Source: Planctomycetota bacterium (GTDB lineage: Bacteria > Planctomycetota > MHYJ01 > JACPRB01). From it: a DNA stretch of 34,550 nt. Location of the stretch: positions 1-34,550 of the forward strand of contig JACPRB010000278.1 of the NCBI GenBank assembly GCA_016190155.1, in the 5' to 3' direction. The position numbers and the translations under genes are program-made. Below, piece after piece: positions 1-34,550 of the stretch. The number at the start of each line of letters is the position of its first letter. Within the stretch, counting starts at the first letter, position 1. The notes under the pieces are model-generated. The model was given only the letters and a program-made list of their open reading frames with translations. It ran no database searches and was not told the DNA's origin.

Positions 1-2
1 AA

Positions 3-68
3 GTGGCAGCTCCACCTGCCAAAAAGCGTGACGGCCCTGAACGTCCGCCTCTGATCTTCCGGCTTTGA
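3..68 (+). other. Possible 3' end of an upstream gene
   Basis: The window opens inside a reading frame that runs to TGA at 66-68 and would end in a basic, proline-rich tail (PPAKKRDGPERPPLIFRL). A second frame is open to TGA at 52-54, so the true frame is not settled. KtrA-type proteins are often encoded directly after their TrkH/KtrB channel, so this could be the tail of that channel gene. That is inference from context; nothing in these few codons identifies a family. Confidence 0.2.
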
Positions 69-78
69 TCGCTTTCAT

Positions 79-106
79 GAATAATTCGGGTTAACCGGGA
101 TTATTC
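79..106. promoter_or_regulatory. Imperfect 28-bp palindrome upstream of the K+ uptake gene
   Basis: The arms GAATAAT and ATTATTC flank a GGTTAACC core. Fourteen positions per arm give one mismatch and one G-T pair. It is more AT-rich than its surroundings and lies about 75 bases before the ATG at 179. It could be an operator for a dimeric regulator or part of a terminator for the gene upstream, although no T-run follows on the plus strand. Confidence 0.35.
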
Positions 107-178
107 GCGTCCCAGGCGAGATCTTCGACGCACTGTTGAAGCGTTGCCCGTGTTCGTGAATAGATCGGATTACGTCCC

Positions 179-853
179 ATGAAAATCGCGGTGGTAGGCC
201 TGGGGCTCTTCGGGAAGTCGCTCGCCGTCAAGTTGGCGCGCGCCGGCGCCGACGTGATCGCCATCGACGCCAATCTCGAGCTCGTCGACGACATCAAGGA
301 CGAAGTCGCCTTGGCGGTGAAGCTCGACGCGACCGACGAGAAGGAGCTGCGGGCGCAGGGCGTCCACGAGGTGGACGTGCTGGTGGCTTCCATCGGAGAC
401 GACTTCGAATCGAACCAACTCCTGGTCATCTTGGCCAAGCAATTCGGGATCAAGAAGATCCTCGCGCGCGCCCCCTCGCCGGTGCATGCCCGCATCCTCA
501 AGCTCCTGGGCGCCGACGAAGTGGTCATGCCGGAGGAAGAGGCCGCCGCCCAGGCCGCCCGCCGGATCGTTCAACCGTCGCTGAAGGGGTACTTCGAGCT
601 CATCCAAGGACACAGTGTGGCGGAGCTCGAAGCGCCGCAGTCCTTTCATGGCAAGACGCTGGCGGAACTCGACCTCAAACAGAAGTACCGCGTCAATCTG
701 GTGGCGATCACGCGACCTGTCGAAACGAACGGCGGCCGTGTGACGGTCAACACCGTACCCATGGGAACCGAGATCATTCGCCGAGGCGACATCCTTGCGG
801 TGGCGGGACGAGACGACGATATCAAGGCGCTCCTGAGCGCGCCCCCGTCCTGA
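179..853 (+). CDS. TrkA/KtrA-type K+ uptake regulatory protein
   Basis: A 224-residue cytoplasmic nucleotide-binding subunit that gates a TrkH/KtrB potassium channel. Residues 1-125 form an RCK-N Rossmann domain, with the glycine motif VVGLGLFGKSLA at 5-16 and an acidic residue ending the second strand (VIAID). Residues about 140-224 match RCK-C, including the typical LAELDLKQKYRVNLVAI and RRGDILAVAG segments. The length matches single-unit KtrA proteins rather than the doubled TrkA of E. coli. The ATG is preceded by CGTCCC, with no clear Shine-Dalgarno sequence. The channel partner is not in the window; it may lie just upstream. Confidence 0.93.
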   Translation: MKIAVVGLGLFGKSLAVKLARAGADVIAIDANLELVDDIKDEVALAVKLDATDEKELRAQGVHEVDVLVASIGDDFESNQLLVILAKQFGIKKILARAPSPVHARILKLLGADEVVMPEEEAAAQAARRIVQPSLKGYFELIQGHSVAELEAPQSFHGKTLAELDLKQKYRVNLVAITRPVETNGGRVTVNTVPMGTEIIRRGDILAVAGRDDDIKALLSAPPS

Positions 854-863
854 CCGCTCGCGT

Positions 864-1046
864 TCACAAGGGAGGTCTCGGCGGCCGGCCTCTCAGCAGC
901 GCGAAGATCGCCGAGATCACGAAGAGGACGAGGAAAACGGCGAACAGGATCTTCGCGATCCCGGCGGCGCCCGCCGCGATCCCTCCGAATCCGAAAACGG
1001 CGGCGATGACCGCCACGATGAAGAACATCAACGCCCACGTCAGCAT
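864..1046 (-). CDS. DUF1328 small membrane protein
   Basis: A 60-residue peptide that is almost entirely hydrophobic, with two predicted membrane helices and a short RGRPPRPPL tail. The run [20 protein letters not shown] is characteristic of the DUF1328 (YtjA) family, whose function is unknown. I chose the ATG at 1046 because GGAGG sits 6-8 bases upstream; a GTG at 1061 would place that site inside the gene. It converges with the preceding K+ uptake gene, with 10 bases between the stops. Confidence 0.85.
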
Positions 1047-1131
1047 AGAGACGACCTCCACACGCCACTATGAGCCCCGGAGCGCGCCGTTGTTATGGCG
1101 AACCCGGCTCATCTCCGCTACGATGCCCGCC

Positions 1132-1422
1132 ATGAAGATCTCGGAGTTTCAGGACGTCATCCGCCGGACCTACCACGAGAGAGACCGCGCGCGCGGCTTC
1201 GAGAAGGACGCCCTGTGGTTCGTCGAAGAAGTCGGCGAACTCGCGGAAGCCATCCGCAAGGGCGATCGGCGGGAAATGGAATTGGAGATGGCCGACGTCC
1301 TGGCGTGGCTGTCGACCCTGGCCAGCCTCGCGGACATCGATCTCGAACGCGTCGCCGTCGATCGCTACGGAAGCGGATGCCCCCGCTGCCACTCGATTCC
1401 GTGCCGCTGTCCGCACGCATGA
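1132..1422 (+). CDS. MazG-like nucleotide pyrophosphohydrolase
   Basis: A 96-residue all-alpha NTP pyrophosphohydrolase of the MazG-like group, which hydrolyses nucleoside triphosphates to monophosphate and pyrophosphate. The metal-binding signature is clear: EEVGELAEAIRKGD (ExxE) followed by ELEMADVLAWL (ExxxD). The C-terminus carries a cysteine cluster, CPRCHSIPCRC, that could bind zinc; such tails occur in some members of this group. A TACGAT hexamer at 1119-1124 lies 7 bases before the ATG and no Shine-Dalgarno sequence is visible, so the mRNA may be leaderless. An ATG at 1123 is in frame but sits on that hexamer. The stop overlaps the next start as ATGA. Confidence 0.85.
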   Translation: MKISEFQDVIRRTYHERDRARGFEKDALWFVEEVGELAEAIRKGDRREMELEMADVLAWLSTLASLADIDLERVAVDRYGSGCPRCHSIPCRCPHA

Positions 1423-2570
1423 CGGAGCTCGCGGCCGTTTTGACGCTCCTGGGGCTCCCCGCGCTGGCGATCGCGCTGATCAGCCTGCGCCTGACCCTCA
1501 AGCGCCGCGCGATGCGGGCCTATCGCGAGACCCTGCTGGCCCCTTACGAGCGGCTCCCGCACGATTGCTTCCGTCACGCCGGCCAGGTCTTCCGTCTCCT
1601 GGTCGATCCCAACCCTCTGTTCGGTCGGGATTTTTCGGTTCGCCTCTCCACGTTCGTGAACTCGACGCTGGAATTCGAAGTCCGCGTCGCCCGCAACGTG
1701 CCGACGAAGACGCCGCAACGGCTGGCGAGCGATCCATTCTACGGCCCGCTCGTCCTGGACACTCCCGCGCCCGACGAGACAATCGAGCACTTAATGGCCG
1801 TCAAACCGACGCTTGCGCGCGTCTTGCCCTCCCGCTGGCGCGCCTATTCCAAGGTCCATTGCGAAGTCGTCCTCTCGGCCAATCCCACCACGCCTCGAGA
1901 CCTGGGGGTCGACTTGGAGGCGCTCGCGGCATTGGCGGCCGTTCCGGCCGCGCGCAGGCCCAGCGGCGGCACCTGGACGATCCGATCGGGCTTCGAGAGA
2001 GATGTCCCGCTTTGGCACTGGAAACCCGATCAGCGGGCGCGCCTGCCCGAAGGCACACGGCGATGGTGCGTCTCGGCGTGGTACGACAACGCGTATCTCA
2101 ATCTCGCGTTGGCGAAATTCCTGTGGCGGCTCGGCGACGTGCGCGTAATCACGATGGAGCACGATCTGTGGTTTCTTGAGCACGCGTTCGGGCGGACTCT
2201 GCCGGTGAAGGACTGCCTTGCGGAGCTCACGCCCGAGATGGCCGTCGCCGGTGACCAGTGGCTCGACGGCGAGCTCGTCTCCGGCCTGGTCGCGGGAGCC
2301 GCGCCCGAGGCCTTCCGCGGCGCCATCAAGTTCACGCTTCACGATCGGGCGCTCACCGCGGGGGCGAGGCTCACCGCGCGACGTCTCTTCGACGACGAGT
2401 TCAGCTGGTTCAGCGGCGAGTACGAGATCCTGAGCGCGTCGATCTCGGACGAGGCGCTGCGGTCGGCCTTCCGCGAAACGGCCGAAGAGTTCCACGCGGA
2501 AGTGAAGGAGATCGATCGTCCGTTCAGCTTCAAGCTGCTCAAGGAAGATCGGCTCGAGATGTCGTTGTGA
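1419..2570 (+). CDS. Membrane-anchored protein of unknown function
   Basis: A 383-residue protein with one N-terminal membrane helix at about residues 4-25, followed by a basic stretch (LTLKRRAMR). The rest should be cytoplasmic by the positive-inside rule. I recognise no family. The body is mixed alpha/beta with several tryptophan-rich stretches and a highly acidic, amphipathic C-terminal third. The start overlaps the MazG-like stop by four bases (ATGA), so the two are probably translated from one message. Long open frames on both strands here are shadows. Confidence 0.75.
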   Translation: MTELAAVLTLLGLPALAIALISLRLTLKRRAMRAYRETLLAPYERLPHDCFRHAGQVFRLLVDPNPLFGRDFSVRLSTFVNSTLEFEVRVARNVPTKTPQRLASDPFYGPLVLDTPAPDETIEHLMAVKPTLARVLPSRWRAYSKVHCEVVLSANPTTPRDLGVDLEALAALAAVPAARRPSGGTWTIRSGFERDVPLWHWKPDQRARLPEGTRRWCVSAWYDNAYLNLALAKFLWRLGDVRVITMEHDLWFLEHAFGRTLPVKDCLAELTPEMAVAGDQWLDGELVSGLVAGAAPEAFRGAIKFTLHDRALTAGARLTARRLFDDEFSWFSGEYEILSASISDEALRSAFRETAEEFHAEVKEIDRPFSFKLLKEDRLEMSL

Positions 2571-2736
2571 TCGAGCATCGCATTTCTGGCATTGCGGGGG
2601 CCTTTGGAAGAAACCTCTGAAATCCGCGAAATCGGCGGTCTTCGGTTGTGATTCCGCCCAGAACTTCGCGCCTCCGTCTCATAGTATTCCCGGCACTGGA
2701 ACTCCCGCGGCGGATCGAGTGTAATCGTCCTCCGTC

Positions 2737-5433
2737 ATGAATCCTTCCGAGCGACGACTGGCCGAAACGCTCATCCAAACGGGTCGGATTCGTGCCGGCG
2801 ACTTGGAGACCTGTCTTCGGGAGAAGAAGGACGGCGAAGGTTTTCTGGACGCGCTCGTGCGCCGGAACACCCTCGACGTCCCCGAGCTCGAGGCCATCCT
2901 GGCCGACCAGAGTCGTTCGGGAGCGGAGGGCGCTCCCGACCCGTACCTCGAAGCGGTCCGTAAACTCGACCGCTACATCCCCCTCGGTCTCTTGGGCGAA
3001 GGCGGCATGGGACGGGTTTACCTGGCGTACGACCAGAAGCTCAAACGCAGCGTCGCCCTCAAGGTCATGAAGACCCTGAGCGCCGAGGACACGGCGCGCG
3101 TCAAGCGCGAGCTGGAGATCGCCGCCGGCCTGCATCACCCCAACGTCGCCGCCGTGTACGACGCGCACGACTCGGATGCCGCCTTCGTGATCGCCCTGCA
3201 GTACGTCGAAGGCCACTCGCTCGACGCCGTCCGCCTCTCCATTCGCGAGGCGCTGGAAGCCGTCCTTCAAGCCGCACGCGCGGTTCAGCACGCGCACGAC
3301 CGGGGGATCATCCATCGCGATCTCAAGCCGGACAACGTGATGCGCACCGCGGACGGACATGTCTTCGTGCTGGATTTCGGGATCGCGCGCCCCGTCGGCA
3401 AGACGGCCACACTGACGCAAACCGGCGTGCTCGTGGGGACTCCCGCCTACATGTCGCCCGAACAGGCGGCCGGCGAGCCGCTCGACGCCCGCACGGACGT
3501 CTACTCGCTGGGCGCGACGTTGTATACGCTGCTCACGCAACGCGTACCGTTCGAGGGCATCACGCCCCTTCAGATCCTGCAGAAGGTGGTTCACGACGAG
3601 CCTCTGCGCCCGCGCCGCGCCGCGCCCAAGATCCACCGGGACATCGAGACGATCGTCCTCAAGGCGATGACCAAGGACCGCGCGCTCCGGTACGCGTCGG
3701 CCGACGCGTTCGCCCGCGATATCGAGCGTTTCCTGGCCGGCGAACCGATCGAGGCGAAGTCGCTCTCGAAGATCCGCTCGGCGGGGCGTTACCTGCGCCG
3801 CCGTCCCTGGGCGATGGCGACCGTCATCGCGGTCGTGCTCGGTCTGCTCGCCAGCGCCGGTCTCCTCTTGCAGAGGCATATCGAGCAGAGGGACGCGGCG
3901 CGCGCGGACGCCCTGGTGAGCCAAGCGGCGCGCAAGATCGATGAGTGGGATCGATTGCTCTATCTGCCCGCCGGCGAGGACCTCACGCCCTACGAGGAAC
4001 ACCTCCGCGAAGCCCTTCGATCGAGCGACGCCGCCCTCGGAATCTCCGGCGGACGCCATCCGCACGCGTACTATCAAAAAGCGCGCGCCTGTGCCCGGCT
4101 GGGCCGGGATGAGGAAGCGGAGCGCGCCGTTACCGAAGCCATCCGCCTGCAGGCCGACGGAGCCTTCTTTCTCGAGCGGGCGAGGCTGCGCCTGGCGAGC
4201 CTGCTGGCCCGGGTGCTGAACGACCAGACCATCGAGGGTCTCGAGGATTTCCTTACGAAGGTCCAGATGCCCAAGCCGTCGTTCGACCCGCTGCGCGCCG
4301 CGAAAGGCATCGCGGAGGATGCGGCGCAAGCCACCCGGCTCGGCCAGCCTGGGCTCTTTGAAAACGCCTGCGCGGAGTGCATTGAAAAGGCGGCCCACGG
4401 AGATTATGACGGCGCCAAGAAGGCGGCCCACGACGCCCTCGTCCGGTGCTCGCCGTGGCAACGCGCGGAGCTCCACGCTTTGCTGGCCTGGGTGCACATC
4501 CTGACATCGTGCGGAAAAACCGAGCCACTACCTCCGTCGGTCGAGGCGATCGAGGCCCTCCTGGAGGACACGGCCCTCCCGGAGGCCGGGAAGGAACTCT
4601 CGCTCGCCATCGACATCAAACGATCGGGCGCCGATCTTCATCTCCTGCGCGCGCGTCTCGAAGTCACCCGGGGCGTTCGCGCAACCATGGGGCTCATATT
4701 TGTTCTAGTCGGCAAGGCGGCCGACAGATTCGGCGCACCCACCGCGGACCCCGACATGGAAAAGAAGGTGACCGCCACGAAAGAGTGGGCCCGGAAGCAG
4801 GAGGCGAACGCCTCCCAGCGCTTCGAGCAAACGCGTCTTGAAGCCTACCAATCGGCCCTGAAGGACATCGCTACGGCTCGCCGCCTGCGGCCGAGAGATC
4901 CCTACGCGTGCTTGTTGCGGGCCGCCGCCTGCGCGCTGCGTTTTCCGATTTCGGAAGTCATGGATGTGGGATTGCTCTTCGGAGGCCGCGCCTTCAACAC
5001 CGGACGTCGAACGCACATGTACGATGCGGTTGAAGTCGAGGTCTTCAATCCCGCCGAGGCGGCTTGCCAAGAGGCCCTGTCCTTGGATCCGAATTGCCGG
5101 GAAGCGCGATTGGCGCTGGCGCAGTGGAGGCATCAGCGCGTCTTCGTCTACGCGAGCATCGGAAAGGTCGAACCCGCCTCCACTCGCCGGTTTCAAGAAG
5201 AAGCGATCGATGCCTTTGCACAGGCCCTGGCCTTCGCCCGGGATCCGGAAGACGAAGCGCAACTCAGAGAGATGAAGGCCATGCTTCACGGGATGCGTCT
5301 GCGGGCCGGGGGCGACGGCGCCGAGGCGCATAGGATCGCCTTGCGGGAAGAGATAGATCGGCTGAAGGAGCTCGCGCCCCAAAAGGCCAAGAACCTGGAA
5401 TCGGACTTCAAGAAGAGCCTCTCGAAGGAGTAG
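2737..5433 (+). CDS. Receptor-like Ser/Thr protein kinase with TPR-like C-terminus
   Basis: An 898-residue Hanks-type kinase. Residues 5-57 resemble the small helical N-terminal domain of type II secretion ATPases (MshEN/GSPII_E_N). The kinase domain covers about 80-335: glycine loop GEGGMG at 87-92, ATP lysine in VALKVMK at 109, catalytic HRDLKPDN at 193-200, DFG at 213-215 and SPEQ at 240-243. All catalytic residues are present, so it should be active. A membrane helix at 357-379 follows a basic RRR. The remaining 500 residues are helical and repetitive in the manner of TPR repeats, presumably on the far side of the membrane. The gene is followed after 11 bases by an ECF sigma factor, an arrangement known from planctomycetes in which kinase and sigma factor are thought to act together. 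Confidence 0.92.
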   Translation: MNPSERRLAETLIQTGRIRAGDLETCLREKKDGEGFLDALVRRNTLDVPELEAILADQSRSGAEGAPDPYLEAVRKLDRYIPLGLLGEGGMGRVYLAYDQKLKRSVALKVMKTLSAEDTARVKRELEIAAGLHHPNVAAVYDAHDSDAAFVIALQYVEGHSLDAVRLSIREALEAVLQAARAVQHAHDRGIIHRDLKPDNVMRTADGHVFVLDFGIARPVGKTATLTQTGVLVGTPAYMSPEQAAGEPLDARTDVYSLGATLYTLLTQRVPFEGITPLQILQKVVHDEPLRPRRAAPKIHRDIETIVLKAMTKDRALRYASADAFARDIERFLAGEPIEAKSLSKIRSAGRYLRRRPWAMATVIAVVLGLLASAGLLLQRHIEQRDAARADALVSQAARKIDEWDRLLYLPAGEDLTPYEEHLREALRSSDAALGISGGRHPHAYYQKARACARLGRDEEAERAVTEAIRLQADGAFFLERARLRLASLLARVLNDQTIEGLEDFLTKVQMPKPSFDPLRAAKGIAEDAAQATRLGQPGLFENACAECIEKAAHGDYDGAKKAAHDALVRCSPWQRAELHALLAWVHILTSCGKTEPLPPSVEAIEALLEDTALPEAGKELSLAIDIKRSGADLHLLRARLEVTRGVRATMGLIFVLVGKAADRFGAPTADPDMEKKVTATKEWARKQEANASQRFEQTRLEAYQSALKDIATARRLRPRDPYACLLRAAACALRFPISEVMDVGLLFGGRAFNTGRRTHMYDAVEVEVFNPAEAACQEALSLDPNCREARLALAQWRHQRVFVYASIGKVEPASTRRFQEEAIDAFAQALAFARDPEDEAQLREMKAMLHGMRLRAGGDGAEAHRIALREEIDRLKELAPQKAKNLESDFKKSLSKE

Positions 5434-5444
5434 ACCGAAGACGC

Positions 5445-6098
5445 ATGAGCCGCTTCGTCCGCTTCTCGTCGACCCTGTGGACCGTGGTGCATTCCGCCGG
5501 CGCGGGGGACAAGGACGCGCTCGAGGCGTTCGCGCGACAGTACCGGGAGCCGGTCGTTCGCTACCTGCGCGCCCGGGGGCTGGCGCGCGAAGTCGCGGAC
5601 GATCTCGCCCAAGAGGTCTTCCTTCGCCTCTTCCAGAAAGATCTCCTCGCCAAGGTCGACCGCTCCCGCGGGAAGTTCCGATCGTTCCTCCTGGGCGTGA
5701 CGAACAACGTGCTGCGCGAGCATCGGGCCGCGGACCGGCGGCGAATGGCCCTGCCGCGAGAAGTCCCCGCGCAAGACGAAGAAGACTTCGCGCGCGAGTG
5801 GATGCTTCACTTGGTCGACATCGCCGTCCGTACCCTGGCGCAGTCGGAGCGGGACAACGTGCGGCGTGACCTCGCGATCTTCCGCGCCTGCCTCTGGGAT
5901 CGCCTTTCGTATGCGCAGCTCGCCGCCGCATTCGACGTCAACCTCGACGCCGTCAAGAACGCGCTCTACGAGACGCGGCGTCGGATCCGCGAGGAGGTCG
6001 GCACGCTTGTCAACGCCTACGCCTGCTCGCGGGCGGACTTCGCCGATGAGATGGCCGCTTACGACACGACGGCCGCCCGGCTGGCCAGGGGACGGTAG
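5445..6098 (+). CDS. ECF-type RNA polymerase sigma factor
   Basis: A 217-residue sigma factor. Region 2 is at about residues 25-95, with AREVADDLAQEVFLRLF and FRSFLLGVTNNVLREHRA. Region 4 is at about 130-190, with LSYAQLAAAFDVNLDAVKNA as the helix-turn-helix. The tryptophan near the N-terminus and the FRSFL motif resemble the kinase-linked planctomycete ECF groups. Only 11 bases separate it from the kinase stop, so the pair is almost certainly co-transcribed. I infer that the kinase controls this sigma factor by phosphorylation. No anti-sigma factor gene is nearby, which agrees with that idea. Confidence 0.88.
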   Translation: MSRFVRFSSTLWTVVHSAGAGDKDALEAFARQYREPVVRYLRARGLAREVADDLAQEVFLRLFQKDLLAKVDRSRGKFRSFLLGVTNNVLREHRAADRRRMALPREVPAQDEEDFAREWMLHLVDIAVRTLAQSERDNVRRDLAIFRACLWDRLSYAQLAAAFDVNLDAVKNALYETRRRIREEVGTLVNAYACSRADFADEMAAYDTTAARLARGR

Positions 6099-6107
6099 CG
6101 CCGCCGT

Positions 6108-6200
6108 AACCGTTCACCGGTTCACCCGTTCATCCGTTCGCCCGTTCGAAAACCCCGTTCCGGCGTCCAGCTTCCAGAACGAATGAACGGCTGAACGGTT
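6108..6200. repeat. GTTC-rich tandem repeat forming a long hairpin between convergent genes
   Basis: Five successive CCGTTCA-like units on the plus strand are followed by their reverse complement at 6177-6200 (TGAACGG units). The outermost arms, AACCGTTCA at 6108 and TGAACGGTT at 6192, pair perfectly. The element lies exactly between the sigma factor stop and the hydrolase stop, so it can serve as a two-way transcription terminator. A related unit array occurs at 23590-23630. Confidence 0.7.
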
Positions 6201-6209
6201 AAGAGCCGC

Positions 6210-6944
6210 TTACCGCGTCGCCGCCTGCAGCCAATGCAGCAGCTCACGCGTGAGATCCCCGGGTTCGTCTTCTTTGCCGAACATCTTCGTCCCATGGCCC
6301 GCGCCTTTGTACAGCCGGGAGTTCTTGATGCCGTGCTTGGCCTTGGCCATCAGCCGGCGCATCGATCCCGCGGCGTAACCGTCCTCCTCGCTCGCCGCCG
6401 CGAAGAACGGCCGATCGCCGCAGGCCTCCATCGCCTCCCCGGTGCCGACGCCCTTGTAGTTCTCGCCCGGCGACAGCGCCGCCACCGCGTGAATCGCCCG
6501 ATCCTCCGCGGCGAAGTGGAGAGCCAGGTTCGCCCCGATGGACGCGCCGATCAGGACGATCTTCTTTTCATCGACTTCGGGACGTCCGGCCAGATACCCC
6601 TTCGCGGCCTTGAGGTCCTTCAGAACGTCCATCCACTCGTCTTTGCCCCATTTTCCGGGCATCTTCTTTACCCGATCGCCGGCGAAAGGGTTGTCGCTCT
6701 TGCCGTGGCCGCGCATGTCGATCGCCAGCACGGCGTACCCCCCCTTCACGGCCGCCGCGGGAAACTCTCCCCAGTTTTCCTTCTGCCCACCCACCTCGTG
6801 AACCAGAAGGAGCGCCGGATGCTTGCCGGCCCCGTCCGGCTTGCTGTACGCGGCCGCGATCTTGACGCCGTCCTCCGCCTTCAGCTCGACCTCTTCACCG
6901 GCCAGAAGCAGGCCGAGAACCCACCCAAGACTTGCCGCGAGCAT
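6210..6944 (-). CDS. Exported alpha/beta hydrolase (dienelactone hydrolase-like)
   Basis: A 244-residue serine hydrolase with an N-terminal signal peptide (MLAASLGWVLGLLLAG). The nucleophile elbow is GASIG with Ser135, the oxyanion region is LLVHEVGG at 46-53, and a late histidine lies in GAGHGTKMF; an acidic residue in SEEDGYA can complete the triad. The small size and the DMRGHGKS segment fit the dienelactone hydrolase/prolyl-oligopeptidase-like group. The substrate cannot be read from sequence. The ATG has a strong GGAGGAATTCT ribosome site that lies inside the end of moaE; the two genes overlap by 50 bases and are probably co-transcribed. Confidence 0.82.
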   Translation of the reverse strand: MLAASLGWVLGLLLAGEEVELKAEDGVKIAAAYSKPDGAGKHPALLLVHEVGGQKENWGEFPAAAVKGGYAVLAIDMRGHGKSDNPFAGDRVKKMPGKWGKDEWMDVLKDLKAAKGYLAGRPEVDEKKIVLIGASIGANLALHFAAEDRAIHAVAALSPGENYKGVGTGEAMEACGDRPFFAAASEEDGYAAGSMRRLMAKAKHGIKNSRLYKGAGHGTKMFGKEDEPGDLTRELLHWLQAATR

Positions 6945-7335
6945 AGAATTCCTCCTTCCAGATGGGCGCCGTTCGCTTCAGGCGCTCGATCACGAACCGG
7001 CACGCCGCGAACGCCTCGGCGCGGTGCGACGCCGATACGGCAATTACGACGCTCGGCTCGGCCGGATCCACTATTCCCGTCCGATGGGCGACGTACAGCG
7101 CGCCCAGATCCCAACGCCGGCGCGCCTCAATCACGATCTTCTCGCACTCTCTTGCGGCCATCTCCTCAAATGCGCTGTAACTCAGGCATCGAACGGCCTT
7201 CCCTTCATTGACGTTGCGCACGGTGCCGATAAAGGCGCAGATGGCCCCGCAGTCCTCGCGCCGCACCGCGCGATAAGCGGCGTCGACGGACAGCGGCCGG
7301 CTCGTCACGAGGCACATGTCTTTCTTGGCGGCCAT
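6895..7335 (-). CDS. moaE: Molybdopterin synthase catalytic subunit MoaE
   Basis: A 146-residue MoaE. With MoaD it converts cyclic pyranopterin monophosphate to molybdopterin by adding two sulfurs. Diagnostic features are FIGTVRN near residue 36 and the active-site segment LKRTAPIWKEEFY, which keeps both lysines equivalent to E. coli Lys119 and Lys126. The gene starts 3 bases after the moaD stop. Its last 50 bases overlap the start of the downstream hydrolase. No other molybdopterin genes and no molybdoenzyme are visible in the window. Confidence 0.93.
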   Translation of the reverse strand: MAAKKDMCLVTSRPLSVDAAYRAVRREDCGAICAFIGTVRNVNEGKAVRCLSYSAFEEMAARECEKIVIEARRRWDLGALYVAHRTGIVDPAEPSVVIAVSASHRAEAFAACRFVIERLKRTAPIWKEEFYARGKSWVGSRPASGR

Positions 7336-7338
7336 GGG

Positions 7339-7566
7339 CTACCCGCCTCCGACCGGCGGGATGAGGCTCACGATATCGCCGCGCCGCACCGGCGCCGAAG
7401 GATCGGCGTAGTCCGTGTTGACCGCGGCGCGCACCGACTTCGGTATCGAAAGCCCGGTCGCCTTCAGTACGCGCGCGACCGTCGCGGGCTCGGGCACCTC
7501 CACGACCATCTCGCGCCGGCCGGTCCGCTCCGCCATGAACCCGAAGAATCGAACCTTAACGTTCAC
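7339..7566 (-). CDS. moaD: Molybdopterin synthase sulfur-carrier subunit MoaD
   Basis: A 75-residue ubiquitin-fold protein that carries the thiocarboxylate sulfur for MoaE. It starts MNVKVRFFGFMAE and ends IPPVGGG, so it has the required terminal Gly-Gly. The start is GTG at 7566. There is no Shine-Dalgarno sequence, but TACACT lies 9 bases upstream, so the moaDE message may be leaderless. It forms a tight operon with moaE and the hydrolase. Confidence 0.93.
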   Translation of the reverse strand: MNVKVRFFGFMAERTGRREMVVEVPEPATVARVLKATGLSIPKSVRAAVNTDYADPSAPVRRGDIVSLIPPVGGG

Positions 7567-7575
7567 GGGAGGCCA

Positions 7576-7581
7576 AGTGTA
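7576..7581 (-). promoter_or_regulatory. -10 element for moaD (leaderless type)
   Basis: TACACT on the minus strand ends 9 bases before the GTG of moaD. With usual spacing, transcription would begin at or next to the start codon. Confidence 0.5.
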
Positions 7582-7610
7582 GCATCCCGGCCCCCCTCGA
7601 ATCTACCGGC

Positions 7611-8384
7611 TCAATGACGGCGATCCCGCCGATCCTCTCGCCGGTCGCGGCGATCTTCCCGGCGATCCCGTTGATCCTCGGCCTTGTCGCGGGCTCCTCC
7701 GTCGTGCAGGCGGTCGCGGGCGTCCTCGCGCCGATCGCGCAGGTCTTCCGCGCGATCCCAGACATCTTCCGCGCGATCCAGGAACGCCTTGCGCCGCTCC
7801 TCGTCGAGCGCGCCGAACTTCCGGCGAATATCGCCGGCGCGATCCGCCTTGTCTTCCCGTCGGTCGCGCTTGTCTTCCAGACAATCGCGGAGCTGTTCCA
7901 GGCGATCAAGCACGTCTTCCAGATGATCCAATCGCCCTCCAGGAGTCCGCGCATCGCGAACGTCCTCACGCTTATCGCGACGGTCTTCGGCACGAACGCG
8001 AGCGTCCTCCACGCGATCACGGACATCCTCGCGCTGATCCGCCGTCTTGGCCGGCTTCACCTGCCGGCATTCCTTCAGCCAGCATAGGTTCTTTTCCATT
8101 CTCTCGCGGGCCCGGTCGAGCCGTTCCTTCCCTTTGGCGTCCGCGGCGATGTCCTTGAACTCCTCCCAGCGGTCCCGCCTGTCCTCGAGCCGATCGTGAA
8201 CGTCCTCCAGCCGATCCCACACATCTTCGGCCCGATCCCGCGGGCCTCGATCGGTTCGTGCGTCGCGCGCGTCTTCCCGTTTGTCCCGGCGGTCTTCCCG
8301 GCGATCGCGTCTGTCCTCGCGGCGATCCCCATCCTGCGCGGCGGCGACGCCCGCCAGCGCCAGTACCCACACGAGCATGCGCAT
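7611..8384 (-). CDS. Secreted protein of charged RxEDxRD heptad repeats
   Basis: A 257-residue protein with a cleavable signal peptide (MRMLVWVLALAGVAAAQ). The mature part is almost wholly built from heptads such as RREDRRD, RAEDVWD and RLEDVHD. Two less repetitive stretches interrupt it, near residues 70-105 (with two cysteines in LCWLKECRQ) and around the PGGRLDHLEDVLDRLEQLRD region. The pattern predicts one long, exported, highly charged helix or coiled coil. The ATG at 8384 has AAGGAG 7 bases upstream. I recognise no named family. It lies upstream of moaD but the latter seems to have its own promoter. Confidence 0.72.
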   Translation of the reverse strand: MRMLVWVLALAGVAAAQDGDRREDRRDRREDRRDKREDARDARTDRGPRDRAEDVWDRLEDVHDRLEDRRDRWEEFKDIAADAKGKERLDRARERMEKNLCWLKECRQVKPAKTADQREDVRDRVEDARVRAEDRRDKREDVRDARTPGGRLDHLEDVLDRLEQLRDCLEDKRDRREDKADRAGDIRRKFGALDEERRKAFLDRAEDVWDRAEDLRDRREDARDRLHDGGARDKAEDQRDRREDRRDRREDRRDRRH

Positions 8385-8496
8385 GAGGTTCTCCTTCATC
8401 ATCGGTCTACCGGATGAAACATATCCTATGCACCAAAGTTTCGGGGAAAACGATGCTTGGCGATGGAACGGCTCGCGGCTAGCATCATTCGTACCG

Positions 8497-9009
8497 ATGA
8501 AGATCCTCATCGCCGACGACGAAAGCATCATCCGCATGGATCTGCACGAGACGCTCGAGGCCGCCGGCCATCAGGTCGTCGCCGAGGCGTCGGACGGACG
8601 GGAGGCGGTACGCCTGGCGGAGGAGCTCCTTCCCGACGCGGTGCTCTTGGACATCAAGATGCCCAAGATGACCGGCTTGGCCGCCGCCGAGCGCATCACG
8701 AAGAAGAAGATCGCCCCTTGCGTGGTGCTCACCGCCTACCGCGACCGCACGCTCATCGACAAGGCGAAGAAGTCCGGAGCCTACACGTTTCTGACCAAAC
8801 CGTTCAAGGAGCCCGAACTCCTGGCGGCGCTGGCGATCGCGATCCTCGACGACGGCAAGGGGCTGCCCGCCGATTTCTCGCTCACGGGCAGTTCAAACCT
8901 GGGGCTTCGTCTCGTGCGCTCCGTCGTCGAGGAGGATCTGAAGGGGACGTTCGAGCTGGCACCGCGCGAGCCGGCGGGGACGCGGGCGATCTTGCGGGTT
9001 CCATTGTGA
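8497..9009 (+). CDS. Receiver domain fused to the C-terminal end of a histidine kinase
   Basis: A 170-residue protein. Residues 1-115 form a complete response-regulator receiver: DD at 7-8, phosphoacceptor Asp52 in VLLDIKMP, and Lys101 in FLTKPF. It most resembles the receiver of PdtaR-like antiterminators, where an ANTAR domain would follow. Instead residues 116-170 are the last part of a HisKA_2/HWE-type kinase ATPase domain: the G1 box DDGKGLP at 118-124, the G2 box NLGLRLV at 134-140 and the terminal GTRAILRVPL. The N box, the phosphoacceptor helices and most of the ATP site are missing. It therefore looks like an in-frame deletion fusing two neighbouring genes. No Shine-Dalgarno sequence is seen; TAGCAT lies 11 bases before the ATG. 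Confidence 0.8.
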   Translation: MKILIADDESIIRMDLHETLEAAGHQVVAEASDGREAVRLAEELLPDAVLLDIKMPKMTGLAAAERITKKKIAPCVVLTAYRDRTLIDKAKKSGAYTFLTKPFKEPELLAALAIAILDDGKGLPADFSLTGSSNLGLRLVRSVVEEDLKGTFELAPREPAGTRAILRVPL

Positions 9010-9506
9010 TGGAGATCAAGGCCATGGAATACAAGGCCCCATACCGCTTCAGCACCCCTCGCTCAAAGAAAACGGCGGACTTTTTCGTTTACTCCCTCCT
9101 CGGCCTCGTCGTCGGGACGGCCGGCGGCGTGTTTCTGGGGATCATCGTTTGCATCCTCGCCACGCTGACCACGCCCCGCTTCGGCTACCGCGTGCGCCTC
9201 GAAGGTCTTCCCTTTTTCATCCCCTTCGCGTTCTGCGTTCTGCTCGTCCTCCTCTTCGCGCTGCGGGAATGGTGGCGCCGCCACGGGTTGAGCATCCTGG
9301 TCGATGCGCAAGGGGTGATCCTCAACGGGAGGTTGCTGCCTTGGGCGGACATCGAAGGGGTCGCATGGTCGGATCGGCTCGCCGGCATGTACGCTCGGCT
9401 TGAGATGAAGCTCACGAACGGATCCCTGGAGCGAATCCATCTCTTTACCCAGGAGGCCGCTCCGCTCAAGCTCGCCCTCGAGCGCTTCCGCCCTCCACGC
9501 CCTTGA
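9009..9506 (+). CDS. Small membrane protein with PH-like C-terminal domain
   Basis: A 165-residue protein with two membrane helices at about 25-53 and 65-87, followed by a basic REWWRRHG. The C-terminal 70 residues (ILVDAQGVILNGRLLPWADI, then a tryptophan-containing strand) look like the PH-like fold found in many small bacterial membrane proteins. Its function is unknown. The ATG overlaps the previous stop (TGATG), so it is translationally coupled to the receiver fusion. A second in-frame ATG at 9024 is possible. Confidence 0.65.
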   Translation: MEIKAMEYKAPYRFSTPRSKKTADFFVYSLLGLVVGTAGGVFLGIIVCILATLTTPRFGYRVRLEGLPFFIPFAFCVLLVLLFALREWWRRHGLSILVDAQGVILNGRLLPWADIEGVAWSDRLAGMYARLEMKLTNGSLERIHLFTQEAAPLKLALERFRPPRP

Positions 9507-9526
9507 CCCCGGGGTTTGTGGTCCCC

Positions 9527-9556
9527 TTGACCGGGCGGCCCCCCTCGTCTTATATT
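9527..9556 (+). promoter_or_regulatory. Sigma-70-like promoter of glnA
   Basis: TTGACC (9527-9532) and TATATT (9551-9556) are 18 bases apart. The predicted transcription start near 9563 falls just before the leader hairpin. No other promoter-sized space exists between the hairpin and the glnA start. Confidence 0.65.
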
Positions 9557-9570
9557 TAGATCGTCAAGGC

Positions 9571-9625
9571 AACGGCGCCTTGCGGAACTCGAAGACGAGT
9601 CTCGCAACGCGCCGTTTTTCTTTTT
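9571..9625 (+). terminator. Rho-independent terminator in the glnA leader
   Basis: A long stem pairs 9571-9591 with 9596-9616, with two mismatches and a four-base AAGA loop, and runs directly into TTTTTCTTTTT. It ends the upstream membrane-protein message, but it also lies between the only likely glnA promoter and the glnA ATG at 9648. It may therefore act as an attenuator. Confidence 0.8.
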
Positions 9626-9647
9626 AAACCCGTTTTCCGAGAGAACG

Positions 9648-11126
9648 ATGAAAACCAAGACCTCCGCAATCGACACCAAACCGGCGGCCGAGGTGGACGT
9701 CCTCGACAAGGCCCACGAGGTCGTGGAATTCGCGCGCAAACAGAACATCGACCTCATCGACCTCAAGTTCGTCGACCTCCTGGGAACCTGGCAGCATTTC
9801 ACGATCACCAAGGACGAGCTCACCGAGGACCTCTTCATCAAAGGCGCGCCGTTCGACGGCTCCTCCATCCGCGGCTTCCAGACGATCGACGAGAGCGACA
9901 TGCTCGTCGCGCTCGATCCGACGACGGCCGTCCTCGATCCGGCCACGGAGCACCCCACGCTCTCCCTCATCGGCAACATCGTCGACCCGGTCAGCGGCAA
10001 ACCGTACACGCGCGATCCTCGATACGTCGCCCAGAAGGCCGAAGCGTATCTCAAGAAGACCGGCATCGCCGACACGAGCTATTGGGGCCCCGAGATCGAG
10101 TTCTTCGTCTTCGACAGCGTCCGCTTCGACCAGGGACAGAACTACGGCCTCTACACGGTCGACAGCGACGACGGTATCTGGAACAGCGGGCGCGAGAACA
10201 ACGGCAAGCCCAACCTCGGCTTCCGCCCGCGCAACAAGGAAGGCTACTTCCCCTGCGCCCCGACCGATCACCTGCAGGAGCTGCGCAGCGAGTTCGTGAA
10301 GAAGCTCATGCAGATCGGCATCCAAATCGAGATCCATCACGCCGAGGTCGCCACCGCCGGCCAGTGCGAGATCGACATGAAGTACCGCACGCTGACGAAG
10401 ATGGCCGACCAGTGCCTGTGGTACAAGTACGTCGTGCGCAACGTCGCCAAGGCGCGCGGCAAGACCGCGACGTTCATACCCAAGCCCCTCTACGGCGACA
10501 ACGGCAGCGGCATGCATGTGCACAGCTCGCTGTGGAAGAAGAGCGAGCCTCTCTTCTTCGACAAGGCCGGCTACGCGGGCATGAGCGATCTCATGAAGTC
10601 GTACATCGGCGGCCTCCTCAAGCACGCGCCGGCCATCCTCGCCTTCGCCGCGCCGACGACGAACAGCTACCGCCGGCTCGTGCCAGGCTACGAGGCGCCG
10701 GTCAATCTCGCGTACTCCCGGCGCAACCGCTCCGCGGCGTGCCGCATCCCGATGTACTCCAACAGCCCCGTCGCCAAGCGCGTCGAGTTCCGCCCGCCCG
10801 ATCCGCTGTCCAACCCCTACCTCGTCTTCTCGGCGATGCTGATGGCCGGCCTCGACGGCATCCAGAACAAGATCGATCCGGGCGCGCCCCTGGACAAAGA
10901 CATCTACTCGCTCTCGCCCGACGAGACCGCGACGGTCCCGCAAGTGCCGGGGTCGCTGGCGGAATCGATCGCGGCGCTCGAGCGCGATCACGCGTTCCTG
11001 CTCAAGGGCGACGTCTTCACCCCGGACGTGATCGAGAAGTGGATCGAGCTCAAGCGCACGCGCGAGATCGATCCCGTGCGGCTGCGCCCGCACCCCTACG
11101 AGTTCTTCCTCTATTACGACCATTAA
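9648..11126 (+). CDS. glnA: Glutamine synthetase, type I
   Basis: A 492-residue class I glutamine synthetase that forms glutamine from glutamate, ammonia and ATP, as a dodecamer in the cytoplasm. The beta-grasp N-domain covers about 25-110 ([17 protein letters not shown]). Catalytic motifs include [42 protein letters not shown] and RVEFRPPDP. Tyr420 in DIYSLSPDE matches the adenylylation site, so control by an adenylyltransferase is possible. The N-terminus is about 20 residues longer than in E. coli. The leader contains a strong terminator (9571-9625). Nothing in the coding region is unusual. Confidence 0.97.
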
Positions 11127-11144
11127 GGTACAAGAGCGCGCGGG

Positions 11145-11180
11145 AGAGGGGCCCGGGGGACCGCCTCCGGGCCCTCTTCC
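11145..11180 (+). terminator. Terminator after glnA
   Basis: AGAGGGGCCCGG (11145-11156) pairs with CCGGGCCCTCT (11167-11177) with one bulged G, followed by TTCCTTTCC. The T-tract is weak, so read-through into the glnA remnant is possible. Confidence 0.55.
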
Positions 11181-11198
11181 TTTCCCGAAGGAGGCTCC

Positions 11199-11643
11199 AT
11201 GGCCAAAGACGTGAAGTGGGTCCTCTCCCAACTCAAGGACGTGCGCTTCGTCCAGGTGCGCTTCACCGACATCCTCGGCTCGATCAAGGGATTCACGATC
11301 CCGGCCGACGCGCTTCCGGTCGCCTTCGAGGAGGGCAAGGGCTTCGACGGCTCGTCGATCGAGGGATTCACGCGCATCGACGAGAGCGACATGTGCGCGT
11401 GGCCGGACCCTTCCACGTTCGTCCTGGCGGGCCCCGGCCTGGCGCGCATGTTCGCCGACATCAAGAATCCCGACGGGACACCCTTCGAAGGCGATCGGCG
11501 CGGCCGAGCGCAGCACGCTCCTGCGGCGGGCGCTCGGCGAGCACGTGTTCGAGAACCTGCTCGCTTGCAAACGCATCGAATGGGACGACTTCCGCACGAA
11601 GGTGACGGGGTACGAGATCGAACGGTACTTGCCCATCTTGTGA
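11199..11643 (+). pseudogene. Remnant of a second glutamine synthetase with central deletion
   Basis: A good ribosome site (GAAGGAGG) and ATG begin about 98 codons of a different type I glutamine synthetase, through FDGSSIEGFTRIDESDM to NPDGTPFEGD. At about 11490 the sequence jumps, one frame over, to the last 50 codons of the enzyme, ending in EHVFENLLACKRIEWDDF and IERYLPIL with TGA at 11641-11643. The middle 300 or so residues, holding the active site, are absent. The in-frame product instead continues in the wrong frame to 11663. The junction falls in GGCGATC, which fits both flanking reading frames, as expected for a deletion between short direct repeats. The product cannot make glutamine. 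Confidence 0.88.
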
Positions 11644-11672
11644 GGCGCCGCGGGCTGCCGTAGAATGAAGGC

Positions 11673-12260
11673 ATGAAGGTGCTGTACCTGGACGCGCCGG
11701 AGGAGATCATCCGCGAGCGGCGACGAAAGGGCTTGGACCGTTACGACGAATTGTGGGAGGGGGTTTACCACATGGTGTCCCCGCCCAGCGAACGACATCA
11801 GTACATCGTCGGAGAGCTTTTCGGACTTCTTGGCGTTTATGCGCAGAGCCACAAGCTCGGCACTCTTCGCCTCGGTTTGGGAGTGCGCGCCGGGGAAGAA
11901 AACTACCGCATTCCCGAATGGATCTTCCTGCGCACCGGGCGCGAGACTCTCCTGAAACCGGACAGCGGGACAGTGGACGAAGGTCCGGATGCCGTGCTCG
12001 AAGTGCGTTCGCCGGGCGACGAGACCGACGAAAAAATCCCCTTCTACGAAAAGAGGGCCGTACGCGAGCTCATCATCGTCGATCGAGACACGCGTGCCGT
12101 TGCGGTTTTCTGCCACACCGCCGGTCATTTCCGCCCTGTCTCGCCGAACGCCGCCGGCTGGATCTATTCCGAAGCGCTGCGGGCGTTCTTTCGGACGGAC
12201 GTCGCCGGGCCAAGGCTCCTGCTCCTCCTCGAATTCGATCGGAGCGAGCATTCCGTCTAA
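11673..12260 (+). CDS. Uma2 (DUF820) family endonuclease-like protein
   Basis: A 195-residue protein of the Uma2/DUF820 family, which has a PD-(D/E)XK nuclease fold. The hallmark VLEVRSPGDETDEKIPFYEK is at about 110-130, with the metal and catalytic residues E, D and K. The upstream acidic position, usually PD, is PE here (RIPEW). Family members have no settled biological role. TAGAAT ends 6 bases before the ATG and no Shine-Dalgarno sequence is present, so its message may be leaderless. It starts 29 bases after the glnA remnant. Confidence 0.85.
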   Translation: MKVLYLDAPEEIIRERRRKGLDRYDELWEGVYHMVSPPSERHQYIVGELFGLLGVYAQSHKLGTLRLGLGVRAGEENYRIPEWIFLRTGRETLLKPDSGTVDEGPDAVLEVRSPGDETDEKIPFYEKRAVRELIIVDRDTRAVAVFCHTAGHFRPVSPNAAGWIYSEALRAFFRTDVAGPRLLLLLEFDRSEHSV

Positions 12261-12324
12261 GGGTAATCCCGATTCCCCCGCCGAACCGGCTCCCCAGCGG
12301 GATAATACTCGCAGGAGGTCCCGC

Positions 12325-15252
12325 ATGGATGGATCCGACGAATCGCTGATGAGCGTCTTTCAACGCCAGGGTGATCAGGAGGCGCTCGCAGAGCTCATTC
12401 GGCGCCATTCCGCCTGGGTCTACAAACTCGCCCTCTCCATCCTTCACGATCCCGCCGCCGCCGAAGACGCCACCCAGCAGACCTTCGTTCACCTCATCGA
12501 ATCACGAAGTTCCTATCGCCCCGATGCGTGTTTCAAGCCTTGGGTGGGCCGCATCGCCGTCAACGCCTGCCTCAAGCTCCATCGCTCTCATCAACGCCGC
12601 CGATCGCGCGAACGCGACGCTGCGCCCAGGACCGACCTACAACACGCCTCTGCTGAGACCGAAGCCCTCCAGTCCTTGCTTCGTGATTTGGAGCCCGAGC
12701 TCAGGCTTCCCTTGCTCTTGTGCTATCAAGAGGGCTTCTCCCAGGCCGAGGCCGCCGCCGTCCTTGGCCTCGCTCCTCGAACGCTCTCCGACAGGATTCG
12801 ACGCGGCCTGGATCTGCTCAAGGAGCGCATCCCGCTGGCAGGAATGGCGATCGTCCTGGCCGATATCCCGCACGCCCTCTCCAAAGCGCCGACCCCGCCC
12901 GTTCCGCAAAGCCTGGATCTGCGACTTCGCGCCGCGTTCTCCACCCTGACTCTTCGCGCCGTGCCCAGGATCATCCTGTGGGCCGCCGCGGTCGCCGTTC
13001 TGGGCGCTTCCATCCTCGTCGGCTCGCTGCTGGTGCGGCCACGACGTGCGCGTTCTCCGGAAGACCCGACCGCCTCAGCTTCTTTTGCGCAAGGGCACTC
13101 CGACAAGGGTAGGGCCGGTGTCGCCGCCGAGCCGACCCCTCCAGAGGCGAGAAGTGTAGTCTCGCCGGCAGACGCCTCATCGCAAGCGGAACTGCGAGGA
13201 AAGGTGATCCGCTGGCCCGACGATCGACCGATCGCGGGTGCGAGCGTCACGCTGAAGAGCCCGACCGACGAAACTCGCACGGTTCAAACAGACGCTGCCG
13301 GGGCGTTTCACTTTGCGGGGCTTGGAGACGCAGAGTACGAGTTGACGGCGATATACCAGCTGCTGCGGCACTATCGAGAGAAGATCCTATTATCAGGATC
13401 ACATTCTGAGGAAAGACGCATCGCCCTGTATGCCGGCACGGGCTCCGCGATTCTCACCGTGCTCGATGAAATCAGCCAGCCGGTCGAGGGCGTTTCGCTG
13501 CGCATTTGGGGGCACACACATAGGACTCAGATCCTGTCTCTTCTGACGAATCACCAGGGGCAAGTCCAATTGACGGCTCTGCCTGCGGGAGAGTACGTGG
13601 TGCAAACACGCGACGGCGGCTGTTTTTCTCAAAAGTTGTTTCCGGTCAACGCAGACGAAGAGAACCACGTTCAGATCACCCTGCGAGGAACGGCCTGCAT
13701 CGAAGGGCATATCCGGACGGAGCAGGGCGACCCCATTCCTGGTCTCTATGTGAATTTCTTCTCCCCTGCCCTTAAGGATGGAGCGGAATACGACGTTTCG
13801 GATATCGCAGGCCATTACTCGTTGCCGAACATCCCTGCCGGGCTCTATCGCCTCGTCATCCGGGAAACAGGCCATGAGACCAGCGTAGCGTTGGCACGGG
13901 GGCAGAGATTGTGCGTGGACTTCGCCGTCCCGGCTCTGCCGGCGACGCTTGCCGTAACCGTCCGAGACAAATCGACAGGGCAACCGATTGCCGGCGCGAA
14001 GGTCTCCCTTTCGATCTTGGACAAGGAGTTCCCGACGGACGATCAAGGCCGCGTCCATCTCTCTTTTCCCCAACCCGTGGAAATCCGCATTGTGGCTCGG
14101 GCCACCGGATACCGATTTGCCGACCGCGATCTGCGTCTCGACGTCGGATCGAATGAGCAGGTCCTCGAACTCGCTCCCTTCTCGCGACCCGAAAAACCGA
14201 TCGAACCAAGAGTCCCGTTAAGGGGCCAGATCGTCTATCGCGATGATCGCGCCCCAGTGCGAGATGCCGCGATCTACTGCAGGCGTGCGGGAGACCGCCC
14301 GTCTTCTTCATCCTCGTTCCCGGACGTGATCACGGCACCCGATGGAAAGTTCCGCTGCGAGGCACCGCCCGGCGAGCTGGAAATCGAAGTTGCTTTGCTC
14401 GGCACGGATGTTCGCCATTTCTTCCCTGTGCCTGTGGAAGATGCCCAGCAAGACATCACCCTGGAGTTGGAACGCGACACTTGCACTCTTCAAGGGCACA
14501 TCTATGGATACGACGGTACGGTGGGGGTGTACCTCAAGCCGAAAGACGGCACGGCCACCGACCAGCTGACTTTGAAGGGTCCCGAGAAGCGTTACCGCTT
14601 TGTGGCGCGTGAGGGCCTCTACTGCCTGCAGGTCTATGCCGGGCTCTTGCGATGGTACGAAAGACACGTGCAGTTGCGCGCCGGTGAAACCAAGACGGCG
14701 GACATTTCCATTCCTGTCGGTTCGGCGATCTTGCACGGTTCCATCCGCACCTTTGATGGATCCCCGCTGCCTTTTGGCGCCGTACGTGTGACCTTGACGA
14801 CCACGGACGGCGAAGCCATTGCCACGTTCTCGCGTTACTCCGATCGCTCGGGGCGTTTCGAATTCCACGATCTTCCCGCGCGAACCTACCGTCTCGAATG
14901 GGGACCCGACAACGGGTCCTGGTCGCAGCACGTCGACCTGACGCTGGAGGAAGGAACCGCCACACGACAGGACTTGACGCTGCCGTTCTCCGCCACATTG
15001 GATCTTTCCGTAACCGACGAGAGCGGCACACAGAATCTCCTCCCGTCGAGCACCGTCGAACTCCGGAGTCCACAAACTCACCCCTCGCCCCTCCCGGTGG
15101 ACAAGAGGAACCGTCCCTGGCTGCTCCCCCCGGGATCTTATCATCTGCGCGTCACCGCCGCCGGCTTCCATCCCTACGAGGCGGCGCTGACGATCCCCAC
15201 ACACGGCGCCCTGCGCGAAAACGTCCGCCTGCGCAAGGCGCCGGCGAAATGA
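12325..15252 (+). CDS. Membrane-tethered ECF sigma factor with carboxypeptidase-regulatory-like repeats
   Basis: A 975-residue fusion. Residues 8-175 are an ECF sigma factor: region 2 contains LHDPAAAEDATQQTFVHLIE and region 4 contains GFSQAEAAAVLGLAPRTLSD. A membrane helix covers 215-237 and is followed by RPRRAR. The remaining 700 residues consist of about eight beta-sandwich units of the carboxypeptidase regulatory-like type, each with a pattern like G.pl.gA.V.l followed by D..G.f.f..lp.g.Y.l. Sigma and repeats lie on opposite sides of the membrane if the helix inserts. The first sigma residues follow a GCAGGAGG ribosome site, and GATAAT at 12301 may be its -10. No anti-sigma gene is adjacent, so I infer that the exported part itself senses the signal. 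Confidence 0.87.
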   Translation: MDGSDESLMSVFQRQGDQEALAELIRRHSAWVYKLALSILHDPAAAEDATQQTFVHLIESRSSYRPDACFKPWVGRIAVNACLKLHRSHQRRRSRERDAAPRTDLQHASAETEALQSLLRDLEPELRLPLLLCYQEGFSQAEAAAVLGLAPRTLSDRIRRGLDLLKERIPLAGMAIVLADIPHALSKAPTPPVPQSLDLRLRAAFSTLTLRAVPRIILWAAAVAVLGASILVGSLLVRPRRARSPEDPTASASFAQGHSDKGRAGVAAEPTPPEARSVVSPADASSQAELRGKVIRWPDDRPIAGASVTLKSPTDETRTVQTDAAGAFHFAGLGDAEYELTAIYQLLRHYREKILLSGSHSEERRIALYAGTGSAILTVLDEISQPVEGVSLRIWGHTHRTQILSLLTNHQGQVQLTALPAGEYVVQTRDGGCFSQKLFPVNADEENHVQITLRGTACIEGHIRTEQGDPIPGLYVNFFSPALKDGAEYDVSDIAGHYSLPNIPAGLYRLVIRETGHETSVALARGQRLCVDFAVPALPATLAVTVRDKSTGQPIAGAKVSLSILDKEFPTDDQGRVHLSFPQPVEIRIVARATGYRFADRDLRLDVGSNEQVLELAPFSRPEKPIEPRVPLRGQIVYRDDRAPVRDAAIYCRRAGDRPSSSSSFPDVITAPDGKFRCEAPPGELEIEVALLGTDVRHFFPVPVEDAQQDITLELERDTCTLQGHIYGYDGTVGVYLKPKDGTATDQLTLKGPEKRYRFVAREGLYCLQVYAGLLRWYERHVQLRAGETKTADISIPVGSAILHGSIRTFDGSPLPFGAVRVTLTTTDGEAIATFSRYSDRSGRFEFHDLPARTYRLEWGPDNGSWSQHVDLTLEEGTATRQDLTLPFSATLDLSVTDESGTQNLLPSSTVELRSPQTHPSPLPVDKRNRPWLLPPGSYHLRVTAAGFHPYEAALTIPTHGALRENVRLRKAPAK

Positions 15253-15255
15253 CGA

Positions 15256-16200
15256 TCACCGGCTCCTCAACCACGCCACGAACCGCCGGATCCCCTCCTC
15301 GATCGGCACCCGCGGCGCGTAGCCCAGGTTCGCCCGCGCCTTGGAAACGTCGGCGTACGTCCGCTGCACGTCCCCCGCCTGCGGCGGGAGCCGCCGGATC
15401 TTCGCCTTGATTCCCAGCTCTTTCTCCAACAGCTCGATCATCTCCGACAGCGACACCGTGCGGGACTCGCCCAGGTTGTAGACTTCGAAGCCGCCGTCGC
15501 GCCCGAGCGCCCCCATGATGCCGTCGACGATGTCGTCGATGTACGTGTAGTCGCGCTGCGAGCGGCCGTCGCCGTACACGGGCAGCTCCTGGCCGGCTAC
15601 CATCAGCTCGGCGAACTTGCGGATGGCCATGTCCGGACGCTGCCGGGGCCCGTAGACGCTGAAGAACCGCAGCGCCGTCACGCGCAGCCCGAAGAGCCGA
15701 TGATAGACCGCGCCGTAGTGCTCGCCGATGAGTTTGGTGACCCCGTACGGAGAGGCCGGGCGAATCGAGGCATCGTCCTCGCAAAACGGCACGCGATCCG
15801 TATCGCCGTAGACGCTCGATGAAGAGGCGAAGAGGACCTTCTTCACTCCGCGCTGCCGGCACTCTTCCAGGAGCGTCAGCGTCCCCGCGACGTTCACCGC
15901 TTGATAGAGCTCCGGATTCTCCAACGACGGCCGGACGCCCGCACGCGCCGCCAAGTGGATGAGCGCTTCCGGCCGCGCCGACTCGAACGCGCGCGCCATG
16001 GCTTCACGGTCGCGGATATCCGCCTCCACGACGCCGAACATGCCGGCCGCCTGCGTTGTACGCACGTTAAGCCTCTTGGCCGCCGGATCGTAGTAATCGT
16101 CGAAGTCATCGACGATCGTCACCTCGTGCTTCTGCCGCAGCAACCGTTCGAGGAGATGCGACCCGATGAAGCCGGCCCCGCCTGTCAGAAGAATACGCAC
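15256..16200 (-). CDS. NAD-dependent sugar nucleotide epimerase (UDP-glucuronate 4-epimerase-like)
   Basis: A 314-residue extended short-chain dehydrogenase. The NAD site TGGAGFIGSH is at 6-15, and the catalytic pair is Tyr152 and Lys156 in SPYGVTK, with the serine triad member in FASSSSVYG. The DDFDDYYDP segment and the RFFSVYGPRQRPDMAI block are typical of UDP-glucuronate 4-epimerases; UDP-glucose epimerase or a related dehydratase cannot be excluded. The start is GTG at 16200, with no Shine-Dalgarno sequence, but TAGAAT lies 9 bases upstream. The stop is 3 bases from that of the convergent sigma fusion. The glycosyltransferase gene upstream on the same strand may use its product. Confidence 0.88.
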   Translation of the reverse strand: MRILLTGGAGFIGSHLLERLLRQKHEVTIVDDFDDYYDPAAKRLNVRTTQAAGMFGVVEADIRDREAMARAFESARPEALIHLAARAGVRPSLENPELYQAVNVAGTLTLLEECRQRGVKKVLFASSSSVYGDTDRVPFCEDDASIRPASPYGVTKLIGEHYGAVYHRLFGLRVTALRFFSVYGPRQRPDMAIRKFAELMVAGQELPVYGDGRSQRDYTYIDDIVDGIMGALGRDGGFEVYNLGESRTVSLSEMIELLEKELGIKAKIRRLPPQAGDVQRTYADVSKARANLGYAPRVPIEEGIRRFVAWLRSR

Positions 16201-16247
16201 AGGAGCGTCATTCTATAAGGCGCGGCCTCGATCGGGGAAGATTCTGA

Positions 16248-17762
16248 TCAGCGCGAGGCCAACCGCCCCTGGTAGAACGAAAGGAACGCGACGTACAGGA
16301 AGCCGACCAGGAAGAGCGACTGGAACGGGATCGCCCCGTACATCCCATAGCAGACCGAGTAGCCGATGACGAACACGAACCAGAGTCCCAACACGAGCTC
16401 GATGAACGGCACGGCCCTCTTCAGGTCCACGCGATATTTCTTTCCGCGGAACGTGTCTCGCGCATCGGAGATGGCGTACTTGGGCGTGCGCACGAACTCG
16501 CCTCCCGTGCGCGAGAAGAGCCCTCCCAGGACGGCGATCGTGTTGGAGACGCACATGCCGATGCCCAGCGCCAACATCATCGGTACATACAACACCGACC
16601 GCAGCGCGCCCCGCAGCCCGTACACCTCGCATTGCGAGCAGATGTAGAAGACGCACACCGAGATCGTGGCCAGAGCGAACACGCCCAGATCCAGCCACAC
16701 CGACCCCTCCATCTTCAACCGCATCCGGTAATACGTCACCGGGAAGATGAGCAGCGTCAGCACGAACATCAGGAAGTAGCAGAGATTCCCCGTCAGATGC
16801 ACGGCGGCCTCGAGCTTGACGAACAGCGGGATGTCGGCCTTCAGCACATCCCACAAGAGCTTCTTGGACGTCTGCATCGACCCCTTCACCCATCGATGCT
16901 GCTGGCTCTTGAAGCCGTTCATGTCGACGGGCAACTCCGCGGGCGTCTCGACATCCGGCAAGAAGAGGAACTTCCACCGGCGCAGCTGCGATCGGAACGA
17001 CAGGTCGAGGTCCTCCGTGAGCGTGTCGTGCTGCCAGCCGCCCGCCGTGTCGATCGCCTCGCGCCTCCAGATGCCGGCCGTGCCGCTGAAATTGAAAAAG
17101 CGGCCCGATCGATTGCGCGCGCAATGCTCCATCATGAAGTGGCCGTCGAGAAAGATCGACTGCAACACCGTCAGCGACGAGTAGTCGCGGTTGATGTGGC
17201 CCCACCGCGTCTGGATGCATCCGATGGTCTCATCGGTGAAGAAATGGACCGTGCGCTGGAGGAAATCGGCGTTCGGCAGGAAGTCGGCGTCGAAGATCGC
17301 CAGGAATCGCCCCTTGGCGGATCTCATGCCGTGGTCGAGCGCGCCGGCCTTGTAGCCCGTGCGATCGGCGCGGTGGAGGTAACGGACGTCCACTCCGCGC
17401 AAGCGCCACTCCTCGACCTTGCGACGGCAAACATCCTGCGTCTCGTCAGTGGAATCGTCCAAGACCTGGATTTCCAGCTTGTCCTTGGGATAGTCCAACC
17501 GGCAGGTCGCATCGATCAGGCGCTCGACGACGTAGAGCTCATTGAAGACCGGCAGCTGCACGGTAACGGGCGGCAGGTCCTTCCACCGCTCCTTCGGCAC
17601 CGGAACGCGACGGCGATACCGGTAATAGAGAAACACCATCAGATAACGGTGGAATCCATATAGGCAAAGGATCCCAAGGAGCACAAAATACGTCCACAGA
17701 CAAATCTTGCCGATCAGGGGACCCTCGACCCCGACGGGCAGCGCAGGGTGGAATAGCCTCAC
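16248..17762 (-). CDS. Processive family-2 glycosyltransferase (CslA/cellulose-synthase-like)
   Basis: A 504-residue inner-membrane polysaccharide synthase. An N-terminal membrane helix is at about 20-45. The GT-A domain carries DDSTDE at 102-107, the metal-binding DAD at 158-160, the base motif TEDLD at 249-253 and the QQHRW motif at 287-291 that marks processive enzymes. Four or five further helices follow at about 320-345, 355-380, 390-420 and 455-495. The best match in my memory is the CslA-like mannan/glucan synthase group; the product polymer cannot be named. No PilZ domain is present. The GTG start lies behind a strong promoter at 17797-17824. Confidence 0.88.
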   Translation of the reverse strand: MRLFHPALPVGVEGPLIGKICLWTYFVLLGILCLYGFHRYLMVFLYYRYRRRVPVPKERWKDLPPVTVQLPVFNELYVVERLIDATCRLDYPKDKLEIQVLDDSTDETQDVCRRKVEEWRLRGVDVRYLHRADRTGYKAGALDHGMRSAKGRFLAIFDADFLPNADFLQRTVHFFTDETIGCIQTRWGHINRDYSSLTVLQSIFLDGHFMMEHCARNRSGRFFNFSGTAGIWRREAIDTAGGWQHDTLTEDLDLSFRSQLRRWKFLFLPDVETPAELPVDMNGFKSQQHRWVKGSMQTSKKLLWDVLKADIPLFVKLEAAVHLTGNLCYFLMFVLTLLIFPVTYYRMRLKMEGSVWLDLGVFALATISVCVFYICSQCEVYGLRGALRSVLYVPMMLALGIGMCVSNTIAVLGGLFSRTGGEFVRTPKYAISDARDTFRGKKYRVDLKRAVPFIELVLGLWFVFVIGYSVCYGMYGAIPFQSLFLVGFLYVAFLSFYQGRLASR

Positions 17763-17796
17763 GTGCTCGCCTTGCCTCCCCTCGTCGAAGGAACGG

Positions 17797-17824
17797 ATTA
17801 TAAAGTTGTAATATAAGGCGTCAA
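17797..17824 (-). promoter_or_regulatory. Sigma-70-like promoter of the glycosyltransferase gene
   Basis: On the minus strand TTGACG (17819-17824) and a consensus TATAAT (17797-17802) are 16 bases apart, in an AT-rich island in otherwise GC-rich DNA. Transcription would start about 30 bases before the GTG at 17762. Confidence 0.8.
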
Positions 17825-17859
17825 GGGGTAAGACGATCCCCGCCGCCCGACGTTGCCGT

Positions 17860-17865
17860 TATAAT
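17860..17865 (+). promoter_or_regulatory. -10 element of the AlkZ-related gene (leaderless type)
   Basis: A consensus TATAAT ends 9 bases before the ATG at 17875. The expected start of transcription is within a few bases of the start codon, and no Shine-Dalgarno sequence lies between. Confidence 0.65.
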
Positions 17866-17874
17866 GCACCTCTC

Positions 17875-18522
17875 ATGGTCACCAGCGTCCGCACCTACGG
17901 GGACGCCCTGCGCTTCATTCAGGAAGCCGGGATGGCCTTCGTCTTCCCCGACAAACGAGTGTCCCTGCCCTCTCTTTGGGGAGCCGTCGGAGGCGACCCT
18001 CGAAGCGCGATGGGGGAAGACGACTGGGAGTGGACGAAGCAGGTCGCGCGCGCCTGGGACCTCAAGGACGAACTCGGCGCCCGCCGCGGTGCCTACTTCG
18101 GACGTTTCTTGCGCGGCAAGGGCACGTTGATCGCGCTCGATCTCCTGGCGCCTCTGGCGACGCTGGTGCGATCGGATGACAACCTCTTGCCGGCGGCGCG
18201 CGAAGCCTACGAGCGGTTGGGACGCGTCGGCGAACTCTCCAGCTTGCGCTTGCGCGAGTCGCTGCGGCTGCACGGAGCCGGCGGCAACGCCCAGTTCGAC
18301 AAGGTTTTGCTCCAGCTCTACCGACGATTGCTCATCGCCACCGTCGGCACGGACGACAGCGAAACGCACTGGCCCGCCGCCGTCGTGGACCGACTGGAGC
18401 ACGCCTTCCCGAAGGTCGTCTCACAAGCGGCTCGATTCACGCGCGAGAAGGCGATGGCCCGCGTGCGCGCAAGGCTGCCTGACGCGCCGCCTCGGCTGCT
18501 CACCTCACTCGCGCAGCGGTAG
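17875..18522 (+). CDS. AlkZ-related protein
   Basis: A 215-residue protein resembling the short relatives of the AlkZ/YcaQ DNA glycosylase family, which are built on winged-helix units. Matching features are an opening TYGDALRFIQEAGMAFVFP, then VSLPSLWGAV, and an AYFGRFLRGKGTLIALDLL block in the middle. The QxQ catalytic motif of true AlkZ glycosylases is not evident, so glycosylase activity is doubtful. The C-terminal part is helical and basic. Its 3' end overlaps the convergent folD gene by 23 bases. Confidence 0.6.
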   Translation: MVTSVRTYGDALRFIQEAGMAFVFPDKRVSLPSLWGAVGGDPRSAMGEDDWEWTKQVARAWDLKDELGARRGAYFGRFLRGKGTLIALDLLAPLATLVRSDDNLLPAAREAYERLGRVGELSSLRLRESLRLHGAGGNAQFDKVLLQLYRRLLIATVGTDDSETHWPAAVVDRLEHAFPKVVSQAARFTREKAMARVRARLPDAPPRLLTSLAQR

Positions 18523-19345
18523 CGCACTCCACGATGTTGCGCAGCCACACCGCGATCGCGACGGGGCCGACGCCGCCGGGCACCGGCGTGATCGCGGAGG
18601 CGATCTCTCGGGCTTCGTCGAAGGCGACGTCGCCGACCAGCGGTCCCTCGGGGAGCTTGTTGATTCCGATGTCGACGACGATCGCCCCGCGTTTCACCAT
18701 GGATCCGCGGATCGCGTTGGGGCGGCCCGCGGCGACCACAAGGACGTCCGCGCGCGCCGTGTGGGACGCGAGATCCGCCGTCGCCGTGTGACACACCGTG
18801 ACGGTCGGCGCGTCCGCTCCCATCGCCAGGAGCATCAGCGCCGCCGGCTTTCCCACGAGAGCCGATCGGCCCACGACGACGGCATCCAGGCCGCGCAGGC
18901 TCGGCCGGTGCGCGCGAAGGATCTCGATCGCCGCTCGAGCGGCCGCCGGTTGCGGGCCGGGGAGTCCCATGACGAGACGACCGAGGCTCTCCGGCTGCGA
19001 CGCCTCGATGTCCTTCGCCGCCGGCACGATCGAGAGGACGCGCCCCTCGTCCACGCCCTCGGGCAGCGGCTGGTGGACGGTGATGCCGGTGATCGTCGGG
19101 TCGTTCGCCAGCCGCGCGGCGAGGCCGTAGACCTCTTCGGGCGGCGCATCGCCGATGGGGTGAACATCATATGGTATGCCCCCCTTCTCGCACACCGCGC
19201 GCTGCCGCTTCATGTAGACGCGCACGGCCGCGTTCTTCTCGTTGTGGATCGCCGCCACGCGCGGACGCCTGCCGGCCAGCGCCGCGGTCACTTCGGAGCG
19301 GATCTTCTCCGCCACCGGCTCGCCGTGAAGAAGGATCGCCGCCAT
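18500..19345 (-). CDS. folD: FolD-like methylenetetrahydrofolate dehydrogenase/cyclohydrolase with altered active site
   Basis: A 281-residue FolD homologue of normal length. Family landmarks are VVVGRSALVGKP (NADP-binding domain), DIGIN and ITPVPGGVGP. Against E. coli FolD the catalytic Tyr50 is kept (Tyr44), but Lys54 is Gln48, Gln98 of the VQLPLP motif is His91, and Asp121 of KDVDG is Glu114. The PCTP segment is also missing. The cyclohydrolase step needs the lysine, so this protein may act only as a dehydrogenase, use another pterin, or have a new role. TATACT lies 9 bases before the ATG with no Shine-Dalgarno sequence. Confidence 0.85.
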   Translation of the reverse strand: MAAILLHGEPVAEKIRSEVTAALAGRRPRVAAIHNEKNAAVRVYMKRQRAVCEKGGIPYDVHPIGDAPPEEVYGLAARLANDPTITGITVHQPLPEGVDEGRVLSIVPAAKDIEASQPESLGRLVMGLPGPQPAAARAAIEILRAHRPSLRGLDAVVVGRSALVGKPAALMLLAMGADAPTVTVCHTATADLASHTARADVLVVAAGRPNAIRGSMVKRGAIVVDIGINKLPEGPLVGDVAFDEAREIASAITPVPGGVGPVAIAVWLRNIVECATAARVR

Positions 19346-19354
19346 GGGCCCCGA

Positions 19355-19360
19355 GTATAG
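19355..19360 (-). promoter_or_regulatory. -10 element of folD (leaderless type)
   Basis: TATACT on the minus strand ends 9 bases before the folD ATG. It sits in the 21-base gap after the preceding minus-strand gene, so folD can be transcribed on its own. Confidence 0.6.
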
Positions 19361-19366
19361 TGGGGG

Positions 19367-19912
19367 TTATGGTTGGGTGACGAGCCTTTCTCTCACCTGC
19401 TCGCGCATGGTCTCGAAGAGCTCTTCGTCGCTCTTGAACGCGCTGCGGGTGACCGCGCGGTCCTCATCCGTCAAGGGTGTCAGCAGTTCATCGATGAACT
19501 GCGCGATGCCCTCTCTTCGCGCGTGGGCCTCGGCCCGCCGATCGGCCCAGCGGCGGAACATCTTATACGCGACCCAGCCCAAGCCGGCGCCGATCGCGCC
19601 GAAAACGGCCGCGTACGCGAAGCCTTCCAAGATCGAAAACGCGGTCGTGATCGCGATCACGCTGCTGAGCGAGAAGAAGCCGGCGGCGACCGCCCCGAGC
19701 GCCGCCGACGCGCCACGGCTCAAATCGGCGGCTTGCGTGCTCCCGCGATACGCGCGCAGGCGGAAAAGTTCCCGAACCTGCGGCTTCTCCTGGGCCATCT
19801 GGATGGCCCGGTCCGTCAGATTCGTCGCCATCTGCGCCGGGCTTTCCTGCGCGAACGCGACGGAGGACAGCATCGTGCAACACGACAGCGAGAGGCACAA
19901 CATCTTCGACAT
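19367..19912 (-). CDS. Exported or membrane protein of unknown function
   Basis: A 181-residue protein with a signal peptide (MSKMLCLSLSCCTMLSSVAFAQ). Two hydrophobic helices follow at about 70-92 and 96-118 (GFAYAAVFGAIGAGLGWVAYK), then a basic RRWADRRAEAHARR stretch and an acidic C-terminal domain. The glycine-zipper-like second helix may promote oligomerisation. I recognise no family. A GGAGGGATTCCC ribosome site fixes the ATG at 19912. It is transcribed away from the Hsp20 cluster, from the same 289-base intergenic region. Confidence 0.7.
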   Translation of the reverse strand: MSKMLCLSLSCCTMLSSVAFAQESPAQMATNLTDRAIQMAQEKPQVRELFRLRAYRGSTQAADLSRGASAALGAVAAGFFSLSSVIAITTAFSILEGFAYAAVFGAIGAGLGWVAYKMFRRWADRRAEAHARREGIAQFIDELLTPLTDEDRAVTRSAFKSDEELFETMREQVRERLVTQP

Positions 19913-20034
19913 GGGAATCCCTCCGGCAAACCCGAACGAGACCGCGCAAACACGCACGGCTGTTCCTTGTTCGACGTCTCCCCCCTTCCCTTCACGCCTT
20001 TTCAAAAGAATCGCGCGCGATGTTCAGTTTTCTA

Positions 20035-20063
20035 TTGACATAGTTCACAATATATATTACACA
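20035..20063 (+). promoter_or_regulatory. Probable promoter of the Hsp20 cluster
   Basis: A consensus TTGACA at 20035-20040 opens a distinctly AT-rich stretch (CACAATATATATTACACA). With 17-base spacing the -10 would be TACACA at 20058-20063; TATATT at 20053 is a better hexamer but only 12 bases away. No CIRCE inverted repeat or sigma-32 consensus was found. The resulting leader would be about 130 bases long. Confidence 0.5.
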
Positions 20064-20068
20064 CATTG

Positions 20069-20088
20069 TTGCGCGCTTCGGTGCGCGA
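20069..20088 (+). promoter_or_regulatory. C(UUCG)G hairpin in the hsp20 leader
   Basis: Eight base pairs, including two G-U pairs, close a TTCG tetraloop flanked by C and G, which is the extra-stable tetraloop form. There is no T-run, so it is unlikely to be a terminator; it may protect the 5' end or help fold the leader. Confidence 0.55.
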
Positions 20089-20169
20089 TGGGAGATGAGG
20101 AAGATGGTGGAGAGGGGACGTTCACGCGCGGTCGCCGCGTCGGTTCGATGCGCATGCCGGCGATCCGCG

Positions 20170-20199
20170 CTCTCTTTGAGGATCGTTTTGTGAGGAGAG
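20170..20199 (+). promoter_or_regulatory. Candidate RNA thermometer hiding the hsp20 ribosome-binding site
   Basis: CUCUCUUUG (20170-20178) can pair along its full length with UGAGGAGAG (20191-20199), using three G-U pairs and a 12-base loop. The paired 3' arm contains the whole Shine-Dalgarno sequence GAGGAG, 2 bases before the ATG at 20202. A weak helix rich in U-G pairs over the ribosome site is the design of known thermometers upstream of small heat-shock genes. This is a reading of the sequence; no folding energy was computed. Confidence 0.55.
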
Positions 20200-20201
20200 A
20201 C

Positions 20202-20732
20202 ATGGAAATCCTGGATCAGATGCTTTCCGATGTCCGGCACTTGTACGAGCAGGCGACCGGCACGCCGTACTCGCGCGAGAAGCTGCGGGGCCGGCCTCTG
20301 GCCGTTCCCAAGGAGGCCGACGCCGAGGCCTTCCTCTATCAGCAGATCGCGCACCTGCGCAACCTGCTGGCGGCGCGCACGTCGCCGTTCTGGTCGACCA
20401 CGCCGTTATGGATGCCCGTCCTGGACGCGTACGAAGCGGGCGCCGCGCTCGTGCTGCGCATCGAGCTGCCGGGCCTGACGAGGGAAGACGTCACCCTTTC
20501 CATCGGCGAGAGCCTCGTGGTGCTCAAGGGGGAGAGGACGTTCCGCATGTCCGATCGCGACGCCACCGTCCTCGCCCGCGAGCGCTTTTACGGCCCGTTC
20601 GAGAGGTGGATTCCGTTGCCTTACCGGGTGAAACCGGAGGTCGAGGCGAAGTTCGAAAACGGCGTCCTGGAGATCCGCCTGCAGAAGGCGGAAGCCGTCT
20701 TCGATCCCACCCGGAAGGTCGACATCAAGTGA
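20202..20732 (+). CDS. Hsp20/alpha-crystallin family small heat-shock protein
   Basis: A 176-residue holdase chaperone that binds unfolding proteins without ATP. The alpha-crystallin domain covers about 70-163: PVLDAYEAGAALVLRIELPG, then LVVLKGER, and the conserved end KFENGVLEIRLQK. The C-terminal VDI fits the IxI/V motif used for oligomer assembly. The N-terminal arm is unusually long and begins with the helix ILDQMLSDVRHLYEQA, which recurs in two neighbouring small proteins. I chose the ATG at 20202 because GAGGAG precedes it closely. The frame stays open upstream, so a longer form cannot be excluded. It is first in the cluster at 20202-23634. Confidence 0.9.
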   Translation: MEILDQMLSDVRHLYEQATGTPYSREKLRGRPLAVPKEADAEAFLYQQIAHLRNLLAARTSPFWSTTPLWMPVLDAYEAGAALVLRIELPGLTREDVTLSIGESLVVLKGERTFRMSDRDATVLARERFYGPFERWIPLPYRVKPEVEAKFENGVLEIRLQKAEAVFDPTRKVDIK

Positions 20733-20746
20733 AAGGAACGCATGCC

Positions 20747-21019
20747 ATGACCACCGTGAAGAAAGGTGAGCCAGGCCGGGACGAGAAGGTAGAGGAAATC
20801 CTGGCGATCCTCGGAGAACTCTACCAGCGCTTCGGTGTCAACCAAGCCGGAGCTGTGGCGGCGACGGCCGATTACAAATTCGTCGGATATCGTCCGTATC
20901 AGGCCGCCGATCCACACGGCTGGCCTCGCGAGCCCGTGAATGCCATGGCGCCCTGGCTGGGCGGCATGGCGGGGACGCCGACGGAGAATCCGTCCCACGC
21001 CCCCTATTACAGGCTCTGA
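20747..21019 (+). CDS. Small protein sharing the Hsp20 N-terminal helix
   Basis: A 90-residue protein starting 14 bases after the hsp20 stop, with an AAAGGAAC ribosome site. Residues 13-30 (EKVEEILAILGELYQRFG) form an amphipathic helix that matches the start of Hsp20 and of the 69-residue protein at 22153. The remainder has no predicted secondary structure and is rich in Gly, Pro, Tyr and Trp (YKFVGYRPYQAADPHGWP, PSHAPYYRL). No family recognised. The shape, a short helix plus a flexible tail, suggests an adaptor or a client of an assembly rather than an enzyme. Confidence 0.75.
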   Translation: MTTVKKGEPGRDEKVEEILAILGELYQRFGVNQAGAVAATADYKFVGYRPYQAADPHGWPREPVNAMAPWLGGMAGTPTENPSHAPYYRL

Positions 21020-21117
21020 TCGCATCGATGATTTCGTGCTGATCTGCCGGTGTCGGCGGGGATTCAGAGTTGTCATTGTCGCTGGTGTTGGTTTTTGGAT
21101 TTTGGAGGGAGTTGGAC

Positions 21118-21618
21118 ATGTACCAGTATGTGACCGACATTTTCGGGCGCAATCTGTTCCCGCTGAACCTGAGCTCGTCGTATGCTCCGACACTGCCGTT
21201 GATCGGCAGCTTTTTCCCGCAGGGCGCGCAGGCTTTGTTCCCTGCGGCGCACGCCGCCGTGCCCCAGCCGCCCACGGCTTGGCCGTTCATGCCTCAACCC
21301 ATGACCGTGGATCCGCGCCTCCTGGGGCCGCACGTCGTGTCGATCGATCCCCGCTGGACGACCGCGTCCTGGACGCTCCAGAACGTCGTGATCGATCCCC
21401 GCACGGGCCTGCCCGCCGCGACGCAGATCGACCCTCGCTTCCTGCAGCAGCCGGGCTTGCTGCCCGCGCTGCAGAATCAGCCCTGCTTCCAGCAGCAGCT
21501 CCTGCAGAACGCCTATCTCCGGCCCGCCTACGTGCCGGCGACGATCACGCAGGGCGTGCTGCCCGGGTCGATCAACGCGACTCCGGTCGTCGTTCCCCAG
21601 CAGGCGGTAACGAGCTAG
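21118..21618 (+). CDS. Proline-rich protein with four [VI]DPR motifs
   Basis: A 166-residue protein with a strong ribosome site (TTTTGGAGGGAG). The composition is rich in Pro, Gln, Ala and Leu, with few charged residues. VDPR at 64-67 and IDPR at 76-79, 92-95 and 104-107 are spaced 12, 16 and 12 residues apart, which suggests a repeated short structural unit. The N-terminus (MYQYVTDIFGRNLFPLNL) may be a short helix but lacks the shared Hsp20-type helix. There is no signal peptide. No family recognised. It lies 98 bases after the previous gene, with no obvious terminator between. Confidence 0.7.
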   Translation: MYQYVTDIFGRNLFPLNLSSSYAPTLPLIGSFFPQGAQALFPAAHAAVPQPPTAWPFMPQPMTVDPRLLGPHVVSIDPRWTTASWTLQNVVIDPRTGLPAATQIDPRFLQQPGLLPALQNQPCFQQQLLQNAYLRPAYVPATITQGVLPGSINATPVVVPQQAVTS

Positions 21619-21704
21619 ACCGCGGCCGAGGGCTTCCGTGATGCGCCCCCCGGCACCGGTAGGATCGGCACATTTGTTTAATAACATTCGCACTAGGAAG
21701 AATC

Positions 21705-21767
21705 ATGACCCCTTATCCGATGCGAGACGCCTCGGCGCGTTCCCCCTGGCTTGATGAAAAACTGTAA
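21705..21767 (+). CDS. Possible 20-residue peptide
   Basis: AGGAAG lies 4 bases before ATG, and the frame encodes MTPYPMRDASARSPWLDEKL before TAA. It sits between two genes of the Hsp20 cluster, behind an AT-rich stretch (TTTGTTTAATAACATT) that could be a promoter. It may be a leader peptide or chance. Confidence 0.25.
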   Translation: MTPYPMRDASARSPWLDEKL

Positions 21768-21839
21768 TCGGTTCCTTGTACGCTGAGCGGCCGGTGCTCG
21801 CGGGGACAACGGAGGATCTCTCTTATAAAGGAGGAAGCC

Positions 21840-22156
21840 ACGCAAAAGGTCCCCTATGACATCCCTGAGGTTTCTGGTCGTTCCTTGTTCCCGCCGTACC
21901 CCACCTGGGTCCCTCAGCGATCGGCCTCGGCCCCCCAAACGGAGCCGCCCCCCCACGTGACCGTCGCGTGGACGCCACCGGCACTTCCGGAGGCGTCCTG
22001 GCCCGGCGACGTCGAAGGGACGGCGCCTCCCGCTGCGGCAGGCCGGCCCGGTCGACTGCGCCGACGCAGGCGGAGATGTGTCCCGAGATTCCGAGTCGCG
22101 CTCCGTGCTTCGCGACACCGGCCCCCGCGTACGAAGTCTCTGGAGGTTCCTTATGA
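21840..22156 (+). CDS. Proline-rich small protein with apparent ACG start and frameshift
   Basis: A perfect ribosome site AAAGGAGG (21827-21834) stands 5 bases before ACG at 21840, with no ATG, GTG or TTG at that distance. The frame from there reads plausibly (KVPYDIPEVSGRSLFPPYP and on to about 22030), then turns into an unnatural arginine run. Another frame takes over at about 22050 (PTQAEMCPEIPSRAPCFATP) and ends in TGA at 22154-22156, forming an ATGA overlap with the next gene. So the gene seems to have lost its ATG and to carry one indel, or both are sequence errors. The product would be about 105 residues, proline-rich and without membrane segments. No family recognised. Confidence 0.45.
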
Positions 22157-22362
22157 ATGACGTCGCCTTTCTCCGTCAGAAGAAGATCGACGAGATGTTG
22201 TCGCTCCTGGGCGAACTGTACGACCAGGCCTCCGCGTGGGGCGTTCGCCCCGTCTTCGTGCCCAATCTCAGCTTGCCGATGCCGGTCGTGTCGGCACGCC
22301 CCAAGAGTTCCCGTCGCGATCCGACGCCGCCGCGAAAAGTGGTGCAAGCGCCGGCTCGATGA
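22153..22362 (+). CDS. 69-residue protein sharing the Hsp20 N-terminal helix
   Basis: GGAGG 6 bases before the ATG sets the start. Residues 10-25 (KIDEMLSLLGELYDQA) match Hsp20 residues 3-17 at 9 of 15 positions and also match the 90-residue protein at 20747. The second half is basic and proline-rich (RPKSSRRDPTPPRK) and probably unstructured. The stop overlaps the start of the ClpB-like gene as ATGA, so the two are translationally coupled. No family recognised. Confidence 0.75.
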   Translation: MNDVAFLRQKKIDEMLSLLGELYDQASAWGVRPVFVPNLSLPMPVVSARPKSSRRDPTPPRKVVQAPAR

Positions 22363-23634
22363 CGGGTTCGCCTCGCGTTGAGCTCAAGGTCGCGCCTTGC
22401 CACGACCTCGTGCTGAACGCGATGTGTCCGGTGGGTCTCCAGACCCCCCGGTTGTTCTTTGACGAAGGCCGACAGGTCGGCATCGCCGGGATCCTGCAGG
22501 CGTTCACCGGTGCGGCCGAACGGCGAGGTGGATATCCTCGCGGTTTTCGGCGTCCCTGTTCCCTGTGGACGAACCGTCGTAACCATCGGTACCCCGAGTG
22601 AACCCGCGGTGCCGACCTTGATCGGCTCACTCCTCACGGCGCCCGAGGCAAGACACATGTACGATTATTTCGTCGACGCGCTGACGCAGGAAGCGGTCAG
22701 CCAACCCGAGGCGGTCCGCGCCCTCGCCCGCACCGCCGTTCGAGCCGTTCACGGAAGCTGGCGGGGCAATCGGGCGCTGGCCGTCCTGCTCATGGCCGGC
22801 CCTCCCGGAACCGGCAAAGGCCTGCTCACGCAAGCCTTCGCGCGGCTGCTTCTGGGTAGCGATCGCCGCCTCATCAAGATCAATCCGTCCTTCCACCGCC
22901 AGGTGTGGTCGTGCATGCAAACCTTGGGCGCGTTGTGCGCCGCGCACGACGCTCAGCTGCCTCCCCTGCCGCATCCGCTGCGCGTGATCCTGGTCGATTC
23001 CCTGGAAAGGGCCTCCCGCTCCATCCTGGAGCTCTTCGTCCACGTCTTCGCCAACGGCGAACTGACGATCCAGCCCGGAACGTCCATCGACTTCACCCGC
23101 ACGATCTTCCTCCTGGAAACGGGGCTGGCCGAGCGGGAGGTGGACGCGGTCGTCACGCGCGCGGTGGGTTTCAAGACGCACGATCTCGAAGCGCACGACC
23201 GGTCCGACGAAAGCATCCGCGAACAAATCGAAGGCCGCATTCAAGAGCACTTCTCGCCGCGCTTCCTGAGCCTCCTCGACGATTTCATCTTGTTCCGGCG
23301 CATTCGCGAAGACGATCTCGCCCTTGTCTTGGAGAAATTCCTCGGCCGACTCCGCCTGCGCCTGGCGACGATGGATCTGCACCTGCACGTCGAAGACGCC
23401 GCGCGCGCCTTCCTCCTCAGCGAAGGCGCCCGCTCTTTGCGCTACGGCGCGAGGGGCCTGCGCCAAGCGATCGAGCGACATCTCGAAACGCCGCTCATGG
23501 CGGCCCTGTCCTTCACTCGGCTCGGCCCCGGCTCCGTCGTCTTCGCGCGACGCAGCCTGCAGGGGATCACCCTGTTCCTGCCGTCCATCGGTTCTCCCGT
23601 TCTTCCGTTCGTCCGTGCACCGGTTCGCGGGTAG
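22359..23634 (+). CDS. Degenerate ClpB-D2-like AAA+ protein, with apparent +1 frameshift
   Basis: The ATG at 22359 is coupled to the previous stop (ATGA). The first 55 codons (to ILQAFTGAAE) lead, after a one-base shift near 22525, into the frame that continues to 23634 (GEVDILAVFGVPVPCGRTVV and on). If the frames are not joined, an 80-residue protein ends at 22601 and a second starts at ATG 22657. Codons from 22657 match the second ATPase domain and D2-small domain of ClpB, ending in YGARGLRQAIERHLETPL. Walker A is GPPGTGKG (last Ser/Thr replaced by Gly), Walker B is ILVDS (Glu to Ser), the Arg finger in FLNRID is FLSLLD, and the pore loop GYVGY is absent. It may bind nucleotide but probably cannot hydrolyse it or thread substrates. 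The last 16 residues come from a GTTC repeat. Confidence 0.72.
23590..23630. repeat. GTTC-rich repeat at the 3' end of the ClpB-like gene
   Basis: Successive CCGTTC-type units (GGTTCTCCCGTTCTTCCGTT and onward) resemble the array at 6108-6150. Here the array is read as protein (PVLPFVRAPVRG) before the stop at 23632-23634, so it appears to have replaced the original end of the gene. Confidence 0.6.
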
Positions 23635-23688
23635 CCTGCCGCCACAGGAACGGAATTTCCCCCCGTCGTTGATTTCTCTGACATAATT

Positions 23689-24168
23689 ATGGACGTGCCG
23701 GGCGCCTCTCCACAAAAACGCCGCGTCCTTGTCATCGACGACGATGAGAACATCCGCCGCATCATCCGCCATTTCCTGGAACAAGCGGGGTTCGAGGTCT
23801 ATACGGCACCCGACGGAGACGCGGGCCTCAAGTCCGCCGTCGCCGCCCCTCCGGACGCCATCCTCCTCGACGTCATGATGCCCGTGAAGGACGGCTTCAA
23901 CGCCTGCGCCGAACTCAAGCGCCTGGAACGTACCCGCAACGTGCCGGTCATCTTCCTCACCTGCAAGAGCGGCGACGAACCGTGGACGATGGCCCGCCAT
24001 CGCGGCGCTGCCGCCTACCTGGAGAAACCCTTCCGCCACGACGCCCTCGTGGCCCTCGTGCACGAAGTGATCGACCAACACGAAGAGGAACGCCGAACCA
24101 CGCCCCCCGCGTCCAAGTCCGCCAAGGGCCCGCGCCCCGCCCGGAAGAAGACGCCTCAGAAACGCTGA
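23689..24168 (+). CDS. Response regulator, receiver domain with basic tail
   Basis: A 159-residue single-domain response regulator. The receiver covers about 11-130: VLVIDDDENIRR supplies the acidic pair, AILLDVMMP the phosphoacceptor Asp, and YLEKPF the conserved Lys. The last 30 residues are a disordered, Lys/Arg/Pro-rich tail (SAKGPRPARKKTPQKR) that might bind nucleic acid or a partner. No output domain and no kinase gene are nearby. It starts 54 bases after the ClpB-like gene; whether it belongs to that cluster is unclear. No Shine-Dalgarno sequence is visible. Confidence 0.88.
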   Translation: MDVPGASPQKRRVLVIDDDENIRRIIRHFLEQAGFEVYTAPDGDAGLKSAVAAPPDAILLDVMMPVKDGFNACAELKRLERTRNVPVIFLTCKSGDEPWTMARHRGAAAYLEKPFRHDALVALVHEVIDQHEEERRTTPPASKSAKGPRPARKKTPQKR

Positions 24169-24194
24169 GCCCGTCGGAATCTTCCCTTTTCGAC

Positions 24195-24270
24195 TTCTCT
24201 GAGTCCTCGGTGTCCTCTGGTGTTGGGGTTCGGGTCTTCTCCGCGTCCTCGGTCCCCCTCTGGGTCCTCG
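24195..24270. repeat. Degenerate CTC(T/C)GNGTCCTC repeat
   Basis: Units such as CTCTGAGTCCTCGGTGTCCT and CTCCGCGTCCTCGG recur several times in the gap between convergent genes. Similar units occur at 29792-29812 and 34468-34550, all in intergenic positions. Confidence 0.5.
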
Positions 24271-24293
24271 CGCCGTCCCTTGTTCAGGCGCCC

Positions 24294-25553
24294 CTACTTC
24301 CGCGCTTCCTTCATCACCTTCTCGATCTCCTCGATCTCGCGCGGCGCGCCCGACGACCAGCGCTCGAAGCCCTCGGCCGTCACCAAGTAGATATCCTCGA
24401 TGCGGATCCCCCACCCGGCGTCCTTGTCGTAGTAGCCGGGCTCGATCGTAATCACGCACCCCGGTTCCAGCGGCGCGAACGGCAGGCCGGAGTCGTGAAC
24501 CGCTAGTCCCACGAAATGCCCCAGTCCGTGGCGCACGCTCCAATCCCGTGAATGCGCGTACGACCACTTCGTCAGCCCTCGCGCCTTGAAAACCCCCTGC
24601 GCGGCCGCTTCCAGCTCACGGAAACTGACCCCCGGTTTGAGGATCCGTTCCGCCGCCTTCTGCGCCTCCAGCGCGCATTCATACGCCTCGCGTTGCTCCT
24701 TCCCGAACACGCCGTCGGTCGGAATCGTGCGCGTGATGTCGCTAGCATATCCTCGATACGACGCGCCGACATCCATCACTACCAGCGAGTCCGCCGGAAG
24801 CACCGCGGAGTTCTTGCTGTAATGGAGGATCGTGCCGTTCTTCCCCGCCCCGACGATCGACGGGAACGCCACGCCGTCGCAGCCCTGCTGCCGGAACGTG
24901 TCCTCGATCGCCTTCTGCAACTCGCCCTCGCTCATGCCGCTGCGACACGCGACCATCGCCGCCCGATGAGCCGCGTTCGTCCCCTCCGCGGCCTTCTTCA
25001 TCATCAGGATCTCCGCGGGGCTCTTGACCGTGCGCATGCGCGCCAGCTGATCGGCGATGGGATTGCGCCCTCGCTCGTCGGTCGCGCGCAGCTCCACATC
25101 CGGAGCGACCGCCTCAATCGCCTTCCGCGTCGTCGCGCGTGCACGCGCGTGAACGACCCTCGCGGCCGGGAACACGTCCTTGGCGAAGGTCTCGAACTCC
25201 TCCCGCGGCAACACGTGTTCCAGGCCTGTTTCCTCGCGGATCTTTTCCGGATCCTCGACGGTGAAAACGAAGGCCTCCTTCTCGCCCGGCACCAACACGA
25301 GGAGATCCCCCGCCGCGTGATACCCCGCCAGATAGCCGTAGTCGTAGCGCGGCGTGTTGGCATCGATGCCCTCCATGCCCGCGAACAACTTCTCCGCCTC
25401 CATGACGACGATCCCGTCGGACAGCGCCTCCATCAGCCGCGCCCGCCGCTGGACGTACTCCGACAACGGAATCGTCGGCCGCGCCGCATCCTGAACGAAG
25501 CCCAGCAGCGAAACGCCGAACGCCCCGATCAGCAGTCGTCTCTGGATGTTCAT
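24294..25553 (-). CDS. Exported M24-family Xaa-Pro aminopeptidase
   Basis: A 419-residue metallopeptidase with a signal peptide (MNIQRRLLIGAFGVSLLGFV). The N-terminal creatinase-like domain covers about 30-165 and the pita-bread catalytic domain about 180-410. All five metal ligands are visible: Asp in VVMDVGA, Asp in ASDITRT, His in HGLGHFVGL, Glu in TIEPG and Glu in IRIEDIYLV. It should remove an N-terminal residue before proline, outside the cytoplasm. The gene follows the aspartyl-protease/PDZ gene after only 7 bases, so the two exported peptidases form an operon. Confidence 0.92.
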   Translation of the reverse strand: MNIQRRLLIGAFGVSLLGFVQDAARPTIPLSEYVQRRARLMEALSDGIVVMEAEKLFAGMEGIDANTPRYDYGYLAGYHAAGDLLVLVPGEKEAFVFTVEDPEKIREETGLEHVLPREEFETFAKDVFPAARVVHARARATTRKAIEAVAPDVELRATDERGRNPIADQLARMRTVKSPAEILMMKKAAEGTNAAHRAAMVACRSGMSEGELQKAIEDTFRQQGCDGVAFPSIVGAGKNGTILHYSKNSAVLPADSLVVMDVGASYRGYASDITRTIPTDGVFGKEQREAYECALEAQKAAERILKPGVSFRELEAAAQGVFKARGLTKWSYAHSRDWSVRHGLGHFVGLAVHDSGLPFAPLEPGCVITIEPGYYDKDAGWGIRIEDIYLVTAEGFERWSSGAPREIEEIEKVMKEARK

Positions 25554-25560
25554 GTCCCCG

Positions 25561-26403
25561 TCACTCCCCGGCGCGCGGCGCCGCCGTCACTTCGAGATCC
25601 ACGTCCTTCCGATCGCGAACGACGCTGAACCGCAGAACGTCGCCCGCTTTCGCCCGCGCCAGGATCTTGCGGTAGTCCTCCGCCCGCTCGACGCGCCGTC
25701 CATCGATCTCTTGGATCACGTCCCCCTTGCGCATCCCCGCCTCGGCCGCGGGACTGTCGGGGGCGACCGCTTTGACGATCACGCCTCCCTCTACGCCGAT
25801 CTCGTTGGCGAGATCGTCACCGATCGTGGCATACGTGATCCCGATGTGCACGGCGGGCGCCGGAGTCGGCGCAGGGCGCGCCGCCCGTTCGGCCCGGCGA
25901 CCGAATCGTTCGAGCGGATCCTCCGGCGTGTAGTCGTTGGGAACCAGCGCGAGGGTCTTCGCCTTGTAGTCGATCGTCGTGATGAACTGGCTGATGTAGT
26001 TGTAGCCCAGGATGCCGTCGTAAGCGATCCCCTGCAATCCCAGCGGCAGATCCGCTTGCGGCACCATCATGATCGCCACCGGCAGATCCGCCACGGCGGC
26101 CTTGCCGGCGCCGATCGAGCCGACCGTCTTGAACACCGGCGCCAGACCGAAAAAGCGGCCGCCGGGATCGTCCTTGGTCAACACCCCCAGCTTGCGCGCC
26201 GCAGCCGGCTTGAGCACGGTGACGCTGGCGCCCGTGTCGAAAATGAATCGCAGGCCGTCGGTGCCGTTGACGCTGCCTTTGACGAAGATGATGCTCGATT
26301 CCAGCTCGAACGAGACCTTGTCTCCCGGGCGGTCCGGCTCTTGGGCAACGGCCACGGCCGGCCACCACAAGAGCGCGGCCAAGATTACGGCATTTCGTCT
26401 CAT
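25561..26403 (-). CDS. Exported retropepsin-like aspartyl protease with PDZ domain
   Basis: A 280-residue protein with a signal peptide (MRRNAVILAALLWWPAVAVAQ). The aspartyl protease unit contains the active motif FDTGAS at about 54-59 and the later hydrophobic-Gly motif DGILGYN; being a single unit it should work as a dimer. A PDZ domain covers about 195-275 (GGVIVKAVAPDSPAAEAGMRKGD). A linker rich in Ala and Pro separates them. A GTG three codons upstream is possible, but GAGGTG positions the ATG at 26403. It is first in an operon with the M24 peptidase. Confidence 0.85.
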   Translation of the reverse strand: MRRNAVILAALLWWPAVAVAQEPDRPGDKVSFELESSIIFVKGSVNGTDGLRFIFDTGASVTVLKPAAARKLGVLTKDDPGGRFFGLAPVFKTVGSIGAGKAAVADLPVAIMMVPQADLPLGLQGIAYDGILGYNYISQFITTIDYKAKTLALVPNDYTPEDPLERFGRRAERAARPAPTPAPAVHIGITYATIGDDLANEIGVEGGVIVKAVAPDSPAAEAGMRKGDVIQEIDGRRVERAEDYRKILARAKAGDVLRFSVVRDRKDVDLEVTAAPRAGE

Positions 26404-26542
26404 GGAATTCACCTCTTGTTCCTTCTTATACGAGGCGCGTGTCGGATTTTGTCGCGAATTCCGCGAACGAACCGGCGCCTCCCGCGTCTTACCGTAAGCG
26501 CCGTTTCACGCGCCGTACGACGTCGTATCATAAGGACAGGCC

Positions 26543-28390
26543 ATGCATCACATCGCGCGGATGTTGTTGGCCGCCGCCCTCGTCGGCCCCGTCGTGGCGC
26601 AAGATCCGCCTGCCGACCCTCCGAAGGATGAGAAGTCCGCCCGCCGACTCGAACGCGAGAAGAAAGCCGAGCAGCTCTGGCAGGACGCTCAGAAACTCAT
26701 GGAGGCCGGCAAGCACGCCGAAGCGCTGGAGAGCCTGCGGATGCTGCGGGAGAAGTACATCGATACCGAGGTGTACGTCGCCAAGAATCAGGAGATCCGC
26801 CGGACGTGGCTCGAGTGCGGCTACAAGGTCGCCGCGGTGGGGTTGCAGAAACAGGGGCTCGGCACGCGCCTGCATCTCGACACCTCTCTCGGGTTCCGTT
26901 TCGCCCCGCCCGAGGGTTGGCGCGGCATCCCGAACTGGCAAGCGCTCTTCGGCCAAACGGACACGTCGGAAGGGAACAACCGCGGGGAATCGTACCGTTG
27001 CGCGCGCTATACGTCGCGCTGGTCGGAGTTGCTCTACCTCGACGTCTACAAGACCTACGGGCCGGCGGGGGCCGAGCAGGTGCTGGAGGGCGCCCACAAG
27101 ATCTACCGCCGCGACGAGACCGATCTGAAAGAGATCGCGGCCGGCGCCGGCTTCTCGCACCGCAAGTATCAGACGGTCAAGCGCGCCTTCACGGACGGCG
27201 AAGGCAGCCGCAAGGTCGTCTACGCCTTCTACGATCCTTCGACGAAGAAGGGCTTCGGCTTGGTCGGCTACTGGAAAGTCCGCGAGGACGGCGGCATCAT
27301 CATCACCCTCGGGGGCACCCCCGCTTCCTCCGAGGAGAAGGCGCCGCAACCCGAGGACAAGGACTGGGACTTCGCGGTGAGCGTCTACGATCAGGTGGCC
27401 AGGTCGTTCGAGATCATGGATCAGGGCACGCTCACCGCGGAACGCCTGCGCCGCAAGGGTTCTCCGCTCAACGCCGGCGGATGGATCGTGCAGTGCGCCG
27501 ACTGGAATCAGCACGTCACCGCCAACTACATCATCGAGTACGCGACGCGCAAGGAATTCGCCGAGCGCCTGGGCAAGGAGCTCGAGACGATCATGGCGCT
27601 TTACAAGAAGGTGATCCCGTCTCACAAGGCCGTGGAACGCGGCCGCGTCAAGCTCTTCGACTGCGAAGAGGATTTCCAATACTACGGCCAGGCGCCCGGC
27701 GCGGCCGCGTACTGGAGTCCCGCGCAGCGGGAGATCGTCGCCTACCGATACCAGCGCCGCAAGGTGAAGATCGGCGAGAAGGCCGCCGACCAGGAAATGA
27801 CCATCGCCGAGGAGAAGAACCCCGAGGAGGTCACCTTCAACATCATCTATCACGAGGCGTTCCACCAGTACATGGAGAACATCATGGGCATCAGCCGGGA
27901 TGTGTACGTCCCGAGCTGGCTCAACGAAGGAATGGGCGACTATTTCTTCGGCGGCCGGTGGAACAAGAACGGCAAGTTCGAGATCGGGCTCAATGATTGG
28001 CGCTTGGAGACGATCGTCAAGGCCGTGAAGGAGAACAAGCATGTCCCGCTCGCGAAGCTCTTCGAGTACACGCAAGCCGACTATTACTCGAACGCGGGCC
28101 TGTGCTACGCGGAAGGGTGGTCGATCTGCTATTTCTTCTTGAGCGAAGAGGGAAAGAAGAAGCGGTATCACCTGATTCCGCCGCGCTTCTTCGACGAGCT
28201 CAAGAAGAGCGGCGATTACAAGAGGGTGAACGCCAAGGTCCTCTCGCAGGTCAACCTCGACGAGATGGAGCGGGAGTGGAAGGCGTTCGTCCTGGGCCTG
28301 GAGCGATTCCTGCCCCAGAAGCCGCAGGATGAGAAGTCGGGCACGAAGGAACCTCCGCCGAAGTCGCCGCAGAAGAACGGCCGGCGGTAG
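26543..28390 (+). CDS. Exported DUF1570-type zinc metalloprotease
   Basis: A 615-residue protein with a signal peptide (MLLAAALVGPVVAQ region). Residues 30-80 look like one TPR-type helical pair. The zinc site is YHEAFHQY with His437, Glu438 and His441, and a gluzincin-type third ligand Glu462 in LNEGMGDYF. This fits DUF1570/peptidase MA-like proteins, which are abundant in planctomycetes and largely uncharacterised. The middle 120-330 region is beta-rich with no clear match. The C-terminal 30 residues are Lys/Pro-rich. AAGGACAGG precedes the ATG. The substrate is unknown. Confidence 0.8.
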   Translation: MHHIARMLLAAALVGPVVAQDPPADPPKDEKSARRLEREKKAEQLWQDAQKLMEAGKHAEALESLRMLREKYIDTEVYVAKNQEIRRTWLECGYKVAAVGLQKQGLGTRLHLDTSLGFRFAPPEGWRGIPNWQALFGQTDTSEGNNRGESYRCARYTSRWSELLYLDVYKTYGPAGAEQVLEGAHKIYRRDETDLKEIAAGAGFSHRKYQTVKRAFTDGEGSRKVVYAFYDPSTKKGFGLVGYWKVREDGGIIITLGGTPASSEEKAPQPEDKDWDFAVSVYDQVARSFEIMDQGTLTAERLRRKGSPLNAGGWIVQCADWNQHVTANYIIEYATRKEFAERLGKELETIMALYKKVIPSHKAVERGRVKLFDCEEDFQYYGQAPGAAAYWSPAQREIVAYRYQRRKVKIGEKAADQEMTIAEEKNPEEVTFNIIYHEAFHQYMENIMGISRDVYVPSWLNEGMGDYFFGGRWNKNGKFEIGLNDWRLETIVKAVKENKHVPLAKLFEYTQADYYSNAGLCYAEGWSICYFFLSEEGKKKRYHLIPPRFFDELKKSGDYKRVNAKVLSQVNLDEMEREWKAFVLGLERFLPQKPQDEKSGTKEPPPKSPQKNGRR

Positions 28391-28502
28391 CGCCGTCGCT
28401 TCGTCCGGCAGGCCCGCGCAGGGGGATCGCGGCATTCCGCGGGAGCTTCGCGTCACCGCGCGCGGCGCTTACTTTTTCGAAACCAGCCCGCGCACCATGG
28501 GG

Positions 28503-28508
28503 TACGAT
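28503..28508 (+). promoter_or_regulatory. -10-like element before the zinc-ribbon membrane gene
   Basis: TACGAT ends 10 bases before the ATG at 28519. No Shine-Dalgarno sequence lies between, so the message may start close to the start codon. Confidence 0.4.
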
Positions 28509-28518
28509 CAAGATCGGT

Positions 28519-29784
28519 ATGACGCCTAACGAAGAAAGCTCGATCGAAGCGACCTGTTTGTGTGGTACCCGTGCCCGCATGGGGGCGAAAATGGCCGGCC
28601 AGACGATCAAGTGCATGGCTTGCGGGCGATCCTTGCCGCTGCCTTCCTCGGAGACGGCATCCCCCGACGTTCCCCAAGACGCCCTTCACGCACGCTATCG
28701 GGCCGCCCTGGATGCGTTCAAGGACCGGCCGCGCGACTTGGACGGCATCCTGGAACTGGCGGAAGCCGCGGAGGCGCTGGGTCAGAAATCGGAAGCGTTC
28801 CTCTATTATGAACGGCTCTACCAATTGGAGCCCGGCCGGGCCGGAATCGTCACGCGCCTGCGCGCCTGCGCGATCACGCCGGACCAAGTGAAGAAAGCGG
28901 CGGCGTGCGTGGAGTACGCCCCCACCTTCTCCCACACTCTCGACGACGTGTTCACCTATCCCTTCCGAGGAGTCGGCATCCTGCTCATGGTCATGGGCGG
29001 GATCATGTTCATCGTCTTGTCCACCGTCCTTCGCTTCACGGTCCCCGCCTACGCCGGCGGGTACGCAACGTACATCGTGGCGGCGTGCTTGGCGTTCGCC
29101 GTCATCATGGGCTACTTGTCGTCGTTCTTCCTGTCGGTCCTCCACACGACGGCCACCGGCGCCGATGAAGTTCCGCAGTGGCCGGACATCACCGACGTCC
29201 CGGCCATGGTCTTCGATCTGCTGAAGTTCACTCTGGCCCACGTCGCTTCGTTCCTCCCCGCCGCTCTGGTGATCATCGGGATGATCCTCTGGCTCGTCGA
29301 TGTGGCCGCGGCCTCCTCGTACGGGGAAGGCGAAGCGGCCCTCGGGCGCATGGCCATCATCGTGTGGATCTGTCTCCCCCCGATCATCCTGCTCGGTCTG
29401 ATGGGCCTGTGCTACCTGCCTATGGCCCTTCTGGCCAACTGCATCTTCGGATTTCCGCTAAGCTGCTTCAATCCCGCCTTCATCGTCCGCTCCATCTGGG
29501 CGACCCGCGGCGACTATCTGATATGCCTGCTGGCCTATCTGGTGCTGTATGTCGTCGACACGGTCGTCAGCTTCATCGCCGGCTTGAACGACCTGGTCTT
29601 TTTCGCCAGCGTCATCCCCGCATCGATTTTCACGATGTACGCCACGGTGGTGCAGATGCGCTTGCTCGGTCAATTCTATCGGTACAACCAGGGGCGCCTG
29701 GGGTGGGTGATGGACGGCAGCCGCGTCGATCGAGGACGCAAGAGCGACGCCGACGGCGCGACCGGCGACCGCGCAACGACTTGA
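28519..29784 (+). CDS. Zinc-ribbon membrane protein of unknown function
   Basis: A 421-residue protein. Cys13 and Cys15 with Cys32 and Cys35 (CLCG ... CMACG) form a zinc-ribbon-like knuckle, a common start of planctomycete membrane proteins. Residues 55-130 are helical, with TPR-like character. About six membrane helices follow from residue 151 to 385, with a large glycine-rich, hydrophobic content, and the protein ends in a basic cytoplasmic tail. The membrane part resembles DUF4013-like proteins in hydrophobic pattern, but I cannot assign a family. It is alone on its strand, convergent with prfB. Confidence 0.7.
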   Translation: MTPNEESSIEATCLCGTRARMGAKMAGQTIKCMACGRSLPLPSSETASPDVPQDALHARYRAALDAFKDRPRDLDGILELAEAAEALGQKSEAFLYYERLYQLEPGRAGIVTRLRACAITPDQVKKAAACVEYAPTFSHTLDDVFTYPFRGVGILLMVMGGIMFIVLSTVLRFTVPAYAGGYATYIVAACLAFAVIMGYLSSFFLSVLHTTATGADEVPQWPDITDVPAMVFDLLKFTLAHVASFLPAALVIIGMILWLVDVAAASSYGEGEAALGRMAIIVWICLPPIILLGLMGLCYLPMALLANCIFGFPLSCFNPAFIVRSIWATRGDYLICLLAYLVLYVVDTVVSFIAGLNDLVFFASVIPASIFTMYATVVQMRLLGQFYRYNQGRLGWVMDGSRVDRGRKSDADGATGDRATT

Positions 29785-29791
29785 TCGACGG

Positions 29792-29812
29792 ACTCCGCGT
29801 CCTCTGCCGTCG
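29792..29812. repeat. Short CTCCGCGTCCTCTGCCG repeat unit
   Basis: A single unit of the family seen at 24195-24270 and 34468-34550, placed between two convergent stops. Confidence 0.4.
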
Positions 29813-29833
29813 GTTTCCCCTTGCTCGGGGGCC

Positions 29834-30935
29834 TCAATACTTCCGCCCCTTCCACTTCAAGAACGCCTCGATGAACTCGTCGATCTCGCCGTCGAGCACC
29901 GCCTGCACGTTGCCCGTCTCGACGTCCGTGCGATGGTCCTTCACCAGCGTATACGGCTGCATCGTGTAGGAACGGATTTGCGAGCCGAAGGCGATTTCGC
30001 CCTTCTCGCCGTAGAGCTTCGCGAACTCCTGCTCGCGCTTGGCCTCCTCCATCCGGTACAGCTTCGCCCCCAGCGTGCGCATCGCGTACTTGCGATTGAG
30101 CTGCTGCGAGCGCTCATTCTGGCAGGACACCACGATGCCGGTGGGCAGATGGGTGATGCGCACGGCGCTTTGCGTCTTGTTCACGTGCTGGCCGCCCGGC
30201 CCTCCCGCGCTGAACGTGTCGATCCGCAGATCGCGCTCGTTGATGTGGATCTCCAGATCGTCGAACTCCGGAATGACGTCCACGGCCGCGAAGCTGGTCT
30301 GGCGCCGGTGGTTGGCGTCGAACGGCGAGATCCGCACGAGCCGGTGGACGCCGATTTCGCTCTTGAGATACCCAAACGGGTACTTGCCGCGCACCTCCAC
30401 GACCGAGCGTTTGAGGCCCGCCTCCTCCCCGCGCAGCAGCTCCATCACGCGATACTCATAGCCGTTACGTTCCAGCCAGCGCGTGTACATCCGCAGGAGC
30501 ATCTCCGCCCAGTCCATGGCGTCGACGCCGCCGGCGCCCGCGTGGATCGTCAGGAAGACGTCGCGCGCGTCGTTCCGCGCCGTAAAGAGCGTCTGCAGCT
30601 CGATCGCTTCCACGCGGTGCTCGTACGCGGGCCCCTTGGCCTCCGCCTCGGCGATGTGCCGGCGGTCTCGTTCGTCGTCGCACATCTCGAGCAGGCCGAT
30701 CTCATCGGACAGCTCGCGCGTAAGAACGGCGTAGGAATCGACGACGGCCTTGAGTCCTTTGAGCTCGCCGATCAGCGTTTGTGCCGCGTCCTGGTTCGAC
30801 CAGAAATCGGGCGCGGCCATCTTGCGCTCGATCTCTTTGATGCGGTTGTTCTTGTTCTCGATTTCAAAGAGAGTCCCGCAGCGACGCGAGCCTCTTGTCC
30901 AGGAGCTTCAGATGGGAGATCACTTCGTCTTTCAT
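29834..30935 (-). CDS. prfB: Peptide chain release factor 2, with programmed +1 frameshift
   Basis: A 366-residue RF2 that releases peptides at UGA and UAA. The catalytic GGQ is in SAGGPGGQHVNKTQSA. The ATG at 30935 opens 23 codons that end in CTT TGA at 30869-30864. A +1 shift at CTT continues into LEIENKNNRIKEIE and the rest of the protein, giving the standard RF2 length. The recognition loop lies in the MELLRGEEAGLKRS to YLKSEIGVHRLVR region. The start has no good Shine-Dalgarno sequence but has TATTCT 10 bases upstream. Confidence 0.95.
30864..30879 (-). other. RF2 frameshift site
   Basis: CGGGAC TCT CTT TGA A matches the known layout of a purine-rich Shine-Dalgarno-like stretch, three bases, CTT and an in-frame TGA. 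The stimulatory site (GCGGGA) is weaker than the AGGGGG of E. coli, and the base after TGA is A rather than C. Confidence 0.85.
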
Positions 30936-30945
30936 GGTGCCCCCC

Positions 30946-30951
30946 AGAATA
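30946..30951 (-). promoter_or_regulatory. -10-like element of prfB
   Basis: TATTCT on the minus strand ends 10 bases before the prfB ATG. The spacer GGGGGGCACC has only a poor match to a ribosome site. Confidence 0.45.
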
Positions 30952-31045
30952 GAATCCGCTTCCTCACATCGCAAAGAGAACAAGCGCTGCAACCCGGCGC
31001 GCCCCTCGCGGGTCACACCCCCGGAATGAAATCGGAGGAAGAACG

Positions 31046-31438
31046 ATGAAGACGTTCGCTTTCTCGGCAGGCCTCGCGGCGCTCATGACCGTTGCGTGCA
31101 GTCTGGCGGCCCCATCGGCGGACGGCCGGGCGGCCGGGGTGCGAGACGAGTCCGACGTGCTCCTCGCCGGCAACGCCGGCACGGATCAGGATCGCCACGA
31201 TTGCCTCTGGGTTCTGGAGCGCGCCGTCGGCAAGGACGGCGCGCCTTCCCGACACCTGGCGCTCTACCGCATCGTCCGTTCCGGTAACGGCTACGAGCTG
31301 AAGCTCGAGGATGCGCGGCAGATCGATTGGGATCTGCGCATCGCGCAATTGTCTCAGGCGCAGCCGACCGTTCGGGAGGTCAAGAAGCAGGCGGAGGAGG
31401 CGGAGCCAAAGGAACGCCAGCCGGTCAAACCGAAATGA
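31046..31438 (+). CDS. Exported protein, paralogue of the next gene
   Basis: A 130-residue protein with a signal peptide (MKTFAFSAGLAALMTVACSLA). The cysteine at 18 is only a poor lipobox match. The core CLWVLERAV, LALYRIVRSG, LKLEDARQIDWDLRIAQL and VKKQAEE lines up segment by segment with the protein at 31569, so the two are tandem paralogues. The ending is Glu/Lys/Pro-rich. TCGGAGGAAGAACG before the ATG is a strong ribosome site. No known family recognised. Confidence 0.7.
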   Translation: MKTFAFSAGLAALMTVACSLAAPSADGRAAGVRDESDVLLAGNAGTDQDRHDCLWVLERAVGKDGAPSRHLALYRIVRSGNGYELKLEDARQIDWDLRIAQLSQAQPTVREVKKQAEEAEPKERQPVKPK

Positions 31439-31501
31439 TGCAGGGATCCCCGGCCACCCTTCGTCTACATACGAGTAGGCGCCCGTTCGCCACGAATGTG
31501 C

Positions 31502-31531
31502 TTGACACCATTCAATCGAGGGGTGTGTAAT
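31502..31531 (+). promoter_or_regulatory. Sigma-70-like promoter of the 31569 gene
   Basis: A consensus TTGACA (31502-31507) and TGTAAT (31526-31531) are 18 bases apart, about 30 bases before the predicted start codon's ribosome site. Confidence 0.65.
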
Positions 31532-31568
31532 TCAGCGAGGGAGCGGGAAACACTGCGAGGAGATGCGG

Positions 31569-32024
31569 ATGCAGCATAAGTGGGCCTACTTCTCGATGGG
31601 AATCATGTCGGGCATCATCCTGATGCTCGTTTTCGCGTTGCTCATGCAGCATCGCGAGAACGTCGCCTGGGCCCGGCAAGACGCGGGAACGGATAAACAA
31701 GGTCATCCCCTCCTCATGGCGACCGGCGGATCGCAGGCCAACATCAATGACATCGTCTGGGTGCTGCACGAACACGATCCCATCGAGGCGCTCCGGCTGG
31801 AAGGAACGGACGAAGGCACCTCCGTTCAAAAGCTCCGCAAGCAGAGCCGGCTGTCGCTGCTGATGTATCGCTGCGAAAACCAGGCGAAGTCGATGAAGCT
31901 CATCGCGGCACGCGACATCGGCTACGATGAAGAGATGATCGATTACATGACCGAAAAGCCCCGGGTTTCGGAAGTCATCAGCGAGCTCAGGAAACAGGCC
32001 GACAAGGGCAAGAAACACGATTAG
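31569..32024 (+). CDS. Membrane-anchored protein, paralogue of the previous gene
   Basis: A 151-residue protein with an N-terminal membrane anchor (MGIMSGIILMLVFALLM). The exported part repeats the order seen in the 31046 product: DIVWVLHEHD, LSLLMYRCENQ, MKLIAARDIGYDEEMIDYM and VISELRKQ. The ATG at 31569 is best spaced from GAGGAG; an ATG two codons upstream overlaps that site. It has its own promoter and is followed after 20 bases by the HTH-membrane gene, so those two are probably co-transcribed. The shared core looks like a small alpha/beta domain of unknown function. Confidence 0.7.
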   Translation: MQHKWAYFSMGIMSGIILMLVFALLMQHRENVAWARQDAGTDKQGHPLLMATGGSQANINDIVWVLHEHDPIEALRLEGTDEGTSVQKLRKQSRLSLLMYRCENQAKSMKLIAARDIGYDEEMIDYMTEKPRVSEVISELRKQADKGKKHD

Positions 32025-32044
32025 CCGCCCGCGGAGGTAATGAC

Positions 32045-32941
32045 ATGGTCGACTATTTCTCCTTCGAAGACGTGATGAAGGAGCTGGCCCTCTCCGAAGA
32101 AGACCTCAAGCGCATGGTCTCCGAGGGCGAGCTTCGCGCCTTCCGCGACGAGAACAAGATGAAGTTCAAGAAGGAAGACGTCGACAACCTCAAGAAGGCG
32201 CGCGTCACGGAGCCGACGATCATCCTGCCGTCCACCCCGGGCAGCCAGCAGGACGAGACCGTCCTGGATCTGGACATCAGCCGCGAGACCGCGCAACTCA
32301 ACGCCGAGACCTCCGAGGCCAAGCCCGTCAAGGCGGAGCCTCCCGCCGCGAAAGCCCCGCCCGATGCGGCCGAGACGGACACCGACGACCTCCTGGTACA
32401 GCCCGTCGGGGAAGACAAACCCGTCGCCGAGATCGAGGAGACCTTCGTCGAGGAGGAAAGCGATACCGGTCTGACGACGGAGCCGCTGCGCCTGGCCGAC
32501 GAAGTCGAAACGGCGGAGACCGTCGAGAGCGACGTCGTCACCGAGGAGGTCGTGGAATCCGCCCCCGCGCGCAAGCGGCGGACCGGCCGCCGAACCGGCT
32601 CGCTGCCCCTGGCCGCGGAAGAGGAAATCGAGCGCCGCCGCACCCACCCCGTCTGGACGGCCCTGACCATCGCGGCCCTCGTGTTGGCCGTCTACGGCGG
32701 GTTCTTCTCTTACGACCTGATGATGATCGAGAACGGCCGGCAGGATCAGCCCTCGGGATTGACCGCCGGGCTGGGCCGGTGGACGCTCGATCAATTCTGG
32801 GGCGATTCGAACTGGCGGCGCTTCCACGAGCAAGAGTTCCCCGGAGGAGTTCCGACCTCCGATTCCGCCTCGGACGCGTCCTGGTACACGGGCCCTTCGT
32901 TCGATAAGCCGGATCGGCCGGCGTCCGCGGATCGGCCGTAG
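32045..32941 (+). CDS. MerR/excisionase-type HTH protein with C-terminal membrane helix
   Basis: A 298-residue protein. Residues 1-52 (FEDVMKELALSEEDLKRMVS through FKKEDVDNLKK) have the winged-helix pattern of excisionase/MerR-like domains. Residues 60-175 are acidic and low in complexity (EEVVES, EIEETFVEEE), followed by a basic RKRRTGRRTG and one membrane helix at 203-222. The last 75 residues are exported and rich in Trp, Ser and Asp. In this arrangement the HTH would sit in the cytoplasm and be tied to the membrane. The ribosome site is GGAGGTAATG. The DNA-binding role is inferred from fold pattern only. Confidence 0.75.
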   Translation: MVDYFSFEDVMKELALSEEDLKRMVSEGELRAFRDENKMKFKKEDVDNLKKARVTEPTIILPSTPGSQQDETVLDLDISRETAQLNAETSEAKPVKAEPPAAKAPPDAAETDTDDLLVQPVGEDKPVAEIEETFVEEESDTGLTTEPLRLADEVETAETVESDVVTEEVVESAPARKRRTGRRTGSLPLAAEEEIERRRTHPVWTALTIAALVLAVYGGFFSYDLMMIENGRQDQPSGLTAGLGRWTLDQFWGDSNWRRFHEQEFPGGVPTSDSASDASWYTGPSFDKPDRPASADRP

Positions 32942-33036
32942 TTTCCGTCCACGCTTTGCCGCCCGGCGGAAGACGCCGCGAAGGGAAGGTCCTCCGTAGC
33001 GACCAGGCTTTTCGCCATCTACCGACACGATCCCCC

Positions 33037-33065
33037 TTGACAAATCATATTTTACGGTTTATAAA
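33037..33065 (+). promoter_or_regulatory. Strong sigma-70-like promoter of the OmpA-like gene
   Basis: A consensus TTGACA (33037-33042) and TATAAA (33060-33065) are exactly 17 bases apart in an AT-rich stretch, with the ATG 30 bases further on. This is the best promoter match in the window and suggests high expression. Confidence 0.85.
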
Positions 33066-33094
33066 TTACGGGTCACTTAGAGAGGGGGAAACGC

Positions 33095-33772
33095 ATGTTC
33101 GCCAGACTCGCGCTCGTCTCCTGCGCCGCCTTGGTCGCCGTCGGCTGCAGAAGCACGTACATCCATAAGTCCATCTATGACCGCGACCTCGCCGCCATGA
33201 AGGATTACGCCTCCGGCCTCGAGCGGCGCAACACGGACCTGGAGGCCAAGGCCCGCGCCCTGGAGAACCTCCAGGACATATCCTTGATCAGCCGCACCCA
33301 GGACGAGCTCTACGAGCAGATCGCCGAAAGCCTCAAGTCCGCCCTGGACGGCCTCCGGCAGGACGGCGAGACCGCGATGTCCTACGATGCGCGCCGCGGC
33401 GTCTGGACCGCCGGCACGGATCTGCTCTTCGATTCCGGCCGCTGGACGGTCTCCCCGACAGGCCTGGAGATCCTCAAGAAGTTCGCGGAGGCCCATCGCG
33501 GCAAGAACCTGCACTTCCGCATCGTCGGCCATACCGACCGCGCGCCCATCGTCAAGGAGAAAACCAAACGGGAGCTCGAAACGGATACGAACATGGAGCT
33601 CTCCGCCCGCCGCGCCATCGCCGTCATGGGCGCGTTGAAAGGCTTCGGCATGAGCGAAAGCCAATTCCTCGAGTGCGTCGGCATGGGCAACACGCAACCC
33701 GTGGCGCCCAACGATCGCAATGCCTCCAACATGAAAAAGAACCGGCGTGTCGAGCTCTTCGTCCTGAAGTAG
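33095..33772 (+). CDS. OmpA-family lipoprotein (Pal/OmpA-like)
   Basis: A 225-residue lipoprotein. The signal peptide ends in a lipobox LVAVGC with Cys18. Residues 25-90 form a coiled coil (DLAAMKDYASGLERRNTDLE). The OmpA-like peptidoglycan-binding domain covers about 105-225: FDSGRWTVSPTGLEIL, FRIVGHTDR, SARRAIAVMGAL and the final NRRVELFVLK. It should link the outer membrane to the peptidoglycan, implying a diderm envelope. The ribosome site GAGGGGG and a very strong promoter precede it, and a clear terminator follows. Confidence 0.9.
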   Translation: MFARLALVSCAALVAVGCRSTYIHKSIYDRDLAAMKDYASGLERRNTDLEAKARALENLQDISLISRTQDELYEQIAESLKSALDGLRQDGETAMSYDARRGVWTAGTDLLFDSGRWTVSPTGLEILKKFAEAHRGKNLHFRIVGHTDRAPIVKEKTKRELETDTNMELSARRAIAVMGALKGFGMSESQFLECVGMGNTQPVAPNDRNASNMKKNRRVELFVLK

Positions 33773-33792
33773 CCTCCTGTACGCCTGTACCC

Positions 33793-33835
33793 GGAGCCGC
33801 GCGCGTCGAGAGACCCGCGCGGCTCCGTTTCTTTT
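33793..33835 (+). terminator. Rho-independent terminator after the OmpA-like gene
   Basis: GGAGCCGCGCG (33793-33803) pairs perfectly with CGCGCGGCTCC (33816-33826) around a 12-base loop, followed by GTTTCTTTT. Confidence 0.88.
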
Positions 33836-33837
33836 GG

Positions 33838-33843
33838 TACACT
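33838..33843 (+). promoter_or_regulatory. -10 element of the AMMECR1 gene (leaderless type)
   Basis: TACACT, with TGG just upstream as a partial extended -10, directly follows the terminator T-run. It ends 9 bases before the ATG at 33853. Confidence 0.55.
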
Positions 33844-33852
33844 ATTCCCCGG

Positions 33853-34392
33853 ATGCGCCACGACGAACGCGCCACGCTCCTCGAGATCGCCCGCGCCGCC
33901 GTCACGGCCTGCGTGTGCGGACAGCCTCCTCCCCCGGTCGACGGACTGCCGCTCGGCCTCCTGAACAAGGGCGCGGCGTTCGTCACCCTGCGCTGCGACG
34001 GAGAACTCCGCGGGTGCGTCGGCCACATCGAAGCGCGCCAACCCCTGTGGAGAAGCGTCCAGGAAATGGCGATGGCCGCCGCCGAACGGGACACGCGCTT
34101 CACCCCCGTCGGCGCCGAGGAGTTGCCGCGCCTCTCCATCGATATCAGCGTCCTGTCGCCCATGCGCCGCGCGCAGCCCGATGAAGTCCAGATCGGGACC
34201 CACGGACTGTACCTTCGCCTGAGAGGCGCGTCGGGATTGCTGCTCCCGCAAGTCGCCGTTGAATGGGGCTGGGACCGCTCCGAGTTCCTCCACCAGGTTT
34301 GCCGCAAGGCCGGTTTGGCCGGCGACGCCTACCTCGATCCGGCCGCGGAACTCTATACCTTCACCGCCGAATTGGTTCACACCTCTCCCTGA
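33853..34392 (+). CDS. AMMECR1 family protein
   Basis: A 179-residue member of the conserved AMMECR1 family, present in all domains of life with an unsettled function. The signature LRGCVGHIEARQPLWRSV is at about 52-70, followed by AAAERDTRFTPV and the LSIDISVLSP strand. TYLDP-like ADAYLDPAAELYTF near the C-terminus is also typical. In some bacteria and archaea AMMECR1 is fused or adjacent to a Memo-like protein; none is seen here before the window ends. No Shine-Dalgarno sequence is present, and TACACT stands 9 bases before the ATG. Confidence 0.88.
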   Translation: MRHDERATLLEIARAAVTACVCGQPPPPVDGLPLGLLNKGAAFVTLRCDGELRGCVGHIEARQPLWRSVQEMAMAAAERDTRFTPVGAEELPRLSIDISVLSPMRRAQPDEVQIGTHGLYLRLRGASGLLLPQVAVEWGWDRSEFLHQVCRKAGLAGDAYLDPAAELYTFTAELVHTSP

Positions 34393-34467
34393 CACGCCCG
34401 GGGCGCAGATTGTACCGTTGACAGTAGGTTCCACGAAGTGCCTTTGGTGCGCACGAATGACGAAGTA

Positions 34468-34550
34468 GCCGCAGGCCGCTGAGATCGCGAAGAAGAACGC
34501 TGAGAATTCTTCAAGAAAACGGCTCTGCGTTCTCTCCGTACCCTCTGCGC
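34468..34550. repeat. Inverted CGCAGnnCGCTGAG / CTCTGCG repeat, cut by the window end
   Basis: GCCGCAGGCCGCTGAG and AACGCTGAGAA are answered downstream by CTCTGCGTTCTCTCCGTA and CCTCTGCG, so the element can form a long imperfect hairpin. It has the same base units as 24195-24270 and 29792-29812. The 75 bases before it (34393-34467) hold an isolated TTGACA at 34424 but no gene I can support. Confidence 0.55.

Follow-up and report, generated by a model that had tools for sequence, protein, structure and literature searches.

A rare Hsp20 gene cassette with a degenerate ClpB D2-like domain in two genera of Planctomycetota: a possible ATP-independent chaperone assembly

Hsp20 and ClpB are usually viewed as acting in series, the former as a holdase and the latter as an ATP-driven disaggregase. 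In the tLST (PMC8290217, PMC8407380), a horizontally placed block carries an Hsp20 holdase alongside a gene of the Hsp100/ClpB family and proteins whose functions are not known, a composition also seen in the cassette reported here. However, ClpG and ClpK of the tLST are disaggregases of full length that have the Walker, pore and sensor motifs, whereas the cassette encodes a single degenerate D2-like domain. This domain (hereafter AAA) matches the D2 of ClpB and ClpC (TIGR03346; PDB 4fct, 1qvr and 3j3r) across both the AAA large and the ClpB_D2-small domains, but it is one domain only and has lost the motor residues and the pore loop. The Torsin activators LAP1 and LULL1 (PMC4358337) offer an analogy, for which we claim no homology: in them an AAA fold lacking nucleotide-binding motifs serves a Clp-like AAA+ partner in a structural or activating role. 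They are eukaryotic, membrane-anchored proteins that supply an arginine finger to Torsin, whereas the cassette AAA has lost its finger too. A parallel on the chaperone side is the two-component small heat shock protein (sHsp) system IbpA/IbpB (PMC10708888), in which, as in the cassette, two proteins with sHsp-type parts are co-expressed and thought to co-assemble. The cassette proteins P2 and P4 nevertheless differ from these in having no alpha-crystallin domain and only a helix that resembles an N-terminal arm. The cassette thus keeps the pairing of Hsp20 with a ClpB-type protein, with the motor disabled and two orphan families added, one of which carries the chaperone's N-terminal helix.

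The cassette lies in a window of 34,550 nucleotides, that is, the whole stretch of DNA analysed, which is one contig (C224) of a fragmented genome (G000; 4.49 Mb, 360 contigs, 88% complete). A first-pass annotation had proposed six or seven consecutive plus-strand genes here, with starts coupled by two ATGA overlaps. Five plus-strand genes stand: Hsp20 (20202..20732, 176 aa), P2 (20747..21019, 90 aa), P3 (21118..21618, 166 aa), P4 (22153..22362, 69 aa) and the pseudo-AAA gene (22657..23634, 325 aa), all with coding scores above 0 from codon usage trained on neighbouring genes, and with GC3 values of 0.74-0.89. Two further plus-strand frames did not hold up, having negative scores and no counterpart in the second cassette described below. 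Coding is unsupported for the frame 5' of P4 (21823..22157), which scored negative in either reading and in which no ATG, GTG or TTG start with a nearby AAAGGAGG was found. The P5 frame (22359..22601, 80 aa) is doubtful, with a weak coding signal and no conservation; the best match to it in a homologue search of 41 genomes (E=7e-4) contains a stop. Each ATGA overlap involves one of these unsupported frames. We take the system to be four conserved genes (Hsp20, P2, P3 and AAA) plus the lineage-specific P4. The presence of an Hsp20 was borne out (Pfam HSP20, E=1.9e-13, start ATG at 20202), as was the placement of the small proteins outside any family: P2, P3 and P4 have no match in Pfam, NCBIfam, PHROG or PADLOC, and P2 and P3 are, on these comparisons, orphan families. 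We know of no tLST counterpart for either.

When the neighbourhoods of Hsp20 were compared among relatives, what emerged was not an Hsp20 standing alone or small frames without conservation, the outcomes that the first-pass annotation had named as fatal to its proposal; the core of the proposal survived, the Hsp20-P2-P3-AAA set being kept in a second genus. A scan of genome contigs found a sole relative, contig JACQVR010000003.1 of a Planctomycetota metagenome assembly (G003:C134; 91% complete, another genus of the same family), on which the four genes have the same order and strand as in the window, with identities of 74, 48, 33 and 50%. Both P4 and P5 are absent there between P3 and AAA, and P4 is private to the window genome. 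Codon comparisons between the two genera gave a dN of 0.21 and dS of 1.4 for Hsp20, for which the start methionine is identical in both, and a dN of 0.44 and dS of 1.5 for AAA, while P2 differs at 0.44, 0.30 and 0.68 of first, second and third codon positions. The lower dN in Hsp20 and AAA and the third-position excess in these genes and P2 indicate that the frames are kept as proteins under purifying selection. P3 is more diverged, with 33% and 31% identity to its two G003 copies, which compare with each other at a dN of 0.32 and dS of 0.67. Conservation of the small frames as proteins thus applies to P2 and P3, and not to P5 or the frame at 21823-22157. The second G003 copy of P3 belongs to another P2-P3 pair, at G003:C101, without Hsp20 or AAA, so the action of P2 and P3 is not necessarily tied to these partners. 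Among 393 Planctomycetota, including members of the same class, the P3 profile and the Hsp20 N-arm profile each found only the window genome and G003, the P3 profile matching no more than the three copies described above; whole Hsp20 was also searched in 24 genomes of the class. The four-gene cassette is therefore very rare (2 of the 393 sampled), and two instances are known.

These two instances occupy different chromosomal sites. In the window, FolD (18500-19345, minus strand) and an M24 peptidase (24294-25553, minus strand) are 4.9 kb apart, and the block between them (19346..24293) holds the cassette, a membrane-type ORF on the minus strand (19367-20005) and a response regulator (23689-24168), neither of which is near the G003 cassette. 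At G003:C94, in contrast, FolD adjoins the M24 gene, the aligned ends being 16 bases apart, and the glycosyltransferase and epimerase that come next are the same in both genomes. The G003 cassette itself is flanked by a ribonucleotide reductase/HTH region on one side and another gene on the other. As FolD and M24 are adjacent in G003 and the cassette lies elsewhere in that genome, its sites in the two genera are unrelated, and the simplest interpretation is that the block was inserted in the lineage of the window genome. The block may instead have been lost in G003, because several kb also separate FolD and M24 in G001. No convincing island-end repeats were found at the block.

Might the genes be no functional unit at all, and the Hsp20 gene, the pair P2-P3 and an AAA gene in decay be neighbours by descent only? 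The P2-P3 pair at G003:C101 and the degenerate state of AAA would fit such a view, but the AAA frame is intact and constrained in both genera, the shared helix described below ties Hsp20 to P2 and P4, and the four-gene order has been kept despite the different sites. Since the set is conserved at different sites, we consider chance neighbourhood improbable. The differing sites could also be those of an anti-phage or selfish mobile cassette, a set that moves as a unit for defence or for its own maintenance, and AAA does have weak PADLOC matches to PDC-M37B (E=8e-5 and 9e-4). However, these matches span 40-53 residues near Walker B, as those of any Clp-type AAA would, and no other cassette protein has one; across the locus PADLOC returned only partial AAA and receiver-domain matches, with no set of system proteins over threshold. 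The block contains no nuclease, toxin, recombinase or transposase and has no clear terminal repeats, and searches of viral contigs with P2, P3 and AAA and of plasmids with P3 and the Hsp20 N-arm were negative. With the effectors missing, a defence role is decidedly improbable.

The AAA protein matches Pfam AAA_2 and ClpB_D2-small and has ClpC and ClpB D2 as its PDB relatives. Against the ClpB model its 325 aa cover only positions 561-842 of 853, with 117 bits against a cut-off of 1232; it is without the N-domain, the first AAA domain and the middle domain of the full ClpB architecture (about 850 aa). By these measures it is related to ClpB D2, though degenerate, and falls outside ClpB proper. 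We compared the motifs of the window and G003 copies with those of 18 relatives from the phylum. Walker A, which reads GPTGxGKT in the relatives (GPSGCGKT in one), is GPPGTGKG in the window and GPLGSGKR in G003, with the Ser/Thr lost; Walker B, DE in 18/18 relatives, is DS and NP, respectively; sensor-1, TSN in the relatives, is ETG and ETD; and the arginine finger, NR in the relatives, is SL in both. The pore loop GYVG, present in 18/18 relatives, is deleted in both copies, and sensor-2 is kept as GAR in the window and reads GTK in G003. The description of this protein as a stripped-down, inactive-looking ClpB domain is thereby upheld in both genera. Different residues have been lost at the same positions in a frame that is intact and constrained, which points to a retained structural role, although the structural model of the protein is poor (pLDDT 51).

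Because AAA is without the catalytic, finger and pore elements, the usual disaggregation partnership of Hsp20 and ClpB appears unlikely. The main rival to our reading, an accessory heat- or chlorine-stress island like the proteobacterial tLST, shares the logic of Hsp20 plus Hsp100 and needs a working disaggregase: Hsp20 would hold unfolded cell proteins, the Clp-like protein would aid their release together with the cellular ClpB/DnaK, and P2 and P3 would be minor accessory factors. The pairing of Hsp20 with an Hsp100-type gene inside a mobile block is the tLST pattern (PMC8290217), the cassette could descend from a canonical Hsp20-ClpB pair such as one in the same class (G007:C35), and canonical Clp/ClpB genes, in pieces, are present in the window genome. 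Nevertheless, the Clp-like protein has neither the N-domain nor the first AAA domain, and its arginine finger and pore loop are gone, as are the Glu of Walker B and the Asn of sensor-1. Furthermore, the tLST genes FtsH, YfdX, HdeD, KefB and DegP, as well as trx, are absent from the block, the neighbours being FolD, the M24 peptidase, the response regulator and the membrane-type protein. Nor did the upstream regions yield a conserved promoter or RNA thermometer: alignment found no shared DNA element, the promoter scan was empty, and the search for an RNA thermometer or riboswitch gave no Rfam match and no folding excess. We therefore regard a tLST-like island as a serious contender that is nonetheless on the unlikely side.

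The Hsp20 is by sequence an ordinary member of its family, with an alpha-crystallin domain (PF00011, 50.8 bits against a cut-off of 20.8) and a C-terminal IxI/V-type motif, read from the sequence as VDI (KVDIK) in the window and VEI (RVEIN) in G003. Its structural model, of modest confidence (pLDDT 62), has helices at residues about 1-19 and 41-60. The N-terminal arms of sHsps are normally their variable part. Here the pattern is reversed, the N-arm being 85% identical between the genera and the alpha-crystallin part 69%, which suggests a fixed partner for the arm.

The arm begins with a helix that recurs in the small proteins, the copies lying at 20202..20273 (plus strand) in Hsp20 (MEILDQMLSDVRHLYEQATGTPYS), at 20780..20851 (plus strand) in P2 (residues 12-31; profile E=1.5e-11 in its own genome), where it is followed by a tail of Pro, Ala and aromatic residues that includes the motif GYRPY, and at 22177..22248 (plus strand) in P4 (profile E=6.3e-12), a P2-like paralogue. 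The Hsp20 N-terminus aligns without gaps with P2, with the second P2 copy at G003:C101 (P2b) and with P4. P4 shares 8/20 identities with the Hsp20 N-terminus (z=6.1) and aligns with P2 at z=7.5; among 172,501 background windows one reaches the P4-Hsp20 score and one the P4-P2 score, the lone window in each case probably being the cassette's own frame, which was included in the background. With the P2/P4 profile, 5 of the 172,501 windows score at least as high as Hsp20 does. Direct identity between the P2 and Hsp20 helices is low (4-5/20), and the strong link runs through P4. A six-row helix profile searched against both genomes recovered exactly the six known copies at E<2e-11, with the next match at E=0.18; as these six built the profile, the information lies in the gap. 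Taken together, the helix is common to Hsp20, P2 and P4 above chance, and the earlier characterisation of the small proteins as helix-tagged is confirmed for P2 and P4. Its hydrophobic moment is high in Hsp20 and P4 and moderate in P2, and it is similar to the helix at the N-terminus of an ordinary Hsp20 encoded in the window genome (GKVTNQFRQELERVFEQYSG, score 28), which suggests that P2 and P4 may mimic an sHsp arm.

A short amphipathic helix beside a Pro/Ala linker, common to otherwise unrelated proteins, could also be an encapsulation-type tag by which Hsp20 and the small proteins would be recruited to a bacterial microcompartment (BMC) or comparable shell, and BMC shell genes are present in the window genome (on contigs C16 and C105). 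However, G003 has the full cassette and, at 91% completeness, no BMC shell match, and the profile search found the helix in no protein of either genome beyond Hsp20, P2, P2b and P4. The absence of shell genes from G003 weakens the cargo reading to the point where we give it very little credence. Gas-vesicle clusters also encode an Hsp20-like protein, GvpH; a search for their structural protein GvpA in both genomes, run without a working positive control, gave no match.

P3 is low in charge (6.6% DEKR in the window copy, 3-7% charged residues across all three copies), rich in Pro, Ala, Gln and aromatic residues, and about 60% Pro/Ala/Gly/Gln/Ser/Thr/Asn in all three copies. Its ends are conserved, with an N-terminal IFGR...P(L/F)IGSF(V/F)PQ block and a C-terminal block, and its middle is variable. 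The window copy does carry, in its central part, the four DPR motifs after which the protein was first described; they are not conserved in either of its two relatives. P3 is likely disordered or self-associating, judging from this composition.

Our preferred reading is that the four genes form one portable cassette for a dedicated, ATP-independent sHsp assembly, a tentative functional proposal to which we assign a probability of roughly 0.4. Hsp20 would oligomerise and would either hold P3 or chaperone its assembly; P3 itself would be an aggregation-prone, almost uncharged, Pro/aromatic-rich client or scaffold. P2, and in the window also P4, may use the helix for co-assembly with the N-terminal arm of Hsp20 or for docking on the same partner, as adaptors or caps, and the pseudo-AAA, with its ClpB/ClpC-D2 fold including the small domain, would be a non-hydrolysing scaffold. 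Such an assembly would amount to a protein particle, or to a store resembling a stress granule, and not to a disaggregase. Our best guess for the small proteins is that they serve as adaptors or contribute structurally to an assembly. The more specific proposal of an undescribed ATP-independent assembly, in which an sHsp, free copies of its N-arm helix (P2/P4) and a phase-separating P3 are organised on a dead ClpB-type scaffold and move between genomes, is speculative and, we think, rather unlikely. A literature search for a pseudo-ATPase AAA+ protein and a small heat shock protein together in bacteria found none, which, given its partial coverage, is weak evidence. If true, the proposal would provide a compact, genetically bounded case for studying what an sHsp N-terminal arm recognises, and would bear on how separate peptides can build or cap sHsp assemblies and on the role of a bacterial pseudo-AAA protein.

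Some further genes of these types proved to be of the ordinary kind. A third candidate for the cassette, at G007:C35 in the same class, is an ordinary Hsp20-ClpB gene pair, and the AAA matches on plasmids are ordinary ClpB/Clp genes at less than 60% identity. The window genome also has canonical Clp/ClpB-like genes, in pieces, on its contigs C23 and C351.

On another contig of G003, a genome from a different genus of the same family, the two small orphan-family genes P2 and P3 form a pair without Hsp20 or AAA (G003:C101, locus L070:1468-2181), flanked by genes for a methyltransferase and an outer-membrane-type protein, and thus the P2-P3 pair can stand alone. The window's own genome, G000, encodes a free-standing ClpB-D2-like protein (G000:C351:10884-11807, locus L099; open frame of 434 aa), in which the motifs GQTGVGKT, GYIG, DEIEK, TSN, NR and GAR are intact and whose TIGR03346 score is not ClpX-like. 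A unique N-terminal part apparently precedes its ClpB-D2-like region, and matching frames of 430-446 aa are present in three other genomes (G001, G002 and G004). Bacterial microcompartment shell proteins (PF00936) are encoded in G000 at C16:11296-11523 and C105:7005-7232, and none was found in G003.

Upstream of Hsp20, a strong hairpin (GCGCGC-TTCG-GTGCGC; window 20068-20089) directly follows an AT-rich stretch (TTGACAT...ATATATATTACAC); the hairpin is not shared by G003, and the entire Hsp20 leader in the window showed no folding excess. On the FolD side, an AlkZ-related gene (17875-18522, plus strand; PF24741, E=3.5e-22) slightly overlaps the FolD gene on the opposite strand. Starting 54 bases beyond the AAA gene is a response regulator (23689-24168, plus strand) that consists of a lone receiver domain and a basic tail; it is absent near the G003 cassette.

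In G007, of the same class, a canonical ClpB gene with an apparent frameshift lies immediately 3' of an ordinary Hsp20 gene (G007:C35, locus L037, contig 10534-13875). This order may represent an ancestral arrangement for the cassette.
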